Of a DNA stretch of 64,000 nt, positions 1 through 64,000 are shown piece after piece (the stretch's first letter is position 1; every line of letters starts with the position of its first letter). The stretch covers positions 2,046,001 to 2,110,000 of the forward strand of contig NZ_JAUSQU010000001.1 in NCBI RefSeq assembly GCF_030811455.1. The letters run 5' to 3'. The stretch is from Streptosporangium lutulentum. Lineage in GTDB: Bacteria; Actinomycetota; Actinomycetes; Streptosporangiales; Streptosporangiaceae. The position numbers and the translations under genes are program-made. The notes under the pieces were generated by a model. That model saw nothing but the letters and a program-made list of their open reading frames with translations, was not told where the DNA came from and ran no database searches.

Positions 1-147
1 CGCCGCCGGGACGACGGCACCTTCGCGCTGCTGGAGTGCAACCCCTCACCCATGTTCGCCGCCGTCGAACGAAGAACGGGGGAGTCGGGCGTCACCCGGG
101 CCCTGGCGGAGCTCCTGCTGGGATCGGCGCCTCGCCCGCCCGGATGA
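1..147 (+). CDS. C-terminal end of an ATP-grasp-like protein (partial)
   Basis: Only the last 48 codons are in the window; the frame is open from the left edge to TGA at 145-147. The tail LLECNPSPMFAAVERRTG resembles the end of RimK/MvdD-like ATP-grasp ligases, where an acidic residue and an Asn in an E-x-N motif (here ECN) bind Mg-ATP. Substrate cannot be judged from this fragment. The gene converges on the XRE gene at 248-712 across a strong hairpin. The family call rests on one motif and is moderate. Confidence 0.5.
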   Translation, partial: RRRDDGTFALLECNPSPMFAAVERRTGESGVTRALAELLLGSAPRPPG

Positions 148-169
148 GCGGTGCCCGGGCTTCCGGCGC

Positions 170-212
170 ACCGTTCTTACCGGTAGAGGGGGAATGCGCC
201 GGTAAGAACGGT
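170..212. terminator. bidirectional hairpin terminator between convergent genes
   Basis: Perfect 14-base inverted repeat, ACCGTTCTTACCGG (170-183) and CCGGTAAGAACGGT (199-212), with a 15-base loop. It lies between the convergent ends at 147 and 248. There is no T-run, which is common for actinobacterial terminators. Confidence 0.75.
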
Positions 213-247
213 CGAAGACCACATTCTGGACCCGGCACCTTTGAGGC

Positions 248-712
248 TCACGTCATCGGAGAGGGTTCGGTGGGGTGGGCGATGATGAGGATCATGGTGT
301 CGAGGAGACGCTGCCAGTCGCGTTCGGACAGGTCGTCGCGTCCCAGGCCGCGGGCGACGGCGGCCAGTGCGTCGATTAGACGGCTCCGGACATGATGCGG
401 CTCCTCCCCGAGTGACGTGGCCAGCCTGCCGGCCTCCCGGCGGAAATAGCGGGTCCGGGTGAAGCCGAGGAGCGCGGGTGGTGGAGGCGGTTCCCCGGAA
501 CCGCTGTCGGGGTCGGCGAGGGTGACGGTCAGGCGGGTGCCGAGCGCTTCGGCGAGCCGGTCGAGGGCGGAGACGGTGGGGTTGCCCCGGCCGTTCTCCA
601 GATTGGCCACGTACGGCACCGACAGTGCGGCCTCGGCGGCGACGGAGGCGACGGTCCGGCCGAGCGCGGCACGGCGGGAGCGCAGGCGCTGGCCCAGTTC
701 GGCGTGATCCAT
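248..712 (-). CDS. XRE-family HTH transcriptional regulator
   Basis: A 154-residue protein with an N-terminal Cro/C1-type helix-turn-helix (about residues 6-63): LGQRLRSRRAALG, then VASVAAEAALSVPYVANLEN, then the NPTVSALDRLAEALG segment. The C-terminal half is an uncharacterised helical region after a Gly/Pro linker (about 70-80). ATG at 712 is used. The gene is divergent from the MFS exporter at 782, with an inverted repeat between them, so it probably represses itself and the exporter. The inducer is unknown. Confidence 0.85.
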   Translation of the reverse strand: MDHAELGQRLRSRRAALGRTVASVAAEAALSVPYVANLENGRGNPTVSALDRLAEALGTRLTVTLADPDSGSGEPPPPPALLGFTRTRYFRREAGRLATSLGEEPHHVRSRLIDALAAVARGLGRDDLSERDWQRLLDTMILIIAHPTEPSPMT

Positions 713-713
713 G

Positions 714-761
714 ATCCTATCTTGACAGAATAGTTTGATCCTGTTTCTCTCTTCACAGGAT
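714..761. promoter_or_regulatory. candidate operator cluster of the XRE/MFS divergent promoter
   Basis: The short divergent gap holds three copies of an ATCCTRT half-site: ATCCTAT at 714-720, ATCCTGT at 738-744, and its exact complement ACAGGAT at 755-761. The last two form a perfect 7-base inverted repeat with a 10-base spacer. The first lies 24 bases upstream of the second, about two helical turns, just upstream of the XRE start codon. This suits a dimeric HTH repressor; binding is inferred. Confidence 0.55.
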
Positions 762-781
762 AGTCCTGAAGGGGGGAAGCT

Positions 782-2851
782 GTGCTGCGGGCCTTACGAG
801 TGCGGGACTTTCGACTGCTCTGGGTAGCGCGGGCGGCTGCCGTCTTCAGTGCCAACCTTCTGGTGGTCGCGGTCCCCGCCCATGTTTACGCGGTGACCGG
901 ATCGATATTCGCGACCGGGCTCACCCTGGCCGCCGAGTATCTTCCGGTTCTGCTGCTGGGGCCGTTCGCCGGGGTGCTGGCCGATCGTTGGGATCGCCGG
1001 CGCCTGATGTTTCTCACCGGCGTCGCTCACGTGGCGGTCATCTCCCTGTTGTTCCTCACCCGCACCCCCGACACGGTCTGGATCGTCTATCTGGCGGTGT
1101 TCGGCGAGGGCATCGTGGGGGTGCTATTCCGTCCGGCGGCCCAAGCGTACACACCTGCCGTCGTGGGCACAGGCCCCTTGCTGACCAGTGCTAACGCCCT
1201 GAACTCCTTCACCTCCGGTGTCATCGGGCTGGGCGCGGCCCCGCTCGGTGGCCTGCTGTTCGCTGTCTTCGGCATCGACGCGGCCATCACCGTCGCCCTC
1301 GTCGGCTACCTGATATCCGCCGTGGCGATCGGGTTCACCCGGCCACATCCTCATCGCCGGGAGCTCTCCCAGCGCGTGCTCGCCGAGTTGAGGGACGGGC
1401 TGCGCCACGTCGGGCGGGCCGCCGCCACCCGGGCCCTGCTGGTCGCCAACGGCGTCTACCTTCTGGCGAACGCGGCGCTCACGGCACTGCTGGTGCCGTT
1501 CGGGGTCTCCTCCCTCGGGGGCAGCACGCAGGTCGGCTGGCTGCTGTCGGCGCTGAGCGCCGGTTTCCTGATCGGCGCCCCGATCAGCGGAAGGATCGTC
1601 GAGCGCCTGCCCGTCCGGACGACGGTCGCCGCCGGCCAGATTCTCGTCGCCGGCGCGTTCTTTCTGATGTTCAACGCCCGGTCCTTGCCCGTGGCGCTGC
1701 TCGCGGCGGTCCTCCTCGGGATTCCCGCGGTCACGGTGATCGTCGCCCTGCAGACCTGGCTGCAGCGGTCCACCCCGGTGGCGCTCCTTGGCCGTGTCGG
1801 CGCGGTGTTCATCACCGCCGAGGCCGCCGCGTCGACGGTCGGCGCGTTGGCCGGCCCCGCCCTGAGCGCGTTCAGCCTGCCCATCGCCCTCAACGTGGCC
1901 TGCGCGGTCGCGGCGGTAGCCGCCGTCCTCACTTTCTGCCTGGTTCCGGGCCCCCTGGCCGAAGGCGCCGATCACCTGCCGGTCGGGGTGCCGCCGCAAC
2001 TCACCGGGGGTGCCTCAACAGGCGGCTCAGCCCTTCTCGGCGCCTTCGTTGGCGCCGCGGACGAAGTAGCGCTGGAAGATCACGAAGATGATCGCGACCG
2101 GAATCGTGGCGAGTACCGCGGCGCCCAGTTTGAGTGGATACCGGGTGCCCTCGCCGAGAGATCCGGAGACCAGGTCGGCGAGCCCGCGCGGCAGGGTGAA
2201 CAGGTCGGGGCTCTGCACCGCCACCAGGGTGTGCGGAAACTCGTTCCACGTGCCCTGGAAGGAGATGATGGTCAGCGTGATCAGAGCCGGGCGCGCCATG
2301 GGCAGCACGACCGACCAGAAGGTGCGGAACACCCCGGCGCCGTCGATGCGCGCGGCCTCCTCCACGCTGACCGGGATGGACTCGAAGAACTGCTTCATGA
2401 TGAAGACACCCGCCGCGTCCACGAGCACCGGCAGGATCAGCGCGGTGTAGCTGTCGTACAGCCCGAGTTGGTTGAGCACGAGGAACTTCGGGATGAACAA
2501 AACCACGCCCGGTACGGCCATCACCGCGATGACGGCCGAGAACAGCGCCCGCCGCCCGCGGAAGCGGAGCCGGGCGAGCGCGTAGCCGGCCATCGAGTCC
2601 AGAAAGATCCGGCCGGCGGTGACGACGAGCGTCACCACCAGCGAGTTGCCGAGCCAGAGCGGCATGCCGGTGCCGAGGAACACCCGCTCGTAGCCGGCGA
2701 GCGTGATCGGGTCGGGCAGCGGCGAGAGCGGGTTGGCCGTCGCGTCGGGCTCGGTCTTGAAGGAGTTCGCGATCTGGATGACGAACGGGTACAGGAAGAC
2801 CAGCGCGAAGAACACCAGGACGGCGTAGCCGCCGAAGGTGGAGGCCAGTGA
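782..2851 (+). CDS. MFS exporter (EntS-like) with an abnormal antisense read-through tail
   Basis: Residues 1 to about 400 are a complete 12-helix major facilitator of the MFS_3/EntS type: MLRALRVRDFRLLWVARA at the start, the loop-2 signature LADRWDRRRL near residue 68, and a last helix near VACAVAAVAAVLTFCLV. It is presumably a drug or siderophore exporter. Start is GTG with a GGGGGGAA ribosome site 4 bases upstream. Such proteins normally stop after about 410 residues. Here the frame passes position 2010 with no stop and continues about 280 codons antisense to the permease gene 2027-2926. That tail is Arg/Glu/His-rich and hydrophilic, like shadow coding. I infer the native stop was lost; the useful gene ends near 2010-2030. 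Expression is probably controlled by the divergent XRE regulator. Confidence 0.75.
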   Translation: MLRALRVRDFRLLWVARAAAVFSANLLVVAVPAHVYAVTGSIFATGLTLAAEYLPVLLLGPFAGVLADRWDRRRLMFLTGVAHVAVISLLFLTRTPDTVWIVYLAVFGEGIVGVLFRPAAQAYTPAVVGTGPLLTSANALNSFTSGVIGLGAAPLGGLLFAVFGIDAAITVALVGYLISAVAIGFTRPHPHRRELSQRVLAELRDGLRHVGRAAATRALLVANGVYLLANAALTALLVPFGVSSLGGSTQVGWLLSALSAGFLIGAPISGRIVERLPVRTTVAAGQILVAGAFFLMFNARSLPVALLAAVLLGIPAVTVIVALQTWLQRSTPVALLGRVGAVFITAEAAASTVGALAGPALSAFSLPIALNVACAVAAVAAVLTFCLVPGPLAEGADHLPVGVPPQLTGGASTGGSALLGAFVGAADEVALEDHEDDRDRNRGEYRGAQFEWIPGALAERSGDQVGEPARQGEQVGALHRHQGVRKLVPRALEGDDGQRDQSRARHGQHDRPEGAEHPGAVDARGLLHADRDGLEELLHDEDTRRVHEHRQDQRGVAVVQPELVEHEELRDEQNHARYGHHRDDGREQRPPPAEAEPGERVAGHRVQKDPAGGDDERHHQRVAEPERHAGAEEHPLVAGERDRVGQRRERVGRRVGLGLEGVRDLDDERVQEDQREEHQDGVAAEGGGQ

Positions 2852-2926
2852 CCTCGCACCCGGCCCCGGGCTCCGCGGCCGGGCGGTGGCCGCAGGGGCC
2901 GCGTTCGGATTTGTGACCCTGGTCAT
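2027..2926 (-). CDS. sugar ABC transporter permease, MalG-like (CUT1)
   Basis: A 299-residue inner-membrane permease with six predicted helices after a Pro/Ala-rich cytoplasmic start. The EAA loop that docks the ATPase is clear: EEAARIDGAGVFRTFWSVVLP, about residues 198-218. Length and order match MalG/UgpE-type partners of carbohydrate importers. ATG at 2926 follows the TGA of the MalF-like gene (2930-2928) by one base, so the two are translationally coupled. No ATPase gene is present in the operon; many actinobacterial CUT1 importers share a distant MsiK-type ATPase. The 3' end is overlapped by the abnormal tail of the convergent MFS frame. Confidence 0.92.
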   Translation of the reverse strand: MTRVTNPNAAPAATARPRSPGPGARSLASTFGGYAVLVFFALVFLYPFVIQIANSFKTEPDATANPLSPLPDPITLAGYERVFLGTGMPLWLGNSLVVTLVVTAGRIFLDSMAGYALARLRFRGRRALFSAVIAVMAVPGVVLFIPKFLVLNQLGLYDSYTALILPVLVDAAGVFIMKQFFESIPVSVEEAARIDGAGVFRTFWSVVLPMARPALITLTIISFQGTWNEFPHTLVAVQSPDLFTLPRGLADLVSGSLGEGTRYPLKLGAAVLATIPVAIIFVIFQRYFVRGANEGAEKG

Positions 2927-2927
2927 G

Positions 2928-4001
2928 TCACGTTCTCCCCGTTCGCGCCGGGCGGCGCTCGCGCATCACCCGGCGCTGGGCCAGCGTCAGGATCACGATG
3001 ATCAGGAAGAGCACGAACGAGATCGCCGTGCCGGTGCCGTACTCGAAGTCGCGGAAGGCGGTCTGGTAGGACAGGTAGGCCGGGGTCAGCGTGGTCTTCG
3101 CCGGATTGCCCTGGCTCATCACGTACACCTGGTCGAAGACCTGCCAGGTGGCGATCAGGCCGAGCGTCAGCACCAGGAAGAGCGCCGGCTTGAGCACCGG
3201 CAGGGTCACGTGCCGCAGGCGCTGCCACCAGCCGGCCCCGTCGATCATGCTCGCCTCCTCCAGCGCCACCGGGATGTCCTGGAGCGCGGCGAGGAACATC
3301 AGCATGAACGTGCCGGAAGTGGTCCATATGACCAGCATGATGATCGTGGTCATCGCCACGCTGGGACCGGACAGCCACTCCCACCACGACAGCCCGAGCC
3401 ACCCACCGCCGGTCAGCGCGACGGGTGGCGCCTCCGGATCGACCAGGCCGGCGCGGCCGAGCAGCAGGTGCAGCACGCCTCGGGGGTCGGCGAACCACTG
3501 CGGGCCGTCGACGCCGAACAGCTGGAGCAGCCGGGTGGCCGCGCCGGAGGTGGAGAAGATGAACAGGAAGACCACGCTCATCGCCACCGAGCTGGTGACC
3601 GAGGGGAAGAAGAACGCGGTGCGGAAGAACGTCCTGCCCCGGAGCAGCCTGTTGTTGACGATCAGGGCGAGGCCGAGCGCCAGTACGGTCTGCGCCGGCA
3701 CGACGATCACCACGTAGTAGAAGTTGTTGCGGATGCTGGTCATGAAGTCCTGGCGGGCCAGGCTGTCCTCGGTGAACAGCCGGGTGTAGTTGCCGAGCCC
3801 GACGTAGGGCACCCCGGCGCGGAACGGGCTGCCCTGGCCGTTCCAGTCGGTGAGGCTCACCCAGAGCGCCATCAGGATCGGCAGCAGCAGGAACAGGCCG
3901 AGAATCGTCACGACCGGCGCCACGAAGAGCCAGCCCGCGACGCTCTCCCCGGTGGCGGCGGTGAACCGGCGGCGAGACGCCCGCATCGTCGTGTCGGCCA
4001 C
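2928..4001 (-). CDS. sugar ABC transporter permease, MalF/UgpA-like (CUT1)
   Basis: A 357-residue permease. The first helix (about 23-45) is followed by a large external segment and the EAA loop EEASMIDGAGWWQRLRHVTLP near residues 242-262, which contacts the shared ATPase. It forms the heterodimeric channel with the MalG-like protein encoded next. Start is GTG at 4001 with GGAAGGA 8 bases upstream. An extra polar insertion (about 150-200, containing the segment LLQLFGVDGPQWFADP) between helices is longer than in E. coli UgpA. Second gene of the importer cluster, 66 bases after the binding-protein gene. Confidence 0.92.
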   Translation of the reverse strand: MADTTMRASRRRFTAATGESVAGWLFVAPVVTILGLFLLLPILMALWVSLTDWNGQGSPFRAGVPYVGLGNYTRLFTEDSLARQDFMTSIRNNFYYVVIVVPAQTVLALGLALIVNNRLLRGRTFFRTAFFFPSVTSSVAMSVVFLFIFSTSGAATRLLQLFGVDGPQWFADPRGVLHLLLGRAGLVDPEAPPVALTGGGWLGLSWWEWLSGPSVAMTTIIMLVIWTTSGTFMLMFLAALQDIPVALEEASMIDGAGWWQRLRHVTLPVLKPALFLVLTLGLIATWQVFDQVYVMSQGNPAKTTLTPAYLSYQTAFRDFEYGTGTAISFVLFLIIVILTLAQRRVMRERRPARTGRT

Positions 4002-4067
4002 GTCGACGTCCTTCCGCTTGGAACGATCCCGGCCCGTGGGAGCCGGGTGCCGTCCTTTCTGCCGGGG

Positions 4068-5309
4068 TCAGTCGCCGAGGGCGGCCCGGGTGTTCTTCTG
4101 CAGGCGCTTCAGGATCGTCTGGGGCGCCGTCGAGGCGAGCTGTTGGAGGCCGGTGTCGAAGTCGGCCAGCACACTCTCCATCTTCGGGGCCTTGACCGGG
4201 CCCCGGGCGTATTGGGCGCCGTTCAGGAACGGGGTGTCTTGCGGGAACTCCCTGGTGAAGGCGTCTCTGGCCGACTGCCGGGAGGGCATGGTGCCGAATG
4301 CCCGGGCGAAGGCCAGCTGCTGGTTCGCCGTGGTCATCGCCTCGACGAAGCCGATCGCCGCCTTCTTGTACCTGCTCTTGGCGGCGATGCCCCAGCAGTT
4401 GGTGAAGGCGAGGGTGCCCCTGCCTCCGGGGCCGGCGGGCAGCTCGTGCACCGAATACCTGACGCCGGGGTAGTCGGCCTTCAGCGCGCCCCTGATCCAG
4501 TTGCCCTCGACGGTCATCGCGGCCTTGCCCCTGCCGAACGCCTCGCCGCCCCATCCGGCGTCGAGACTTTGCGGGTACCGGGCGAGTCCGGCCTTGAGCA
4601 GCCCTTGGACGTAGCTCAGAGCCTCAAGGTTCTCCGGGCTGTCGGCGACGGCTCGCCTGCCGTCCGGGCTGACGATCCAGCCGCCGGCCTGCACCATGAA
4701 GGCGCCGATCCGGTCACGGGTGTCCCCGACCACCAGCGGGACGATCCCCTTCGCCTTGATCCTCTCGCTCACCGAGGTGAGTTGCTCCCACGTGGCGGGC
4801 ACGTCGGCGCCGGACAGCCCGGCCCTCTTCCACAGGTCCTCGTTGACGGCCAGCGCCAGGGTGGAGAAGTCCTTCGGCGCGCAGTAGAACACGCCGTCGT
4901 AGGTGAAGGCGCTCCGCAGGCTCCCGTAGAAGTCCGCCGGGTCGGAGATCCTGTCCCCGTACGGTTCCAGCGCGCCGACGCTCGCGTAGTCGGCGAAGCG
5001 GGAGGCGTCGACGTAGAACACGTCGGGAGGGTTGTCGCCGGCGAAGGACTGGCCGAGCTGCTGGGCGATCTCCTGCGCGGGCGTGACCGTCGCGGTGTTG
5101 CCCGAGGACCTGGCCCAGGCGTCCGCGGCCCGCCGTACCGCGGTGGTCTCGGTGTCGCCGGAGGAGCCGATGAGAATTCGCAGCGCGGCGGGCCCGCTGC
5201 TCTGCCGGGTCGGCCGCCCGTCGTCGAAGCCGCCACAGGCCGCCGAGGAGAGAAACGCGCCGCAGACGGTCAGGCCGACAGCGGCGTCGCGGAGCTTGCC
5301 GCGTCTCAT
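4068..5309 (-). CDS. extracellular sugar-binding lipoprotein of the ABC importer (family 1)
   Basis: A 413-residue solute-binding protein. It opens with MRRGK, a hydrophobic stretch, and a lipobox SSAAC|G with the lipidated Cys near residue 25, so it is anchored outside the membrane. The body matches family 1 binding proteins (substrate probably an oligosaccharide): LRILIGSSGDTETTAVRRAA, PPDVFYVDASRFADY and GKAAMTVEGNWI are typical blocks. A GGAGGGGAG site precedes ATG at 5309. It lies 40 bases after the LacI gene and 66 before the permeases, forming one importer operon. The divergent debranching-type glucosidase suggests an alpha-glucan or maltodextrin substrate; that is inference. Confidence 0.9.
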   Translation of the reverse strand: MRRGKLRDAAVGLTVCGAFLSSAACGGFDDGRPTRQSSGPAALRILIGSSGDTETTAVRRAADAWARSSGNTATVTPAQEIAQQLGQSFAGDNPPDVFYVDASRFADYASVGALEPYGDRISDPADFYGSLRSAFTYDGVFYCAPKDFSTLALAVNEDLWKRAGLSGADVPATWEQLTSVSERIKAKGIVPLVVGDTRDRIGAFMVQAGGWIVSPDGRRAVADSPENLEALSYVQGLLKAGLARYPQSLDAGWGGEAFGRGKAAMTVEGNWIRGALKADYPGVRYSVHELPAGPGGRGTLAFTNCWGIAAKSRYKKAAIGFVEAMTTANQQLAFARAFGTMPSRQSARDAFTREFPQDTPFLNGAQYARGPVKAPKMESVLADFDTGLQQLASTAPQTILKRLQKNTRAALGD

Positions 5310-5349
5310 CGGAACTCCCCTCCGGTAGGTGGTGTACGGCTGCCGCAGG

Positions 5350-6399
5350 TCACGCCGACTGGCGCCTGACCAGTGAGGGCTGGAGAAGCACCCGCGTGGT
5401 GGCGGACCCGTCCTCGCCGGCGCTCGCCTCGTCGCCGTCGAGGATGCGCGCGAGCAGCGCGACGCAGCAGGCCGCGGCCTCGGACAGCGGCTGGCTGACG
5501 CTGGTGAGCCCCGTCGCCCTGGCCACGGACGTGTCGTCGAAGCCGATCACCGCGATCGGCGTGCCGCCTCCGCCGTCCGCGCGCCATCCGCCGCCGCGGG
5601 AGAGGGCCGCGTGCGAAGCGCCCAGCGCGAGCGAGTCGCTCGCGCATAGCAGCGCGGTCGCCGGGCGGTCGGCGTCGAGCAGGTCACCTGCCGCCTTCTC
5701 GCCGGTGGCCACGCCGTCGTCCGTCGTGCGGTCCAGGCCGGCCGGATCCACTCCCGCCGCGGCGAGCGTCCGCGCCCAGCCGGCCCGGCGGTCGTCTCCG
5801 ACGCCGGAGCCGGTCGGCCAGCCGATGAAGCCGATGCGCCGATGGCCCGTGTCGAGGAGATGACGGGTGGCCGCGGCGGTGCCCGCGGCGCCGTCCACGT
5901 CGACCCACGGGTGGCTCGGCCCCTCCGGCATGCTCCAGGGGCGTCCGAAGGTGACGAACGGCAACCGCCGTTCGGCCAGCCACGCGGTGCGCACGTCGCC
6001 GTGGTGGGTGCCGGTGAGCACGAAGGCGTCCGGTTCGTACGCCGCGAGCAGGTCGTCGACGGCGGCGATCTCGGACTGGTCGTCGTGGGCGGTGTAGAGC
6101 AGCACGCGGTAGCCGAACCCGGCGGCCGACTCGGTGAGTCCGTGCAGGAACCGGTCGTGGATCGTGCCGTTGATGCCGTCCTCGGCCGGTTCGATGCGCG
6201 TGGCGATCAGCCGGGACCTTCCGGTGCGCATCTGCCGGGCGGCCTGGCTGGCGCGGTAGCCGAGTGCCTCGATCGACTCCAGCACCCGGCGCCGGGTGCC
6301 CTCGCGGACCAGCTCCGGCGCGTTGATCACGTTCGACACCGTCTGGCGGGACACCTTGGCGTGCCGCGCGACATCGGTGATCGTCACCTTCTGAGCCAT
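5350..6399 (-). CDS. LacI-family repressor of the sugar-uptake locus
   Basis: A 349-residue LacI/GalR regulator. The N-terminal helix-turn-helix and hinge are textbook: VTITDVARHAKVSRQTVSNV then a hinge helix near residues 48-58 (YRASQAARQMR). The rest is a periplasmic-binding-like effector domain (about 60-345), ending with the dimer region TGLTSVSQPLSEAA. It is the first gene of the minus-strand importer cluster and lies divergent from the debranching-type enzyme. The gap carries a perfect LacI-type palindrome, so it very likely controls both directions in response to the imported sugar. Confidence 0.93.
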   Translation of the reverse strand: MAQKVTITDVARHAKVSRQTVSNVINAPELVREGTRRRVLESIEALGYRASQAARQMRTGRSRLIATRIEPAEDGINGTIHDRFLHGLTESAAGFGYRVLLYTAHDDQSEIAAVDDLLAAYEPDAFVLTGTHHGDVRTAWLAERRLPFVTFGRPWSMPEGPSHPWVDVDGAAGTAAATRHLLDTGHRRIGFIGWPTGSGVGDDRRAGWARTLAAAGVDPAGLDRTTDDGVATGEKAAGDLLDADRPATALLCASDSLALGASHAALSRGGGWRADGGGGTPIAVIGFDDTSVARATGLTSVSQPLSEAAACCVALLARILDGDEASAGEDGSATTRVLLQPSLVRRQSA

Positions 6400-6415
6400 C
6401 CTCGCCTTTCTGAAA

Positions 6416-6458
6416 TTTGAACGTTCAAAGCCAGATGAGGCATAATTGGATCGTTCAA
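6416..6458. promoter_or_regulatory. two LacI operators overlapping the debranching-enzyme promoter
   Basis: TTTGAACGTTCAAA at 6416-6429 is a perfect 14-base palindrome with the central CG usual in LacI-family operators. A second, weaker site, TGGATCGTTCAA (6447-6458), is centred 30 bases away, about three helical turns. On the plus strand TTGAAC (6417-6422) and CATAAT (6441-6446) make a promoter with an 18-base spacer. Operator 1 covers the -35 and operator 2 lies at the predicted start of transcription. Strong case for direct LacI control. Confidence 0.8.
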
Positions 6459-6539
6459 GTAAAAGAAGCGTTCTGCAATGTGCACCTCCGGCGCTCCTCT
6501 GTCAAGACTGCGTCGGCCCCCTTACCCCTGGGAGCCATC

Positions 6540-8663
6540 GTGCTCGTCGAAACCCTTCCCGAGCCGGGAGGCGCGGCTGCCACCGGGATGACCGCTCCCG
6601 AAACGGCATACCGCCCGCAGCCGCTGCTGCATGACCTCGTCAGCACCGTTCTGGCCCCGACGACCGCGTTGGGCGACGCCGACGGGCAGATCCGCCCCGC
6701 CGGGGTCCAGGGTCTCTTCCACGCCGACTCAAGAGCATTATCGCAGGTCAAGCTGGAAGTGGACGGACGCGAGCCCGAGGCCGTCGGCTACGCCCCCGAC
6801 GGACCCGGCGGTGCCCGATTCGTCTCGCTGCCGCGGTGGCTGGGCGACCGCCGCGCCGACCCCACGGTGCGGATCAACCGGACCCGTCGGGTCACCCCCG
6901 GCGCCCTGAGCGAGCACGTCGAGATCGTCTCCACCGCCTCGGTGGCCGTGACCGCCGCCGTCACCCTGAAACTGAGCTGCGACTTCGCCCCCATCGAGGT
7001 GGTGAAGTCCGGTGGCGACACCGTCCCCGCCCCCGCCGTGATCAGCGGGCCCGGCGAGCTGTCCTGGCGGTCGGGCCGCATCGGGGTCACCGTGACCGGT
7101 GAGGACGCGAAGGCCGAACCGGGGGAGACGGCGTGGTTGCGATGGGAGGTCACGCTGCCCCCGGGCGGGCGAACCGTGCTGCGCTGGAATGCCGTGATCG
7201 ACGACCCCGAAGCCGTCGTGGTCGCACCCGCCCGCGCCGTCGAGTGGAGCCGTCCCCAGGTCGTCGCCGATCACCGTCTGACGCGGTTGCTGGAACAGTC
7301 GCTCGACGACCTGCGGTCTCTGCGGCTCGCCGAGGCGAGCGCCCCCGGCGACACCTTCCTCGGCGCGGGCGTGCCCTGGTTCCTGACCCTCTTCGGGCGC
7401 GACAGCATCTGGGCCGCCCGCATGCTCCTCCCCCTCGGCACCGAACTGGCCGCGGGCACCCTGCGGGTTCTCGCGCGCCGCCAGGGAACCCGGGTCGACC
7501 CCGACTCGGGCGAGGCGCCCGGCAAGATCATGCACGAGCTGCGGCGGCACGAGTTCGCCCTGCCCGGCAACGACCTGCGCCTGCCGGCCGCCTACTACGG
7601 CACCATCGACGCCACCCCCCTGTGGATCAGCCTGCTCCACGACGCGTGGCGCTGGGGCCTGCCCGAGCACCAGGTGGCGGCGCTGATGCCGTATCTGGAG
7701 GCCGCCCTGGGCTGGCTCGGCGAGCACACGGACGCGGGCGGCGGCGGATTCGTCAAGTATCTCGGCACCCGCGCCCACGGACTGGCCAACCAGGGGTGGA
7801 AGGACTCGGGAGACGCCGTGCGGTTCCGCGACGGGCACCAGGCCGAGCCTCCCATCGCCCTGGTCGAGGTGCAGGGCTACGCCTACCAGGCGGCCCGGCA
7901 CGGGGCGGCGCTGCTGGAGGCGTTCGGGCGCCCCGGCGCGGCGCGCTGGCGCGACCGCGCGGACACCCTGGCCGAGCGGTTCCGCGCCCGCTTCTGGGTG
8001 GACGGCCCGCACGGGAGGTTCCCGGCGCTCGCCCTCGACGGGAACGGTCGCCCCGTGGACGCCCTGACCAGCAACATCGGCCACCTGCTGGGCACCGGCC
8101 TGCTCTCGGACGAGGAGTCGGCCGCGGTCGCCGAGCTGCTGGTCTCGCCCGAGATGGCCGACGGCTTCGGGCTTCGTACGATGTCGTCGCGGGAGGGCGG
8201 GTTCAACCCGATGTCCTACCACTGCGGCTCCATCTGGGCGCACGACACGGCGATCGTGATCGCGGGCCTGGCGCGCGCCGGGTTCGGCGCCCAGGCGGGA
8301 ACCCTCGCCGAGGGGCTGCTCGCGGCGGGGGAGACGTTCGACTACCGGTTGCCGGAACTGTTCGCCGGCGACGCCCGGGGGTCGGTCGGCCGGCCCATGC
8401 CGTACCCGGCCGCCTGCCGTCCGCAGGCGTGGTCCGCCGCCGCCGCGATCACGATCATGCACGCCGCCGTGGGTCTCTACCCCGACGTGCCCGCCGGTCG
8501 CGTGCTGCTGCGGCCTCTCGCCGGAGCGCCGCTCGGCGAGGTGTCCGTGCGGGGACTGCGGGTGGCGGCGAAAGAGGTGGACGTCGCGGTCGACCGGGAC
8601 GGCGCGGTCAGCGTGAGCGGCCTCCCCGCCGGGATCTGCACCGAGCTCGTGGGAAACGGCTGA
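6540..8663 (+). CDS. glycogen-debranching-type alpha-glucosidase (GDE N-terminal plus (alpha/alpha)6 domain)
   Basis: About 707 residues. The first ~215 form the beta-rich debranching-enzyme N-terminal domain (GLFHADSRALSQVKLEVDG equivalent region, RVTPGALSEHVEIVST). The rest is an (alpha/alpha)6 glucosidase barrel with GVPWFLTLFGRDSIWAARML near residue 280, EIxLxE-like acidic clusters and the closing QAWSAAAAITIMHAAVGLYP. No signal peptide, so it acts on glucans inside the cell. GTG at 6540 is preferred because GGAG lies 5 bases upstream; an upstream in-frame start at 6417 would fall inside the promoter and operators. It is divergent from the LacI/ABC operon and shares its operator, suggesting it cleaves the imported oligosaccharide. 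Confidence 0.87.
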   Translation: MLVETLPEPGGAAATGMTAPETAYRPQPLLHDLVSTVLAPTTALGDADGQIRPAGVQGLFHADSRALSQVKLEVDGREPEAVGYAPDGPGGARFVSLPRWLGDRRADPTVRINRTRRVTPGALSEHVEIVSTASVAVTAAVTLKLSCDFAPIEVVKSGGDTVPAPAVISGPGELSWRSGRIGVTVTGEDAKAEPGETAWLRWEVTLPPGGRTVLRWNAVIDDPEAVVVAPARAVEWSRPQVVADHRLTRLLEQSLDDLRSLRLAEASAPGDTFLGAGVPWFLTLFGRDSIWAARMLLPLGTELAAGTLRVLARRQGTRVDPDSGEAPGKIMHELRRHEFALPGNDLRLPAAYYGTIDATPLWISLLHDAWRWGLPEHQVAALMPYLEAALGWLGEHTDAGGGGFVKYLGTRAHGLANQGWKDSGDAVRFRDGHQAEPPIALVEVQGYAYQAARHGAALLEAFGRPGAARWRDRADTLAERFRARFWVDGPHGRFPALALDGNGRPVDALTSNIGHLLGTGLLSDEESAAVAELLVSPEMADGFGLRTMSSREGGFNPMSYHCGSIWAHDTAIVIAGLARAGFGAQAGTLAEGLLAAGETFDYRLPELFAGDARGSVGRPMPYPAACRPQAWSAAAAITIMHAAVGLYPDVPAGRVLLRPLAGAPLGEVSVRGLRVAAKEVDVAVDRDGAVSVSGLPAGICTELVGNG

Positions 8664-8819
8664 TCTCCCGCGGACGCCACGTGGCGGTCGTGAGCCCCTG
8701 ATCCGTCGGAGCCGGTCGATTCCTCCTGATGGTATTTTGCGCTCGAAGGCTCACCCGTGCCTTTCCGGACGAGACGTGCGCCGTACCCGGCCTGCCAGGA
8801 CGACGCACCAGGAGGCCTC

Positions 8820-9701
8820 ATGGATTCGAGCGCATCGTTGACCGGCTTCACCTCCGAGGGTCCCCGGCCCCGCGCGCTGGACGTCAGGTGGATCCACGGC
8901 TCGGAGTCGGCGAAGCACAACACCGACCCCGACATCCAGGTGCACGCCTACGACTCCCGCACATTCATCCTGCGGCAGAACATGGCGGTCAACTACGAGG
9001 CGCCGTTCATGTTCCTGCTGTTCGGCGACGCCCGGGCCGTACTCATCGACACCGGTGCCACCGAGTCCGCCGAGTTCTTCCCCCTGCGCCGGGTCGTCGA
9101 CGAACTGGTCGAGCGCCGGCTCGGCGACCATCCCCGGGACGGCTACGAACTGCTCGTCCTCCACACGCATCCCCACGGCGACCACGTCGCGGGCGACGGT
9201 CAGTTCGCCGGCCGCCCCGGCACCGTCGTCGTGGACGCGAAGCTGGAGAGCGCCTGGGCGTATTTCGGGTTCGGCGACGATCCCGGCCGGGTGGCCCGGG
9301 TCGACCTCGGCGGCCGGGTGCTGGAGTGCTTCGCCGGCCCCGGGCACCATGAGGCGGCCGTCACGTTCTACGACCCCCACACCGGATTCCTGCTCACCGG
9401 GGACACGGTCTATCCGGGCCGGCTGTACGTCCAGGACTGGGCCGCCTTCGGCCGCACCGTCGATCGCCTGATCGAGTTCGCCGGTACCCGGCCGGTCACC
9501 CACGTCCTCGGCTGCCATATCGAGATGACCGGCCGGCCGGGGGAGGACTACCCCGTCTTCACCACCTACCAGCCCGACGAGCCGCCTCTGCAGATGACGG
9601 TGGGCCAGTTGCTGGACGTTCGCAAGGCGATCGACGAGGTCGGAGACCGGCCCGGCCGGCACGTCTTCCCCGACTTCGTCATCTGCCGCAGGGACGGGTA
9701 A
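8820..9701 (+). CDS. metallo-beta-lactamase-fold hydrolase
   Basis: A 293-residue MBL-fold protein. The zinc motif HTHPHGDHVAGD (about residues 116-127) supplies the HxHxDH ligands, followed by GPGHHEAAVTFYD and LLTGDTVYPG, where later His and Asp ligands sit, and a final conserved His in VLGCHIEM. No signal peptide. Start ATG at 8820 has GGAGG 4 bases upstream. The physiological substrate cannot be told; hydrolysis of thioesters, esters or lactams are all possible. It follows the debranching enzyme by 156 bases in the same direction and ends at a strong terminator. Confidence 0.88.
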   Translation: MDSSASLTGFTSEGPRPRALDVRWIHGSESAKHNTDPDIQVHAYDSRTFILRQNMAVNYEAPFMFLLFGDARAVLIDTGATESAEFFPLRRVVDELVERRLGDHPRDGYELLVLHTHPHGDHVAGDGQFAGRPGTVVVDAKLESAWAYFGFGDDPGRVARVDLGGRVLECFAGPGHHEAAVTFYDPHTGFLLTGDTVYPGRLYVQDWAAFGRTVDRLIEFAGTRPVTHVLGCHIEMTGRPGEDYPVFTTYQPDEPPLQMTVGQLLDVRKAIDEVGDRPGRHVFPDFVICRRDG

Positions 9702-9759
9702 GCGGAACGCGCGCAGGATCATCCGGGTCAAAACCCGAAAAAGGGCGATGAGAAGACGC

Positions 9760-9791
9760 GGCGGCCGCCGGTCCGAAGACCGGCGGCCGCC
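9760..9791. terminator. bidirectional terminator between MBL hydrolase and carboxypeptidase
   Basis: Perfect 14-base-pair stem, GGCGGCCGCCGGTC (9760-9773) and GACCGGCGGCCGCC (9778-9791), with a CGAA loop. It is followed on the plus strand by TGTTCGTTCTC, and on the minus strand the stretch around 9731-9743 gives T-rich RNA. It separates two convergent genes. Confidence 0.88.
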
Positions 9792-9810
9792 TGTTCGTTC
9801 TCAGTGCGAA

Positions 9811-12261
9811 CTACCGCACCTTGCGAACCTCGACCTTTTCCTGCTTGTAGTTGTTGCTGTTGCCGTTCGGCTTGTAGTTGTTCTCCACGTTGCTGGCGAT
9901 GTCGATCGAGAACCAGCGAACCTGGGTGCTCTTGTTGACCGTGAGCTGCTGCGATCCCTCACGCATCCCCGAGGAGACGAGCTTGGGGGAGCTCAGCGTC
10001 GGCCGGCTGCCGTCCAGCGTGTAGTAGATGTTCGCCGGCTCGTTGACCGAGAAGGTGAACGTGGCCGAGGTGTCGGTCCGGCCGGTCACCTCCAGCTTCG
10101 ACTTGGGAGCCTTGTCGTCGGCGGAGAAGGCCAGGGCGGTCTCGAGGATGCCGATCTGGCCGGAGGCGAACTCCATCGCCTCCTCGTGACCCTCGGCGAA
10201 GTCCGGCTGGAAGCCGACGGCCTGGAACTGCTTGGTCTCCGGGTTGTAGAGGTCGGCGCCGACCTCGAAGTCCCAGCCCATGATGCCGCGGTTGAACCAG
10301 TGCTCGTCGGCGCTGTTACCGGCCGCCGAGTACAGAACGTCCGGGACCGGACCGGTGCGCCCGGGCCAGATCGCCGTACCGCGGTAGGACTGCACCGCGG
10401 AGAGGATGTGGCTGGAGGCGTCCCAGAAGAAGTTCTCCGTGCCGTAGTCGACCCGCGGCAGCAGCTCGCGCCCGGCGGCCTTGTAGGCACCCGGAGGCCA
10501 CATGAAGTAGCCGCCGTAGGAGTGCGTGTTCATCGCGAACTTGATGTTCGGGTACTTCTCGGTGAGCCAGACCTCGTTCTTCGCCTCCGGCTCGGACAGC
10601 TCGGCCGGGCCGGCGAACGTGCCGCTGGTGCAGCTCGTCGTCGAGGCGCCGTCGTATCCGTCGAAGGCGGAGCCGACGGTGAAGTTGCGGTTCAGGTCCA
10701 CGCCCCAGGAGTTACGCGATCCCGGGTCCCCGGAGGTGGCGGGGCAGTGGTTGGTCATGTTCTTGCGCTGCATGTTGTAGTCGTAGAAGCTGTAGTGCCC
10801 GCCGTCGGGGTTGACCACCGGCATGATGAAGATGTCGAGGTTGTCGACCAGCTTCCGGGTCTGCGCGTCGCGAGAGTAGTTGCGCAGAAGCCGCTCGGCG
10901 GTCTCCGTGCAGACCAGCGGGGTGACCCACTCGCGGGCGTGCTCCTGGCAGTAGAGGTACACACCGACCTTGGAGCCGTCGCGCTTCTTGCCGATGCGCA
11001 GCACCTTCTGCTGGAACGGCGCGCGCGAGACGGTCGCCGGTGCCTTCAGGTTGTCGCTCAGCTTCGTCGCCGTCGCCGCGGCGACCACGCCCCCACCCGC
11101 GTTGCCGCGGTAGGTGGAGGCGGTCAGCAGCGCCGACGCCGCGGCGTCCGCGCCGAGCGCGTCCACCACCTGACGGGAGGTGCTGCTGATCGCGGCGGAC
11201 TCGTTCGTGGCCAGGCTGACCACGACGTCCTTGCCGGTGACCTTCACGGAGAGCGGGCTGGAGGCGACGTCCGGCTTCACCAGCGCCACGCTGAGGTCGT
11301 TGCCGCCTTCGGAGCCGTACGCCTTGGAGGTCACGTAGAACGTGCTCGCCGCGGCGGTGCCGAACTGCGCCTGAGCCGCCCGGCGGTAGCCGTTCGTCTT
11401 GTTGGGCAGGTCGACGATCTCCGAGATCTGCGGGAACTGCCTGGCGAGGGAGGTGATCCGGCCGGTGAGCTCGGTCGGGTCCATATAGTGGTCGACGAAG
11501 TCCGAGACGTAGTGCTTGTTCGGAGCCTTGCGCTTGTCACCCAGCCACTTGGTGACCGGAACCGTGATCGAGGTGCCGTGGTTGCTCGTGATCGTGACCG
11601 TGGTGGGGGTCCCGGCAACCGTCACCGGAGAGTTGAACCGGTGGTACATGTACTGGCCCGCGTCGGTGAACCGCGACATCGTCGCGGTGCCACCGGAGTC
11701 CGGGGCGGTCTTGCGGCCGCTGTCCCAGGTGGCGGTGAGCACGGTCTCCGCGTCGGTCGCGCTCGACTTGACCTCCACCGACAGGAAGCGCTGGTTGTCG
11801 GTGCTGTCGAACCACTCGGCGCGCAGCGGGGTCAGCTTGTCGGCCTCGCCCGCCACCGCGGCGGCCAGCGACTGAGCCGCCTGCCGCTCGGCCTTGTTCT
11901 CGGCGAGATCGGTCTGGTCGGAGATGGCGCCGCGCACGTCGAATCCCAGGTCACGCAGATCCTGCGCCTCCTGGGGGCTGAGTACGGCGTGCACCTCGAT
12001 TCCGTCGGCGACGTCCTTCTTGTACTCCGCCAGGTCGATACCCATGGAGTTGAGAACGTCCAGGCGGGCCTGGTCGGGAACGACGATGCGCAGCAGGGCG
12101 ACACCGTTCTGAGTCGTGCTGGACTGCCGGTCGGGTGCGACCTCGCTGGACGAGGGCGCCGGGTCGGCGAGCACGGGGAGCGTGTTGAACGTGAGGACAA
12201 TGGGTAGGACGAGTGCGGCCGCGACACGGCCGGCTCTCCTGCCACTGTGAGAACTCCTCAA
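9811..12261 (-). CDS. secreted M14 zinc carboxypeptidase with long pro-region and C-terminal domain
   Basis: An 816-residue exported metallopeptidase. Residues 1-33 are a Sec signal peptide ending near VLADPA. The M14 domain carries zinc ligands in CQEHARE (His ~441, Glu ~444) and NTHSYGG (His ~578), and the catalytic Glu in WDFEVGAD (~665); VDLNRNF is the usual substrate-pocket block. A large N-terminal segment (~34-300) is probably pro-region. The C-terminus (~716-790) has IYYTLDGSRPT, typical of a chitobiase/FN3-like accessory domain. The start appears to be TTG at 12261 with GGAGG 6 bases upstream. It likely removes C-terminal residues from extracellular peptides. Confidence 0.92.
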   Translation of the reverse strand: MRSSHSGRRAGRVAAALVLPIVLTFNTLPVLADPAPSSSEVAPDRQSSTTQNGVALLRIVVPDQARLDVLNSMGIDLAEYKKDVADGIEVHAVLSPQEAQDLRDLGFDVRGAISDQTDLAENKAERQAAQSLAAAVAGEADKLTPLRAEWFDSTDNQRFLSVEVKSSATDAETVLTATWDSGRKTAPDSGGTATMSRFTDAGQYMYHRFNSPVTVAGTPTTVTITSNHGTSITVPVTKWLGDKRKAPNKHYVSDFVDHYMDPTELTGRITSLARQFPQISEIVDLPNKTNGYRRAAQAQFGTAAASTFYVTSKAYGSEGGNDLSVALVKPDVASSPLSVKVTGKDVVVSLATNESAAISSTSRQVVDALGADAAASALLTASTYRGNAGGGVVAAATATKLSDNLKAPATVSRAPFQQKVLRIGKKRDGSKVGVYLYCQEHAREWVTPLVCTETAERLLRNYSRDAQTRKLVDNLDIFIMPVVNPDGGHYSFYDYNMQRKNMTNHCPATSGDPGSRNSWGVDLNRNFTVGSAFDGYDGASTTSCTSGTFAGPAELSEPEAKNEVWLTEKYPNIKFAMNTHSYGGYFMWPPGAYKAAGRELLPRVDYGTENFFWDASSHILSAVQSYRGTAIWPGRTGPVPDVLYSAAGNSADEHWFNRGIMGWDFEVGADLYNPETKQFQAVGFQPDFAEGHEEAMEFASGQIGILETALAFSADDKAPKSKLEVTGRTDTSATFTFSVNEPANIYYTLDGSRPTLSSPKLVSSGMREGSQQLTVNKSTQVRWFSIDIASNVENNYKPNGNSNNYKQEKVEVRKVR

Positions 12262-12475
12262 AAGATTCCTCCAGTTGGCGTGCTTGGCCGGAGCGGGGGC
12301 ATTCCGGCAGGAAACACGCAGACGGTGCAGTCTTGATCAGGAAGTGAATATTCGTCAAGACCTAAACCGGTGTATGTATACAACCGAATCCAATGATCAC
12401 TCTTGGTGAATGGATCGCTTCGTTTCGCGGCACGGAACCGCGGGCTTCGCCCGTGAGGCTCCGGACTTTTCCTTC

Positions 12476-12498
12476 CGGGCAGCGTGTCGCGCTGCCCG
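12476..12498 (-). terminator. hairpin terminator after the VOC gene
   Basis: CGGGCAGCG (12476-12484) and CGCTGCCCG (12490-12498) form a 9-base stem with a 5-base loop directly past the VOC stop codon at 12502. A second small hairpin, CGGGC-TTC-GCCCG, lies at 12441-12453. The remaining 12262-12475 is the promoter side of the carboxypeptidase; I see TTGACG near 12355 on the minus strand but no convincing -10. Confidence 0.6.
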
Positions 12499-12501
12499 TT
12501 C

Positions 12502-12933
12502 TCACTCGGGGCGGCGGCTTCCATCCGGTGTCGCGGGAGCGATGAGCTCGACCTCGAATCCGTCGACGTCCTCCAGGTAGGCGGCGTAGTGGTGCTCGCC
12601 GCCGGCGTGGGGGTGACGCTCGGGAAACAGCAGGGTCCAGCCGTGCCGCGGCGCGTGCTCGGCCAGGGTGTCGACCATGTCCCGGCTCTCGACATGGAAG
12701 GCGAGGTGGTTCAGCCCGGGACGGCGCCGCTCGTGTTCGCCGGCGCTGAGGTCGGGCGACTGCTCGAAGACCAGATAGGTGGAGCCGAGCCGCCAGCTAC
12801 GCCCGTCGCTCCAGTTCTGGAAGAGGACATAGCCCAGCTCGCCCAGCAGCCATCCCCAACTGGCGATGGCTCGCGGAAGGTCGGGCACCCAGAGCTCGAC
12901 ATGATGCAGCGTTCCCGTGGTCGCCTCGCTCAT
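12502..12933 (-). CDS. VOC/glyoxalase-fold protein
   Basis: A 143-residue single VOC module pair: LHHVELWVPDLPRAIASWGW opens the first beta-alpha-beta-beta unit, and NHLAFHVESRDMVDTLAEH opens the second, ending with YLEDVDGFEVELIAP. The His near the N-terminus, the NHLAFHV His and the final Glu of FEVEL are at metal-ligand positions of glyoxalase/dioxygenase relatives. ATG at 12933 has AAGGAAG upstream; a longer frame to 13023 lacks a good start. Substrate unknown; candidates include glyoxalase, dioxygenase or antibiotic-binding roles. Confidence 0.82.
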   Translation of the reverse strand: MSEATTGTLHHVELWVPDLPRAIASWGWLLGELGYVLFQNWSDGRSWRLGSTYLVFEQSPDLSAGEHERRRPGLNHLAFHVESRDMVDTLAEHAPRHGWTLLFPERHPHAGGEHHYAAYLEDVDGFEVELIAPATPDGSRRPE

Positions 12934-13110
12934 GCCGCGCTTCCTTTCCGAGTGCCCTGCCGGGGTGTCGCGTTCGGACCGGTTTCGTCCACTCGGAACC
13001 CGCGGCCGGCGCCGAGCGCGCATCGGACATCACCGGGCTACGACACTCGAACACCCATTCACATATGGAGGTGCAAGGGTAGCAGGCACTCAGATAGGAG
13101 CAACCCCGCG

Positions 13111-13148
13111 AAAAACACCCGCACCGGCGCCGAGGCGGCCAGGTGCGG
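13111..13148 (-). terminator. intrinsic terminator after the GDPD gene
   Basis: On the minus strand CCGCACC (13148-13142) pairs with GGTGCGG (13125-13119), with further GC pairing inside, followed by GTGTTTTT (A-run at 13111-13115 on the plus strand). It lies about 80 bases past the GDPD stop at 13229. The remainder of 12934-13228 holds the VOC upstream region and no gene. Confidence 0.7.
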
Positions 13149-13228
13149 ATGTTCGCGGAGCGGTGCGGTGGAGCTTCACGGCGCCGTGTGCGGAGCGGCC
13201 CACAGGCGACGCCGGGTGCTTCGCGCCT

Positions 13229-14017
13229 CTACGGTTCGCATGCTTCCCGGGACCAGGCCAGATAGGCGGACGTCTCGTTGGTGATGACGCGGTCGACTCC
13301 GTAACTCGCCAGCCGTTCCCACGTGCTCGGGTCGTCGGGTGTCCACGCGTAGACGGCCACGCCGTGGTCGAGGTATTCGCGGGTCAGTTCCCTGGTCAGC
13401 CTGTCGTACCTGACCCCCGCGAAGGAGAACTTCCTGGCGAGTGTGAGCGGCGGTGCGGTCGTCGTCAGCAGGCCTTTACGGGCGGGGACGGATGTGACGG
13501 CTTTCAGGGCCGGCAGGGAGAACGACATCAGGCTCGCCCACCTGTAGGCGTCGAACCGGTGATAGTCCCTTTTCAGGGAACGCAGGTCCTGAGCGTCGGG
13601 TACCGCCTTGAGCTCGACCAGAACCTCCTCGGCTCTGCCCCTGGCGAGCGTGAAGGCTTCGGACAGGGTCGGCGGGCGTTGACCGTCCGTGGTGCGGAGT
13701 CTGCGAAACTGCGCCAGTGTCATGCCGGAGATCCGGCCCGTGCCCGTCGTGGTCCTGTCGACCAGGGCGTCGTGCATCAGCACCGGATGGTGGTCCCTGG
13801 TGAAATGTACGTCGAACTCGACCTGCTCGGAGCCCGCGTCGAGCGCCTGATCGAGCGCCTTGACGGTGTTCTCCACTCCTTTGACCCAATAGCCCCGGTG
13901 GGACACGATGCCGGGCGTCGAACAACGGGACGGATCCGGCAGGGCGACACCGTGGGCTTCCCCCGTTCCGCCCACCGCCAGGACCGACAGCAACGAGATC
14001 TTCGCGGTCCTTCGCAC
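13229..14017 (-). CDS. secreted glycerophosphodiester phosphodiesterase
   Basis: About 262 residues with an N-terminal export signal (MRRTAKISLLSVLAVGG) and a GDPD TIM barrel. IVSHRGYWVKGVENTVKAL carries the catalytic HRG and the ENT Glu; FDVHFTRDHHPVLMHD carries the EFD-like acidic pair (here FDVH) and the second catalytic His; LVELK is the late conserved block. It hydrolyses glycerophosphodiesters, releasing glycerol phosphate outside the cell. GTG at 14017 is chosen because the signal peptide begins there, though no good ribosome site is seen; the frame is open much further upstream only as a shadow of the SH3 gene. Confidence 0.84.
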   Translation of the reverse strand: MRRTAKISLLSVLAVGGTGEAHGVALPDPSRCSTPGIVSHRGYWVKGVENTVKALDQALDAGSEQVEFDVHFTRDHHPVLMHDALVDRTTTGTGRISGMTLAQFRRLRTTDGQRPPTLSEAFTLARGRAEEVLVELKAVPDAQDLRSLKRDYHRFDAYRWASLMSFSLPALKAVTSVPARKGLLTTTAPPLTLARKFSFAGVRYDRLTRELTREYLDHGVAVYAWTPDDPSTWERLASYGVDRVITNETSAYLAWSREACEP

Positions 14018-14160
14018 CCACGGGGTGAGGGTCGATGCCGGTCCGGCCTTCGGAATTCGATGACGACGGTCGATGCCCCGCCTCCGTGCGTCGCATGTCT
14101 GAGATTTCCCGCCCCCGGCCGGTGGAGTTCGCCGAGGGCCGGGAGCGGGCCACCCCACGA

Positions 14161-14655
14161 CTACTTCCCGGTCACTTTCCGTAGGTATTTGGCGGAGGCC
14201 CAGCCGGGTTTGCCTTGGGAGGAGTTGACCGCCACCCAGCCGTTGGTGGGTTGGCACGCGCCGGCGAAGCGTCCGTCGGACACCTTGAGCTTGCCGACAA
14301 GGGAGGAGTGACGTGCGGCGGACGAGCGGACGTTGAGGAAGCCGTTCGCCCGCATGTGCGCGACCCGGTAGGTACACGAGAGGGCAGGGCGGCTCTCCGT
14401 GCCGGAGGAGGGAGCGTCCTTCGTTTTCCGTAGGTATTCGCCGGAGGCCCAGCCGGGTTTGCCTCGGGAGGAGTTGACCGCCACCCAGCCGTTGGTGGGC
14501 CGGCACGCGCCGGCGAAGCGTCCGTCGGACACCTTGAGCTTGCCGACGCGGTGAGAGCGCAGGGCGGCGGACGAGCGGACGTTGAGGAAGCTGTTCGCCC
14601 GCACGTGCGCGACCCGGTAGGAACAGGTGAGCGCGGGACGGCTCTCAGTGCCGGA
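14161..14655 (-). repeat. intragenic 249-bp tandem duplication
   Basis: The two SH3 units are also direct repeats at the DNA level with a 249-base period; for example GTAGGTATT occurs at 14181 and again at 14430. The high identity points to a recent duplication or ongoing gene conversion. Confidence 0.85.
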
Positions 14656-14757
14656 GGGCAGGGGCTGGGGGGCGGCTTTGGCCGGCGTGCCGAAGGACAC
14701 GAACCAGGCTGTGATGACAAATAAGGTCAATGTGGTCGGGATTTGTTTTTCGAGCAC
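14161..14757 (-). CDS. secreted protein with two tandem SH3-like domains
   Basis: 198 residues: a Sec signal peptide (1-28, ending TPAKAA), then two near-identical 83-residue units at about 35-117 and 118-198. Each contains YRVAH.RAN.FLNVRSSAA and VGKLKVSDGRFAGAC.PTNGWVAVNSS, a bacterial SH3 pattern as in peptidoglycan-binding or wall-targeting proteins. Each unit has two Cys, which could form a disulphide. No catalytic domain is attached, so it may bind cell wall or another secreted protein. Start is GTG at 14757 with GGGAG 5 bases upstream. Confidence 0.8.
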   Translation of the reverse strand: MLEKQIPTTLTLFVITAWFVSFGTPAKAAPQPLPSGTESRPALTCSYRVAHVRANSFLNVRSSAALRSHRVGKLKVSDGRFAGACRPTNGWVAVNSSRGKPGWASGEYLRKTKDAPSSGTESRPALSCTYRVAHMRANGFLNVRSSAARHSSLVGKLKVSDGRFAGACQPTNGWVAVNSSQGKPGWASAKYLRKVTGK

Positions 14758-15376
14758 GATGACTCCCTTCGATTCGCATCACGTCCGCTTGGTGAAGCTC
14801 CCGGACGGTCAAGTCTCGGCGCTTGACCTGTGATGCTTACGCAAAGTAGATCTCCGATTACTTGTCGTATAAACACCTGAACACTCGCTCAAGTATCTTT
14901 TACCAATGGAAGGTTCGGATGCATGTCCGGGGGCTGTCGAATGGGGGCGGGGAAAGATGGTGATTGATTTGGAATTATCCCTGGGCTGAAATCGTGGATT
15001 TGGTGGACTCCGTAGGATATGGGCCCTGGTTCCGCATAGTGGCCTTTTTTCTCATCCCTATATTTTTGAATCAAATATCTGGAAAGTCCGAATTGTGGAT
15101 ATGTCACCCATGGTGGATAAAGGTGAACGATGTATGCATCGCTCCATAAGAGTGAGCTTGAGAGCTGAACATTAAGTTCCGTGCAAATCTCTGCCGCGCC
15201 GCCGCTGTCGCAGGGTTGGCGGAGTCGGCCAGTCAAGGTGTCGGTCGAGATCGCTTGGGTGACAATCCATGGAAAACGGCGCAAATTCCCGCCTTGGTGA
15301 TTGACCGAATGCGCGTCGTCGAGGATTTTACTTGTATGGGATCTGGCAATAAGTAAATGCGTTATCTACGCTTCGT
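14758..15376. other. AT-rich gene-poor stretch
   Basis: Roughly 620 bases with visibly lower GC than the surroundings; 15061-15120 is about 37% GC by eye. Small open frames exist on both strands (for example 14964-15149 plus, 14889-15284 minus), but neither has a ribosome site, recognisable domain or the GC-rich third positions of neighbouring genes. I see no firm gene here. It includes the upstream region of the SH3 gene and of the ArsR gene. It may be a remnant of foreign DNA. Confidence 0.55.
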
Positions 15377-15398
15377 CATATGAGCAGAGCTTCATATG
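15377..15398. promoter_or_regulatory. ArsR/SmtB-type metal-responsive operator
   Basis: CATATGA (15377-15383) and TCATATG (15392-15398) form a perfect 7-base inverted repeat with an 8-base spacer. The core ATATGA...TTCATAT resembles the 12-2-12 operators of SmtB/CzrA-type sensors. It overlaps the first possible start codon of the ArsR gene (15380), so either translation starts further in or the repressor sits over a leaderless start. Confidence 0.7.
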
Positions 15399-15814
15399 TC
15401 GTCGCCGACTCCGATTCCGAGTCCTGTGTGGTGCGCATGGTGGATCCGGACCGGGTCGTCGCGGTGGCCGGAGCCATGCCGAAGACGGTGGCGATCGAAG
15501 AACTGGCCCGGGTCTTCGGTCTGCTGTCCGATCCGGGGCGCCTTCGTGTGATCATCGCGTTGCTGGAGGGCGGCGAGATGTGCGTGTGCGACATCGCCGC
15601 GGCATGCGGGCACAGCGAGTCGGCGGTCTCGCACACGTTGCGCCTGCTCCGCGCCCACCACGTCGTGCGAGTGCGCAGATCCGGGCGCATGGCCTACCAC
15701 CGGCTGGACGACTCCCACATCCGGATGCTGCTGGACCTCGGCTTGTCCCACGTCCACCACGTCCCCGCCGCTGACTCCACCGACCCCGCTGACTCCGCTG
15801 ACGAGATCCATTAG
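15380..15814 (+). CDS. ArsR/SmtB-family metal-sensing repressor
   Basis: A 144-residue winged-helix repressor. LARVFGLLSDPGRLRVIIAL begins the domain, GEMCVCDIAAACGHSESAVS is the recognition region with a CVC motif like the alpha3 site of CadC-type sensors, and DSHIRMLLDLGLSHVHH near the C-terminus matches an alpha5 Zn/Co/Ni site. It should release DNA when metal binds. Start is uncertain: ATG at 15380 overlaps the operator, while ATG 15437 or 15476 would also give a full domain. It lies 23 bases before the CDF exporter with an operator upstream, a classic metal-efflux operon. Confidence 0.88.
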   Translation: MSRASYVVADSDSESCVVRMVDPDRVVAVAGAMPKTVAIEELARVFGLLSDPGRLRVIIALLEGGEMCVCDIAAACGHSESAVSHTLRLLRAHHVVRVRRSGRMAYHRLDDSHIRMLLDLGLSHVHHVPAADSTDPADSADEIH

Positions 15815-15837
15815 TGCCGGCCATCGGAGGAGGTTCC

Positions 15838-16986
15838 ATGGTCTTGCCGCATCACGAAGGCGACCGGCATGATCACGACGACGACCACGACGACCACGAC
15901 GACCACGACGACCACGACGACCACGACGACCACGACGACCACGACGACCACGAGCACGATGGCCACGAGCGCGGGCCCGTTTCCGGGAAGACGCGGCACC
16001 ACGGGCCCGCGTCACGGTACGGGCACAGACGGGAACACGGGCACGCCGTCTCGGCCGACGCGGATCGCCGGTATCTGACCGCCGCTCTCGCCCTGCTGGT
16101 CGTCTTCATGGCAGGCGAGGTCGTCGCCGGGCTCGTGGCGCGGTCCCTGGCGCTGATCTCGGACGCCGGGCACATGCTCACCGACTCCGCTTCGATCATG
16201 TTCGCCCTGGTGGCGATGCGTCTGGCGACCCGTCCGCCGCACGGCGGCTTCACCTACGGACTCAAGCGTGCCGAGATCCTGTCGGCACAGCTCAACGGCG
16301 TCACGCTCCTGCTGCTGGCCGGGTTCTTCCTCTACGAGGCGATCCGGCGCCTCATCGCGCCGCCTGAGGTCGAGGGCGGCCTGGTGCTGGTCACCGCGCT
16401 GATCGGCATCGTCGTCAACCTCGCGGCGACCTGGCTGCTCAGCAGGGCCGACAGGTCACGCCTCAATGTCGAAGGCGCCTTCCAGCACGTCGTCAACGAC
16501 CTCTACGCGTTCATCGCCACCGCCGTGTCCGGGCTGGTGGTTCTGCTGACGGGCTTCGCCCGGGCGGACGCCATCGCGACCCTCGTCGTGGCGGCGCTCA
16601 TGCTCAGGGCGGGGTACGGCCTCATCCGCGAGACCGGGCGTATCTTCCTTCAGGCCGCGCCGTCCGGGCTGGTCCCGGCAGAGATCGGGGCACGGCTCGC
16701 GAGCCAGCCCGATGTCGCCGAGGTCCACGATCTGCACGTCTGGGAACTCACCTCCGGCTACTCCTCGCTGTCGGCACACGTGTTCGTCCGCCCCGGAGGT
16801 GACCGCAACGCCGTACGGCGTCGCCTTCAGAGCCTGCTCGCCCACTCCTACGGGATCACACACACCACCCTGCAGGTCGATCCCGCGCCGGACGGTGAGG
16901 TCGGCGAGAACGAGTGCGTCGACACCGGCCACTGCGCCGATCCCCACGGACCCCACTACCTGCCCCCACGCGGCCGAGCCACCTGA
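15838..16986 (+). CDS. CDF-family divalent metal exporter (CzcD/ZitB-like)
   Basis: 382 residues. A cytoplasmic N-terminal tail rich in His and Asp (about 1-60, with seven HDD repeats) precedes six membrane helices. The transport site is visible as SDAGHMLTDS in helix 2 and FQHVVNDLYAF in helix 5. The C-terminal cytoplasmic domain follows (VAEVHDLHVWELTSG, about 295 on) with a His/Cys-containing tail. It exchanges Zn, Co or Cd for protons. ATG at 15838 follows GGAGGAGG by 4 bases. It is co-transcribed with the ArsR sensor. Confidence 0.93.
   Translation: MVLPHHEGDRHDHDDDHDDHDDHDDHDDHDDHDDHDDHEHDGHERGPVSGKTRHHGPASRYGHRREHGHAVSADADRRYLTAALALLVVFMAGEVVAGLVARSLALISDAGHMLTDSASIMFALVAMRLATRPPHGGFTYGLKRAEILSAQLNGVTLLLLAGFFLYEAIRRLIAPPEVEGGLVLVTALIGIVVNLAATWLLSRADRSRLNVEGAFQHVVNDLYAFIATAVSGLVVLLTGFARADAIATLVVAALMLRAGYGLIRETGRIFLQAAPSGLVPAEIGARLASQPDVAEVHDLHVWELTSGYSSLSAHVFVRPGGDRNAVRRRLQSLLAHSYGITHTTLQVDPAPDGEVGENECVDTGHCADPHGPHYLPPRGRAT
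15886..15948 (+). repeat. seven 9-bp tandem repeats coding His-Asp-Asp
   Basis: The unit CACGACGAC is repeated seven times without change inside the CDF gene, encoding (HDD)7. Such short perfect repeats can change copy number by slippage without changing frame, which would tune the metal-binding tail. Confidence 0.9.
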
Positions 16987-17383
16987 TCCTCTTTCGGCGG
17001 GGCGCTCCGCGGAATCACTCAGGATCACCGTCGCCCGGTCGCGGGTCTTTCCTCCGGCGATCCGATCGGCGGCGACCCCTCCTGGCGAATGGGAGAGGGC
17101 CAGTAATAGCAAGAAATTTCGATCGAAATACCTTCTAATTCTGCCTAAAGGACTTACCTGGGGAATCGTCGACGCTCTTTCCGATGGCCCGCGTCAGGCC
17201 CTTGTTTCCGCCGTTCGCGATGAACGAATGCAAAGGGAAGGGGAATCGTCGCCGCGCCACGCCCGAGCGGCACGAATGCGCACTCCATGAGGCCGGCCCG
17301 CCCACACTGGAGGTCAATCACTGTAAACAGGTCGGGGTTCCGCTCTGTGCCGCGGGCTCTCGCTGATCCATGGGAGAGGTTCG
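16987..17383. other. non-coding gap with a 14-bp perfect palindrome
   Basis: About 400 bases between the CDF and aminotransferase genes. I find no convincing gene. ATTTCGATCGAAAT at 17116-17129 is a perfect palindrome in a locally AT-rich stretch (17105-17155) and could be an operator for the aminotransferase gene or a small hairpin. Confidence 0.5.
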
Positions 17384-18706
17384 ATGACCCTGTCCAGGCG
17401 TGCGATGGTTGCCGGGCTCGGAGCGTTGGCCGCCCCCCTCGCCCCCCTCGCCTCACGGCCACCGGCCCCGCGATCGGTGACTCCGGAGCCGCCGGCCGTT
17501 CCCGCCGGACGCGCACCCGACCAGCTCGCGCGGGACGAGAGCTTCTGGGGCACCGTCACCCGGAAGTACCGGGTCAGTCCGGACTTCGTCAACCTGGAGA
17601 ACGGCTACTACGGGATCATGCCCGAGCCGGTGCGCCTGGCCTACCACCGCAATGTGGACCACCTGAACGAGCTGAACTCTCATCTGTTGCGCACCACCTA
17701 CAAAGCGCAGGCCGACGCGGTCAGGCAGCGCATCGCCACTCTTCTCGGCGTGTCCACGGAGGAGATCGCCCTGACCCGCGGTGGCACCGAAGCCCTTCAG
17801 AACCTCATCGCCGGGTACAACAGGCTGCGGCGGGGCGACGCGGTGATGTACTCCGACCTCGACTACCACAGCGCGCGGTACGCCATGAACTGGTTGCGCG
17901 ACCGGCGCGGTGTGAGCGTCGAGCGGATGGTCGTCCCCGAGCCGGCGACCCGCCAGGCCGCGCTGGACGCCTACGCCCGGGCGCTGCGCGACCACCCGCG
18001 GGTCAAGCTGTTGCTGCTCAGCCACATGAACAACCGCACCGGGCTCGTCCTGCCGGTCGGGGAGATCGCCACGATGGCCCGTGAGAAAGGCGTCGACGTG
18101 ATCGTCGACGCCGCCCACTCCTGGGGGCAGCTCGACTTCACCGTCGATGACCTGAAGGCGGATTTCGCCGTGTTCTCCCTGCACAAGTGGATGGGGGCGC
18201 CGCTGGGGTCCGGGTTCCTCTACATACGCGCCGGCCGCCTGGCCGACATCGACCCCGCCTACGCCGACGAGACCTACCCGGACGGCGACATCCGCTCGCG
18301 GGTCCACTCCGGCACCGTGGACGTCGCCCCGATCCTCACCGTGGGCACCGCCCTGGACTTCCACGACGCGCTGGGCAGCGCGTTCAGGCAGGCACGGCTG
18401 CGCTTCCTGCGCGACCGCTGGGTGCACCAGGTGATCGACCTCCCCAACGTGGAGATCCTCACCCCCGAGGAGCCCGCCATGTACGGGGCGATCACCGCGT
18501 TCCGGATCACCGGGCGCACCTCCGAAGCCGACAACGTCGCGATCGCCGAGGAGCTGTTCGACCGCCACCGGATCTTCACGGTCGCCCGCAACGGACCGGC
18601 CAGGGGCGACTGCGTCCGGGTGACGCCGGCGTTGTTCACCTCCCGGGACGAGGTCGACCTGCTCGCCACGGCGTTGCGTGGTCTCGCCTCGCGCACGCGC
18701 GGCTGA
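17384..18706 (+). CDS. Tat-exported class V aminotransferase (isopenicillin N epimerase-like)
   Basis: 440 residues. MTLSRRAMVAGLGALAAPLA is a twin-arginine signal (SRRAMV), so a folded PLP enzyme is probably exported. The body is fold-type I class V: ALTRGGTEALQNLIAGYN, DLDYHSARYAMNWL, the PLP Asp in IVDAAHSWG and the Schiff-base Lys in SLHKWMGAPLG (about residue 267). These motifs are nearest the CefD/isopenicillin-N-epimerase-like group, which performs racemisation, lyase or transamination. The exact substrate cannot be predicted. It stands alone and ends at a strong bidirectional terminator. Confidence 0.86.
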   Translation: MTLSRRAMVAGLGALAAPLAPLASRPPAPRSVTPEPPAVPAGRAPDQLARDESFWGTVTRKYRVSPDFVNLENGYYGIMPEPVRLAYHRNVDHLNELNSHLLRTTYKAQADAVRQRIATLLGVSTEEIALTRGGTEALQNLIAGYNRLRRGDAVMYSDLDYHSARYAMNWLRDRRGVSVERMVVPEPATRQAALDAYARALRDHPRVKLLLLSHMNNRTGLVLPVGEIATMAREKGVDVIVDAAHSWGQLDFTVDDLKADFAVFSLHKWMGAPLGSGFLYIRAGRLADIDPAYADETYPDGDIRSRVHSGTVDVAPILTVGTALDFHDALGSAFRQARLRFLRDRWVHQVIDLPNVEILTPEEPAMYGAITAFRITGRTSEADNVAIAEELFDRHRIFTVARNGPARGDCVRVTPALFTSRDEVDLLATALRGLASRTRG

Positions 18707-18852
18707 AGGGCAAGCCGGCGACGGTCACCGCGGCCGGTGGCCTCTCGCCTCGCGCACACGCGGATGAAGGATCCCGATTGAGAGACCGGGCTCGACGGTG
18801 TGGTCCCGCCGCGCGGATGCGCGGCCCGGAACCCCGGGTGAGGCGTTCGACG

Positions 18853-18898
18853 CGCGCGGGTTCCCGGCCGGCCGTCGCACCGGCCGGGAACCCGCGCG
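18853..18898. terminator. 19-bp-stem bidirectional terminator
   Basis: CGCGCGGGTTCCCGGCCGG (18853-18871) pairs perfectly with 18880-18898 around an 8-base loop. It lies between the convergent aminotransferase and MFS genes. Just before it, 18743-18770 repeats the last ~28 bases of the aminotransferase gene region (18682-18709) with two changes. Confidence 0.85.
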
Positions 18899-18902
18899 AG
18901 GG

Positions 18903-20177
18903 TTATGCCGCCACCGCCACCTCGGGTGGGTCCGCCAGGCGTCCCGATCGATCCAGGGCGCGTACGGCCGCCGCGCATCCGGCGCCGATCAGCGCCAGGG
19001 CCAGCCAGGGCAGGCTCGGCAGGCCCACCGCCTCGCCGAGGTCCAGGGTCCAGCCCGACAGCAGGTTGCCCGCTGCTATGCCGATCCCGGCCAGGGTGCT
19101 GTAGAGCCCGTAGTAGGTGGCCACCAGGTGCCGGCCGCCGAAGGTGACGATGGTCGCCATCTCGAACGGATAGATGATCATCGTGGCCAGGCTGAGCAGC
19201 GTCGCCGTCCCCAGAACGGGCAGCAGCAGGAGCGCGTGGGTGAGGCCGCCGGCCGGGGCGGCGGCCTCGTCCGCCAGAGGCGCGGCCAGCGCGAGGGGGA
19301 CGAAGGCCAGCCCCATCAGGACCAGCCCCCGGCTGATCGCCTCGGGCGGGCGCCACCGCCCGGCCGCCCACGCGGTCACCCGGGCCTGCCAGGAGATGGT
19401 CATGAGCCCGGAGACCACGAAGACGAGGGTGACCCCGAGCTCGCTGCCCGTCACCCGGCGGATCTCCAGCGGCAGGCCGAGATAGACCTGGAAGCTCAGC
19501 ACGTACGAGCCGATCATGGCCAGGGAGAACAGCAGGAAGGGGCGGTTGGCGATCACCTCGCGCCAGTCGAGCAGCACGCCGCGTCTCTGCCGCGCCCCGG
19601 GGGTCTCCCGCGACGGCAGGGCACGCATCTGGGCGATCGTCAGACCGGCGAACAGCAGCCCCGCGGTGAGGCAGAGGAGTTTGAACGCCATGCCGTTGAG
19701 CACCAGGCCGATGAGGGGCCCGGTCAGGATGCCGAGCTGGGCGAAGACGTTGAACGCCGCGAAGGCCTCGACCTGGCGGGTCCCCGCCTCCTGGGCGAGG
19801 TAGGCCCGCACGGCGGGGTTGAACAGCGCCCCGGCGAGTCCGGTCAACGCCGAGGCGACCACCAGCGCGGGGACGGAGTCGGCCACGGCGAGAAGCAGGA
19901 ACGCGACGGTGCGCAGCCCGCACCCCGCGACGATCATGGGTTTGTGGCCGAGCCGGTCGGCGAGGGTCCCTCCGACCAGGAACATCCCCTGCTGGCTGAG
20001 ATTGCGGATGCCGAGGATGAGGCCGACCAGTGCCGCGGGCAGTGCCAGCGTGCCGGACAGGTGACCCGCCAGGTAGGGCATCAGCATGTAGAAGCCGATG
20101 TTGATGGTGAGCTGGTTGACCAGCAGCAGTTTCACCGGCCGGTCGAAGGACCGCGCCAGGGACAGGGTGTTCCTCAC
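18903..20177 (-). CDS. MFS transporter coupled to the cysteine-synthase-like gene
   Basis: 424 residues, 12 helices, with the loop-2 motif [14 protein letters not shown] near residue 68. It belongs to the drug/metabolite exporter side of the MFS. Start is GTG at 20177, giving a 4-base GTGA overlap with the stop of the cysteine-synthase-like gene and a GGGGAG site 8 bases upstream, so the two proteins are made together. The pairing suggests it exports the product of that enzyme, or of a small pathway around it. Confidence 0.88.
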
Positions 20178-21316
20178 CGCGGTGTCTCCCCGGAGATGAG
20201 GGGAGGGCGCAGGCCGGCGACCGGGTCGATCACGGTCGTGCATCGCGTCCAGCCGGTCGGCTCGCGCTGTGCCGGGTGGTCGATCTCCTCCGGGGCCGCC
20301 GGAGGAGGTGAGCCGAGGAGGTGGTGCGCGGCGCAGTAGTCGTCGTTGAACACCGTGTCGAAGTAGCGGTGGGGGCCGTCGGGGAAGATCGCCGCTATCC
20401 GCGTGTGGCCGGGCAGCGTGCGAGCCAGCCAGGACGACACCAGGGCCACCGCTCCGACGCTCCAGCCTCCGGTGGCGTACCGCAGCGCGGCCAGGCGCCG
20501 GCAGGCCCAGACCGCTTCCGGCGGTGCGACCCAGTGGACCTCGCTGAACAGCTCGTACGCCACGTTGCGCGGATAGACGCTGCTGCCCAGGCCGCGCATG
20601 AGCCGCGAGCGCGCGGGCTGCCCGAAGATGGTCGAACCGATCGCGTCGACGCCGACGAGCCGCAGGTCGGGATGGAAACGCCGCAGCGCGCGGAAGACCC
20701 CGGCGCTGTGGCCGCCGGTGCCCACGCTGCACACCAGGACGTCGATCCGCCCGAGCTGGCCGGCTAGCTCCGTCGCCAGCCCCGCGTAGGCCGTGACGTT
20801 GTCGGGGTTGTTGTACTGGTCCGGGCAGTAGGCGTCCGGATGCTCGCCCAGCAGTTCGCGCACCCGCTCCCTGCGCGCCTGCTGCCAGCCGCCCACCGGG
20901 TGCGGCTCGGCGACGACCACGACACGGGCTCCGTAGGCCGACAGCAGACGGCGCATCAGCGGCTCCATCCCGGGGTCGGTCACCAGCGTCACCGGGTGGC
21001 CGTGCACGATACCGGCCAGCGCCAGGCCCAGGCCGAAGGTCCCGCTGGTGGACTCCACGATGGGCACGCCCGGCCTCAGCTCGCCGCGCTCACGCGCTCG
21101 GTCCACGATGTAGAGCGCGGAACGATCCTTGATCCCTCCGGGATTGCCGCCTTCGAGCTTCGCCCAGAAGCCGCGTCCCTGCCCCGAGGCGAGCTCCGGG
21201 ACCCAGAGGACGGGGGTGTTGCCGACCACGTGCTCAGGGGTGTGGCACGTGTTCCCGGTGATCATCTGACTGAGTGGAAGGGTGTCGATCTGTAGTGATT
21301 TAAGGGTGTGTGTCAT
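20174..21316 (-). CDS. PLP-dependent cysteine-synthase-family enzyme
   Basis: 380 residues of fold-type II. The PLP lysine lies in [14 protein letters not shown] (about residue 64), the phosphate loop is GTGGHSAG, and [16 protein letters not shown] is the conserved substrate Asn/Thr-loop region, here with SGTFG in place of the usual SGNTG. This departure from CysK suggests a beta-replacement on a different acceptor, as in diaminopropionate- or siderophore-related relatives. The C-terminal tail after residue 320 (Pro-rich, [10 protein letters not shown]) is extra. Start ATG 21316. It lies between a small membrane protein gene and the MFS gene on one strand. Confidence 0.86.
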
Positions 21317-21429
21317 GATCCGTTTCCCATGGTTGCGATGTGGTCGACTCGCTTTTGGGCATGCGGAAGCGACGGCTCGTGCCGATGGTGCCGGGCGTCG
21401 AGTCGTTCGCGAGCCTGCCCGCGGGGCGG

Positions 21430-21885
21430 CTATATACGGGAAACGGATTTGAGCAACAGCAGATCTGCCCCGGGAGGCAGGCAGGCCGGTTGCGAGAAGC
21501 GCCGTGCCGGCGCCGGTGATGCCGTCGCGGTCGTCTCGACGGTGATCGGATCACCGATGGCGTGCCCGCTCGGCAGCGGTGCGCGCACGCCGGCGATCGA
21601 CGACCCGGCCGCCGCGCCGCACAGGTCGTGATCGTCCCCGGCGGGAAGCTGGGGGCACGGTGTGCCGCCCTCGAACGCCAGGGTGGAGATCACGGCGTGG
21701 AGCCCGGCGTTCGTGCCGTGGCCGGCCGCCGGCGGTTTCGCCCCGAGCTCATGACGAGGGGCCGGATGGGCGGACGTGATGACGCACAGCCCGAGATGGA
21801 GTAACACGATGATGCCGAGCACGGACAGGCAGGCGGCGGAGAGAACGCCTCCGCGCTGTGCCAACCGCCGCATCGATACGATCAT
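21430..21885 (-). CDS. small membrane-anchored protein of unknown function
   Basis: 151 residues: a short basic start (MRRLAQRGG from an internal Met at residue 5), one clear membrane helix ([20 protein letters not shown]), then an external region with three His, two Cys ([14 protein letters not shown]) and a Pro/Ala-rich end with one more Cys. I do not recognise the family. It is 113 bases upstream of the cysteine-synthase-like gene, same strand, and a palindromic operator-like site precedes it. Metal or redox handling would fit the Cys/His content but is only an inference. Confidence 0.6.
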
Positions 21886-21892
21886 GCCGATA

Positions 21893-21914
21893 AATCTACA
21901 TTACGATCCGTAAT
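21893..21914 (-). promoter_or_regulatory. promoter with embedded palindromic operator
   Basis: ATTACG-ATC-CGTAAT (21900-21914) is a perfect 6-3-6 inverted repeat. On the minus strand TAGATT (21898-21893) is a good -10 box immediately downstream, so a bound regulator would block the promoter of 21430-21885 and probably the two following genes. A second repeat, CTACAG-7-CTGTAG, lies at 21921-21939. Confidence 0.55.
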
Positions 21915-22135
21915 CATTTGCTACAGAGAGTCACTGTAGACCACTCGGGGCGTCGACCCCTTCGCCGTCGCGGTGACGCCACCGTCCGGCGCGTACGTCA
22001 CGGTGCCGACGGGCCGGATTCGTTTCGAGCCGCCACGGTGGTTCCGGGCCGGCAACTGTGTGAATGACCGCTTCGGCGCGGCCTGGCGGCGATAATTGGG
22101 TGGCGAAAAGATTGGGTTAAGGGCAGGTTGACCTG

Positions 22136-22879
22136 ATGGACCGACAACTGATCAGCGCCATCGCTCACTCCGACCATCCGATCGCCGCACCCGTCAGCGA
22201 GGTCCATCTGGAGCGGCTGCTCACCAGGACGAGACTCCCCGCGGGGTCGCGCGTCCTCGACCTCGGCTGCGGGGAGGCCGCATGGACGCTCCGGGCACTT
22301 GAGCTCCATCCGGACGTGACGGCCGACGGAGTGGACATCTGCGCGCTCGCGCTGGCGGCGGCCGCGAAGGACGCCGAGGCGCGGGGGCTCTCCGACCGGG
22401 TCCGGCTGCACGAGACACCGGCCGCCGACTTCCCCGTCGCCGAGCCGTACGACCTGGTGCTCTGCGTCGGGGCCACCCACGCCTTCGGCGGGCTCGCCGC
22501 GACCCTGGACGGTGTCCGCCGCCATCTGCGGCCCGGTGGCCTCGCCCTCGTCGGGGAGGGGTTCTGGGAGCGGACCCCCGCTCCGGAGACGCTCGCCAGG
22601 CTCGGTGCGGCCCCCGACGACTACGCCGACCTCCCCGGAACCGTCGCCATCGCCGAGGGCGCCGGGTTCCGGGTCGTCTACGGGCACACCAGCGAACTCT
22701 CCGAATGGGACGAGTACGAATGGTCCTGGACCGGCAGCCTGGCGCGCTGGGCACTGGAGCACCCCGGCCCCGACGGGGAGACGGCCATGGCCGCCGCCCT
22801 CGACCACCGCGACATGTGGCTGAACCACTATCGGGGCGTCCTCGGGTTCGTCACCTTCCTGCTCCGCGGCACCGGCTGA
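22136..22879 (+). CDS. class I SAM-dependent methyltransferase
   Basis: 247 residues. SRVLDLGCGEAAWTLRAL (about 39-56) is motif I for AdoMet binding, followed by ADGVDICALALAAA (acidic end of strand 2) and YDLVLCVGATHAFGG (motif post-I/II), with HLRPGGLALVGEGFW as motif III. The C-terminal third (HTSELSEWDEYEWSW) shapes the substrate pocket; acceptor unknown. It is transcribed alone, away from the 21.4 kb cluster. The upstream 250 bases contain the divergent promoter of that cluster. ATG at 22136 has only a weak AGG site. Confidence 0.87.
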   Translation: MDRQLISAIAHSDHPIAAPVSEVHLERLLTRTRLPAGSRVLDLGCGEAAWTLRALELHPDVTADGVDICALALAAAAKDAEARGLSDRVRLHETPAADFPVAEPYDLVLCVGATHAFGGLAATLDGVRRHLRPGGLALVGEGFWERTPAPETLARLGAAPDDYADLPGTVAIAEGAGFRVVYGHTSELSEWDEYEWSWTGSLARWALEHPGPDGETAMAAALDHRDMWLNHYRGVLGFVTFLLRGTG

Positions 22880-22917
22880 TCCCGTACGGGTGGTGCCGCC
22901 CGAAGGTGGGGAGGAGG

Positions 22918-24519
22918 TCAAAGCGCGTTCAGGAACCTCGCGGCGATCGGCGCGGCCACCTCGCCGCCGGCGCCGCCGTTCTGGACGAACACCGCGAAGG
23001 CCAGCGAATCGCGGTAGCCGATGAACCAGGCGTGGTCCTCCTCGCCCGCGACCTCGGCGGTACCGGTCTTGCCGGCGGTCCCCGGAGGCAGGCCCGCCTG
23101 GGCGGCCGTGCCCTGGGTGACCACGGCGCTCATCATCGTCCGCAGACCGGCGACCACGCCCTCGTCCAGAGGCACCGGCGGCGGTGAGTCGGCGTCGGGC
23201 TCCGCGGTCATGATCGCGGGCTTCCAGACGCCGCTCGCCACCGCCGCGGCGACCTCGGCCATGCAGAGCGGACTGGCCTGCACCGAGTTCTGGCCGATGG
23301 AGTCGGAGCCCAGCTGGTTCAGATCCCCGTACGGCTGTATCCGGCAGGAGCTCAGGCCGGGCTTCACGCGGAAGCCGAACCGGTCGGCGGCCTCGGCGCG
23401 GAGCCGGTCGTCGCGGAGCCGCTCGTAGGTCTGCTGGGCGAAGGTGGTGTTGCAGGACAGGGCGAAGGCCGTGGTCAGGGTCACGGTGCCGTGGTCGACG
23501 CCGTCGGAGTCGGTGAAGGTCCTGGCTCCCGGAATGGTGTAGGCCGCCGGGCACGCGACCGGCGACTCCGGGCTCAGGCCGGAGCGGAGCAGCGCGGCCG
23601 CGGTCACCACCTTGAACGTCGAGCCGGGCGGGTAGAGACCGTTGAACGCCCTTCTGCCGCCCAGCGCGTCCGCCACCGCGAGCACCTGGCCGCTCTGGAC
23701 GTCCACGGCCACGATCGCGGCGGGCCGTTCCAGGCCGTCCAGGGCCCGGGCGGCGGCGGCCTGCACGGGCCGGGAGATCGTGCTCCGTGTCTTCGTGGAC
23801 GGCGGTATCGGGGAGGCCAGCAGCACCCGGCCCGAGGGCTCCTCCTCCAGCGACATGACGACCGCCGTGCCGTCCAGCCCGGTGATGTAGTCGCCCGCCC
23901 TGCTGCCGCGGGGGAACGGCGTGCCCTCGCGGGTCAGCGTGGCCGGCCGGCGGATCTGGTTCTCCCTGAACCGCACGCTCCCGCCGTCCTTGAGCGAGCG
24001 GTGAAGGGTCTCGGGGGTCCAGAGCACCTTCCAGGTACCGGCTCGCCGTATCAGGTGCAGCACCGAGGAGAACGGCCACCGGCCCAGCCCCGTGACCTCC
24101 CGTACTCCCTGGAAGGACATCTCGGCCGCCTCCTCGCCCTGGTGGTGCAGCTCGCCCACGGTGAGGGACAGCGACGAGACCCGCAGGTCGGCGTCGAAGC
24201 GCCGGTGCCGCTCGGCGAAGTCGGCCGGGGGATCGGCGACCAGGCCGGCCATGGAGGAGAGGTCGCCGGCGGTCCACGCGGCGAGATACCTCGCCGCGGT
24301 CGACCCGGGGCCGTTCGGCGGACTCGGTGCGGGCGTGAGGGTGACCGTGGCCGCGGACGCCGGGGTGGACGGCGGCGCCTCGGTCGCCTCGTCGGAGGGG
24401 GTGGGCCGCGGCGTCGGCGAGGCCACGACGGCGCCCGGAGCGCTCGCCACCCCGTACACGCCGAAAGCGATGATCGCGATCGTCACGGCGAGCAACGCGA
24501 GGAGCCGTCGATTGCGCAT
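22918..24519 (-). CDS. penicillin-binding protein with MecA_N-type domain (D,D-transpeptidase)
   Basis: 533 residues anchored by one helix (about 6-30), then a Pro/Thr-rich linker. Residues ~75-195 resemble the NTF2-like MecA_N domain (STAARYLAAWTAGDLSSM). The transpeptidase has SxxK in PPGSTFKVV (~323), SxN in FALSCNTT (~381) and KTG in GTAGKTGTAE (~491). It cross-links peptidoglycan outside the membrane. ATG at 24519 precedes the anchor; the longer frame adds 46 residues without sense. MecA_N-type class B PBPs can be of low beta-lactam affinity, which has not been tested here. Confidence 0.92.
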   Translation of the reverse strand: MRNRRLLALLAVTIAIIAFGVYGVASAPGAVVASPTPRPTPSDEATEAPPSTPASAATVTLTPAPSPPNGPGSTAARYLAAWTAGDLSSMAGLVADPPADFAERHRRFDADLRVSSLSLTVGELHHQGEEAAEMSFQGVREVTGLGRWPFSSVLHLIRRAGTWKVLWTPETLHRSLKDGGSVRFRENQIRRPATLTREGTPFPRGSRAGDYITGLDGTAVVMSLEEEPSGRVLLASPIPPSTKTRSTISRPVQAAAARALDGLERPAAIVAVDVQSGQVLAVADALGGRRAFNGLYPPGSTFKVVTAAALLRSGLSPESPVACPAAYTIPGARTFTDSDGVDHGTVTLTTAFALSCNTTFAQQTYERLRDDRLRAEAADRFGFRVKPGLSSCRIQPYGDLNQLGSDSIGQNSVQASPLCMAEVAAAVASGVWKPAIMTAEPDADSPPPVPLDEGVVAGLRTMMSAVVTQGTAAQAGLPPGTAGKTGTAEVAGEEDHAWFIGYRDSLAFAVFVQNGGAGGEVAAPIAARFLNAL

Positions 24520-25010
24520 CTTGTTCCCTCTGGGTTTCCCTGGGCGCACACCGGATAAAAGATCATAAAGGTTGCCGACAGGCATGAGCCAGGCCGGATA
24601 TCGATCCAGAACTCCACCTGCCGCCGACGGGCCGAATCTCGCGCCGGAGGCCGGCACGGTCGGTGTCCCGGCGCCTCCGCCTGCTTTGTCCGATCACGGT
24701 CCGGGCGGCCGGCGCCGCGACGCGAGGTCACGCCGTTCGCCTCAGCTAACCTTTAAAATGATAAATACGTTTTTTGAGTATTATGCGCGATTTGCGGCTC
24801 TTATGCATTGCATTGGCCGGTCGATCCACGCCGGGTTTTCAGGTCCGCGGCGTGACGAGATTCAAGACGGTAACGAGATTCCTGATTTATCGGGTCAGAT
24901 GAAATGGCACGGGTTAAGGTGCAATCCGTGACCAGGTGATCACATTCACGTGAGTCTCGCGTATGACCGGATCGCGATCGCCGTACGCGGTCGGAACAAG
25001 AGGTGAGCGG
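24520..25010. other. gene-free, partly AT-rich upstream region
   Basis: About 490 bases between the divergent PBP and TerB genes. The segment near 24745-24910 is clearly AT-richer than its neighbours, including a T6 run near 24770. I find no credible gene, and no -35/-10 pair with good spacing, though the promoter of the TerB/BrxD operon must lie here. The base composition suggests imported DNA. Confidence 0.5.
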
Positions 25011-27236
25011 ATGGGATTTCTCGATCGCTTTCGCCGTGGTGTGAACCACCGGACGCCGACGCGGCCACCCGTGCCGCCGGGCTACGGCACCACCCCCCGT
25101 CACATGTCCGGCCGACACGCCTCCGCCGCCCAGGCGGCTCCCGCCGCGCCGGTGCGGCCACCCGCCCCGGCCGGTTCGTGGCTTCCCCCGGGCGAGGGGA
25201 TCAACCTCGCCGGCCTCAACGTGGTCGGCGGCCTGCTGTACGTCGGCTCGGGACTGCCGTCGGTCTCCGGCACCACGGTGGAGCCGGCGCTGATCGACCC
25301 CCGCCTGCCGGTCGACATGCGCCGGCCCGACTGGAGCGGGCAAGGACTGGACCACTGGCCGTCCTACGCCGCGATCTCGCCGCGGTCCAGAGCCGCCTAC
25401 CTGGCCTGGCTGGCCGACGGGCGGCGCTACCCGCAGGCGCCCATCGGCTACGTGTTCCTCTATCTCTACGGGCTCGAACGGCGGGCCCTGCACGACCTGA
25501 CGCCGGATCGTTCCACCGCTCCGCACGAGCTGCCGATCATCCACGCCGAGGTGCGTCGCCTGCTCACCGTCTACGGAGACCAGGCCGCGTTCCGGCGCTA
25601 CGCCGGGCAGTTCGAGCAGGTGCTCGGCGTTCTGGCGACGGACGGAGCCCGGTTCGACGCCGGAGCGCCGCCCGCGCCGACTCGCGACTCCTCACCCTCG
25701 CTGCGACTGCGAGCGGGCCTGGGAGCCTTCGCCGCGCAGAGGCGGCCGATCCCGGCCGAGTGGGCACTGAGCTGGATCGGCTCCCATCCCGGCTACCGCC
25801 CGCGCACCGCGGCCACGCGCTGCGCGCGTGAGTTCGGCGCGCTGTTCCGGCTGCGCTACGCCGCCCGCCACGGTCAGGGGCTGGTTGTCCAGCCCGGCCA
25901 CCAGGAGATCGCGCTCGGCTACCGGCCCGCCAGCGCGGGTTTCCGAGGGGGCGCCACACTGACGCTCGCCGGCATCCCGGACGTGCTGACCCTGGCCGCG
26001 CCGACCCGCGAGCTCATGACCCTGGCCGACGAGTGCACCTCGGAGCTGGAGGCCTACAGCCGCTTCATCGGCCGCGTCCCCGACGGCCACGCCACCGTGC
26101 AGGCACAGGCGCTGCTTCCGGCCGAGCTGGCCGACCTCACCACCGGCGACGCCGGACGGGCCGTGGCCTGGGCGCGGGACCGGCTCGGACACCACGAGAC
26201 GGCCGTCGTCGCGGGGGAGGAGTTCGCAGCCCTGATCTCCGCCCCGGACGCCGGACCGGCCAGGAAGGACGCCATCGCCCTGGCCCGGTTGCTGGGCACG
26301 GCCGGCATCGGCATCGAGCCCGACCCGCGACTGGGCGGCCCGGTGCCGTCGTCCGGTCCCCTGGTGCTGTTCGCGGCTCCGGGCGGACCCACCGCGGCCG
26401 CCTCCGACGCCTACCAGGCCGCCACCTTGCTGCTCCACCTGGCCGCGGCGGTCAGCGCCGCCGACGGGGAGACCTCCGCGGCCGAACAGCGCCATCTGAG
26501 CGATCACCTGGAACGGGCACTGCACCTGACCTCCGAGGAACGGCGGCGCCTGCACGCGCACCTGCGCTGGCTCATCGCCACACCGGTCAAGCTCAGCGGC
26601 CTGACGCGGCGCATCGCGGGCAGCGACGAAAACCAGCGCGTCCACGTCGCGGAGTTCCTCATCGGAGTGGCCGCCGCCGACGGCCACATCTCCCCGGACG
26701 AGGTCAGGACCCTCACCAAGATCTACCGGCTGCTCGGGCTCGACCCGGGCCTCGTGCACCCGGCCCTGCCGCTCGCCGCCGCCCCGGCTCCGGCGCCCGC
26801 GCCGATCGCCGTCCAGACGCAGCAGGGACGGGGTCAGGCCGTCTCCCGGCCGCCCGCCCCGCGGTCCGAGCCGCCCGCGGGGAGGCTCGACCAGGCAATG
26901 GTCGCGGCGAAACTCGCCGAGACGGCACGGGTCGCCGTCCTGCTCGGGTCGATCTTCGCGGAGGAGGAGCCGGCGCCCGTGCCCGCACCGCCTCCGGCGG
27001 CCGATCCGGTGGCCGGGCTGGACGACCGGCACTCCGGGCTGGTGCGGGCGCTCGCCACCGCCGAGCAGGTGTCCCGCGGGCAGTTCGAACACCTGGCGGC
27101 GCGCTGGAGCCTGCTGCCCGACGGCGCCCTGGATCGCATCAACGAGGCCGCCTACGAAATGGCCGGCGAGCCGTTGCTCGAAGGAGACGACCCGATCCGG
27201 GTCAACCGACACCTGCTGGGAGAAGTGCCCGCGTGA
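25011..27236 (+). CDS. TerB_N/TerB/TerB_C-domain protein
   Basis: 741 residues. After a Pro/Ala-rich linker (1-55), residues ~60-290 form the TerB N-terminal domain with WPSYAAISPRSRAAYLAWLA and YLYGLERRAL. Residues ~470-580 form a helical TerB fold with two acidic metal-type stretches, SAADGETSAAE and AAADGHISPDEV. A Pro-rich linker leads to a TerB_C region (~600-741, RLDQAMVAAKLAETARVAVL, WSLLPDGALDRINEAAYEMA). Such proteins are known next to BrxD ATPases and helicases in predicted stress or phage-defence loci. ATG at 25011 has AGAGGTGA upstream. The stop overlaps brxD by 4 bases. Confidence 0.85.
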   Translation: MGFLDRFRRGVNHRTPTRPPVPPGYGTTPRHMSGRHASAAQAAPAAPVRPPAPAGSWLPPGEGINLAGLNVVGGLLYVGSGLPSVSGTTVEPALIDPRLPVDMRRPDWSGQGLDHWPSYAAISPRSRAAYLAWLADGRRYPQAPIGYVFLYLYGLERRALHDLTPDRSTAPHELPIIHAEVRRLLTVYGDQAAFRRYAGQFEQVLGVLATDGARFDAGAPPAPTRDSSPSLRLRAGLGAFAAQRRPIPAEWALSWIGSHPGYRPRTAATRCAREFGALFRLRYAARHGQGLVVQPGHQEIALGYRPASAGFRGGATLTLAGIPDVLTLAAPTRELMTLADECTSELEAYSRFIGRVPDGHATVQAQALLPAELADLTTGDAGRAVAWARDRLGHHETAVVAGEEFAALISAPDAGPARKDAIALARLLGTAGIGIEPDPRLGGPVPSSGPLVLFAAPGGPTAAASDAYQAATLLLHLAAAVSAADGETSAAEQRHLSDHLERALHLTSEERRRLHAHLRWLIATPVKLSGLTRRIAGSDENQRVHVAEFLIGVAAADGHISPDEVRTLTKIYRLLGLDPGLVHPALPLAAAPAPAPAPIAVQTQQGRGQAVSRPPAPRSEPPAGRLDQAMVAAKLAETARVAVLLGSIFAEEEPAPVPAPPPAADPVAGLDDRHSGLVRALATAEQVSRGQFEHLAARWSLLPDGALDRINEAAYEMAGEPLLEGDDPIRVNRHLLGEVPA

Positions 27237-28534
27237 GCACCACCGCGATCCGCCCCGGTGAGCGCGAGGCCCTGCTGCGGTCACTGGGCGCGGGCGTCGT
27301 CCCGCACGGCGGCCAGCGACACGTGCTGGTGGGCCGGGCAGCCGAGGTGGAGGCGCTGGTCGCCGACGTCGGCCGGATCGCCGGCGGAGGTTCGGCGGCG
27401 CGCTTCGTCATCGGTGACTTCGGCGTGGGCAAGACCTTCCTCCTGCATCTGGCGCGCTCCGTCGCGCTGGAGAGGAGGCTGGTCACCGTGCACGCCGATC
27501 TCAACCCCGACCGCCGCCCGCACTCCGGCGGAGGACAGGTCCGCGGCCTGTACTCCGAGCTGATGCGCAACCTCGCCACCCGCGCCAAGCCGGACGGGGG
27601 AGCGCTCACCAACGTGATCGAGCGATTCGTCTCCACCGCGCTGACCGAGGCCCAGCAGACGGGAGCCGACCCGGGACAGGTCATCCGGGCGAGGCTGGCC
27701 CACCTGTCGGAGACGACCGGCGGCCGCGACCTCGCCGAGGTCGTCCGCGCCTACTGGAGGGGCCACGACACCGGCGACGAGCAGCTGAAGTCCGCGGCCG
27801 TCCGCTGGATGCGCGCGGAGTTCTCCACCACGACCGGGGCCCGCTCCGAGCTCGGGGTGCGCACGATCATCGACGACTCCACCGTCCACGACCACCTGAA
27901 GCTGATGAGCGGTTTCGTCCGGCTGGCCGGCTACGACGGGCTCCTGGTGTGCCTGGACGAGATGGACGACCTCTGCGAACCGGCCTCCGCGCGGGCGCGT
28001 GACTCCGGCTCCGGGCAGATCCTGCGCATCCTCGACGACACGCTCCAGGGCGGTGTCCCGCACCTGGGATTCGTCTTCGCCGGCACCCCCGAGTTCCTCC
28101 ACGATCACGCGGTCCTGCGGTCGCGGCCGGCCGGCGACGCCCTCACCGAGGACGGGCGGGCGGGCCGTTCCGGACCGGTGCTGCACCTGGCCGCGTTCAC
28201 CCAGGAAGACCTCTACGTGCTGCTGGCCAAGCTGCGTCACGTCCACGCCTTCGGTGATCCGTCCCGCTACCTGCTGGACGACGAGGCGCTGCCCGCCTTC
28301 ATGCACCACTGCTCGGGCCGCATCGGCGAGACCTACTTCCGCACTCCCCGCACGACGATCAAGGCGTTCTGCGATCTGCTGACCGTGCTGGAACAGAGTC
28401 CCGGTGCCGACTGGCGGCAGATCCTGCCCTCCGTCGAGCCGGAGCAGGAGGCGAATCCCGGCCCGGCGCCCGTCGAGGATGAGGAGAGCGCCCCGGCTCC
28501 CGCGTGGAGCGTCCCGACCGGAACGGCGGGCTGA
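27233..28534 (+). CDS. brxD: BrxD-like AAA+ ATPase (BREX-associated)
   Basis: 433 residues. Walker A is GDFGVGKTF (about residue 64) and Walker B is GLLVCLDEMDDL (~240), followed by a sensor region LGFVFAGTPEF. The architecture and HVLVGRAAEVEAL start fit the DUF2791/BrxD family, ATPases known from BREX type 2 and TerB-linked cassettes. GTG at 27233 overlaps the TGA of the TerB gene (GTGA). The usual partner, an Lhr/BrxHI-type helicase, is not present here: the next gene is a convergent cysteine desulfurase. The last 50 residues are Glu/Pro-rich and disordered-looking. Confidence 0.85.
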   Translation: MSTTAIRPGEREALLRSLGAGVVPHGGQRHVLVGRAAEVEALVADVGRIAGGGSAARFVIGDFGVGKTFLLHLARSVALERRLVTVHADLNPDRRPHSGGGQVRGLYSELMRNLATRAKPDGGALTNVIERFVSTALTEAQQTGADPGQVIRARLAHLSETTGGRDLAEVVRAYWRGHDTGDEQLKSAAVRWMRAEFSTTTGARSELGVRTIIDDSTVHDHLKLMSGFVRLAGYDGLLVCLDEMDDLCEPASARARDSGSGQILRILDDTLQGGVPHLGFVFAGTPEFLHDHAVLRSRPAGDALTEDGRAGRSGPVLHLAAFTQEDLYVLLAKLRHVHAFGDPSRYLLDDEALPAFMHHCSGRIGETYFRTPRTTIKAFCDLLTVLEQSPGADWRQILPSVEPEQEANPGPAPVEDEESAPAPAWSVPTGTAG

Positions 28535-28570
28535 GGAAGCCGGTCACAGCAGGGAGTGTCGGCGAGGGGA

Positions 28571-28585
28571 GCCGGGCGACCCGGC
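28571..28585. terminator. short GC hairpin after brxD
   Basis: GCCGGG-CGA-CCCGGC at 28571-28585, 37 bases past the brxD stop and before the convergent desulfurase gene. Stem is only 6 bases and no T-run follows. Confidence 0.35.
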
Positions 28586-28702
28586 CATCCGTCCGGCCCG
28601 AGTGCGCCGGATCCGACAGCACCGCCCGCGCCCCTCGGCGGGCACGAATCCCGGCTGCGGCGACGCGCGCGATTACGGGACGGCACCGGTTCGGATGCCG
28701 TC

Positions 28703-29848
28703 TCAGGCGGTGGCCAGCGCACGGGTCAGCACCTCCACGGCGCGGTCGATGTCGCCGAGGTCACTGAAACGGCCGATGCCCAGGCGGATGGTGCGCGCCG
28801 CCTGGTCGGGGGTGAGCCCGATGGCGGTCAGCACCGCCGAGGGTGCGCTGTGGCCGGTGTGGCAGGCGGCCTGGGCGGAGAAGGCCAGCTCGGGGGTGGC
28901 GGCCATCAGCTGCGCGGCGGTGAGGTGAGGCAGGGTGAGGCTGAGGTTGCCCGGCAGACGGTGGGTGAGCGAACCGTTGACCCGCAGATCGGTCCACGCG
29001 GCGGTAAGCCCGCCGAGGAGCCGCCGGCGCAGGGACAGGATTCGGGTGGCGTCGGCGTCGCGCTCGGCCAGGGCCAGGGCGGAGGCGGCGCCGAGGGCGA
29101 CGATACCGGCCACGTTCTCGGTGCCGGCGCGCAGACCGTGCTCCTGCCCGCCGCCGACGAGCTGAGGCAGCGGGACGGGGGCGCCGCGCCGGACGTATAG
29201 AGCGGCGACACCCTTGGGCGCGTACATCTTGTGGCCGACGACGGTGAGCAGATCGACGCCGAGGGCCGCGACGTCGACGCCGACGGTGGCCGGGCTCTGA
29301 GCGGCGTCGGTGTGCAGCGGGATGCCGCGCTCACGGGTGAGGGCGGCGATGTCGGCCAGCGGCTGCAGGGTGCCGATCTCGTTGTTGGCGTGCATCACCG
29401 AAACCAGGATCGTGCCCGGCTCGATGGCGCGTGCGAGGTCGACGGGGTCCAGGCGCCCGTCGGCGCCCACGGGGACGCGGGTGACGCGGAATCCGGAGAC
29501 GGCGAGCCGGTCACAGGCGGCCTGGGTCGCCGGGTGCTCGATGGCGGTGGTCACGATGTGCTCGCCCCGGCCGGCGGCGCGCAGGGCGTGAGCGGTGCCG
29601 ACGAGGGCGAGCTGGTTGCTCTCGGTGCCGCAGGAGGTGAAGACGATCTCCTGCGGTTCGCGGGCGCCGATGAGCGCGGCCACCTGCGCGCGGGCGGTGT
29701 CGACCGCGGCGGCGGCGGTGCGGCCATAGGCGTGGGCGCTGGAGGGATTGCCGAACTCGGTGGTCAGGTAGGGCAACATGGCCTCGACCACGCGGGGATC
29801 GACCGGGGTGGTGGCCTGGTAGTCCAGGTAGATCGGCCGGCTGCTCAT
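28703..29848 (-). CDS. cysteine desulfurase (NifS/IscS family)
   Basis: 381 residues of fold-type I PLP enzyme. YLDYQATTPVDPRVVEAM opens it; FTSCGTESNQLAL, DAAQSPATV (PLP Asp) and VVGHKMYAPKGVAALYV (PLP Lys near residue 205) are clear; the persulphide Cys lies in SAQAACHTGHSAPSAVL (~330). It moves sulphur from cysteine to acceptors for Fe-S clusters, thiolated tRNA or other products. ATG at 29848 has GGAGG 4 bases upstream. No scaffold or thiouridylase gene adjoins it, and no dnd genes, so its partner is unknown. It converges on brxD. Confidence 0.92.
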   Translation of the reverse strand: MSSRPIYLDYQATTPVDPRVVEAMLPYLTTEFGNPSSAHAYGRTAAAAVDTARAQVAALIGAREPQEIVFTSCGTESNQLALVGTAHALRAAGRGEHIVTTAIEHPATQAACDRLAVSGFRVTRVPVGADGRLDPVDLARAIEPGTILVSVMHANNEIGTLQPLADIAALTRERGIPLHTDAAQSPATVGVDVAALGVDLLTVVGHKMYAPKGVAALYVRRGAPVPLPQLVGGGQEHGLRAGTENVAGIVALGAASALALAERDADATRILSLRRRLLGGLTAAWTDLRVNGSLTHRLPGNLSLTLPHLTAAQLMAATPELAFSAQAACHTGHSAPSAVLTAIGLTPDQAARTIRLGIGRFSDLGDIDRAVEVLTRALATA

Positions 29849-30023
29849 CGATCCTCCAGGGTGCGCCGAGGTGGTGGGGATCCGGGTGTGGAGCGGCGTC
29901 CCGAGGTGCCGGGGCCGACGTCCACGCAAGACGTCCACGTAAGGGGGAGAAGCGATGAGGAAAGCTCGCAACTCACCGAGCGCCTACAGCGTGGAGGTCC
30001 CGTTTTCGAGGGCGGGGAGGATG

Positions 30024-30965
30024 TCAATCCATGACGCGGATCGGGTTCCCCGACTGGAACGCGGCGATGTCCTCGACGGCGTCACGGTAGAAGATCTCGT
30101 AGACCTCGCGGGTGACATACCCGACGTGCGGGGTGAGCACGGTGTTGCCCAGCGCGCGCAGAGGATGATCGGCCGGCAGCGGTTCGGTGTCGTAGACGTC
30201 GAGCGCCGCGCATGCGATCTTCTTGCGCCGCAGGGCGTCCAGCAGGGCGTCCTCGTCGACGATCGGCCCGCGGGAGGTGTTCACCAGTATCGCCGTCGGC
30301 TTCATCGCGGCGAGTTCCGCGGCGCCGACCAGTCCGCGACTGCGGTCACCGAGCACGAGGTGGATCGAGAGCACGTCGGCCAGGGCGAACAGATCCTCCT
30401 TGGACACCGCCGTCACGCCGTGTTCGGCGGCTTTTTCGGGCGTCAGGTTCTGGCTCCAGGCAACGGTCTCCATGCCGAAGGCCTGGCCGATCCTGGCGAC
30501 CTGCGCGCCAAGCCTGCCGAGGCCGAGCAGACCGAGGGTCTTGCCGTTCAGGCCGGTTCCGACGCCGACCTGCCAGCCACCGTCGCGCATGGACCCCACC
30601 TCGGCGGGGAGGTTCCTGGCGGCGGCGAGGATCAGCGCCCAGGTGAGCTCGGCGGTCGGATATCCGATGTATCCGGTCGTGGACACCACGATGCCGAGTT
30701 TCCGTGCCGCGTTGACGTCGATGGCGGCGTTGCGTGCCCCGGTGCTCACCAGCAGCTTGAGAGCGGTCAACCGGGCCAGTAGTTCGGCCGGGAATCTGGT
30801 GCGCTCGCGCATGGCGACGAGCACGTCGAAGCCGGCGAGCCGCTCGACGACCTCGTCGGCGTCGGCGAACGGTTCGGTGAACACCTCGATCTCGGCGTCG
30901 AGGGAGTCCCAATCGGCAAAGCTCAGCGCGACGTTCTGGTAGTCGTCAAGGATCGCGATCTTCAT
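30024..30965 (-). CDS. D-2-hydroxyacid dehydrogenase, NAD-dependent
   Basis: 313 residues in the D-isomer 2-hydroxyacid dehydrogenase family. The NAD fold has GLLGLGRLGAQVARIG (about 146-161). The catalytic Arg lies in VNTSRGPIVDE, the Glu in LDVYDTEPLP and the His in LTPHVGY. LLVSTGARNAAIDV is the usual N-terminal substrate block. ATG at 30965 is chosen; the longer frame upstream has no ribosome site or conserved residues. Substrate not determined; relatives reduce glyoxylate, hydroxypyruvate or phosphoglycerate. It stands alone. Confidence 0.9.
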   Translation of the reverse strand: MKIAILDDYQNVALSFADWDSLDAEIEVFTEPFADADEVVERLAGFDVLVAMRERTRFPAELLARLTALKLLVSTGARNAAIDVNAARKLGIVVSTTGYIGYPTAELTWALILAAARNLPAEVGSMRDGGWQVGVGTGLNGKTLGLLGLGRLGAQVARIGQAFGMETVAWSQNLTPEKAAEHGVTAVSKEDLFALADVLSIHLVLGDRSRGLVGAAELAAMKPTAILVNTSRGPIVDEDALLDALRRKKIACAALDVYDTEPLPADHPLRALGNTVLTPHVGYVTREVYEIFYRDAVEDIAAFQSGNPIRVMD

Positions 30966-31095
30966 GACAGCAAAGCTACTACGAGGGCGTTCGCCGGGAT
31001 TTCCTCCCGTCGGGCTTCGGTGCGACGCTGTCGTACCCGGTTCGCGATCACGGCGTGGATCGGCCATGGCGGCGCGCGGACCGATGCCGGGTCGT

Positions 31096-32829
31096 TCACC
31101 CTGCCGTGCCGCCCGGTGCCTGGGCCGGCAGGGCGGGCAGCGTCTGCGGCGAAGTGGCGAGCCCCGCGCCGGCCACGATGCCGGCGACCGTCGGGTCGTC
31201 GTCGAATGCCCTCTCCGGGAGCGTCGTATTGCCGGCGAGCGTCACGCCTTCGGGAGGATCGCCGGGATCGGCGTCCCAGAAGTTGCCGATGAACGCCACG
31301 TGCTCCAGCGGCGGCGACACGTTCAGCACCACCGGCGCGTCGGCCCGGTGGACGACGTTGCCCTGGACGGTGACCCAGGCGGCGCCGTAGTCGGTGTAGA
31401 GGCCGAAATTGTAGGGGGTGATCGTGTCGCGGACGACGTTGCCGCGGATCAGCGCGCCACTGGCGTGCGAGGAGCCCTGGTTGCCGGACACATAGATACC
31501 GCCGCCGTCGGCCAGCACCTGCATCGTGTCGTGCACCAGGTTGTTCAGCACCTGGGCACCGTGTCCCTCGTACACCACGATTCCCACATGTGGCACGTCG
31601 TTGACCTGGTTGTGCGCCACGACGGTGTCCCGGGTGCCGGACAGCAGGATGGCCGGTGAGCCGTGGTAGTCGCGGCCGACGTGGTGGACGTGGTTGTTCT
31701 CGACCCGGTGATGGCGCGCTCCCGAGCCGATCACCACACCGCCACCGGACACCTCGTCGATCACACTGTCCCGGAGCACGTTGCCGGTGCCGTCGCCGCG
31801 GAACTCCAGCGCGACCGCACCCAGCCGGGTGAACCGGCAGCCCTCCAGCGTGATCCGCGAGGTGTTCTCGAAGACCAGATTGCCGGGCACGGTGGCGGAG
31901 CCTCCGGGGACCGTGACCTGCCCCTGGCCTTCGGCGAAGGTGACCGTCTGGAGCGAGCCGCCGTCGTAGTAGCCGTTGCCGTGGTAGTGCAGGAATCCTT
32001 CCGGTTCGCCGGGCCGCAGCCAGGTCGCCTCCGCGAAGGTGATGCCGCGGAAGGCGACGTCGTGCACGTCCCTGGCGTGCAGCAGCGTCTCCAGCACCGG
32101 CGCCACCACGTCGTCGAGATCCTCGCCGGGGCGAGGCAGGTAGTGCAGGACGCCGCCGTCCAGCGCGAAGGTGCCCTCGGTCAGGAACTCGGGGCTGTTC
32201 TCGGCCGTGGTCGGGGCGTCGGCGCCGTTGAACTCCCCGGCGCCCGGGCCGTCCCAGGTGATGACCGACCGGTAGAGCCGCACGGCCCAGCCGAAAGCGG
32301 GCTGCGCCATGGTGACGGTCGTGGAGCGCCCGTCACCGGAGATCCGTGCCACCTGGCAGCGGGCCTCGGACCAGGGGTAGGCGCCCCGGTAGACGAATTC
32401 CACCTCGCCCTGCCAGTCCTGTGGCGCGAGATCATCGGTGACGTAGCCGGTCTCGGTCCGGGTCAGGCTGTGATCGAGGGAGATGGCGGCCCGTACGGCG
32501 CGGCGGCCGGAGACGTAGAGCTGGCGGGTGGCCAAGCCGGGGACCTCGGCTCGGCAGACGCCGTCGTCGCCCCTGCTCCAGCCGGTGATCCTCTGGCCGC
32601 CGCTGACGAGGACCTTCTCCTGTGCGGCGGTGCCATAGCCGTAGGCCTGGTAGACGACGCCGGAGTCGGGGGCCGAGAGCCGGAACGGCTCGGTGAGGCG
32701 ATGGGTGCCGGACCTGAGGTTGATCACGCTGCCCGGCGCCGCCGCCATGCGGGCCCGGTCCAGTGAGGCGAACGGCCGCTCGATCGTGCCTGGACCGGAG
32801 TCGTCGCCTGACGGGTCGACAAAGAGCAT
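31096..32829 (-). CDS. right-handed parallel beta-helix protein (pectate-lyase-like)
   Basis: 577 residues. FVDPSGDDSGPGTIERPFASL is the usual entry into carbohydrate-active beta-helices. Residues ~230-530 show repeating NxVxx-type turns (NLVFENTSRITLEGCRF, NNHVHHV, HNQVNDV, LNNLVHD, RGNVVRD, QGNVVHR). No signal peptide is seen, unusual for a polysaccharide-acting protein; exported relatives have one. Likely a glycoside hydrolase or lyase. It is divergent from a TetR regulator and shares a 67-base promoter region with two palindromes, so it is probably induced by a TetR ligand. Confidence 0.8.
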   Translation of the reverse strand: MLFVDPSGDDSGPGTIERPFASLDRARMAAAPGSVINLRSGTHRLTEPFRLSAPDSGVVYQAYGYGTAAQEKVLVSGGQRITGWSRGDDGVCRAEVPGLATRQLYVSGRRAVRAAISLDHSLTRTETGYVTDDLAPQDWQGEVEFVYRGAYPWSEARCQVARISGDGRSTTVTMAQPAFGWAVRLYRSVITWDGPGAGEFNGADAPTTAENSPEFLTEGTFALDGGVLHYLPRPGEDLDDVVAPVLETLLHARDVHDVAFRGITFAEATWLRPGEPEGFLHYHGNGYYDGGSLQTVTFAEGQGQVTVPGGSATVPGNLVFENTSRITLEGCRFTRLGAVALEFRGDGTGNVLRDSVIDEVSGGGVVIGSGARHHRVENNHVHHVGRDYHGSPAILLSGTRDTVVAHNQVNDVPHVGIVVYEGHGAQVLNNLVHDTMQVLADGGGIYVSGNQGSSHASGALIRGNVVRDTITPYNFGLYTDYGAAWVTVQGNVVHRADAPVVLNVSPPLEHVAFIGNFWDADPGDPPEGVTLAGNTTLPERAFDDDPTVAGIVAGAGLATSPQTLPALPAQAPGGTAG

Positions 32830-32844
32830 GGAGGAGTCCTCTCA

Positions 32845-32880
32845 TGTGTATGTGGTACACACATGGTATACAGCATATAC
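32845..32880. promoter_or_regulatory. TetR operators in the divergent beta-helix/TetR gap
   Basis: TGTGTA-TGTGG-TACACA (32845-32861) and GTATA-CAGCA-TATAC (32866-32880) are two perfect inverted repeats, five bases apart, filling the middle of the 67-base gap. Either or both would serve a TetR dimer and block both promoters. Confidence 0.7.
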
Positions 32881-32896
32881 GTAGAGGGGAGTCAAG

Positions 32897-33715
32897 ATGG
32901 TGGAGCCGGAACGCGCTACCGAACTGCTGTGGGGGACGAGATCCAGGCACGGCCTCAGCCTGGAGCGGATCGTGCGGACCGCGATCGAACTGGCCGACGC
33001 GGAGGGCCTGTCTGCGGTGTCCATGCGACGGGTTGCCGAACGGCTCGGCTTCACCACCATGTCGCTCTACCGCCACGTGCCGGGCAAGGCGGAGCTGGTC
33101 GACCTCATGCGCGACGAGGTGCTGGGCGAGGGGGCGGACGCCGGCACCGATCACCGTTCGAGTTGGCGGGTGGAGCTGGAGGCGTGGGCGCGGGACGGAT
33201 TGGCTCTCTACCGGCGGCACCCCTGGCTGGCCGAGTTCTCAGCGGCCCGGCGGGTACCCGGGCCGAACGCGGTGGCCCGCTTCGAGGGGGCGCTGGACGC
33301 GGTGGCGAGGGCCGGGCTGCCGCCCGCGGAGGTGGTGGCGGTGGTGACCCTCGTCGGCGGGTTCGTCGAGAGTGCCGCCCGGCAGATGGTGGAGACCGCG
33401 CGGACCGAACGGCGCACCGGCGTCAGCGAGGAGGAGTGGTGGGGTGGCCGAGACTCACTCTTCCAGCACCTGGACCGGTATCCGACGCTGAGCCGTATCT
33501 ACCGGGAAGGGGGTTACGACGCACCGGTCGATCCGTTCGAGTTCGGCCTGCGGCGCGTGCTTGACGGAGTGGAAGTACTCGTCCGTGACGAAAGTCGTGA
33601 TGAAACTCCCTGTGCGGTATGCGGTAAGGCCGTCGACGCTGGCGCCATGGGCAGGCCGCGGGACTACTGCTCCAGCGCCTGCCGGCAACGCGCCTACCGG
33701 ACGCGCAAGGGTTGA
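32897..33715 (+). CDS. TetR-family repressor with a C-terminal Cys4 zinc-ribbon-like tail
   Basis: 272 residues. The N-terminal HTH is clear: RIVRTAIELADAEGLSAVSM, then RRVAERLGFTTMSLYRHVPG. The middle is a TetR_C_1 type ligand/dimer domain. The last ~35 residues carry CAVCGK...YCSSACRQRAYRTRK, a CxxC...CxxxC pattern that looks like a small zinc ribbon with a basic end, possibly added DNA or metal binding. ATG at 32897 has GAGGGGAG upstream. It probably represses itself and the beta-helix gene. Confidence 0.9.
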   Translation: MVEPERATELLWGTRSRHGLSLERIVRTAIELADAEGLSAVSMRRVAERLGFTTMSLYRHVPGKAELVDLMRDEVLGEGADAGTDHRSSWRVELEAWARDGLALYRRHPWLAEFSAARRVPGPNAVARFEGALDAVARAGLPPAEVVAVVTLVGGFVESAARQMVETARTERRTGVSEEEWWGGRDSLFQHLDRYPTLSRIYREGGYDAPVDPFEFGLRRVLDGVEVLVRDESRDETPCAVCGKAVDAGAMGRPRDYCSSACRQRAYRTRKG

Positions 33716-33736
33716 TCATCGGCCTTCGCGCGGTGG

Positions 33737-35383
33737 TCAGGGGACCATCCAGGACAGGACCGAGGTCTGGAGCGCGGACAGGACGCACAGGAAGGCGAGG
33801 AAGACCAGGCTCCAGCCGACGACCCGGCGGAAGATGTCGCCCTCCTTGCCGTTCAGGCCGACCGCCGCCGCCGCGATGACGAGGTTCTGCGGCGAGATCA
33901 TCTTGCCCAGCACGCCGCCCGAACTGTTGCCGGCGGCCATGAGAAGCTCGGAGAGCCCGGCCTGGTTCGCCGCGGTGACCTGCAGGGCGCCGAAGAGCGA
34001 GTTGGACGAGGTGTCGGAGCCGGTGACCGCCACCCCCAGCCAGCCGAGGATCGGCGACAGCAGCGCGAACGCGCCGCCCGCTCCGGCCATCAGCGTTCCG
34101 AGCGTGATCGTCTGCCCGGAGGCGTTCATCACGAAGGCCAGAGCCAGCACCGTCATCACGGTGACGATCGCCCAGCGGAGCTGGTGGAGCGCCGTCCCGT
34201 AGGCCCGCAGAGCCCGTGGGACGGAGAGCCTGAGCGCGATCATGGTGATGAGACCCGCGACGAGCATCTGGCTGCCGGGTGTGGTGAGCAGGTTGAGGCT
34301 GAAGGTGGAGAGCGTCAGCTCCTCGCCCTGGGCGTTGAACAGATGGAGTCCCGGCCACTTCACCGTGTACGTCGCCCGGTCGAGGAGGCTTTTGACCGCG
34401 GGGATCTGGCAGACGACGAACACCGCGATGATGATCCCGTAGGGCGCGTACGCCCGGATGACGTCCGCGCGCGAGTCGGGGTGGGCGACGCGTTCGGCGA
34501 ACTCGGGGGTCGGCTCGTCCGCCGCGCCGCCCGCGATCACGGCGGGCCCGGTGTACGGCTCGCGCGGACGCCAGACGCGGACCATCGCGACGACGGCGGC
34601 GGCGGACAGCAGGGCCGCGACGACGTCGGCCAGCGGCACCGAGACGAAGTTCGAGGTCGCGTACTGCCCGAGCGCGAAGACGATTCCGCAGACCAGCGCC
34701 ACCGGCCACGTCTCCCGGACGCCGCGGAGCCCGTCCACGATGAGAACGAGCACCAGCGGGACGAACACCGCGAGGATCGGCGTCTGCCTGCCCACCATCG
34801 CGCCGAGGGTGTCGCTCGACAGGCCGGTCACCTTGCCGAGCGTGATGATCGGGGTGGCCATGGCCCCGAAGGCGACGGGCGCGGTGTTGGCGGTGAGCGC
34901 CAGCACGGCGGCCTTCAGCGGGTTGAAGCCGAGGGCGATCAGCATGACCGAGGTGACCGCCACCGGCGTGCCGAATCCCGCGAGCGCCTCGATGAGGGCT
35001 CCGAACGAGAACGCGATGATGATCGCCTGGATGCGCTGGTCGTCGCTCACCCGGGCGAACGAGCGCCGCAGCACGTCGAAGTGCCCGGTCGCGACGGTCA
35101 TCTGGAAGACCCAGATCGCGTTGATCACGATCCACAGGATCGGGAAGAAGCCGAACGCCGCCCCTTCGGACCCGGCCAGCAGCGTCTGCCCGATCGGCAT
35201 TCCGTACACCGCGACGGCGATCACGATGGAGAGGGCGAGGGATACGAGTGAGGCGATCCAGGCGGTCACCCGCAACACGCCGAGCAGTACGAACAGCACC
35301 AGCAGAGGAAGCGCGGCGACCAGGGCACTCCAGGCGAGGGAATGGGCGACGGGATCGAGAATCTGCTGGTACACGGCGGCCAC
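33737..35383 (-). CDS. lldP: L-lactate permease
   Basis: 548 residues with 12-14 hydrophobic helices. LldP/GlcA signatures are present: FSFGALIEALAGFGTPVAVT, LTANTAPVAFGAMATPI and SDTSSNSLFGALQV. It imports lactate or glycolate with protons. Start is GTG at 35383, giving MAAVYQQILDPVAHSLAW; no better start is near. No lactate dehydrogenase gene adjoins it. A palindrome at 35433-35451 upstream could be the site of a GntR-type regulator not found in the window. Confidence 0.93.
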   Translation of the reverse strand: MAAVYQQILDPVAHSLAWSALVAALPLLVLFVLLGVLRVTAWIASLVSLALSIVIAVAVYGMPIGQTLLAGSEGAAFGFFPILWIVINAIWVFQMTVATGHFDVLRRSFARVSDDQRIQAIIIAFSFGALIEALAGFGTPVAVTSVMLIALGFNPLKAAVLALTANTAPVAFGAMATPIITLGKVTGLSSDTLGAMVGRQTPILAVFVPLVLVLIVDGLRGVRETWPVALVCGIVFALGQYATSNFVSVPLADVVAALLSAAAVVAMVRVWRPREPYTGPAVIAGGAADEPTPEFAERVAHPDSRADVIRAYAPYGIIIAVFVVCQIPAVKSLLDRATYTVKWPGLHLFNAQGEELTLSTFSLNLLTTPGSQMLVAGLITMIALRLSVPRALRAYGTALHQLRWAIVTVMTVLALAFVMNASGQTITLGTLMAGAGGAFALLSPILGWLGVAVTGSDTSSNSLFGALQVTAANQAGLSELLMAAGNSSGGVLGKMISPQNLVIAAAAVGLNGKEGDIFRRVVGWSLVFLAFLCVLSALQTSVLSWMVP

Positions 35384-35432
35384 CTCGCAGGTGTGCGGTT
35401 TTCCTGGTGATCAATGAGTTTTACCCCACTGG

Positions 35433-35451
35433 AGACCCTTGTAAAGGGTCT
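35433..35451. promoter_or_regulatory. candidate operator upstream of the lactate permease
   Basis: AGACCCTT-GTA-AAGGGTCT is a perfect 8-3-8 inverted repeat, 50 bases upstream of the lldP start codon. It could also act as a hairpin. The rest of 35384-35596 holds no gene. Confidence 0.5.
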
Positions 35452-35596
35452 TGTAAATATCCCGATAAAGGCCCGGGAAGATGTGCTTCCGTACCTCGGC
35501 CTTTCCGTCGCCCGCTCTCGTCTCCGTCTGAGATCGGCTGGGGGAGTTCATTCCGCGTACGTGGTGCGGGCCTTGGCGTGGAAGGGGGCCGACTCG

Positions 35597-36700
35597 TCAA
35601 TGGGGGACATGGGCTCGTCCGGTCGTCCTGCGCACGATGCGGCCGGCGGTAAGGAGAAGGACGATCGCGCCGAGGACGAGGACCGTCTGGCTGATCAGAT
35701 TGGCGGGGCTCGCGGAGCCTTCGAGGAACAACAGGACGAAGCCGCCCCAGGCGTAGGTCAGCAGCGCGCCGCCTGCCAGAGCGAGACGATGCGTGGCGCC
35801 CCAGCCGCGGTGCCGTGACCATCGGGTGACCACGACCGTCATCGCGGCGATCAGCCCGATGCCCATGGCGACGCCCCACCAGCTTTCCGGGCGGACGAAG
35901 AACAGTCCCGATGCGACGAACCCCACTGCGCCGACCAGTCGAGGGTTCGGTGCCCGCCGGTCTGTCGCCGGACGGGGGCGGCGTCCGAGGGCGAACGCGA
36001 TACCGATCAAAACCGTGATCACGGCGGCGGTGCCGATCCTCTGCGGCGTCGATGCGAGGAATCGTTCTTGTTCGTACAGGCCGTAGAAGAGCATGGCGGA
36101 GCCGAGGACGAACACGATGCCGGTAACGGCCAGGCCGAACCCGCCCAGCCAGGGTGTGGTGCTCCGGCGGGGCACCAGGGCTTCGACGACGGCAATCGGG
36201 ACACCGATGCTCCAGATCACGTGCCCGGCGACGAACACCAGCGCGTAGTGGGCGCTGACGCCGAGCGCCGGGAGGTGCGCGACGCTCTGGAAGTCGTAGC
36301 CCTCGAAGGACGGGTTGAACAGCGACTGGTCGAGCAGACCCGCCTCGAGCACGCCGTACGCCGCCGCGAGCAAGAGAACGGTGGGCCAGCCGCGCCCGGT
36401 GCGGCGTGCCGCTTCGCGGATGAGGAGTGCTCCGCCGCCGTACATGGGCGCGAGAAAGAGCACGCCCAGGAGCTCGGATGGGGGAATGTTGCCGAGCAGA
36501 TACTCCGCGACCAATGGGGCAAGGAGGAACAACCCGACCGCGGGTGCGATGCGGCGTGGCGTCCATGGCCGGCGGGAGGCGTCCGGGTGAGGGAGCTGGA
36601 GGTCGTTGAGGTGGCCGGCCGGGGCGGACGCGAGTCCGTGCCGGTGAGACGGGACGGTCTTCTCCGGTCGCGGTTCCGGTGGGGTGCTCCTGACTGTCAT
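35597..36700 (-). CDS. multi-pass membrane protein of unknown function
   Basis: 367 residues. After a ~45-residue Pro/Arg-rich cytoplasmic start there are about ten hydrophobic helices (APAVGLFLLAPLVAEYLLG is the first). Conserved-looking loops include REAARRTGRGWP and LLDQSLFNPSFEGYDFQ, and it ends RRTTGRAHVPH. I do not recognise a transporter motif. ATG at 36700 overlaps the stop of the small upstream gene (ATGA), so the two are translationally coupled and may form one membrane unit. Confidence 0.75.
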   Translation of the reverse strand: MTVRSTPPEPRPEKTVPSHRHGLASAPAGHLNDLQLPHPDASRRPWTPRRIAPAVGLFLLAPLVAEYLLGNIPPSELLGVLFLAPMYGGGALLIREAARRTGRGWPTVLLLAAAYGVLEAGLLDQSLFNPSFEGYDFQSVAHLPALGVSAHYALVFVAGHVIWSIGVPIAVVEALVPRRSTTPWLGGFGLAVTGIVFVLGSAMLFYGLYEQERFLASTPQRIGTAAVITVLIGIAFALGRRPRPATDRRAPNPRLVGAVGFVASGLFFVRPESWWGVAMGIGLIAAMTVVVTRWSRHRGWGATHRLALAGGALLTYAWGGFVLLFLEGSASPANLISQTVLVLGAIVLLLTAGRIVRRTTGRAHVPH

Positions 36701-36927
36701 GACGGCTGGGTTTGCTCCGCGGCGATGACCACGACGACCCCCAGGGCCGCCAGGATCAGGTTCGCGAAGAGCTCGTAGCCGGTCAGGGCATCGAATCGGG
36801 GGAGGACGACGCGGTTGAAGAAGTTGAGGAACATACCGAAGAGGGGCTGGGCGGCCAGGTGGTCGACGGCTCCGCTGATGCCCTGGAGAACCATGACGAT
36901 CCCCAGTAACTGGATGGGCTTGCGCAT
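36697..36927 (-). CDS. small two-helix membrane protein
   Basis: 76 residues with helices at about 7-25 (LLGIVMVLQGISGAVDHLA) and 50-70 (ELFANLILAALGVVVVIAA). Unknown family. Its stop overlaps the next start by 4 bases. The pair is divergent from the histidine kinase at 37104, but nothing shows a regulatory link. Confidence 0.68.
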   Translation of the reverse strand: MRKPIQLLGIVMVLQGISGAVDHLAAQPLFGMFLNFFNRVVLPRFDALTGYELFANLILAALGVVVVIAAEQTQPS

Positions 36928-37103
36928 GATCCAACGCTAGACACCGCCGCTGTGACGAGGATCGGTCATCGGGATCTCCCCCTCCGACCTAGGTCTCTGT
37001 TCCCGGGCGCCACGGCCGACGAAAGTGCCGCTCGTCGCGACTTTGGTATCGTCCGCTGCTCGCAGGGACGGGGCTCTCCTATCACGCCGTAGGGTTTGGG
37101 AGG

Positions 37104-38261
37104 GTGAACAGATCTGCGATCACGTCCGCGAACCGGCGTGGCCTCCGCGACTGGCTCGTGGACACCGGCTTTTTCCTGTTCGCGGCGGTCTTCGGGGTCC
37201 TGACGGCTGCAGAGCGCCTCGGCGCGTCCTCCCTGGCCGGGCCGCAGTGGCTGTTCAACCTCGACCAGATCATCGGTGTGCTGGGCTGCGTCGCGCTGTG
37301 GCTGCGCCGACGCCGGCCGGTCGAGCTCGCGCTGGTGCTGATCGTCCTGTCGGCGTTCTCCGAGATGGTCGCCGGCGCGATGCTGGTGGCGCTGTTCACG
37401 GTCGCGGTGCGCCGGCCGCCGAGAACCACGGTGGTCGTCTTCGTGCTGAGCCTGCTCGCCGGGGTCGCCTATGCCATGCTGCGTCCCGACCCCGATGAGT
37501 CCCCCCTCCTGCTGTTTCTGCTGGGCGTCGCGATCCAGAGCGCCGTGGTCGGCTGGGGCCTGTTCATCCACCACCGGCGCCGGCTCGTGCTGTCGCTGTA
37601 TGATCGCGCGGCCCGCGCCGAGACCGAGGCGCACCTGCGCGCCGAGCAGGCCCAGCACCATGCCCGTGAGGCGATCGCCCGGGAGATGCACGACGTGCTC
37701 GGCCACCGGCTGTCGTTGCTGAGCGTGCACGCCGGCGCGTTGGAATACCATCCCGGCGCCTCCGCCGAGGACATCGCCCGTTCGGCGAAGGTGATCCGAG
37801 AGAGCGCCCACCAGGCGTTGCAGGATCTGCGCGAGGTCATCGGCGTCCTGCGGGCCCCGGTCGGCGAACTGCCCCAACCCACCTTCGCCGACGTCCATCA
37901 ACTCGTCGCCGAGTCGAGCCGGGCCGGGATGCGGGTGGACCTGCGGGAGGAGGTTGCCGGGACCGTCACCGACCAGGTGGGCCGCACCGCCTACCGGATC
38001 GTGCAGGAAGGCCTGACCAACGCCCGCAAGCACGCTCCGGGAGCGGAGGTCCGCGTCCAGGTGGCGGGGGCGCCGGAGCGGGGACTGACCATCGAGGTGT
38101 GCAACGCGGCTCCCGCCGTTTCACCCACATCCGACGCGCGGTCCGGTCAGGGCCTGGTCGGCTTGGCCGAACGCGTCGCCCTGGCCGACGGGCGCCTTGA
38201 GCACGGACCCACCGCCGCGGGTGGCTGGCGGTTGTGGTCATGGCTACCCTGGCCGCCATGA
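37104..38261 (+). CDS. sensor histidine kinase (NarL partner type)
   Basis: 385 residues. Four or five membrane helices fill residues 20-155, then a coiled stretch, then HisKA_3 with the phospho-His in REAIAREMHDVLGHRLSLLS (about residue 197). The ATPase domain has the N box QEGLTNARKHAP and G box SGQGLVGLAERV. No large external sensor domain, so it probably senses in or near the membrane. GTG at 37104 directly abuts GGGAGG. Its stop overlaps the response regulator start (ATGA). Confidence 0.9.
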   Translation: MNRSAITSANRRGLRDWLVDTGFFLFAAVFGVLTAAERLGASSLAGPQWLFNLDQIIGVLGCVALWLRRRRPVELALVLIVLSAFSEMVAGAMLVALFTVAVRRPPRTTVVVFVLSLLAGVAYAMLRPDPDESPLLLFLLGVAIQSAVVGWGLFIHHRRRLVLSLYDRAARAETEAHLRAEQAQHHAREAIAREMHDVLGHRLSLLSVHAGALEYHPGASAEDIARSAKVIRESAHQALQDLREVIGVLRAPVGELPQPTFADVHQLVAESSRAGMRVDLREEVAGTVTDQVGRTAYRIVQEGLTNARKHAPGAEVRVQVAGAPERGLTIEVCNAAPAVSPTSDARSGQGLVGLAERVALADGRLEHGPTAAGGWRLWSWLPWPP

Positions 38262-38947
38262 CCACAACGGACCCCTGGACGGTGGGCGTGCTCATCGTCG
38301 ACGACGACCCGCTGGTGCGCGCCGGGCTGACGATGATGCTGGGCGGCGCCTCCGACATCCGCGTGGTCGCCGAGGCGGGCGACGGCACAGAGGTGCTGCC
38401 CCTGGTCGATCGGCATGCCCCCGACGTGGTCCTGATGGACATCCGGATGCCCGCGATGAACGGGCTGGCCGCCACCGAGGCCCTGCGCGCCCGCCGTCAC
38501 GCGCCGGAGGTGATCATCCTGACCACCTTCGACGCCGACGAGCACGTCCTGCGCGCCCTGCGCGCCGGCGCCGGCGGGTTCCTCCTCAAGGACACTCCGC
38601 CCGACGAGATCGTGACCGCGGTACGCCGGGTGGCCCAGGGTCACCCGGTCCTGTCCCCGGCGGTGACCCGGCGCCTCATCGCCCGCGTCGCCGGCTCGGG
38701 CCACGACCGGCGGCGCGCCCATGCCAGGGATCGCCTGGCACTGCTGAACGACCGTCAGCGCGAGGTGGCCGTCGCGGTCGGCCAGGGCCGGTCCAACGCC
38801 CAGATCGGGGCCGTGCTCCACCTCAGCGTCCCCACGGTCAAGACCCACGTCTCCGGCATTCTCACCAAGCTCGACCTCAACAACCGCGTCCAGATCGCAC
38901 TGCTGGCCCACGACGCGGGGCTTCTGGACGACCAGGCCCCGGACTAG
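38258..38947 (+). CDS. NarL/FixJ-family response regulator
   Basis: 229 residues. Receiver domain 1-125 with the acidic pocket IVDDDPLV, phospho-Asp in VVLMDIRMPAMNG (about residue 59) and Lys in FLLKDTPPD. The LuxR-type HTH is LNDRQREVAVAVGQGRSNAQ through VPTVKTHVSGILTKL. ATG at 38258 overlaps the kinase stop by 4 bases. Target genes unknown. Its TAG stop overlaps the stop of the convergent GDSL gene within CTAG at 38944-38947. Confidence 0.92.
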   Translation: MTTTDPWTVGVLIVDDDPLVRAGLTMMLGGASDIRVVAEAGDGTEVLPLVDRHAPDVVLMDIRMPAMNGLAATEALRARRHAPEVIILTTFDADEHVLRALRAGAGGFLLKDTPPDEIVTAVRRVAQGHPVLSPAVTRRLIARVAGSGHDRRRAHARDRLALLNDRQREVAVAVGQGRSNAQIGAVLHLSVPTVKTHVSGILTKLDLNNRVQIALLAHDAGLLDDQAPD

Positions 38948-39786
38948 GGCTGGGCCGAACCGGCGAGGACGGGCACCTTGCGCTGAATGAGGTCGGCCAT
39001 GGCGGCCTGTCCCTGCTGGTTGAGGTGCAATACGGCGTCCGGGCCTTCCTGCCCGGGCGCGAGTGCGTCGAACCCCCGGTAGAACTGAGGCTCGGACTCG
39101 CAGAGCGAATGACCCGCGAACTCGGGCTGGAGGTTGACCGAGTTCGTGTAGGGGCTGACGAACCGGACGTCGACCCGCTGCGCCCTGGCGGCCAGCGTGG
39201 CCAGGCGCAGGGTCGCGTCCAGCGCGCTGGCGACGTTGTTGCCTTCCACGCGCTCCTTGCCGCTGAACACCTGGCTGTCGCAGATCGGGTCCAACGGCAC
39301 CCCGGTGGCGTTCTCGCCCCGGGTGACCTGCCGGCCGTACCCGGTCACCACGATCTTGGCCTGCGGGCTGCGGGTCTTGATGTCGGTCAGGAGGGTGTTC
39401 AGGGCCTTGCCCATGCCGGGCAGGCGGCTGAGGATCGCCTTGGTGGGCGCGCCCGTGCAGTCCGTCTGGATGCACACTCCGCCGTATCCGGCGAAGTCGA
39501 CGTCGGTGGTGCCGATGCTCAGCATCACCACGTCGGTGTCACGCCGGAGCGCGTCCAGCTGCGGGGGCTGGTCCTTGAACGTCTGTCCCAGGGTGCTGAT
39601 GGCCGCGCCGCTGCAGGTGACGTTGGTGAAATTCACCGTCCTGCCGCTCTGGCCGAGCCGGTAGTTTCCGGCACCGGTGCCGGATCCGTAGGAGTCGCCC
39701 AGCGCCACCACGTCCAGTGACGCCGATGAGCCGGCAGCGGCGACGGCGACCGGGGCGGTGAGCACACTCAGCGCCCCGATGACTAA
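38944..39786 (-). pseudogene. secreted SGNH/GDSL hydrolase, 5' end cut off by IS1380 insertion
   Basis: The catalytic body is intact: VALGDSYGSGTGAG carries the Ser, VMLSIGTTDVDF the block-III region (GTTD rather than GND), and DAVLHLNQQGQ a late His. The signal peptide is broken. The frame reads LVIGALSVLTAPVAVAAAGS back to the CTAA at 39783-39786, where IS1380 begins. The start and first residues (MRLPFMV) lie at 43107-43127, past two IS copies; rejoining at CTAA restores an unbroken 287-residue frame with a normal signal peptide. A residual GTG at 39765 could start a non-exported product. Likely an extracellular lipase or esterase before the insertion. Confidence 0.85.
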
Positions 39787-39833
39787 CCTCGGGCTTTCAC
39801 GGTGAATATCGCCAGCCTTGATCGTTTACATGA

Positions 39834-39906
39834 GAAAAGTGCCTTTGAACTGGGATGATCGGACTTGTCTAAGGTCCCGTCCACACCAGCTCAAGAGGCA
39901 CTTTTC
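39834..39906 (+). promoter_or_regulatory. fold-back hairpin over the IS1380 transposase start (copy 1)
   Basis: GAAAAGTGCCT (39834-39844) pairs perfectly with AGGCACTTTTC (39896-39906), and CTGG/CCAG plus flanking bases extend the stem inward. The right arm contains the AGAGG ribosome site just before GTG at 39909. RNA entering from outside the IS would hide the start; a transcript starting inside the hairpin would not. Confidence 0.65.
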
Positions 39907-39908
39907 AC

Positions 39909-41282
39909 GTGAAGACTATCGCTTCGCGACCCAAGATCGTCATGTCCGCCGACGGCTCCGGGCTCATCTCCCAATCAGGCGCGCTGCTGTTGCTGGAAAC
40001 GCTGCGCGTCACCGGCCTGGACCAGGCCCTGTCGGAGCAATTGCAACGATGGCGACCGGCCCGCGCGATCCACGATCCCGGAAAGATCATCGCTGATCTC
40101 GCCGTCAGCCTCGCCCTGGGAGGCGACTGCCTGGCCGACATCGCGATACTGCGCTCTCAGCCGGAACTGTTCGGCCCCATCGCCTCTGACCCGACCGTCT
40201 CCCGGCTGATCGACCGGCTCGCCACCGACACCGCCAAAGCCCTGAAAGCGATTCGACGCGCACGCGCCATCGCCCGTGAACACGCCTGGACCCTCGCCGC
40301 GTCAGCCGCGCCCGGAGCCGACGGCCAGCTAATCCCCATCGATCTGGACGCCACCATCGTCATCGCCCACTCTGAGAAGGAAAACGCCACCCCGACCTGG
40401 AAGAAAACCTTCGGCTTCCACCCCATGACCGCCTTCGCCGACCACGGCACCGACGGAGCCGGTGAGCCACTGGCCCTGGTGCTGCGAGCGGGCAACGCCG
40501 GCTCCAACACCGCCACCGACCACATCAACGCCACCGTCTTGGCCCTGGCCCAACTGCCCCGGGCCCGACGCCGTCAGATTCTGATCCGCACCGACTCAGG
40601 CGGCGGCACTCATGAGTTCCTCACCTGGCTGACCCGTCCAGGCCGGTGGTTGAAATACTCCATCGGCTTCACCATCACCGACGACATCGGCGCCGCGATC
40701 GGTCGCTTGCCCGCCAGCGCGTGGACACCCGCCTACGACGCCGAGGGGCAGGTCAGAGCAGGCGCCTGGGTCGCCGAGATCACCGGCCTGGCGAACCTGA
40801 CCTCCTGGCCCAAGGGCATGCGCGTCATCGTCCGCAGGGAGCGCCCGCACCCCGGTGCGCGGCTGCGCTTCACCGACCCCGGCGGGCACCGCTTCACCTG
40901 TTTCGTCACCAACACCAAGCAAGGCCAGCTCGCCGATCTGGAGCTGCGCCATCGTCGCCGCGCCCGCGCCGAGGACCGCATCCGCTGCGCCAAGGACACC
41001 GGCCTGCGCAACCTGCCGCTGCACGATTTCACCCAGAACCAGATGTGGTGCGAGATCGTCGCGTTGGCCGGCGACCTCATGGCCTGGATGCAGATGCTCG
41101 CCCTGCAGGGCCCGGCCCGCCGCTGGGAGCCCAAACGCTTGCGGCTGCGCCTGTTCGCCGTCGCCGGACGCCTGGTCCACGGCGGCCGGCGGCTCCGGCT
41201 CCGCATCGCCGCCCGATGGCCCTGGGCACCGCAGATCATCGCCGCCGTCACCCGCCTGCAAGCCCTGCCGGCACCGCCCTGA
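39909..41282 (+). CDS. IS1380-family transposase, copy 1
   Basis: 457-residue DDE transposase. GLDQALSEQLQRWRP and DPGKIIADLAVSLALGGDCL are typical openings of the family; LIPIDLDATIVIAHSEKE holds a first Asp, ILIRTDSGGGTHEF a second, and the C-terminal region MWCEIVALAGDLMAWMQML completes the fold. It moves the element by cut-and-paste or copying. GTG at 39909 with AGAGG upstream, sequestered in a hairpin. Identical to copy 2 as far as I compared. Confidence 0.93.
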   Translation: MKTIASRPKIVMSADGSGLISQSGALLLLETLRVTGLDQALSEQLQRWRPARAIHDPGKIIADLAVSLALGGDCLADIAILRSQPELFGPIASDPTVSRLIDRLATDTAKALKAIRRARAIAREHAWTLAASAAPGADGQLIPIDLDATIVIAHSEKENATPTWKKTFGFHPMTAFADHGTDGAGEPLALVLRAGNAGSNTATDHINATVLALAQLPRARRRQILIRTDSGGGTHEFLTWLTRPGRWLKYSIGFTITDDIGAAIGRLPASAWTPAYDAEGQVRAGAWVAEITGLANLTSWPKGMRVIVRRERPHPGARLRFTDPGGHRFTCFVTNTKQGQLADLELRHRRRARAEDRIRCAKDTGLRNLPLHDFTQNQMWCEIVALAGDLMAWMQMLALQGPARRWEPKRLRLRLFAVAGRLVHGGRRLRLRIAARWPWAPQIIAAVTRLQALPAPP

Positions 41283-41493
41283 CCAGCATCAAGCCGCTCC
41301 ACCGACCAAGAAAGGACACCCACGGGCTCGTGGAACCCCGCCCACCCGGCGCGACAGCCGGGCCACCACGCTGACCAGGAAGCGAAATCACGCCTCAGCC
41401 AAATGCTTCAGCCGACCACACGAAGATCACGAAAGATCGAGGCTAACCTCGGGCTTTCACGGTGAATATCGCCAGCCTTGATCGTTTACATGA

Positions 41494-41566
41494 GAAAAGT
41501 GCCTTTGAACTGGGATGATCGGACTTGTCTAAGGTCCCGTCCACACCAGCTCAAGAGGCACTTTTC
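41494..41566 (+). promoter_or_regulatory. fold-back hairpin over the IS1380 transposase start (copy 2)
   Basis: Same 11-base-pair stem and sequestered ribosome site as in copy 1. It matters more here because transcription of copy 1 runs straight into copy 2. Confidence 0.65.
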
Positions 41567-41568
41567 AC

Positions 41569-42942
41569 GTGAAGACTATCGCTTCGCGACCCAAGATCGT
41601 CATGTCCGCCGACGGCTCCGGGCTCATCTCCCAATCAGGCGCGCTGCTGTTGCTGGAAACGCTGCGCGTCACCGGCCTGGACCAGGCCCTGTCGGAGCAA
41701 TTGCAACGATGGCGACCGGCCCGCGCGATCCACGATCCCGGAAAGATCATCGCTGATCTCGCCGTCAGCCTCGCCCTGGGAGGCGACTGCCTGGCCGACA
41801 TCGCGATACTGCGCTCTCAGCCGGAACTGTTCGGCCCCATCGCCTCTGACCCGACCGTCTCCCGGCTGATCGACCGGCTCGCCACCGACACCGCCAAAGC
41901 CCTGAAAGCGATTCGACGCGCACGCGCCATCGCCCGTGAACACGCCTGGACCCTCGCCGCGTCAGCCGCGCCCGGAGCCGACGGCCAGCTAATCCCCATC
42001 GATCTGGACGCCACCATCGTCATCGCCCACTCTGAGAAGGAAAACGCCACCCCGACCTGGAAGAAAACCTTCGGCTTCCACCCCATGACCGCCTTCGCCG
42101 ACCACGGCACCGACGGAGCCGGTGAGCCACTGGCCCTGGTGCTGCGAGCGGGCAACGCCGGCTCCAACACCGCCACCGACCACATCAACGCCACCGTCTT
42201 GGCCCTGGCCCAACTGCCCCGGGCCCGACGCCGTCAGATTCTGATCCGCACCGACTCAGGCGGCGGCACTCATGAGTTCCTCACCTGGCTGACCCGTCCA
42301 GGCCGGTGGTTGAAATACTCCATCGGCTTCACCATCACCGACGACATCGGCGCCGCGATCGGTCGCTTGCCCGCCAGCGCGTGGACACCCGCCTACGACG
42401 CCGAGGGGCAGGTCAGAGCAGGCGCCTGGGTCGCCGAGATCACCGGCCTGGCGAACCTGACCTCCTGGCCCAAGGGCATGCGCGTCATCGTCCGCAGGGA
42501 GCGCCCGCACCCCGGTGCGCGGCTGCGCTTCACCGACCCCGGCGGGCACCGCTTCACCTGTTTCGTCACCAACACCAAGCAAGGCCAGCTCGCCGATCTG
42601 GAGCTGCGCCATCGTCGCCGCGCCCGCGCCGAGGACCGCATCCGCTGCGCCAAGGACACCGGCCTGCGCAACCTGCCGCTGCACGATTTCACCCAGAACC
42701 AGATGTGGTGCGAGATCGTCGCGTTGGCCGGCGACCTCATGGCCTGGATGCAGATGCTCGCCCTGCAGGGCCCGGCCCGCCGCTGGGAGCCCAAACGCTT
42801 GCGGCTGCGCCTGTTCGCCGTCGCCGGACGCCTGGTCCACGGCGGCCGGCGGCTCCGGCTCCGCATCGCCGCCCGATGGCCCTGGGCACCGCAGATCATC
42901 GCCGCCGTCACCCGCCTGCAAGCCCTGCCGGCACCGCCCTGA
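41569..42942 (+). CDS. IS1380-family transposase, copy 2
   Basis: 457 residues, identical to copy 1 in every segment compared, with the same GTG start and Asp motifs (PIDLDATIV, IRTDSGGG). It is in line behind copy 1. Both frames are intact, so the pair may be active. Confidence 0.93.
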   Translation: MKTIASRPKIVMSADGSGLISQSGALLLLETLRVTGLDQALSEQLQRWRPARAIHDPGKIIADLAVSLALGGDCLADIAILRSQPELFGPIASDPTVSRLIDRLATDTAKALKAIRRARAIAREHAWTLAASAAPGADGQLIPIDLDATIVIAHSEKENATPTWKKTFGFHPMTAFADHGTDGAGEPLALVLRAGNAGSNTATDHINATVLALAQLPRARRRQILIRTDSGGGTHEFLTWLTRPGRWLKYSIGFTITDDIGAAIGRLPASAWTPAYDAEGQVRAGAWVAEITGLANLTSWPKGMRVIVRRERPHPGARLRFTDPGGHRFTCFVTNTKQGQLADLELRHRRRARAEDRIRCAKDTGLRNLPLHDFTQNQMWCEIVALAGDLMAWMQMLALQGPARRWEPKRLRLRLFAVAGRLVHGGRRLRLRIAARWPWAPQIIAAVTRLQALPAPP

Positions 42943-43102
42943 CCAGCATCAAGCCGCTCCACCGACCAAGAAAGGACACCCACGGGCTCGTGGAACCCCG
43001 CCCACCCGGCGCGACAGCCGGGCCACCACGCTGACCAGGAAGCGAAATCACGCCTCAGCCAAATGCTTCAGCCGACCACACGAAGATCACGAAAGATCGA
43101 GG

Positions 43103-43127
43103 CTAAGACCATGAACGGTAATCTCAT
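43103..43127 (-). pseudogene. detached start of the GDSL hydrolase gene
   Basis: On the minus strand ATG at 43127 reads MRLPFMV and enters CTAA, exactly in frame with the GDSL body at 39782. Together they give MRLPFMVLVIGALSVLTAP, a proper signal peptide with an Arg, a hydrophobic core and an Ala-rich cleavage area. This proves the site of the IS insertion. Upstream 43128-43205 holds the old promoter region; no clear -35/-10 was found. Confidence 0.85.
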
Positions 43128-43203
43128 ACTGAGATCTTGCTGATTCCGGAACATATGGTCTATAGCTGACTGCCTATTGTCCGATTATGACCATTACTGA
43201 TCT

Positions 43204-43935
43204 TTAATTCGTGATGTCGGGTGGCATGGTCACAGAGTGCATTAGGGTCAGGCCGGTCTCGGCCAGGCCCCCGTTGACCAGGTGCGGACGGTACTGGATC
43301 TTCTTCAGGCCGCGTTTGACGACGCGAACGAGCTGACGAAAGTCGGCGACAGCGAGGTTGGCCAACACGCCCCGCTTGAGCAGTGACCAGATGCCCTCGG
43401 CCGGATTGAGATTCGGGGCGTAGGCCGGGAGCTGGAAAACCGTCAGCCATGAGGCGTTCTCCGCAGCGAACGCCCGCATGCCCGGCACCAGATGCAGGGA
43501 GAGGTTGTCCCAGATGAGCACGATCGGCGCGCCGAGCTCCAGGTGCGCGGTAACGATCAGGTCGCGGTAGTCCATCCAGGTGAAGCTCTTGGATTCACCC
43601 TTGCGCCCCCGCCACAGATGCAGCCGGTAGATCAGCCGAGATCGGTGCCCGGGTTTGTAGCAGACCAAGGCGGCGATGCTCACCCGACCGGTGCCGCCGC
43701 CGCGTACCCGCACCACCGGCGTCTGTCCGCGTCGGCCCCAGGTGCGCGCCCGTGGCGGTCTCATCCCCTGGCCTGATTCGTCTTCGAAGCAGATCCAGGC
43801 GCCGCGGGCCGCCGCGGTTTTTCCACGGTCGGCCATACCTCTTTCTTCCACACCTCGATGGCCGCGTCGTCGCGCTCGATCGCCCGTCGCGCCGGTCGCT
43901 GACACGACCAGCCGTTGCGACGCAGCAGCCGCCAC
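43204..43935 (-). CDS. IS630-family transposase, catalytic frame (orfB)
   Basis: DDE domain of an IS630 transposase: WICFEDESGQGM (first Asp), VLIWDNLSLHL (second Asp) and NLNPAEGIWSLLK (Glu). It reads on from orfA by a -1 shift on the AAAAA run at 43818-43822: orfA GTG GAA AAA becomes GAA AAA ACC, giving VEKTAAARGAWICFEDE, a smooth family match. The stop lies in the left inverted repeat. The frame upstream of the slip has no meaning. Confidence 0.85.
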   Translation of the reverse strand: MAAAASQRLVVSATGATGDRARRRGHRGVEERGMADRGKTAAARGAWICFEDESGQGMRPPRARTWGRRGQTPVVRVRGGGTGRVSIAALVCYKPGHRSRLIYRLHLWRGRKGESKSFTWMDYRDLIVTAHLELGAPIVLIWDNLSLHLVPGMRAFAAENASWLTVFQLPAYAPNLNPAEGIWSLLKRGVLANLAVADFRQLVRVVKRGLKKIQYRPHLVNGGLAETGLTLMHSVTMPPDITN

Positions 43936-44201
43936 ACGCCTTGGACGGTGTAGCCGATGTGGAAACGTCGGCCGATCAGCGTTTTGATCCGCATCAGTGT
44001 CCAGCGCTGGTCGGCGAACCCGCAGGCCAGCGGGCCTTGTTCCAGGTCGCGCTCCAGCCGGGCGAACTGCGCCTGACTCAGCCGTGGCAGCGACGGCGGG
44101 CCTTTGGAGTGCAACGCCTGGGCGCCGCCCTGCGCGTATCGCATACCTCCGTGATATCGCACGGACCGGGAGCGATTAGCACCGCCCCGACATCACGCAT
44201 T
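43206..44201 (-). mobile_element. IS630-family element A
   Basis: Inverted ends CGTGATGTCGGG (43210-43221) and CCCGACATCACG (44186-44197), edges approximate. A TA lies at 43205-43206 on the left, but no matching TA is clear on the right, where it has cut an MFS gene. Transposase is in two overlapping frames. Confidence 0.8.
43761..44144 (-). CDS. IS630-family transposase, N-terminal frame (orfA), HTH shortened
   Basis: Winged-helix part: LPRLSQAQFARLERDLEQGP, DQRWTLMRIKTLIGRRFHIG and YTVQGVWRLLRRNGWSCQ. It begins MRYAQGGAQALHSKGP; relatives have about 50 more residues of helix-turn-helix between QGG and AL, so an internal deletion between GG repeats is likely. ATG at 44144 directly follows GGAGGT. 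The element may thus be defective even though the frameshift signal remains. Confidence 0.78.
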   Translation of the reverse strand: MRYAQGGAQALHSKGPPSLPRLSQAQFARLERDLEQGPLACGFADQRWTLMRIKTLIGRRFHIGYTVQGVWRLLRRNGWSCQRPARRAIERDDAAIEVWKKEVWPTVEKPRRPAAPGSASKTNQARG

Positions 44202-44627
44202 CAACCTCAATAGCAGCGACCGCCCGTATTGTTGCTCGACCAGAACGCCGTGGGCGTTCATAGCAACATCCATGAGCGCGTCGGCGCCTCCGAGTAGCAC
44301 CAGTGCTAGCAACAACGCCCACCACGATGGCGCCAACCCAGGCAGCATTAGACACGCACACAAGGCGGCGATCGCCACAAGGAGTATGCGGCGACTCCCA
44401 AAATGATCCACAAACATGCCTGCGAAAAATGTGAATATCAGTCCACCCAGACCAACACCTGTCAGTGCTACCCCCAGCGTCGTCGCATTGATGGCCAAGT
44501 CTTCTTGAACTGAAGGAATACGGGGAGCCCAGCTGGCGAACGCCGCGCCATTGGTGAAAAAGGCCACCAGGACAGCCCGTCGTGCTCGACGGAGAACCGT
44601 CGGGTCAATGCTGGGTTCGGTCAACAA
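44193..44627 (-). pseudogene. N-terminal fragment of an MFS transporter cut by IS630
   Basis: About 145 residues, four or five helices of an MFS protein: FFTNGAAFASWAPRIPSVQE, loop motif FVDHFGSRRIL, and MDVAMNAHGVLVEQQYGRS, a block typical of YbjJ-like carriers. The frame ends in the IS630 end at 44197, and the missing two thirds are not on the other side of the element, so sequence was also lost. TTG at 44627 with GAGGAG upstream is the likely start. Codon use is less GC-rich than in neighbours, suggesting foreign origin. Confidence 0.78.
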
Positions 44628-44785
44628 CTTGTCTCCTCGTTTCCGCGCAGAACCAGGGAAGCAACCAATTTTCATCCGCACGACGAGCGGTGTCAGCTGA
44701 CTGCAGCTGTGAATCTGGCGAGCCAGCTGAGATCATCATTGATGTTCAGTGAACGATGCCGGTTCGCGCGGGATCATCTGCGCAG

Positions 44786-44810
44786 GTCGGGCCTAGTCAT
44801 CTAGCCCGAC
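44786..44810. terminator. hairpin in the gap before the TetR gene
   Basis: GTCGGGCCTAG (44786-44796) and CTAGCCCGAC (44801-44810) pair with one bulged C around a TCAT loop. It lies 135 bases past the TetR stop on the minus strand and may be its terminator. No gene is seen in 44682-44945. Confidence 0.5.
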
Positions 44811-44945
44811 ATCGCTCATCCAAGTTCAGTAAAACGGCGGCGCCACGGGTCCCGTGGCGGCCTGCCACGGCACGTCGCCCGCATCCGTGACGTCCCGTGC
44901 CGGGACAAGCGGCCGGCCGCGGCGCGCCGGTGCGTTCCCGGCCTC

Positions 44946-45551
44946 TCACGCGGGGCCGGCGACCCGGTCGAGCTGGTGGCGTAGCACCGCCAGGGCGCTC
45001 TCGGCCTCGCGCTGCCCCGCCAGGACGCTGGAGCCGAGCCCGGCCGACGTGGCGAGCAGGGCCACGGCCTCCAGGTCGGGGTCGAGATCACCGGTGACGT
45101 CCCCGTCCTGCCGTGCCTGTCGCAACTGCGACGCGATGAAGGACTCCATGACGTTCGGCGCGGACAGCAGGGGATGCGCGGCCAGAGCCGGGTCGGTGAC
45201 GGCCAGCATCGCGTACGAGGTGTAGATCAGGTGGAAGGTCCGGCTCTGCTCGTCGGTCGGCAGGGCTTCCACCAGGATGGCCTCGACCACCTGCCGCGGG
45301 CGCGGGGCGGCGCCCACGGTCTGGAGCCGCCGCATGACCCGCCGCGCCATCTGCTCGCTCAACTGCTCCAGCGCGAAGAGCACGAGCTGCTCCTTGGTCT
45401 CGAAGTAGTGCTGCACCAGGTGCAGCGAGACTCCCGCCTCGGCGGCGACCGCGCGCATCGTGGCGGCGTGCAGCCCGCGCTCACCGGCGACCCGCAGCAA
45501 CGCCTGGGCGATCTCGCGCCGTCGCCGGTCGCGCTCCTCGGCACGTGTCAT
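44946..45551 (-). CDS. TetR-family repressor
   Basis: 201 residues. The HTH is REIAQALLRVAGERGLHAAT then MRAVAAEAGVSLHLVQHYFE, and the rest is an all-helical ligand/dimer domain ending LAVLRHQLDRVAGPA. ATG at 45551 has GAGGAAGG upstream. It is divergent from the alpha/beta hydrolase at 45643 and an operator-like palindrome sits between, so it probably represses that gene. Confidence 0.9.
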   Translation of the reverse strand: MTRAEERDRRRREIAQALLRVAGERGLHAATMRAVAAEAGVSLHLVQHYFETKEQLVLFALEQLSEQMARRVMRRLQTVGAAPRPRQVVEAILVEALPTDEQSRTFHLIYTSYAMLAVTDPALAAHPLLSAPNVMESFIASQLRQARQDGDVTGDLDPDLEAVALLATSAGLGSSVLAGQREAESALAVLRHQLDRVAGPA

Positions 45552-45597
45552 GCGGCGGTCCTTCCTCTGGACGACGAACGGATAAAGATGGTACGAC

Positions 45598-45618
45598 TGT
45601 ATCGGATACATACGTATC
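45598..45618. promoter_or_regulatory. overlapping palindromes, probable TetR operator
   Basis: TGTATC-G-GATACA (45598-45610) and GATAC-ATAC-GTATC (45605-45618) overlap, making a dense set of half-sites in the 91-base divergent gap. Confidence 0.65.
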
Positions 45619-45642
45619 AAGTTTGCGAACCGGGAGGACCAC

Positions 45643-46545
45643 ATGAACGACGGCGGTACTCGTTCCGGAACGGGTCACTTCATCGACACGGAGACCAGAC
45701 AGGCGTTCGACATCGCCTACGAGCGGGCGATGTCTCTGTGGCCGCCCCAGCACGACCGGTTCGACATCGAGACCCGTTTCGGCACCACCCGCGTCTACCG
45801 GTACGGCGTCGACCAGGGGGAGCCGATCGTTCTGCTGCACGGCCACGGCGCCAACGCCTCCACCTGGTACCGCCAGATCGAGACGCTCGGCGCGAGGCAT
45901 CCCGTCTACGCGGTCGACATCATCGACGACCCCGGCGGCAGCGTGCAGCGCCTGCCGGTGACCGGCAGCACCGACGCCGCCGCGTGGCTGGACGAGGTCT
46001 TCGAAGGTCTCGGCCTGGAGCGCGTCCACCTGGTCGGGCACTCCTACGGCGGCTGGGTCGCCCTCAACCAGGGCGTCTACGGGGACTCCCGGCTGGCCAG
46101 GCTCACCCTCATCGACCCCGGCGGACTGGAGAAGGTGCCGCTGAGGTTCCTCGCCAGTCTGGTGGTGGCCGTGTTCGCCATGCAGGCGCCCGCGTCGTGG
46201 CGGCCGAGGCTGGCCCGGCTGCTGGCCGAGGCCGCGCTGGCGGAGCTTCCCGAGATCATGGCACCGGTCATGATCGGCGCCCGGGCGTTCCGGCCGTACC
46301 GCAAGCCCACGAGGTTGTTCACCGACGAGGAACTGCGCGGCGTCACCGTGCCCACCCAGGTGATCCTCGCCCGTCGTACCAAGCTGATGCGCCCTGCCCG
46401 CGCACTCGCCCGCGCGCGGCGGCTCCTCCCGCTCACTCGCGGCGAGATCGTGCCGGGGGTCGGGCACGGCATACCCCAGGAAGCCCCCGACCTGGTCAAC
46501 GAGCGCATCCTCACCTTCGCCGGTGAGGCGATCGCTCCGGGCTGA
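45643..46545 (+). CDS. alpha/beta-hydrolase
   Basis: 300 residues. Oxyanion region IVLLHGHGANASTWY, nucleophile elbow LVGHSYGGW (Ser about residue 128) and catalytic His in PGVGHGIPQEAP (~278). The usual Asp/Glu after strand 7 is missing: the segment reads VILARRTKLMRPA, where a typical hydrolase has GxxD. The acid may come from another position or catalysis may be altered. ATG at 45643 with GGGAGG. Regulated by the divergent TetR; substrate probably its inducer or a related ester. Confidence 0.85.
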   Translation: MNDGGTRSGTGHFIDTETRQAFDIAYERAMSLWPPQHDRFDIETRFGTTRVYRYGVDQGEPIVLLHGHGANASTWYRQIETLGARHPVYAVDIIDDPGGSVQRLPVTGSTDAAAWLDEVFEGLGLERVHLVGHSYGGWVALNQGVYGDSRLARLTLIDPGGLEKVPLRFLASLVVAVFAMQAPASWRPRLARLLAEAALAELPEIMAPVMIGARAFRPYRKPTRLFTDEELRGVTVPTQVILARRTKLMRPARALARARRLLPLTRGEIVPGVGHGIPQEAPDLVNERILTFAGEAIAPG

Positions 46546-46587
46546 GGCGGACCGGACGGGGCTTCCCTCGGTGCCGTCGAGGCGGGG

Positions 46588-47019
46588 TCAGGTCGCGAAG
46601 ACCTGGGAGTCGTCGGCGAACGCCTTGAACTCCAGGGCGTTGCCCGCGGGGTCGAGCAGGAACATCGTCCACTGCTCGCCCGCCTGGCCCTCGAAACGGA
46701 TGTAGGGCTCGATGACGAACGCCGTACCGGCCGCGCGGAGCCGGTCGGCGAGCTTGTGGAACTCGGGCGTCGTCAGGATCAGGCCGAAGTGCGGCACCGG
46801 GACGTCGTGGCCGTCGACGGGGTTGTGGACGCTCTGGGAGCGGCCGGGGGCCAGATGGGTCACGAACTGGTGGCCGTGCAGGTTCCAGTCGACCCAGGAC
46901 TCCGAGCTGCGGCCCTGCTCCAGGCCGAGCACCTCGCCGTAGAAGTGGCGCGCTGCGGCGAGGTCGTCGACGGGCATCGCCAGGTGAAACCGCGGTATCG
47001 GGGAGTCGAGTGTGGTCAT
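46588..47019 (-). CDS. VOC/glyoxalase-family protein
   Basis: 143 residues. [20 protein letters not shown] opens the first half and [19 protein letters not shown] the second, ending [16 protein letters not shown]. His-14, the second-half His and Glu of LEFKAF are at metal positions. Similar proteins are glyoxalases, dioxygenases and fosfomycin/bleomycin resistance factors; nothing decides among them. ATG at 47019 has only a weak GGCGAG. Confidence 0.84.
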
Positions 47020-47119
47020 GGGTGATCTCGCCGCCTTCCGGGGGCCGGGGGGAGTTGGCCGGTGAGCCCAGGTTACCGACATCGGTCACGGTCGCAGGGG
47101 CGCCACCCCGCCCGGACGC

Positions 47120-48178
47120 TCACGGAGCCGGGGGAGTCACCCGGGGGAGGGCGGGCATCGTTCGGACGGCCAGGACGACGAGTGCCGGCCCGCACAGCAG
47201 GAGCGCGACGAGCTGGCCGGCGGTCACGGCCGTCATGATCTGGCTGATCGGATCGACGGCCTGGAAGGTCAGGCCGGAGACGCGGGCGAGCGCCACGGGC
47301 ACGACCAGGATCGCCAGGGCCAGCGGCAGGGAGGGAGTCCGCCAGGCGGGAACCCGCAGGCGCATTACGGCACAGGTCACGCTCGCGGCCAGAAGGGCCA
47401 GGCAGGCCAGTCCCGACGGGTCCAGCCACGGCCACAACCATGACCAGGTCCACAGGTTGACGGTGGGTGCCGGCACGAACCTGCTCAGCAGGTCCAGGGC
47501 CGCGTAGAGCACGACGCCCGCGCCGACGGGCAGGGCGGCCACCCACGGGGGACGGCGTACCCGCGGCGCGTCACGATGGAATCCGGCCGACAGCGCCAGG
47601 ACGGACACCATGAGCGGAAGGCTCTGTACGATCGTGATCCACTCGCCGGAACCCCAGCTCAAGCCATTCGCGGGGAAGTAGTACAGCGCGAGCGCGAGCA
47701 ACGTCAGCGTCTTCGCGGCGCGCGGGCGAGCGCGGACGAGCGAGGCGAAGGCCGCGATCCACAGGAGGCCGCCGAGTCCTCGCGCGATGTTCCACAGCCG
47801 CTCCCCGGACCCGGCGGCGCCCAGGATGGTCTGGTAGTCGACGGGTGGCGAACCGAAGAGCCCGAGGGACCGCAGAAAGTCTCCCAGCCAGACGCAGCCC
47901 ATCATCGCCTGGAAGAACAGTCCCAGCACGGCCACCAGGCGGACCGCCTCACCCCAGGCGAAGAACCTCGGCGTCGCGCCGGTGCCCCCCAGGCGCACGC
48001 GGACCGACAGGGCGGCGACGCTGGCGATCTCCGACCAGCGCGGCCGGGGGTTGTCGGCATCGGAGAGATCTCCCGCCCCCTCCAGGAAGGCGCTGACCAT
48101 CTCCTCCTCCCGCCCGGCGCGGTAGGAGGCGGGCAACAGCCGCAGCACGTAGCGGTAGCGGTCTTCCAGAAGACTCAC
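47120..48178 (-). CDS. membrane protein partnered with PadR (permease-prefix-like N-terminus)
   Basis: 352 residues. The first ~40 (YRYVLRLLPASYRAGREEEM, VSAFLEGA) form the cytoplasmic prefix often seen on actinobacterial membrane proteins made with PadR regulators. Then about nine helices follow. No transport motif is evident. GTG at 48178 overlaps the PadR stop (GTGA), so the regulator and membrane protein form a two-gene operon. Confidence 0.8.
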   Translation of the reverse strand: MSLLEDRYRYVLRLLPASYRAGREEEMVSAFLEGAGDLSDADNPRPRWSEIASVAALSVRVRLGGTGATPRFFAWGEAVRLVAVLGLFFQAMMGCVWLGDFLRSLGLFGSPPVDYQTILGAAGSGERLWNIARGLGGLLWIAAFASLVRARPRAAKTLTLLALALYYFPANGLSWGSGEWITIVQSLPLMVSVLALSAGFHRDAPRVRRPPWVAALPVGAGVVLYAALDLLSRFVPAPTVNLWTWSWLWPWLDPSGLACLALLAASVTCAVMRLRVPAWRTPSLPLALAILVVPVALARVSGLTFQAVDPISQIMTAVTAGQLVALLLCGPALVVLAVRTMPALPRVTPPAP

Positions 48179-48513
48179 GCCACGCCCCCCGCATACCGGG
48201 CGCGCAGCCGCTCGCGGGCGCTTTCGACGTTCGCGGCCAGCCGTACGGCCTCCGCCTCCAGGGCGCGGGCCCCGGACTCGGTGAGCCGGTAGTAGCGGCG
48301 CAGCCGTCCCTGCTGCGCCTCCTCGCGGTCCAGCGCCACCAGCTCGTCGGCGGCCAGCCGGTCCAGCACGCCGTACAGCGTGCCGATCTTCAGATCCACC
48401 CGCCCGCCGGACAGCTTCTCGACCTCCCGCACGATCCCGTAGCCATGCCGTGACTCGTCGACCAGCGCGGTGAGGACGAGGAACGCGGGTTCCGTCATCG
48501 TTCGTGGACTCAT
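48175..48513 (-). CDS. PadR-family repressor
   Basis: About 112 residues. The winged helix is textbook: PAFLVLTALVDESRHGYGIV, then LKIGTLYGVLDRLAADELV, then RLRRYYRLTESGARALEAEA. The C-terminal helix is the dimer arm. ATG at 48513, 48498 or 48525 are all possible; no ribosome site decides. AATATATGATGG just upstream supplies a TATGAT -10 box. The IS630-type inverted repeat of the mobile nest begins 34 bases upstream of the start, so its promoter may be affected. Confidence 0.88.
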   Translation of the reverse strand: MSPRTMTEPAFLVLTALVDESRHGYGIVREVEKLSGGRVDLKIGTLYGVLDRLAADELVALDREEAQQGRLRRYYRLTESGARALEAEAVRLAANVESARERLRARYAGGVA

Positions 48514-48546
48514 GAATGCCATCATATATTGGGAAGCAGGATATTA

Positions 48547-48566
48547 GTGCCGCATCAGGCAACGTT
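48547..48566 (+). repeat. left terminal inverted repeat of the complex
   Basis: It includes the last codons and stop of the IS630-B transposase (read on minus: ...ANVA stop). TA precedes it. Confidence 0.85.
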
Positions 48567-48719
48567 TGCCCTGTTGACTACGGCACGTAGGCGCCGGTCG
48601 TCGGCGTGGCGGTTTCGCCAGATGATGTAGCGGCGGATCATGCTGCCTTGCTCTTTGTGGCTGGGGTGGTCGGTGCCGTCGAGGGTGAAGTAGCGCAGGG
48701 CGGTGAACTGGGCCTCGAT
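48555..48719 (-). pseudogene. C-terminal fragment of IS630-family transposase B
   Basis: 54 codons, IEAQFTALRYFTLDGTDHPS then HKEQGSMIRRYIIWRNRHAD, ending NRANVA. It holds the catalytic Glu of the DDE triad (the E of IEAQF). It is the continuation of the fragment at 52876-53425; the two rejoin at GAT to read SSWLNRIEAQF, a conserved family block. Confidence 0.85.
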
Positions 48720-48741
48720 TAACCGGCCCTGATCGGTGGGG

Positions 48742-50715
48742 TCAAGTATCGGTGCTTGGGGTGGCGTGTCGGGTGAGCCGGTCGAGGTGGCCTTGAAGGC
48801 TGGCGATGACGCGAGCGTGGCGGGCGATTTCGGTGTCCCAGCCGCGTTCGGCGGCATCGTCGCGCAGATGGGTGACGTCGGCGAGTTGGGCTTGGAGCGC
48901 GGGGATGAACTCGGTGGCGGTGACGAAGTTGTCGCATTGTTCGCAGATGTTGGCGTAGGGGCAGGCCTCTGCGGCCAACTGCCGAGAGCAGTAGCCGTGC
49001 GCCACCCGGGTCTTGAGCATCTCCTGGCGGAGCCATTGGATGCGATCGGGAACGATGGGCTTGCCGACGGGTGCGATGGTGAGGGTCAGTCGGGTGCGAG
49101 CCTTGCCCATGGCCTCGTCATAGGCGGCTCGGATAGTGGGCGCGGCCAGCGAAGCATAACGCAAGGTCATCTCGGTGGACACATGACCGAGTAGCGCCAT
49201 GAGCGCTTGCAGCGACATACCGGCGTTGACGAGATCGGTGGCGTAGGTATGGCGGAGCTGATGCGGGGTGAGGTTCAGAGGTTGTCCATCACGGCCGCGC
49301 AGTCCGGCGGCGGTGGCAGCGTCGTGGAGTCCTTGGCGCAGGCGGTAGGCGGTCAGCCGTCGGCCGCGTTCGAGGAACAGGAAGTCTGCCGGACGGTCCA
49401 GGCGGGGGTGGGGCAAGGCTCGCTGCGGGCCACGCAGGGCCATCCACTCGTCGAGGACGGCGAGGGTCGCCGCGTCGAGCGGGACGGTGCGTTCGGTGGC
49501 GAGCTTGCCGATGGGCACCTTCAACCAGCTGCCATGGCTGGCCGAGTCCCAGATGCAGTCCAGTTCGAGGTCGAGCAGCTCGCCGAGGCGGATGCCGGTG
49601 CCACGGAGCAGGATCAGCCCGATGCGGGCGAACGGGTCGGACAGCTGATTGATCGCGGCCAGCAGGTTCCGGTCGATGTCGGGTGCCAGTGCGCGTGGGA
49701 GTGGCTTGTCCAGCCGGGGGATGTCGCTGGGGAACAGCAGTCGGTGGGGTGGGCGCTCGCTCCAGCCCCACAGGGTCAGGTCGTCGAGGAAGCAGCGCAG
49801 GTCGATGATGCTTCGCTTGCTGACGACGGCGGAGACGGGCTGGTCGCGGGCCACACGGCCACGCCAGGGTCGCTTGTGGTTGTAGATGAGGAAGCCTTCG
49901 ATGTGCTCTCGGGTCAGCTCGGTCAAGTTGTGCACCCGGGGGTGGTGAGCGGCCAGGTATTCGGCGAAGGTGATCAGGCTGTCGGCGCGGAGATCGACCG
50001 TGTTCGGCCGCAGGGTCGTGGCCGCGGTGGTCAGGTAACGCAGCGCGATCTTGCGGATGTGTGGCTGAGGGATGGCGTGCAGGCGCTGCTCCAAGGTGGC
50101 CTTGACCGCTCTGGCCTGACGCGGTGGTCGCTGACAGATCCGTAGCTCGTAGCAGGCTTGATGCAGGCTGAAGGCTCGCGAGGAGTTGTGCGTCCAGGTG
50201 TGCGGACCGGCGCTGGGCGCAGCGGCCAGGGCGTGAGCGAAGGCGTCGAAGGCGTCGTCGGTGAGTTCATCGAGGGTCTTGCCGCTGGTGAGGCAGAGCA
50301 GGCTCAGCCCGCCGCGCGAGACGTCCTTGGTCCAGGTGGCGCTCCAGCCGAACCGCTCAGCGATCTGGACGATGCGGGCGACATCGTCGGGGTGACGTGA
50401 GGTCCACTCCTGGTAGAGGTCGCCGGGGTTCTTGGCGATCAGGAGGTCCAGGTCAGGTCGCAGGTGTCCTTCGACGAAGCACCAGGTGAGGAACGACCAG
50501 GCGCCGGTGCGTTGGAGGTCGGCCAGCCGGACGGGTGTGGGTCTGGTCATCCATTCGGCCGGTCGGGGGTGGATCGTCAGCAGGCGCTGGGCGGCGTTGC
50601 GTCGCAACCGCTTGGCGTCCGGGCCGATGGGCAGCTGGGCAACTGCCTCGGCATAGGCCACCAGCAGGTCCGGCGATCCTTGCCGGCGCAGCGTGAGGGC
50701 GGCTGGGGCGCTCAT
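48742..50715 (-). CDS. tnpB: TnpB-like tyrosine recombinase of the Tn554-type element
   Basis: 657 residues, close to Tn554 TnpB (about 630). The N-terminal ~300 bind DNA (core-binding SAM-like region around RPNTVDLRADSLITFAEYL). Catalysis: GTGIRLGELLDLELD (Arg), NLTPHQLRHTYATDL (HxxR) and TLRYASL (Tyr nucleophile), with GHVSTEM before it. After the catalytic domain a Cys cluster, YCSRQLAAEACPYANICEQC, resembles the zinc-type tail of TnpB proteins. ATG at 50715 overlaps the tnpA stop (ATGA). Intact, so it could still act. Confidence 0.9.
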   Translation of the reverse strand: MSAPAALTLRRQGSPDLLVAYAEAVAQLPIGPDAKRLRRNAAQRLLTIHPRPAEWMTRPTPVRLADLQRTGAWSFLTWCFVEGHLRPDLDLLIAKNPGDLYQEWTSRHPDDVARIVQIAERFGWSATWTKDVSRGGLSLLCLTSGKTLDELTDDAFDAFAHALAAAPSAGPHTWTHNSSRAFSLHQACYELRICQRPPRQARAVKATLEQRLHAIPQPHIRKIALRYLTTAATTLRPNTVDLRADSLITFAEYLAAHHPRVHNLTELTREHIEGFLIYNHKRPWRGRVARDQPVSAVVSKRSIIDLRCFLDDLTLWGWSERPPHRLLFPSDIPRLDKPLPRALAPDIDRNLLAAINQLSDPFARIGLILLRGTGIRLGELLDLELDCIWDSASHGSWLKVPIGKLATERTVPLDAATLAVLDEWMALRGPQRALPHPRLDRPADFLFLERGRRLTAYRLRQGLHDAATAAGLRGRDGQPLNLTPHQLRHTYATDLVNAGMSLQALMALLGHVSTEMTLRYASLAAPTIRAAYDEAMGKARTRLTLTIAPVGKPIVPDRIQWLRQEMLKTRVAHGYCSRQLAAEACPYANICEQCDNFVTATEFIPALQAQLADVTHLRDDAAERGWDTEIARHARVIASLQGHLDRLTRHATPSTDT

Positions 50716-51718
50716 GACTGCCTCGCCCGGGCCTTGGCGTACTCGGCCGCGAGAATTTCTGGGGCAAGGTGCACGTAGGCGGCGGTGGTTTCGGGGTTGG
50801 TGTGGCCCATCAGGTCACGCAAGACCAGCAGGTCGATGCCGGCGGCGGCTAGTTCGGTGCCGTAGGTGTGGCGCAGCCGATGCGGCCGGACCCGGGTCGC
50901 GCCGGAGGTCTGCCGATGCGTGCGGAAGATCCGCCGCAATCCCGCCTCGGTGAGTGGCCGGCCAGTGGCCGGCCCACGCAGCACGACGAAACATTCGGCG
51001 CTCAGGCACCCGGCGGGGCGTTCCTCGCGCAGGTAGGCCGATAGTTCGGCGAAGAACGCGCCATCGACCGGCACGAGGCGTTCCTTACCACCTTTACCCG
51101 TGACGCGGACGCGGCGCAGTCCCATGTCCACCTGTGCCAGCCGCAGCGAGCGGACTTCCGCGGCGCGTAGCCCGCCCAGCAGCATCAACAAGACGATCGC
51201 GCGATCACGGAAAGTACGCAGATCGGCCAGGAAGACGGCGATGTCGTCCGGGTCGAGCGCCTCGGGCAGCAGACGCGGTTGGCGGACCAGTCGTCCGCCG
51301 GTGCGGGGCTTACCCGCTCCGATATGACCGAGCAAACCACGCTGTTTGGCCCGCAGGCCGCTGGACCGGCGGGCCGCCGGGACCGGATTGTCGGCACGAG
51401 TTCCGGTCGTGACGGCGAATTCGAAGAGTCCCCGCACGGCGGCGATTCGCCGGTTCATCGTCGCCGGTGCCGCGCCACGCCGTTCGGCCAGCCGCACCAC
51501 CGTGCCCGTGCTCGCGCCAGGGCGCTGCTGCCAGGCCAGATAGTCGAACAGATCGGTGGCCACCACATCGCCCAGCCCGGACAACCGCTCGGCCAGGAAC
51601 CGCAAGAAGTTGAGCAGGTCATAGGCGTAGGCCCGCACCGTTGCCGGCGAGAACGCCCGCGCTCCCAGATGCGCCAGGAACTGGTTGACCAGTTCAGTGT
51701 CTTGGCCGCTTCCACTGA
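50712..51718 (-). pseudogene. tnpA: TnpA-like tyrosine recombinase, main part, start cut off by IS5-like element
   Basis: Catalytic residues are present: LLGGLRAAEVRSL (Arg), RPHRLRHTYGTEL (HxxR), GHTNPETTAAYVHL (Tyr). Core-binding part MRAYAYDLLNFLRFLAERL precedes. Reading upstream the frame (DTELVNQFLAHLGARAFSPA) runs into the IS at 51719. The lost first codons lie at 52726-52771; joined at CACTGA they give a 348-residue protein, near Tn554 TnpA (361). An internal GTG at 51638 might start a shortened protein. Confidence 0.82.
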
Positions 51719-52725
51719 GGTGATCTCAGCAAGATCAATAAGGGCGGTTGCGATTCGATGCCTCTAAAATGACGTCGGCAGACATGAATCGGGATGGATC
51801 GCGATGCCCCTGAAACAGGCGTGGAGCTTTCGGTAGAAGAGGTCTCACCACAAGTCTTCTTCGATCCAGAAAGCCCCACGTGATCACCTATCGTGCCACG
51901 CTTGACGTCTCTCGGGAGCTGGTTTGCCACCTCTCCCTGCTGCTGTCGGCCGAGCGCCGCCGACTGGGCACCCGCTCGGGTTCTCGGGCTCTGACCTGTT
52001 TTGAGCAGGCGGTGATGGGGTTGCGCTGGTTTCGCGACCGCACCGACCGGGCTGCCCTCGGCCGCGACCACGGCGTCTCCCGCGCCACCGCCTACCGCTA
52101 CATCGACGAGGTCATCGACGTCCTGGCCGACCAGGCGCCCGATCTGCACCACGCCCTGCGGCGCGCCACCGACGCCGGCCTCACCCACCTGATCTTGGAC
52201 GGCACCGTCATCGCCACCGACCGCTGCGCCGAGAAGACCATCAGCGTCAAAGGTGAACCCATCGACCTGTGGTACTCCGGAAAGACCCGCCACCATGGCG
52301 GTAACATCCAGGCGCTGTCCGCGCCCTGCGGCCTGCCGCTGTGGGTGTCGGCCGTCGAGCCCGGATCGGTGCACGACCTGACCGCCGCCCGCACACACGT
52401 CCTGGGAGCGCTGTACAAAGCCGCCGCCGACGGCCTGCCCACCTTGGCCGACTCCGGCTACGACGGTGCCGGCATCGGCATTCTCACCCCGGTCAAACAC
52501 CCCGCCGACGGCCGGCCCCTCGACCTCGACACCCGCACCCGCAACGCGCTCCTGCGCGCCCTACGCTGCCTGGGCGAACGCGGCTTCGCCCTGCTCACCC
52601 AACGCTGGCGCACCCTCCAGCGCATCACCGCCAGCCCCAGCAGAATCGGCGACGTCGTCAAAGCCGCACTCGTTCTCACTCATTTCGAACACGGCTACCT
52701 GAAATGAAAGTCGCTGAGATCACTT
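51719..52725 (+). mobile_element. IS5-like insertion sequence
   Basis: About 1007 bp with inverted ends GTGATCTCAGC (51720-51730; complement 52713-52723). CACTGA flanks it on both sides (51713-51718 and 52726-52731), part or all of which is the target duplication. It splits tnpA. Confidence 0.82.
51880..52707 (+). CDS. IS5-family transposase (DDE_Tnp_4 type)
   Basis: 275 residues. An N-terminal helix-turn-helix (TCFEQAVMGLRWFRDRTDRA, DHGVSRATAYRYIDEVID), then DDE motifs: LILDGTVIATDR (Asp), ALSAPCGLPLWVSAVEPGSV, and TLADSGYDGAGIGI (second Asp). The late Glu is probably the one in LGERGFALL. GTG at 51880. The frame is complete, so the element may be active. Confidence 0.88.
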   Translation: MITYRATLDVSRELVCHLSLLLSAERRRLGTRSGSRALTCFEQAVMGLRWFRDRTDRAALGRDHGVSRATAYRYIDEVIDVLADQAPDLHHALRRATDAGLTHLILDGTVIATDRCAEKTISVKGEPIDLWYSGKTRHHGGNIQALSAPCGLPLWVSAVEPGSVHDLTAARTHVLGALYKAAADGLPTLADSGYDGAGIGILTPVKHPADGRPLDLDTRTRNALLRALRCLGERGFALLTQRWRTLQRITASPSRIGDVVKAALVLTHFEHGYLK

Positions 52726-52771
52726 CACTGATGCGATGACCGTCGCCAGTCAGAATGACACGCTGCCTCAT
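52726..52771 (-). pseudogene. tnpA: detached start of tnpA
   Basis: ATG at 52771 with a strong GGGGGAGGG site reads MRQRVILTGDGHRIS to the CACTGA duplication and is in frame with the main tnpA part. This fixes the IS5-like insertion point at about codon 15. Confidence 0.82.
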
Positions 52772-52875
52772 GGCCCTCCCCCAGGGACACCAGCCGATTC
52801 TGACGGCTGCCGACTCCCCGATGGAGAACCTCAGGCAACCCGGGCGAGTCCTCCGCCCGAAGGCCGGTTAACAGA

Positions 52876-53425
52876 GATGCGGTTCAGCCACGAGGAGTTG
52901 GTCGGGGTGTAGGCGATCTCGACGTTGTTGGCCTCGGCCCAGTCCGCTACCCTGCGGCACCGCTTGGTGGTCAGGTGCGGGGAGTAGGTGTCGCACACGA
53001 TCGCCAGGCGGACGTTTGGCGGGTAGAGGGTCCGCAGGTAACGGTAGAACTCCAGGAACTTCGACCGGTTCTTGGTCTTCTTGATGTGCCCGTAGAGCTT
53101 GTCCCTGGCCAGGTCATAGGCAGCGAACAGGTGCCGCACCCCGTGGGGGCGGGTGTAGGTCGCGCGGCGTCTCGGTCGGGGTTCGCGGTCGGGGTCCTTG
53201 TGCGTGCCGCCGCGTTCGGCCCACTGGCGTCCCGGATGCGGCTGGAGGTTCAGCGGCCCAAACTCGTCCATGCAGAACACCACCTCCGGTTCGCCTTTCT
53301 CGGGTATGACCTCGCCATCGGCGATCGCGTGCAGGTGCTCGACACGAGCCTTCTTGGCCGGGTAGTCCGGGTCGTGGGAGGTCTTCCAGGTCTTCACCCG
53401 TTGAAAGGTGACGCCTGCCGGGTCG
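52876..53425 (-). pseudogene. middle fragment of IS630-family transposase B
   Basis: About 183 codons: GVTFQRVKTWKTSHDPDYPA, the first catalytic Asp in VVFCMDEFGPLNLQPHPGRQ, second Asp in LAIVCDTYSPHL, and IAYTPTNSSWLNRI at the joint. The frame then runs into the Tn554-like end (SVNRPSGGG). Upstream it is cut at 53426 by an inverted repeat CTATCGCAGATAAC, and the N-terminal helix-turn-helix part is missing from the window. Confidence 0.83.
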
Positions 53426-53531
53426 CTATCGCAGATAACCGCGTGAAGTCAGCAGCTCCCCGAGGAATTCCACCCCGCCCCGTAGGGAGTGCGGCCCGAA
53501 CACGCCAGAGACGGCCCGAGCGCCGGGCCTC

Positions 53532-54104
53532 CTACGGGAACTGCTTCACCTCGCGGCCGATGTCGTCGATCGGGCCGAGGATCGTCCAGCCGGGCCCGAG
53601 GGGGCGGGTGGAGCGGAAGCCGTGGGCGTCCGCGTACTCCTCGGCCTCCTCCGCGGTGTCCTCGGGTGCGCGCATGATCGTGTAGCGCGGGGGGTCCTCG
53701 TGGTAGAAGCGGTAGAACGTGCGGCCCTCGTCCTTGGGCTGGTAGAGGATCACGCTGACGCCCCAGAGGGCGTCGTACACCTTCTGGTCGCGCGGGGGCG
53801 TCGTCGTGCACGTGTCGGAGGGGCGGCCGGGCTCGCGGACGCAGGTCCGGTACCCGCTCCAGTCGATGCGTTCGGCGCGGGGGTGTTCCGCGATCAGCTT
53901 CCGCATCCGGGCGTCGGCCCGGGCGAAGGCGTCCTCGCGGCGGTCGTACTCCTGCTGCAGCCGGTTGAAGCGCTGCTCGTCGAAGCCGCTGCCGAAGTGG
54001 GCCTCCAGGCCCGCGAGGACGGCGACCCACCAGGCCAGGTACCCGGCCGTCACGACGAGCAGCGTGACGACCAGGACCCGGCCCGGCGAGCGCCTGTGGG
54101 GCAT
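53532..54104 (-). CDS. single-pass membrane protein, possible immunity partner
   Basis: 190 residues from ATG at 54104: one helix (VLVVTLLVVTAGYLAWWVAV), a coiled charged stretch (FNRLQQEYDRREDAFARADA), then a globular end with one CVREPGRPSDTC pair and RYTIMRAPEDTAEEAEEYAD. Family not recognised. It starts 13 bases after the toxin-like fragment on the same strand, the usual layout of polymorphic-toxin and immunity genes; that role is inferred. No strong ribosome site is seen. Confidence 0.6.
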   Translation of the reverse strand: MPHRRSPGRVLVVTLLVVTAGYLAWWVAVLAGLEAHFGSGFDEQRFNRLQQEYDRREDAFARADARMRKLIAEHPRAERIDWSGYRTCVREPGRPSDTCTTTPPRDQKVYDALWGVSVILYQPKDEGRTFYRFYHEDPPRYTIMRAPEDTAEEAEEYADAHGFRSTRPLGPGWTILGPIDDIGREVKQFP

Positions 54105-54117
54105 CAGGTCGGCGAGG

Positions 54118-54390
54118 TCAGAACGTGCCGCTGATGGGGATCTCGATGTCCGCCTGCGCGATCGGCGTGGGGTATTTCCCGTCGAACCGGTCATAGTGCT
54201 GGAGCGTAAACCAGTCGATGAAGCCGTGCTCCGTGATCTCGTCGTCCGGGTCGAGACCGAAGTGGTCGTAGGAGTGGAAGACGAGCTTGCCGGAGAAGGA
54301 GTTGCCCTCGACCTTGTAGTCCTTCAGCGCGATCGTGTGGCCGTGGAACTGGTGGATCGCGATGGAGAGGGCGCGCTGGGCCGGTACTGC
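54118..54390 (-). pseudogene. C-terminal remnant of a toxin-like (DUF3289-resembling) gene
   Basis: Reading LSIAIHQFHGHTIALKDYKV, then FHSYDHFGLDPDDEI, then IDWFTLQHYDRFDGKYPTPI, ending EIPISGTF. The pattern resembles the end of DUF3289-type domains found at C-termini of polymorphic toxins; this is from memory of the family and moderate. The frame further upstream (to 54693) loses protein-like character, so the gene was cut near 54390. Confidence 0.5.
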
Positions 54391-54591
54391 GTTCGCGTCG
54401 ACAGTGCCATCGACCTGTCCACGGCGATAGTGCAGGTCACCCTGAGGGACGACCTCAACAAAACCTACGGAGCCTGGACAGCGCCGCGTGCCGAATGCAG
54501 CAACGCGGCCAACACCGTCATGGTCGCTGTCAACACCCCAGATACCCCCTTCGCAGCCGCCGACTCCGCGTTCTTTCTGACCATCCCCTAG
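54391..54591 (+). pseudogene. C-terminal remnant of an unknown plus-strand gene
   Basis: The frame reading STAIVQVTLRDDLNKTYGAW, then APRAECSNAANTVMVAVNTP, ending DSAFFLTIP has strong GC third-position bias typical of real coding, and starts without a start codon at the same point where the minus-strand remnant stops. Family unknown. Confidence 0.45.
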
Positions 54592-54908
54592 GTCTGACCA
54601 GATCGCCGCGGTGTCGGCCTCACAACGTGGCCCACCGCGGCGCAGGACGTGCACGAGGACTCGCTTCCCCCGATGCTCCGCGCGTAAGCACACGACCCCT
54701 TCCTAACGTATTCCGGCCGCGCCCCCGTGGGGTCATCATGGTCCGGCTATCGCAGACACTCGGCAGTTATCTGCGATAGATCGTCACAGAGCGTACAAGC
54801 GCACGATCCAGTTCCGATGTTCCTCACACCCCTTACACGGCTATTCAGGTGTTGAGCGTTCTGCGGTATGGGATTGGGAGCACTGATCCCAACGGTCGAT
54901 CAACGTCA

Positions 54909-55308
54909 TCACTCCGTATAGACCTGCCACCACCGATCTGCCAGTGCTCGGGTTACTTCGGCGTCGTACTGATCGGCGTCGAAGTGAAACGTCGGGGGGG
55001 CGCACATGATCAACGGGTACCTGCCAATCGGACCACTCGACGATGCCAGCGTGACGCTGTACGAACACCGACAGGTAGCCGCAGCATCCGCCCGTGCACG
55101 CAGGTTCCCCCAGCACTACGCGTCGCCCCTCGCCGGTTGCCCAGAACGGACTGTGACCGTCGGCAGGCGGCGCCTTCTCCGCAAGCGGGCCGCGGCCTCC
55201 CTCGCCGACCGCCTCTGCCGGCACTTCCTCGCCGTCGACCCAGAGCTGCAGTTGGGCGGCCCATCGGGGCCCCGGTGGCAACGCGCTGACTTCAAGCCGA
55301 TTGAACAC
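54909..55308 (-). pseudogene. frameshifted hypothetical gene (G7/C7 run)
   Basis: First frame from GTG 55308: LEVSALPPGPRWAAQLQLWV, EPACTGGCCGYLSVFV and GIVEWSDWQVP, which looks like an uncharacterised actinobacterial family with a CTEGCCG-type motif. Past the G7 run at 54994-55000 the sense continues in the next frame as PTFHFDADQYDAEVTRALAD to TGA at 54911-54909, matching how this family ends. One base changed in the run would restore about 133 residues. Could be decay, a sequencing slip or phase variation. Confidence 0.65.
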
Positions 55309-55402
55309 CCGAGCACCCTACGTGGGAACTGGCCGCCGCAGGTCCGCTCCTACAGCCGAATGTGGGCGGCTGGCCAAATACAAGCCCATGTCACAGAGGG
55401 CG

Positions 55403-55422
55403 AACGTTGCCTGATGCGGCAT
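55403..55422 (-). repeat. right terminal inverted repeat of the complex
   Basis: AACGTTGCCTGATGCGGCAT, followed by TA at 55423-55424. Inverted partner of 48547-48566. Confidence 0.85.
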
Positions 55423-55540
55423 TAGGTCTGCCATTTCATGTGGCGTCGTCCGATGTGAAGCCGCCCGGTTCCGGCCCTGTCGTCCCGGCGGGCGGTGATG
55501 ATCGGTCGGGACCGGCCGCCTCGCGCACGGGGTGCCCCGG

Positions 55541-55987
55541 CTAAGGCCCCTGGGGTCCGCGATAGGACAGCGTCTGGCTGTAGACGAGGTTGGTGGTGGT
55601 GCTGCCGAACTGGGCCAGCTCGTCGATGAGCTGTTCGAGGTGGGCCATGGAGGTCGCGGCCACCTTCAGCAGGTAGCAGTCGTCGCCGGTGGTTCGCAGG
55701 CACTCCAGGATCTCGGAGCGCTCGTCGAGCAGCTGGTGCAGTGGCTGGTGCCGGTTGCCGGGGTATTTGAGGCGCACCACGGCGAGCACGGCGTAACCGA
55801 CCTTCGTCAGGTCGACGGTGGCGTGGTAGCCGGTGATGACGCCCGCCGCCTCCAGCCGCTTGACCCGCTCGGTCGTCGCGGAGGCGCTGAGGCTCACCCG
55901 CCGCCCCAGCTCGGTGAGCGGGATGCGGCCGTCTCGCTGGACCTCGACCAGGATTGACCAGTCGGTCGCGTCAAGACTCTCGGTCAT
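55541..55987 (-). CDS. Lrp/AsnC-family transcriptional regulator
   Basis: 148 residues. HTH at the start: LDATDWSILVEVQRDGRIPL, then ELGRRVSLSASATTERVKRL. The RAM effector domain follows (VGYAVLAVVRLKYPG, CLRTTGDDCYLLKVAATSMA, LVYSQTLSYRG). It senses an amino acid or related ligand. It is divergent from the deaminase at 56238 across 250 bases with no clear palindrome, so the link is only positional. Confidence 0.92.
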   Translation of the reverse strand: MTESLDATDWSILVEVQRDGRIPLTELGRRVSLSASATTERVKRLEAAGVITGYHATVDLTKVGYAVLAVVRLKYPGNRHQPLHQLLDERSEILECLRTTGDDCYLLKVAATSMAHLEQLIDELAQFGSTTTNLVYSQTLSYRGPQGP

Positions 55988-56237
55988 TCGGCCAAGATAC
56001 CGGCAGATTCACGACTTATCGTCCTTTGTGCCGAGAGGACTCTCTTCCGGTCAGGGGCGGGCGCTGGATAGCGTGAAGCGGTGCGGGCGGGCGCGAACGG
56101 GCCCGCACCGCCGGGTAGGGACGGGGAGAGGACCGCCCAGGTCCTTCGGCCGAAGACCCGTGCCACCCGGAAGACGGCGAGGCGGACACCCGCCCTCCTT
56201 CGCCAGGCACACCCACTCACACACGAACGGAGCGACC

Positions 56238-56663
56238 ATGACACCCGACGACGAGAACCACCTCCGCAGAGCCATCGAGCTCGCCGCCAAGGCGCGCGCG
56301 ACCGGAGACGCGCCGTTCGGATCGCTGCTGGTGGGCCCGGACGGCGCCGTACTCGCCGAAGACCACAACACGGTCCTCAGCGACGGCGACATCAGCGCCC
56401 ATCCCGAGCTGAAGCTGGCCAGATGGGCGGCTCGCGAACTCGATCCCGGCGTCGCGGCCGCCACCACCATGTACACCAGCTGCCAGCCCTGCGGCATGTG
56501 CGCGGGTGCCATCGAACGGTCCGGCCTCGGTCGCGTCGTGTTCGCGCTCTCCAATGAGCAGTTCGCGACTCTCAAACCGGGGGGCGGCTGGCCGCACGTG
56601 CCCCAGGAGGGCCCCGCGCTGTTCGAGGAGGCGCGCGTCCCGATCGACGGCTACTACAGGTGA
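56238..56663 (+). CDS. nucleoside/cytidine-deaminase-fold enzyme
   Basis: 141 residues of the CMP/dCMP-type zinc deaminase family. The first zinc/catalytic block is DISAHPELKLAR (His and Glu as HPE, rather than HAE), the second is TSCQPCGMCAGAI (PCxxC). APFGSLLVGPDGAVLAED is the usual opening. Relatives include guanine deaminases and tRNA adenosine deaminases; substrate not decided. ATG at 56238 has GGAG 5 bases upstream. It ends in a hairpin with the convergent kinase. Confidence 0.88.
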   Translation: MTPDDENHLRRAIELAAKARATGDAPFGSLLVGPDGAVLAEDHNTVLSDGDISAHPELKLARWAARELDPGVAAATTMYTSCQPCGMCAGAIERSGLGRVVFALSNEQFATLKPGGGWPHVPQEGPALFEEARVPIDGYYR

Positions 56664-56688
56664 CCACCGCGGCTCAGGCCCCGGTGGT
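56663..56688. terminator. hairpin between deaminase and APH genes
   Basis: ACCACCG (56663-56669) and CGGTGGT (56682-56688) form a 7-base stem with a 12-base loop, starting at the deaminase stop codon and 13 bases from the convergent kinase stop. Confidence 0.5.
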
Positions 56689-56700
56689 GACCGGCGCGCC

Positions 56701-57591
56701 TCAGCCCTCCCCGCCCGCCAAGCGCAGGAGGAACCGGGTTTCCCGGTCGAGCGGGCCGCGGTTCAACCGGGGGACGGCGATGAGGGCGGCCGTCGCCCGG
56801 CACCAGCCCATGAGCCGGTCGGCGTTCACCTCCGGGTTCAGCGCGGCGAGGCGGGCGATGTTCTCCTCCAGGTCGTGAAGTTCGGTGACGTGGTCGAGAA
56901 CCCAGTCGACGCCGTCGAACGTGGGATCGCCGACGCTGGGCCGCGGGTCGATCACGACGAAGCCGTGGCCGTGGCTGACGAGAACGTTTCCGGGGTGCAG
57001 GTCGCCGTGGACCAGCCCGGCCGGGCCGCCGGAGGCCAGGGCGAGCGCGGCGGCGCGATGACGATCGAGGAGATCGCGGTCGAGGTGCCGCTCCGCCGGA
57101 TTTCCCCGCCATCGGCCGAGGGTCAGGTCGAAGATGAAGTCGACGCGCTGCCGGAGGGTGGGCAGCTCCACGTCGGGGACATCGGCCAGGCGGAGCGAGC
57201 GGAGAAGCAGCGCGACGTCCTCGATCGGCAGCCGGTCGACCCGGGTGCCGGGTTCCACGGCGGCCAGCAGCAGCGATCCCGACGTGTCGTCGGAGTCGAT
57301 CAAACGGACCACGTGAGGACTGTCCTCCCATGCCCGGAGCGCGGACGCCTCGGTGATGCCGATCTCCGGCTCGGGAGTGAGCTTGAGAAAGGCCGGGACG
57401 CCGCCGGCCCGCCGTACGTGGAAGGTCCGTGAGGTGTTGCCCGCCGTGACGGCGGCGACGATCTCCAGGTCCCAGCGCCGGGCGAGCCTTTCCAGAAGCG
57501 CGGGCAGGGCGGCGAACCAGTCGTGGAAACCAGGCCCGAACCGGCTGACGAGCCTGGTCTCGGTGGCCGGATCGAGGGTCAGATCGAGCAT
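56701..57591 (-). CDS. APH(6)/streptomycin-6-kinase-type aminoglycoside phosphotransferase family protein
   Basis: 296 residues. The kinase-fold lobe has VPAFLKLTPEPEI (ATP Lys), the catalytic loop is LVHGDLHPGNVLVS and the metal Asp block is FVVIDPRPSVGDPTFDGVDW, which fits the APH(6)/hydroxyurea-kinase family (VIDPxPxVGDP). ATG at 57591; the frame extends 13 codons more without merit. It may give resistance to streptomycin-like drugs or phosphorylate an unrelated metabolite; family membership alone does not show resistance. Confidence 0.88.
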   Translation of the reverse strand: MLDLTLDPATETRLVSRFGPGFHDWFAALPALLERLARRWDLEIVAAVTAGNTSRTFHVRRAGGVPAFLKLTPEPEIGITEASALRAWEDSPHVVRLIDSDDTSGSLLLAAVEPGTRVDRLPIEDVALLLRSLRLADVPDVELPTLRQRVDFIFDLTLGRWRGNPAERHLDRDLLDRHRAAALALASGGPAGLVHGDLHPGNVLVSHGHGFVVIDPRPSVGDPTFDGVDWVLDHVTELHDLEENIARLAALNPEVNADRLMGWCRATAALIAVPRLNRGPLDRETRFLLRLAGGEG

Positions 57592-57713
57592 GCGCCAGTG
57601 TCGCACACGCCCTGGGACCTCTGAGGGCACCCCGTCGCGGGCCGTGGAACGAGCCGGTCGCCTGCCCGCCCTCAGGCGACCGGTTCGTTCCCGGGCGTTC
57701 GGCGGGGGCGAAC

Positions 57714-58439
57714 CTAGCCCGCCACCGCGCCCTCCCGTGGGGAACGGGAGGTTTCAAGGGCGGGGAGTTCCCACGCGTCGTTCGGGGTGCGCAGCACCCG
57801 GACCCCGAGGAATCCCATGCCCAGCGCGGTGAGTCCCCAGGCGGTGAAATCCAGCCACGGGACGGCGAGGGCGGTCGCCACGAAATGCAGGGGCTGCGAG
57901 ATCGTCAGCATCACCGCCGCCCACCGTGGCATGAGCCTGGCCCGGAAGGCCAGGATTCCGAGCAGCACCGTGCCGACGATGTGGCCCACCACGAAGACGA
58001 GGACCGGGATCGCGCTCAGGGCGAAGATCTCGTCGCTCAGCCGGGTGACGGCCGGCGGATCCAGGCCGATGCCGGTCGCGGCGAGCACGGCGTAGTCTCC
58101 CGCTCCGAGCACGGTCATGCCGAGATAGCCGGGGATCAGGAAGGCGGCGGCCCAGGCGGTCAGGGCGGGACGATACCGGCGCCCCAGGTGCAGCGCCGTG
58201 TACGCTCCGGGCAGGAGGGTGAACAGCGCCGGAAGACCGAGAAGCAGCGCGAGTCGCTGCGCGTCGAGGTTCGCGGCGACCTCGGCCCCGATATCGCCGG
58301 ACGCTCCCGGCATGACGAGCCGGATCACGGCCACGCAGGCGGGACCCACCGGCATGAGGACCGCGGACACCACCCGGCCCAGTGCGCGCGCGTCACGCCG
58401 GGTCCGTGCGGGAACCCCCGGCGGCGTCTGGCCGCTCAT
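57714..58439 (-). CDS. membrane protein of unknown function
   Basis: 241 residues with about seven helices; loop motifs include PGASGDIGAEVAANLDAQRL and HLGRRYRPALTAW. No known catalytic motif. ATG at 58439 overlaps the stop of 58436-58810 (ATGA), so the two are coupled. Confidence 0.75.
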   Translation of the reverse strand: MSGQTPPGVPARTRRDARALGRVVSAVLMPVGPACVAVIRLVMPGASGDIGAEVAANLDAQRLALLLGLPALFTLLPGAYTALHLGRRYRPALTAWAAAFLIPGYLGMTVLGAGDYAVLAATGIGLDPPAVTRLSDEIFALSAIPVLVFVVGHIVGTVLLGILAFRARLMPRWAAVMLTISQPLHFVATALAVPWLDFTAWGLTALGMGFLGVRVLRTPNDAWELPALETSRSPREGAVAG

Positions 58440-58810
58440 CGCTGAGACCTCGACCCCGCGAACAGGAGCACGGCCACGATGAGGGACAGGACGATCCCGA
58501 CCGCGGCCGCCACGATCCACTCGGCGGGAACGCCGGGGACGAAGAACGCCGGCAGCCCGGTCAGCGCGGAGAGCACGCACGTCACGACCACGACGACGCG
58601 GGCCCACGCCGCACCGCCCCAGGCGAACGGGACGGCGGCGAGCGAGAGCACGCTGAGCACGATGTTCACGACCGGCACGACGGGATCGTCGGCGAACTGC
58701 GGCACCGAGGTGACGATGCCGCCGACGGCGAGCACCGCCGCGAGGACGAGCCCGACGCGGGCGGGGACGGGGGCGCGGTGTGCGGCTGTGCCGGGAACGG
58801 CGGTGGACAT
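58436..58810 (-). CDS. small four-helix membrane protein
   Basis: 124 residues with four hydrophobic segments (VGLVLAAVLAVGGIVTSV first). Family not recognised. ATG at 58810 has GAGGAG 7 bases upstream. First gene of a two-gene operon with 57714-58439, divergent from the response regulator at 58994; the adjacent two-component pair could control it, a guess from position. Confidence 0.75.
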   Translation of the reverse strand: MSTAVPGTAAHRAPVPARVGLVLAAVLAVGGIVTSVPQFADDPVVPVVNIVLSVLSLAAVPFAWGGAAWARVVVVVTCVLSALTGLPAFFVPGVPAEWIVAAAVGIVLSLIVAVLLFAGSRSQR

Positions 58811-58993
58811 GACGGTTCTCCTCTGACCGATGCGGATGCGGCTGGGCCGCGTATGAGTGCCACCCTCGTTTTTCCGGGGCCGGGCCACATGGGGCGGACG
58901 CCCTTTCTCGCGGCTCCCGGCCCGGGATTTCTCCCGGTGTCGATAGGGCTACGACCCCAGTCGAATCGCCGATCCGGCCCTCATAATCAGGTC

Positions 58994-59662
58994 ATGATTT
59001 TTAGGGAGGCGGACGGCCGCGCGGCGATTCGGGTGCTCCTGGTCGACGATCACCCGGTCGTCCGCCGAGGGCTCGCCGCGCTGCTCGGCACCCTGCCGGG
59101 GATCGAGGTCGTCGCGCAGGCGGGCACCGGTCAGGAGGCCGTACGCGAGGCCGCGCTGAACCGTCCCGATGTCGTCGTCATGGACCTGCGCATGCCGTCC
59201 ATGGACGGGGTGCAGGCGACCCGCCACATCGTGCGGGACCATCCCGCCACCGCTGTCCTCGTGCTCACGATGTTCCACGAGGACGCTCTCGTCGCCGAGG
59301 CCCTGCACGCCGGTGCCCGCGGGTACCTGCTGAAGACGGCGGAGCAGGACGAGATCGAGCGCGCCATCCGCGCCGTCGCCGCGGGAGACGCGATCTTCAG
59401 CAGCGCCGTCGCGGGACGGGTGCTCGGGCGGATCACGCCGGCACGCGACACCCCCGTACTGCCACAGGTGTCGCCGCGCGAGCGGGAGGTGCTCGATCTC
59501 GTCGCCACGGGCGCCACGAACGCCGCCATCGCCGACCGGTTGAAGCTCTCGCCGAAAACCGTCGGCAACCACATCTCGGCGATCTTCCTCAAGCTGGGCG
59601 TGACCTCACGGGCGGAGGCCATCGTGATCGCCAAGGACGCCGGGCTCGGTCGCCGTGACTGA
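58994..59662 (+). CDS. NarL/FixJ-family response regulator
   Basis: 222 residues. Receiver: VLLVDDHPVVRRGL, phospho-Asp in VVVMDLRMPSMDG (about residue 61), Lys in GYLLKTAEQD. LuxR HTH: VSPREREVLDLVATGATNAA and SPKTVGNHISAIFLKL. ATG at 58994 has only AGG close by; a long open frame upstream is a shadow of the membrane gene. Its stop overlaps the kinase start by 8 bases, regulator first. Confidence 0.92.
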   Translation: MIFREADGRAAIRVLLVDDHPVVRRGLAALLGTLPGIEVVAQAGTGQEAVREAALNRPDVVVMDLRMPSMDGVQATRHIVRDHPATAVLVLTMFHEDALVAEALHAGARGYLLKTAEQDEIERAIRAVAAGDAIFSSAVAGRVLGRITPARDTPVLPQVSPREREVLDLVATGATNAAIADRLKLSPKTVGNHISAIFLKLGVTSRAEAIVIAKDAGLGRRD

Positions 59663-61688
59663 CGCCGTCGAGCCCGTGCCGATCGCGGGAGAGGCCACCC
59701 GTCCCACCCGGCTGTGGGTGGGCGTCATCGCGGCGGCCGGGGTCGTGCTCGCCGTCTCGGCGGTCGTGCTCGCCGTCGTCGCCGGCACCGGGTGGCGGAC
59801 CTTCGTCTCCTCCTACACCCTGACCAATCTTGTCATCGGGCTCGGCTTCCTCGCCTCGGGCGCGGTCACCTCGTGGTTCCGCTCGCGCAACGTCATCGGA
59901 CTCCTGTCGCTGGTGTCGGCGTTCGGACATCTGACGACCGCGGCCACGACGATGCTCATGCTGCTCGCTCTCCAGGAGGACTGGCCGTCCCCGGTCGTCC
60001 GCACCCTGTCGACCGTGTCGACGGGAGCCTGGCAGATCGGCCTCACCTGGCTGTTCAACCTCGCCCTCCTGCTCTTCCCCGACGGGCGCCTGCCGAGCAG
60101 GCGCTGGCTTCCGCTGGTCTGGGCCGTCATGGTCAGTGGCGCCTACCAACTGGTGACCGGGGTGCTCTCCGGCGGCTCGGTGCTGGGAGGCTCCGCGGAG
60201 ACCACGTCGATCCTCTCCGTCGGGCTGGCCGTACCCGAGCCGATCAGCGCCGTGATGGACCTCGTCGGCACCGTGGCCGAACTGCTGGTGATCGGCACGC
60301 TCGTGCTCCGCTACCGCCGCGGCGACGAACGCACCCGCCGTCAACTGCTCTGGCTGATCCTGGCCCTGCTGGCCATGCTCGTGCTCAACACGCAGCGCTG
60401 GATCACCGGTGACGGGCCGATCCTGTTCCTGCTGTCGTTCGCACTCATCCCGATCGCGATCGGGATCGCGATCGTCCGGTACGAGCTGTTCGACATCCGG
60501 CTCGTCCTTTCGAGGGCGCTGCTCTACGGCCTGGTCCTGTCGGTGATCGTCGCGGTGTACGCCGGGATCGTCGCCGGATTCTCGCTGCTCGTGCCGGCGG
60601 ACGCCGAGCGCGGCGTGGCGATCGGCGCGGCGATCGTCGTGGCGATCTGTTTCACCCCGCTGCGCCTGCTGCTGCAGCGGATGATCGACCGGGCGTTCTA
60701 CGGCACGCGATCCGATCCGGTGCAGACGGCCTGGCGGGCCGGTGAGCGGCTGCGCCACGACGACGACCTGACCGGGGTGCTCGATCGCACCCGCACCGCC
60801 CTGCGGCTTCCGTGGATCGCGTTGCGCCGGAAGCCCGACGGTGAGGATCTCGCGGTGGCCGGTGCCCCGCCCGATTCGGCGTCCATCGAGATCGCGCTCA
60901 GCTACCGCGGTGATGTGGTCGGGGCCCTCGTCGTGGGACTGCGCCGCGGTGAGTCGCGGCTGCACGACGCCGACCGGCGCACGCTCGAACTCATCGGAAC
61001 CCCGCTCGCGGTCGCGTTGCACGCCACCGCGCTGAGCGAGCAGATCCGGCTCGCCCGCACCGCGACCGTCGAAGCCGGTGCGGCCGAGCGGGTGCGGCTG
61101 CAGCGCGAGCTCCACGACGGTCTCGGTCCGACCCTGACCAGCATCGCCTTCCGCGCCGACGCGGCCTCGAACCTCATCCGCTCGGACGCGGACGGGGCGG
61201 GCCACCTGCTCGGCGAGGTGAGAGGTGATCTCCGCGCCGCGATCGACTCCGTCCGCCGCGTCGTCTACGGGCTGCATCCCATCGAACTCGACGACCTGGG
61301 GCTGGTCGGCGCGCTGAGCCAGAAGGTGACGGAACTCTCCGATCAGACGCGCGGGGGGATCTCCATGGAGCTGGAGGCGTCCCAGTACCTTCCCGCGCTT
61401 TCCCCCGCGATCGAGCTGGCCGCCTACCGCATCGCGAACGAGGCGCTCACGAACGTGCTCCGGCACTCCGACGCGCGCCGCTGCCTGATCACCGTTTCGA
61501 TCGACGGTGAGCTCGTCGTCACCGTCCGTGACGACGGCAGCGCCCCGCCCGCCTGGAACCCCGGGGTGGGCCTGCGTTCGATCTCGGACCGCGCCGAGGA
61601 ACTCGGCGGATCCGCCACCGCCGGACCGGCCGCCGGCGGCTGGGAGGTGAGCGCCCGCCTGCCCCTGCACCCGGATCCCGTGGCCTGA
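59655..61688 (+). CDS. sensor histidine kinase with multi-helix sensor and GAF-like region
   Basis: 677 residues. About eight membrane helices lie in 15-325, then a GAF-like cytosolic region (~340-450), then HisKA_3 with the phospho-His in VRLQRELHDGLGPTLTSIAF (about residue 488). N box: YRIANEALTNVLRHSD; G box: GVGLRSISDRAEELGGSA. It phosphorylates the regulator encoded just before it. GTG at 59655 overlaps that gene. The signal sensed is unknown. Confidence 0.92.
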   Translation: MTDAVEPVPIAGEATRPTRLWVGVIAAAGVVLAVSAVVLAVVAGTGWRTFVSSYTLTNLVIGLGFLASGAVTSWFRSRNVIGLLSLVSAFGHLTTAATTMLMLLALQEDWPSPVVRTLSTVSTGAWQIGLTWLFNLALLLFPDGRLPSRRWLPLVWAVMVSGAYQLVTGVLSGGSVLGGSAETTSILSVGLAVPEPISAVMDLVGTVAELLVIGTLVLRYRRGDERTRRQLLWLILALLAMLVLNTQRWITGDGPILFLLSFALIPIAIGIAIVRYELFDIRLVLSRALLYGLVLSVIVAVYAGIVAGFSLLVPADAERGVAIGAAIVVAICFTPLRLLLQRMIDRAFYGTRSDPVQTAWRAGERLRHDDDLTGVLDRTRTALRLPWIALRRKPDGEDLAVAGAPPDSASIEIALSYRGDVVGALVVGLRRGESRLHDADRRTLELIGTPLAVALHATALSEQIRLARTATVEAGAAERVRLQRELHDGLGPTLTSIAFRADAASNLIRSDADGAGHLLGEVRGDLRAAIDSVRRVVYGLHPIELDDLGLVGALSQKVTELSDQTRGGISMELEASQYLPALSPAIELAAYRIANEALTNVLRHSDARRCLITVSIDGELVVTVRDDGSAPPAWNPGVGLRSISDRAEELGGSATAGPAAGGWEVSARLPLHPDPVA

Positions 61689-61769
61689 AAGCCGGGCCGC
61701 AGGGCCGGGGAAGCCTTGAAACGCAGGGTGGTTATGGTGGAACAGAGCGACGATCGAGGAGGACCTCGG

Positions 61770-62768
61770 ATGAAGAAGCTCATAAACGACCCCCATGATT
61801 TCGTCGACGAGGTCGTCGACGGGTTGCTGCTCGCCCACCCCGACCGCCTGCGAGCCGCGAGCGAGAGCCGCAGGGCGCTGGTGCGTGCCGACGCGCCGGT
61901 CGCCGGGCATGTCGGCATCGTCACCGGTGGTGGCTCGGGCCACCTGCCGGCCTTCCTGGGTTACGTCGGAAGAGGGCTGTGCAGTGGTGTCGCGGTGGGC
62001 AACGTCTTCTCCTCACCGTCGGCGGAGCAGATGTATGAGGCGACCAAGGCCGTCGACGGGGGCGCCGGCGTTCTCTACCTGTACGGCAACTACGTCGGCG
62101 ACTCACTCAACTTCGACCTCGCCGCCGACATGGCCGACCTCGACGGCATCCCGACGCGTACGGTCCGGATCACCGACGACGCGTTGAGCGCACCGCCCGA
62201 GCGCGGCACCGAACGACGCGGGGTCGCGGGCATGGTCTTCGCGTTCAAGATCGCGGGCGCCGCGGCCGAACGCGGCGACTCCCTCGAAAAAGTGTCCGAG
62301 CTGGCCCAGCGCGCGGTCGACAACACCCGCTCCGCCGGGGTCGGGCTCTCGCCGACGATCCTGCCCGAGGCGGGCAGGCCCACCTTCCAGCTCGCCGACG
62401 GCGAGATGGAGATCGGGATCGGCATCCACGGCGAACCGGGATCACGCCGCGGCCCGCTCGAAACCGCGGACGAGGTGGCCGGGACCCTGCTCTCGGTCGT
62501 CCTGGACGATCTCCGGCTCGGGGCGGACGAGCGGGTCGCGGTCCTCGTCAACGGCCTGGGCGCCACTCCCCTGGAGGAGCTGTACCTGATCTACCGCCGC
62601 GTCCACAACGCTCTCGCGGACAAGGGGATCGGCGTGCATCGCCCCTACATCGGCGAATACGCGACGAGCCTCGAAATGGCCGGCGCGTCGGTCACGGTGC
62701 TGCGTCTCGACGACGAGCTGACCGAGCTGCTCGACGCTCCGGCTGATTCCCCGTTCTTCCGGCAGTGA
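61770..62768 (+). CDS. dhaK: dihydroxyacetone kinase, DhaK subunit
   Basis: 332 residues. It starts KKLINDPHDFVDEVVDGLL, with substrate-pocket blocks VTGGGSGHLPAF and GNYVGDSLNFDLA, and the covalent substrate His in GIGIHGEPGS (about residue 222). It holds dihydroxyacetone (or a similar ketose) for phosphorylation. ATG at 61770 with GAGGAGG upstream. Coupled to dhaL 13 bases later. Confidence 0.95.
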   Translation: MKKLINDPHDFVDEVVDGLLLAHPDRLRAASESRRALVRADAPVAGHVGIVTGGGSGHLPAFLGYVGRGLCSGVAVGNVFSSPSAEQMYEATKAVDGGAGVLYLYGNYVGDSLNFDLAADMADLDGIPTRTVRITDDALSAPPERGTERRGVAGMVFAFKIAGAAAERGDSLEKVSELAQRAVDNTRSAGVGLSPTILPEAGRPTFQLADGEMEIGIGIHGEPGSRRGPLETADEVAGTLLSVVLDDLRLGADERVAVLVNGLGATPLEELYLIYRRVHNALADKGIGVHRPYIGEYATSLEMAGASVTVLRLDDELTELLDAPADSPFFRQ

Positions 62769-62781
62769 GGGGAGGGCTGTG

Positions 62782-63414
62782 ATGAGTACTCTCACCGTTC
62801 CCGAGGTCAGCGCCATCCTCGACCGGGCCCTGCGGTCACTGGCCGGGCGGCGTGACCGTCTACGCGATCTCGACGCGGCGGTCGGGGACGGAGACCTCGG
62901 CATCACCGTCGACAAAGGCGCGGCCGCGATCCGGGCCGCGCTGGCCGAGACGCCGCCGGACACGCTCGGCGCGTTGCTGCGAACCGCCGGTGCGGCGTTC
63001 GCCGGCGGCAATCCGTCGACGATGGCCGCGCTGGTGGGCACCGGCCTTCTCGCCGCGGCGAAGGAGGTGGACGGTGAGCGCGAGCTGAGCCCTGAGATCG
63101 CGGTACGGATCGGGGACGCCGCTCAACGGCGTATCGCGGAACGAGGAAAGGCCGCGCCGGGCGACAAGACCGTGCTCGACGCACTCGCTCCGAGTGTGGA
63201 CGCGCTGCGGGAGGCGGGGGAGGGCGAACGCCTGGAGGCGATGATCGCGGCGGCCCGCGAGGGGATCGAGGCGACGACGGACCAGCCCGCTCGCCGGGGG
63301 AGGGCGGCGTGGGTCGGTGAACGGGGCACCGGTCACCCGGACCCCGGCGCCACCGCGTACCTGCTGTTCCTTGAGGACCTGCTGGCGGCGGTGACGGAGG
63401 GGGCGCCGCGGTAG
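62782..63414 (+). CDS. dhaL: dihydroxyacetone kinase, DhaL (nucleotide-binding) subunit
   Basis: 210 residues. Mg/nucleotide Asp cluster DAAVGDGDLGITV near residue 35, then AGAAFAGGNPSTMAALVGTG, GKAAPGDKTVLDALAP and GTGHPDPGATAYLLF. In PTS-linked systems DhaL carries ADP recharged by DhaM; no dhaM is in the window, and this pair may use ATP or a distant partner. ATG at 62782 with GGGGAGGG 5 bases upstream. Confidence 0.94.
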   Translation: MSTLTVPEVSAILDRALRSLAGRRDRLRDLDAAVGDGDLGITVDKGAAAIRAALAETPPDTLGALLRTAGAAFAGGNPSTMAALVGTGLLAAAKEVDGERELSPEIAVRIGDAAQRRIAERGKAAPGDKTVLDALAPSVDALREAGEGERLEAMIAAAREGIEATTDQPARRGRAAWVGERGTGHPDPGATAYLLFLEDLLAAVTEGAPR

Positions 63415-63438
63415 AGGGCGATCCCCCGGAACCGGCGT

Positions 63439-64000
63439 CTACGCGCCGGTGCGACGGCGGACCATCTCCTTGCTCTCCTCCGGCAGCGCGTCGGCGACCA
63501 GCAGCCGGGGCAGCAGGTGCGGTTCCAGCGTCATCGCCCGGAAGGAGAGCGCGACGGTCACGTCGTGGCCGGGCCGGTGCACGATCTCGACCGGGTCGGC
63601 GGCGCTGATCTCGCCGGGCTCGATCACGCGCAGATACGCGCCCGGCCGTGCGGCCTGCGTGAACCGCTTGATCCAGCCTCCACGCTCCAGCCAGCCCTGG
63701 AACGTCGCGCAGGGGAGGCGGGCGCACGACACCTCCAGGACAACCTCCGGCCCGATCCGCCAGCGCTCGCCGATCAGGGCGTCGTTGACGTCCAGCCCCA
63801 GGGTCGTGAGGTTCTCCCCGAAGGCTCCGTTCGGGAGCGGGCCGCCCAACTCGGCCTCCCACCCGTCGAGATCCTCGCGGGCATAGGCGTAGACGGCCTG
63901 GTCGGAGCCGCCGTGGTGCTTCACGTCATAGACCCGGTCACCGGCGAGGCCGACCGCGCCGGTGCCCTTGGGGCCGGGGGCGGTGACGGCGACCGGGCCC
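63439..64000 (-). CDS. MOSC-domain protein, N-terminus beyond the window
   Basis: Open from the right edge; 186 codons visible. GLAGDRVYDVKHHGGSDQAV is the MOSC opening, FGENLTTLGLDVNDALIG the middle, and SCARLPCATFQGW carries the conserved Cys of the family. Relatives (YiiM type) reduce N-hydroxylated bases with molybdenum cofactor. GTG-like codons near 63924 are inside the domain, so the true start lies past 64000. It converges on dhaL. Confidence 0.88.
   Translation of the reverse strand, partial: GPVAVTAPGPKGTGAVGLAGDRVYDVKHHGGSDQAVYAYAREDLDGWEAELGGPLPNGAFGENLTTLGLDVNDALIGERWRIGPEVVLEVSCARLPCATFQGWLERGGWIKRFTQAARPGAYLRVIEPGEISAADPVEIVHRPGHDVTVALSFRAMTLEPHLLPRLLVADALPEESKEMVRRRTGA

What the first reader, a model, noticed from the sequence alone, without database searches (positions are those of the whole stretch)
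48545..55424. Nested mobile elements within one IS630-type boundary
Inverted repeats of 20 bp (one mismatch at the outer base) with TA on both sides bound 6.9 kb. Inside, from outer to inner: a broken IS630 transposase, a Tn554-like element inside it, and an IS5-like element inside that element's tnpA. A separate segment with 14-bp inverted ends adjoins the IS630 remnant. The order of events can be read: IS630, then Tn554-like, then IS5-like. If TA is a true target duplication, the whole 6.9 kb could still move as one unit given transposase in trans.
Basis: partly seen in the sequence, partly recalled or inferred. Interest (0 to 1): 0.8.

Follow-up and report, generated by a model that had tools for sequence, protein, structure and literature searches.

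The report
Wrecked cargo-carrying IS630 transposon, thrice invaded
A 6.9-kb stretch of a soil bacterium's chromosome is the wreck of a jumping gene that once carried an extra gene and was later invaded by three other mobile elements; its intact relatives often carry single extra genes of many kinds.

Summary
Inverted arms 48545-48572 and 55397-55424 match at 26 of 28 positions, far above chance, and intact relatives of the parent element were found. In 2 of 10 orthologous promoters TTAG stands uninterrupted at the site; no genome with both flanks joined was found.

The right end is a true IS630 end: on a Streptomyces plasmid the same passenger gene lies between IS630 transposase N-terminal pieces and this terminal repeat.

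Three elements broke it. (2) An actinobacterial Tn554-like two-recombinase element. (3) An IS5-like element inside that.

Wider result: 35 of 73 complete relatives of this IS630 carry extra DNA, mostly one gene, of about 26 kinds by eye; several passenger-bearing units occur at different sites with equal 4-base flanks. That is a new variant of a known kind (transporter IS). The host genome holds no close full-length transposase, so present mobility is unlikely but not excluded.

The parts
48544..48547 (.). left copy of the 4-bp target duplication TTAG
   Evidence: sequence; the same word on both sides in L001 and L098 (CTAA in transposase direction), ATAG on both sides in L109, TTAG in L167
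48548..48572 (+). IS630 terminal inverted repeat beside the transposase C-terminus
48558..48719 (-). IS630 transposase, C-terminal part (about residues 322-376)
   Evidence: 91% identity; DNA 87-93% to L001/L002/L005
48720..52875 (-). Tn554-like element (with IS5-like insert), between two GAT trinucleotides; inner ends TTAACCGGCC / GGCCGGTTAA
   Evidence: IS630 homology stops at 48719 and resumes at 52876 with a 3-bp overlap in L001/L002/L005; sequence at the ends
48742..50715 (-). long tyrosine recombinase, 657 aa
   Evidence: Phage_integrase E 1.5e-25; about 50% identity to Rhodococcus plasmid recombinases
50712..51638 (-). short tyrosine recombinase, 308 aa of it open, 5' part interrupted by the IS5-like element
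51718..52725 (+). IS5-like element, 1008 bp, with 5-bp duplication CACTG (51713-51717, 52726-52730)
   Evidence: two further copies in the own genome at 100% (rounded), flanked by CAGTG or CACTG on both sides; DDE_Tnp_4; NF033581 below cut-off
52870..53418 (-). IS630 transposase, middle part (about residues 143-325); residues 1-142 missing
   Evidence: (80%), DDE_3, IS630 model
53417..54832 (.). Tn3-derived miniature element carrying a 1.2-kb cargo, left end lost; right 38-bp terminal repeat 54795-54832
   Evidence: cargo-free 234-bp relative L082 988-1221 aligns to 53417-53487 and 54725-54831; repeats
53528..54379 (-). toxin-tip plus immunity-type cassette, 852 bp
   Evidence: 98.7% L204 and 97.3% L003 with the same two ends; 97.8% L205 (828 bp); 94.6% L206 (716 bp)
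53532..54104 (-). protein in immunity position, 190 residues, open; 182 of 191 columns (stop included) as in the S. fungicidicus plasmid gene
   Evidence: no Pfam match
54118..54379 (-). C-terminal fragment of a DUF3289-type protein; its N-terminal trunk is absent
   Evidence: DUF3289 E 1.8e-10
54904..55396 (-). passenger region of the IS630: frame-broken relative of a 137-residue plasmid protein
   Evidence: 81-85% to L185, L186, L187, L004, L188; intact homologues L189, L190, which lie outside any IS630
55397..55421 (-). IS630 terminal inverted repeat beyond the passenger
   Evidence: same layout in L185
55422..55425 (.). right copy of the target duplication TTAG

Best explanation
A CTAG-preferring IS630-type element carrying one passenger gene upstream of its transposase inserted at TTAG, about 20 bp upstream of the start of a PadR-family gene, duplicating 4 bp. 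It was then broken by three events: (1) a Tn3-derived miniature element, holding a toxin-tip/immunity-type cassette, lies upstream of the transposase, and a deletion beside it removed its own left end and the transposase N-terminus; (2) a Tn554-like two-recombinase element entered the transposase near its C-terminus at GAT; (3) an IS5-like element, present in two other practically identical copies, entered the short recombinase. Shown: the homologies, junctions, flanking repeats and the parent layout. Inferred: the order of (1) relative to (2), the deletion, and cut-and-paste by a DDE transposase. The 6.9 kb is a relic; it could move only if a matching transposase arrived.
For: Ends: 26 of 28, next best in the window 11 mismatches. 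Parent: L001, L002 (both 1229 bp) and L005 (1501 bp). Right end: L185 has transposase N-terminal pieces, the same passenger and the terminal repeat in this order; L186, L187 and L004 have the transposase N-terminus plus passenger, and L188 a 70-bp stretch of IS630 DNA plus passenger. Duplication: 58 CTAG/CTAG and 4 equal non-CTAG pairs among 73 complete copies, and a sister IS in the same genome with one ATAG/ATAG copy against five CTAG/CTAG copies, all about 99.8-99.9% identical. Uninterrupted TTAG in L013 and L025. Tn3-derived part: L082 is the same miniature without the cargo. Tn554-like type: long plus short recombinase pair as published for Actinobacteria (PMC3414803, passages). IS5-like: two near-identical copies elsewhere with matching flanks.
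Against: No genome with both flanks joined: the first 39 bases of the right flank match none of the 15 other genomes of the genus, and in G004, G005 and G008, where both flanks find strong matches, these lie far apart or on different contigs. Only 2 of 10 orthologous promoters have TTAG at the site. 9 of 73 copies have unequal 4-mers, four of which (L104, L111, L123, L171) differ only in the outermost base, as a 2-bp TA duplication would give. 54833-54903 (71 bp) matches none of the five relatives that carry this passenger. L082 shows no 5-bp repeat at its ends. One of two relatives of the long recombinase that I opened (L192) lacks the adjacent short partner.
Confidence: 0.86

Rival explanations
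1. Two separate IS630 ends: the left one from an IS630 copy, the right one from a second copy or solitary end, brought together by deletion, so that the 6.9 kb was never one insertion.
For: The transposase N-terminus is missing and foreign DNA lies between the two ends. Own-genome contig C2 has a miniature of about 170 bp with both ends, so stray ends exist.
Against: The flanking word matches at all 4 bases including the non-palindromic T; in L185 the same passenger is joined to IS630 transposase N-terminal pieces on one side and the terminal repeat on the other.
Confidence: 0.08
2. The duplication is the textbook 2-bp TA and the equal outer bases are coincidence or end mutation.
For: Published IS630 and ISY100 duplicate TA (PMC2170065, passages); four copies fit TA only.
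Against: Four non-CTAG pairs plus the window are equal at all four bases, and the sister IS shows ATAG/ATAG in one of the six near-identical copies examined.
Confidence: 0.1
3. The 6.9 kb is still a working non-autonomous unit, moved now and then by a related transposase.
For: Both ends are nearly perfect; passenger-bearing relatives are found at different sites.
Against: No close full-length transposase in the genome, the 48% relative has different ends, the left-end DNA query finds one full match in the genome, the window itself, and the insert is large and full of other elements.
Confidence: 0.05

Closest known systems
IS630 / ISY100 (IS630-Tc1-mariner group)
   Same: Transposase family (NCBIfam NF033545 153 bits, cut-off 100, on the L002 copy), single transposase gene, terminal inverted repeats, TA at the centre of the target
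   Different: 4-bp rather than 2-bp duplication, strong CTAG preference, frequent passenger genes
Transporter IS (tIS)
   Same: IS derivative with passenger genes of other function (definition seen in PMC9330008, passages)
   Different: Passengers on either side of an IS630-type transposase; no IS630 example was seen in the listings
MITEPsy1 of Pseudomonas syringae (PMC3189936, passages)
   Same: 4-nt duplication at CTAG or YTAA, the same words as here
   Different: A 100-nt miniature that the paper assigns with a question mark to IS5 (ISPsy2-derived), not compared by sequence here
Actinobacterial Tn554-like elements (PMC3414803, passages)
   Same: One long (611-828 aa) and one about 350-aa tyrosine recombinase, adjacent, some without TnpC
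   Different: Window copy is interrupted by an IS5-like element and sits in an IS630 transposase
[quoted passage not shown]
   Same: 38-bp Tn3-type ends, no transposase, about 0.25 kb when empty (here 234 bp in L082)
   Different: Different host phylum; cargo sits inside one miniature, not between two; left end lost in the window
Polymorphic toxin tip plus immunity modules (class recalled, from no call)
   Same: C-terminal domain of a large DUF3289 protein with a small gene behind it, nearly identical across genera
   Different: Here cut from its trunk and enclosed in a mobile element

Membership tests
IS630 family | IS630-type DDE transposase | tested here: met
   Window pieces match DDE_3 and the IS630 model (window fragment 66 bits, below the 100-bit cut-off; intact relative L002 153 bits)
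IS630 family | TA duplicated at the insertion site | tested here: met
   TA lies inside the duplicated TTAG
IS630 family | duplication of exactly 2 bp, as measured for IS630 and ISY100 (PMC2170065) | tested here: not met
   4-bp duplication best supported; so called a variant of the IS630 kind, by transposase, not a textbook member
Transporter IS (tIS) | relatives: passenger gene inside the IS ends, moved with it | tested here: met
   35 of 73 complete copies with extra DNA, 32 of these 35 with equal 4-mers; the same passenger at different sites in L124/L131/L153, L144/L086, L101/L146. Movement is inferred from this, not observed
Transporter IS (tIS) | the same for the window copy | tested here: inconclusive
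   Passenger present between transposase side and end but frame-broken; layout as in L185
Actinobacterial Tn554-like | adjacent long and short tyrosine recombinases | tested here: met
   657 aa and a second one adjacent; intact pair of 651 and 351 aa in L191, but L192 has other neighbours
Actinobacterial Tn554-like | sequence kinship to Tn554 TnpA/TnpB | not tested
   Tn554 itself was not compared; 25 Staphylococcus records are among the 480 matched by the long recombinase, rows not opened
TIME | 38-bp Tn3-type terminal repeats at both ends | tested here: not met
   Right end present 54795-54832; left end lost in the window; both present in L082, the right one with its outermost base altered
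TIME | 5-bp target duplication | not testable with these tools
   Left end lost. Larger Tn3-type relatives L081 and L084 show TGGAC and GGAAT on both sides; L082 and L083 show none (read)
IS5 family | IS5-type transposase | tested here: inconclusive
   NF033581 118.6 bits, cut-off 140; DDE_Tnp_4 85.1 bits, cut-off 24.8

The most novel reading that the evidence does not exclude
The parent belongs to an actinomycete IS630-type clade that works as a single-gene shuttle: it duplicates 4 bp at CTAG, gains passenger genes on either side of the transposase by switching to a more distal end while the old inner end decays, and then moves the gene as part of the IS. The window is a fossil of one such shuttle that later became a landing place for a second gene-carrying element with a toxin-immunity cassette.
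Probability: 0.6. Interest if true: 0.62.

Novelty: new variant of a known kind. Interest (0 to 1): 0.5.

Why it matters
Nested insertions are common, so the wreck itself is ordinary. What it led to is less so: an IS630-type group in soil actinomycetes in which 35 of the 73 complete copies examined carry extra DNA, mostly one gene (methyltransferase, deaminase, hydrolase, acetyltransferase, regulator, SUKH immunity-type and others), and whose 4-bp duplication departs from the 2-bp rule measured for IS630 and ISY100. If it holds, a simple IS would be a frequent carrier of single genes between genera, and passenger-bearing copies with decayed inner ends give a readable record of how genes are captured.

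Tried and rejected
Two unrelated IS630 ends brought together: rejected because of the equal TTAG pair and the L185 layout. TA duplication with a mutated outer base: disfavoured. The 14-bp repeats as the ends of an element: rejected; they are inner sequence of a Tn3-derived miniature. RIT elements (three recombinases) for the recombinase pair: rejected, only two recombinase genes are present. A joined empty site in the 15 other genomes of the genus: none found. The passenger region in 250 genomes of the family: apart from the window only short matches (about 25-80 bases, to the miniature's right end, the IS630 end and scattered stretches); it was found on Streptomyces plasmids instead. Bounds of the Tn554-like element from relatives: the longest DNA match in 150 genomes is 70% identical, ends not recoverable. 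Function of the passenger: no Pfam match for its intact homologue L189.
Full report
Setting. The window lies at G000:C1:2046001-2110000 of a 10.6-Mb genome in 3 contigs. Genus by inference: the IS630 copy of L072 (genome G007, same genus as the window) has the same 8-base flanks as L152 of Streptosporangium sandarakinum, so the window is probably from a Streptosporangium.

The ends. The arms 48545-48572 and 55397-55424 pair at 26 of 28 positions. Over the 64-kb window the left arm has 2 mismatches at 55397 and at best 11 elsewhere. They are IS630 ends: copies on Streptomyces plasmids NBC_00376 (L001), NBC_01727 (L002) and NBC_00872 (L005) have such ends (0-4 mismatches in the 24-bp core) around a 1.13-kb transposase gene. 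The window keeps the transposase in two pieces, 48545-48719 and 52876-53416, 82-93% identical to those copies, which abut in the intact copies with a 3-bp overlap GAT. About 142 N-terminal residues are missing.

The right end. Between 54904 and 55396 lies a stretch that five of the 13 matching plasmid records hold over 75-88% of the query at 81-85% identity. In L185 (NBC_01483) it sits between IS630 transposase N-terminal pieces and an IS630 terminal repeat with 2 mismatches, and the match runs through the repeat up to window 55421. L186, L187 and L004 show the transposase N-terminus followed by this stretch, and L188 a 70-bp stretch of IS630 DNA followed by it; no repeat was found in the held DNA of these four. 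So the right end belongs to an IS630 that carries a passenger. The passenger's intact homologues are 137-residue proteins outside any IS630; the one tested has no Pfam match, and it lies near an RNase A-like protein gene and a contact-dependent-inhibition immunity gene. The window copy is frame-broken, as is L004's. The 71 bp 54833-54903 match none of the five relatives.

The duplication. I examined 103 loci (the 80 kept of 420 relatives, plus 23 from plasmids and family genomes); 77 had both ends with at most 5 mismatches in the 24-bp core, 73 after removing 4 exact duplicates. Copies at contig edges may still be counted twice: L116-L119 all lie at contig edges of one assembly and could be two insertions. 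Of 73: 58 are CTAG/CTAG; 4 are equal but not CTAG (L098 and L001 CTAA, L109 ATAG, L167 TTAG); 2 lack the left flank; 9 are unequal, of which L104, L111, L123 and L171 differ only in the outermost base. The window reads TTAG/TTAG, that is CTAA/CTAA in transposase direction. A sister IS630 in the same genome (48% transposase identity) has 8 matches covering residues 4-363. Of the six copies I held, five are CTAG/CTAG and one, L218, is ATAG/ATAG, although all are 99.8-99.9% identical to L213. This favours a 4-bp duplication. CTAG occurs 10 times in the 64-kb window and 0.57 times per kb in the loci against 2.9 expected from base composition, so equal CTAG pairs are not chance. Published IS630 and ISY100 duplicate TA (PMC2170065, passages); a 4-nt CTAG or YTAA duplication is in print for the unrelated-looking miniature MITEPsy1 (PMC3189936, passages).

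Empty site. The left flank is the promoter region of a PadR-family gene. Of ten orthologous regions printed from related genomes, L013 and L025 read GATA-TTAG-G where the window reads GATA-TTAG-[element]-TTAG-G; the other eight differ at the site. No genome has both flanks together; in G004, G005 and G008 the two flanks' best matches lie far apart or on different contigs. The test is therefore consistent but not complete.

The three invaders. (1) 53417-54832 is a Tn3-derived miniature. Its right 38-bp end (54795-54832) is of a type that one search found in opposite orientation on one contig in seven family genomes (two candidates scored per genome). Read, L081 and L084 have 5-bp duplications TGGAC and GGAAT; L082 and L083 have none. 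L082 (genome G004) is the same miniature, 234 bp, with both ends and without cargo: it matches 53417-53487 and 54725-54831, 8 bases of L082 being used twice. The window copy has lost the first 64 bases, including the left end, just where the transposase N-terminus is missing, which suggests one deletion. The cargo contains an 852-bp block (53528-54379) shared at 98.7% with G023, 97.3% with a Streptomyces fungicidicus plasmid (these two with the same two ends), 97.8% with G213 (828 bp) and 94.6% with G039 (716 bp). It holds the tip of a DUF3289 protein, without its trunk, and the following small gene in an open frame. I read it as a toxin-tip/immunity module by position only. (2) 48720-52875 is a Tn554-like element: a 657-residue and a shorter tyrosine recombinase adjacent, a class described for Actinobacteria (PMC3414803, passages including the abstract). 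It lies between two GAT trinucleotides with inner inverted 10-mers. Of two relatives of the long recombinase opened, L191 has the pair and L192 does not. (3) 51718-52725 is an IS5-like element with CACTG on both sides; two other copies in the genome are 100% identical after rounding, with CAGTG or CACTG on both sides, so it is the youngest. Whether (1) or (2) came first cannot be told.

The wider group. Among the 73 copies 35 are longer than 1.3 kb; extra DNA lies upstream of the transposase in 26 and downstream in 10, L075 counted in both. By eye these are about 26 different passengers (not clustered). For 22 of them I tested one reading frame each, chosen by eye; 16 had a Pfam match: MerR (two), methyltransferase, cytidine deaminase, glyoxalase-type (three), isochorismatase, HAD, SUKH (two), hexapeptide, alpha/beta hydrolase, GNAT, APH-type partial frame, mycothiol-transferase type. 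Six had none (L127, L155, L157, L160, L161, L005) and four were not tested (L115, L132, L151, L171). Three more passengers (His-phosphatase L069, HxlR plus tautomerase L072, DUF899 L091) are in copies outside the 73. 32 of the 35 have equal 4-mers at their outer ends, against 30 of 38 for copies without passenger. The same passenger occurs at different sites in L124/L131/L153, L144/L086 and L101/L146, so passenger-bearing units have probably moved as units. In L112 and L086 a decayed inner end with TTAG or CTAG remains next to the transposase, and in 5 of the 6 downstream-passenger copies printed the inner end stops right after the stop codon (L171 aligned differently). Of the 26 upstream-passenger copies, homology to a plain copy reaches into the terminal repeat in only 4 (L086, L112, L135, L144). 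Capture by use of a more distal end is therefore an inference that fits some copies.

Mobility now. The closest transposase elsewhere in the genome is an N-terminal piece (residues 1-228, 79%), and the nearly full-length relatives (48%) have different ends. The unit is best seen as a relic.

Literature. Ten searches were made. The listings for passenger genes in IS630 elements, which are partly capped, showed no title or abstract start that describes such a group. I opened six papers, by passages only (PMC9330008, PMC4133298, PMC2170065, PMC3189936, PMC8024623, PMC3414803); subscription journals and ISfinder were not searchable.

Noticed in passing
L092 from 1424 (G000:C2 about 57223-57390): A miniature of about 170 bp with both ends of this IS630 type on the 87-kb contig of the same genome, keeping IS630 sub-terminal DNA.
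   Followed up: partly
window 53528-54379; L204, L003, L205, L206: An 852-bp DUF3289-tip plus small-gene block is 95-99% identical in genomes of four other genera, so it has spread recently; the small gene stands in the window without the toxin's trunk.
   Followed up: partly
L081, L084 (G023:C4, G002:C1): Tn3-type 38-bp ends with 5-bp duplications bound 3.2-kb and 8.2-kb segments; one reading frame looked at in each gave a weak integrase match and a glycosyltransferase match.
   Followed up: partly
G000:C1, L213-L218: A second IS630-type element in the same genome, 8 matches covering residues 4-363 of the transposase query, with CTAG/CTAG or ATAG/ATAG flanks in the six copies held.
   Followed up: yes
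window 54380-54724: Beyond the toxin-tip cassette the cargo contains the 3' end of an unrelated open frame on the + strand, about 70% similar to DNA in G233 and G211.
   Followed up: no
window 48175-48547: The IS630 sits about 20 bp upstream of the PadR-family gene's start, beside a conserved GATAT motif shared by ten orthologous promoters; it may change that gene's control.
   Followed up: no
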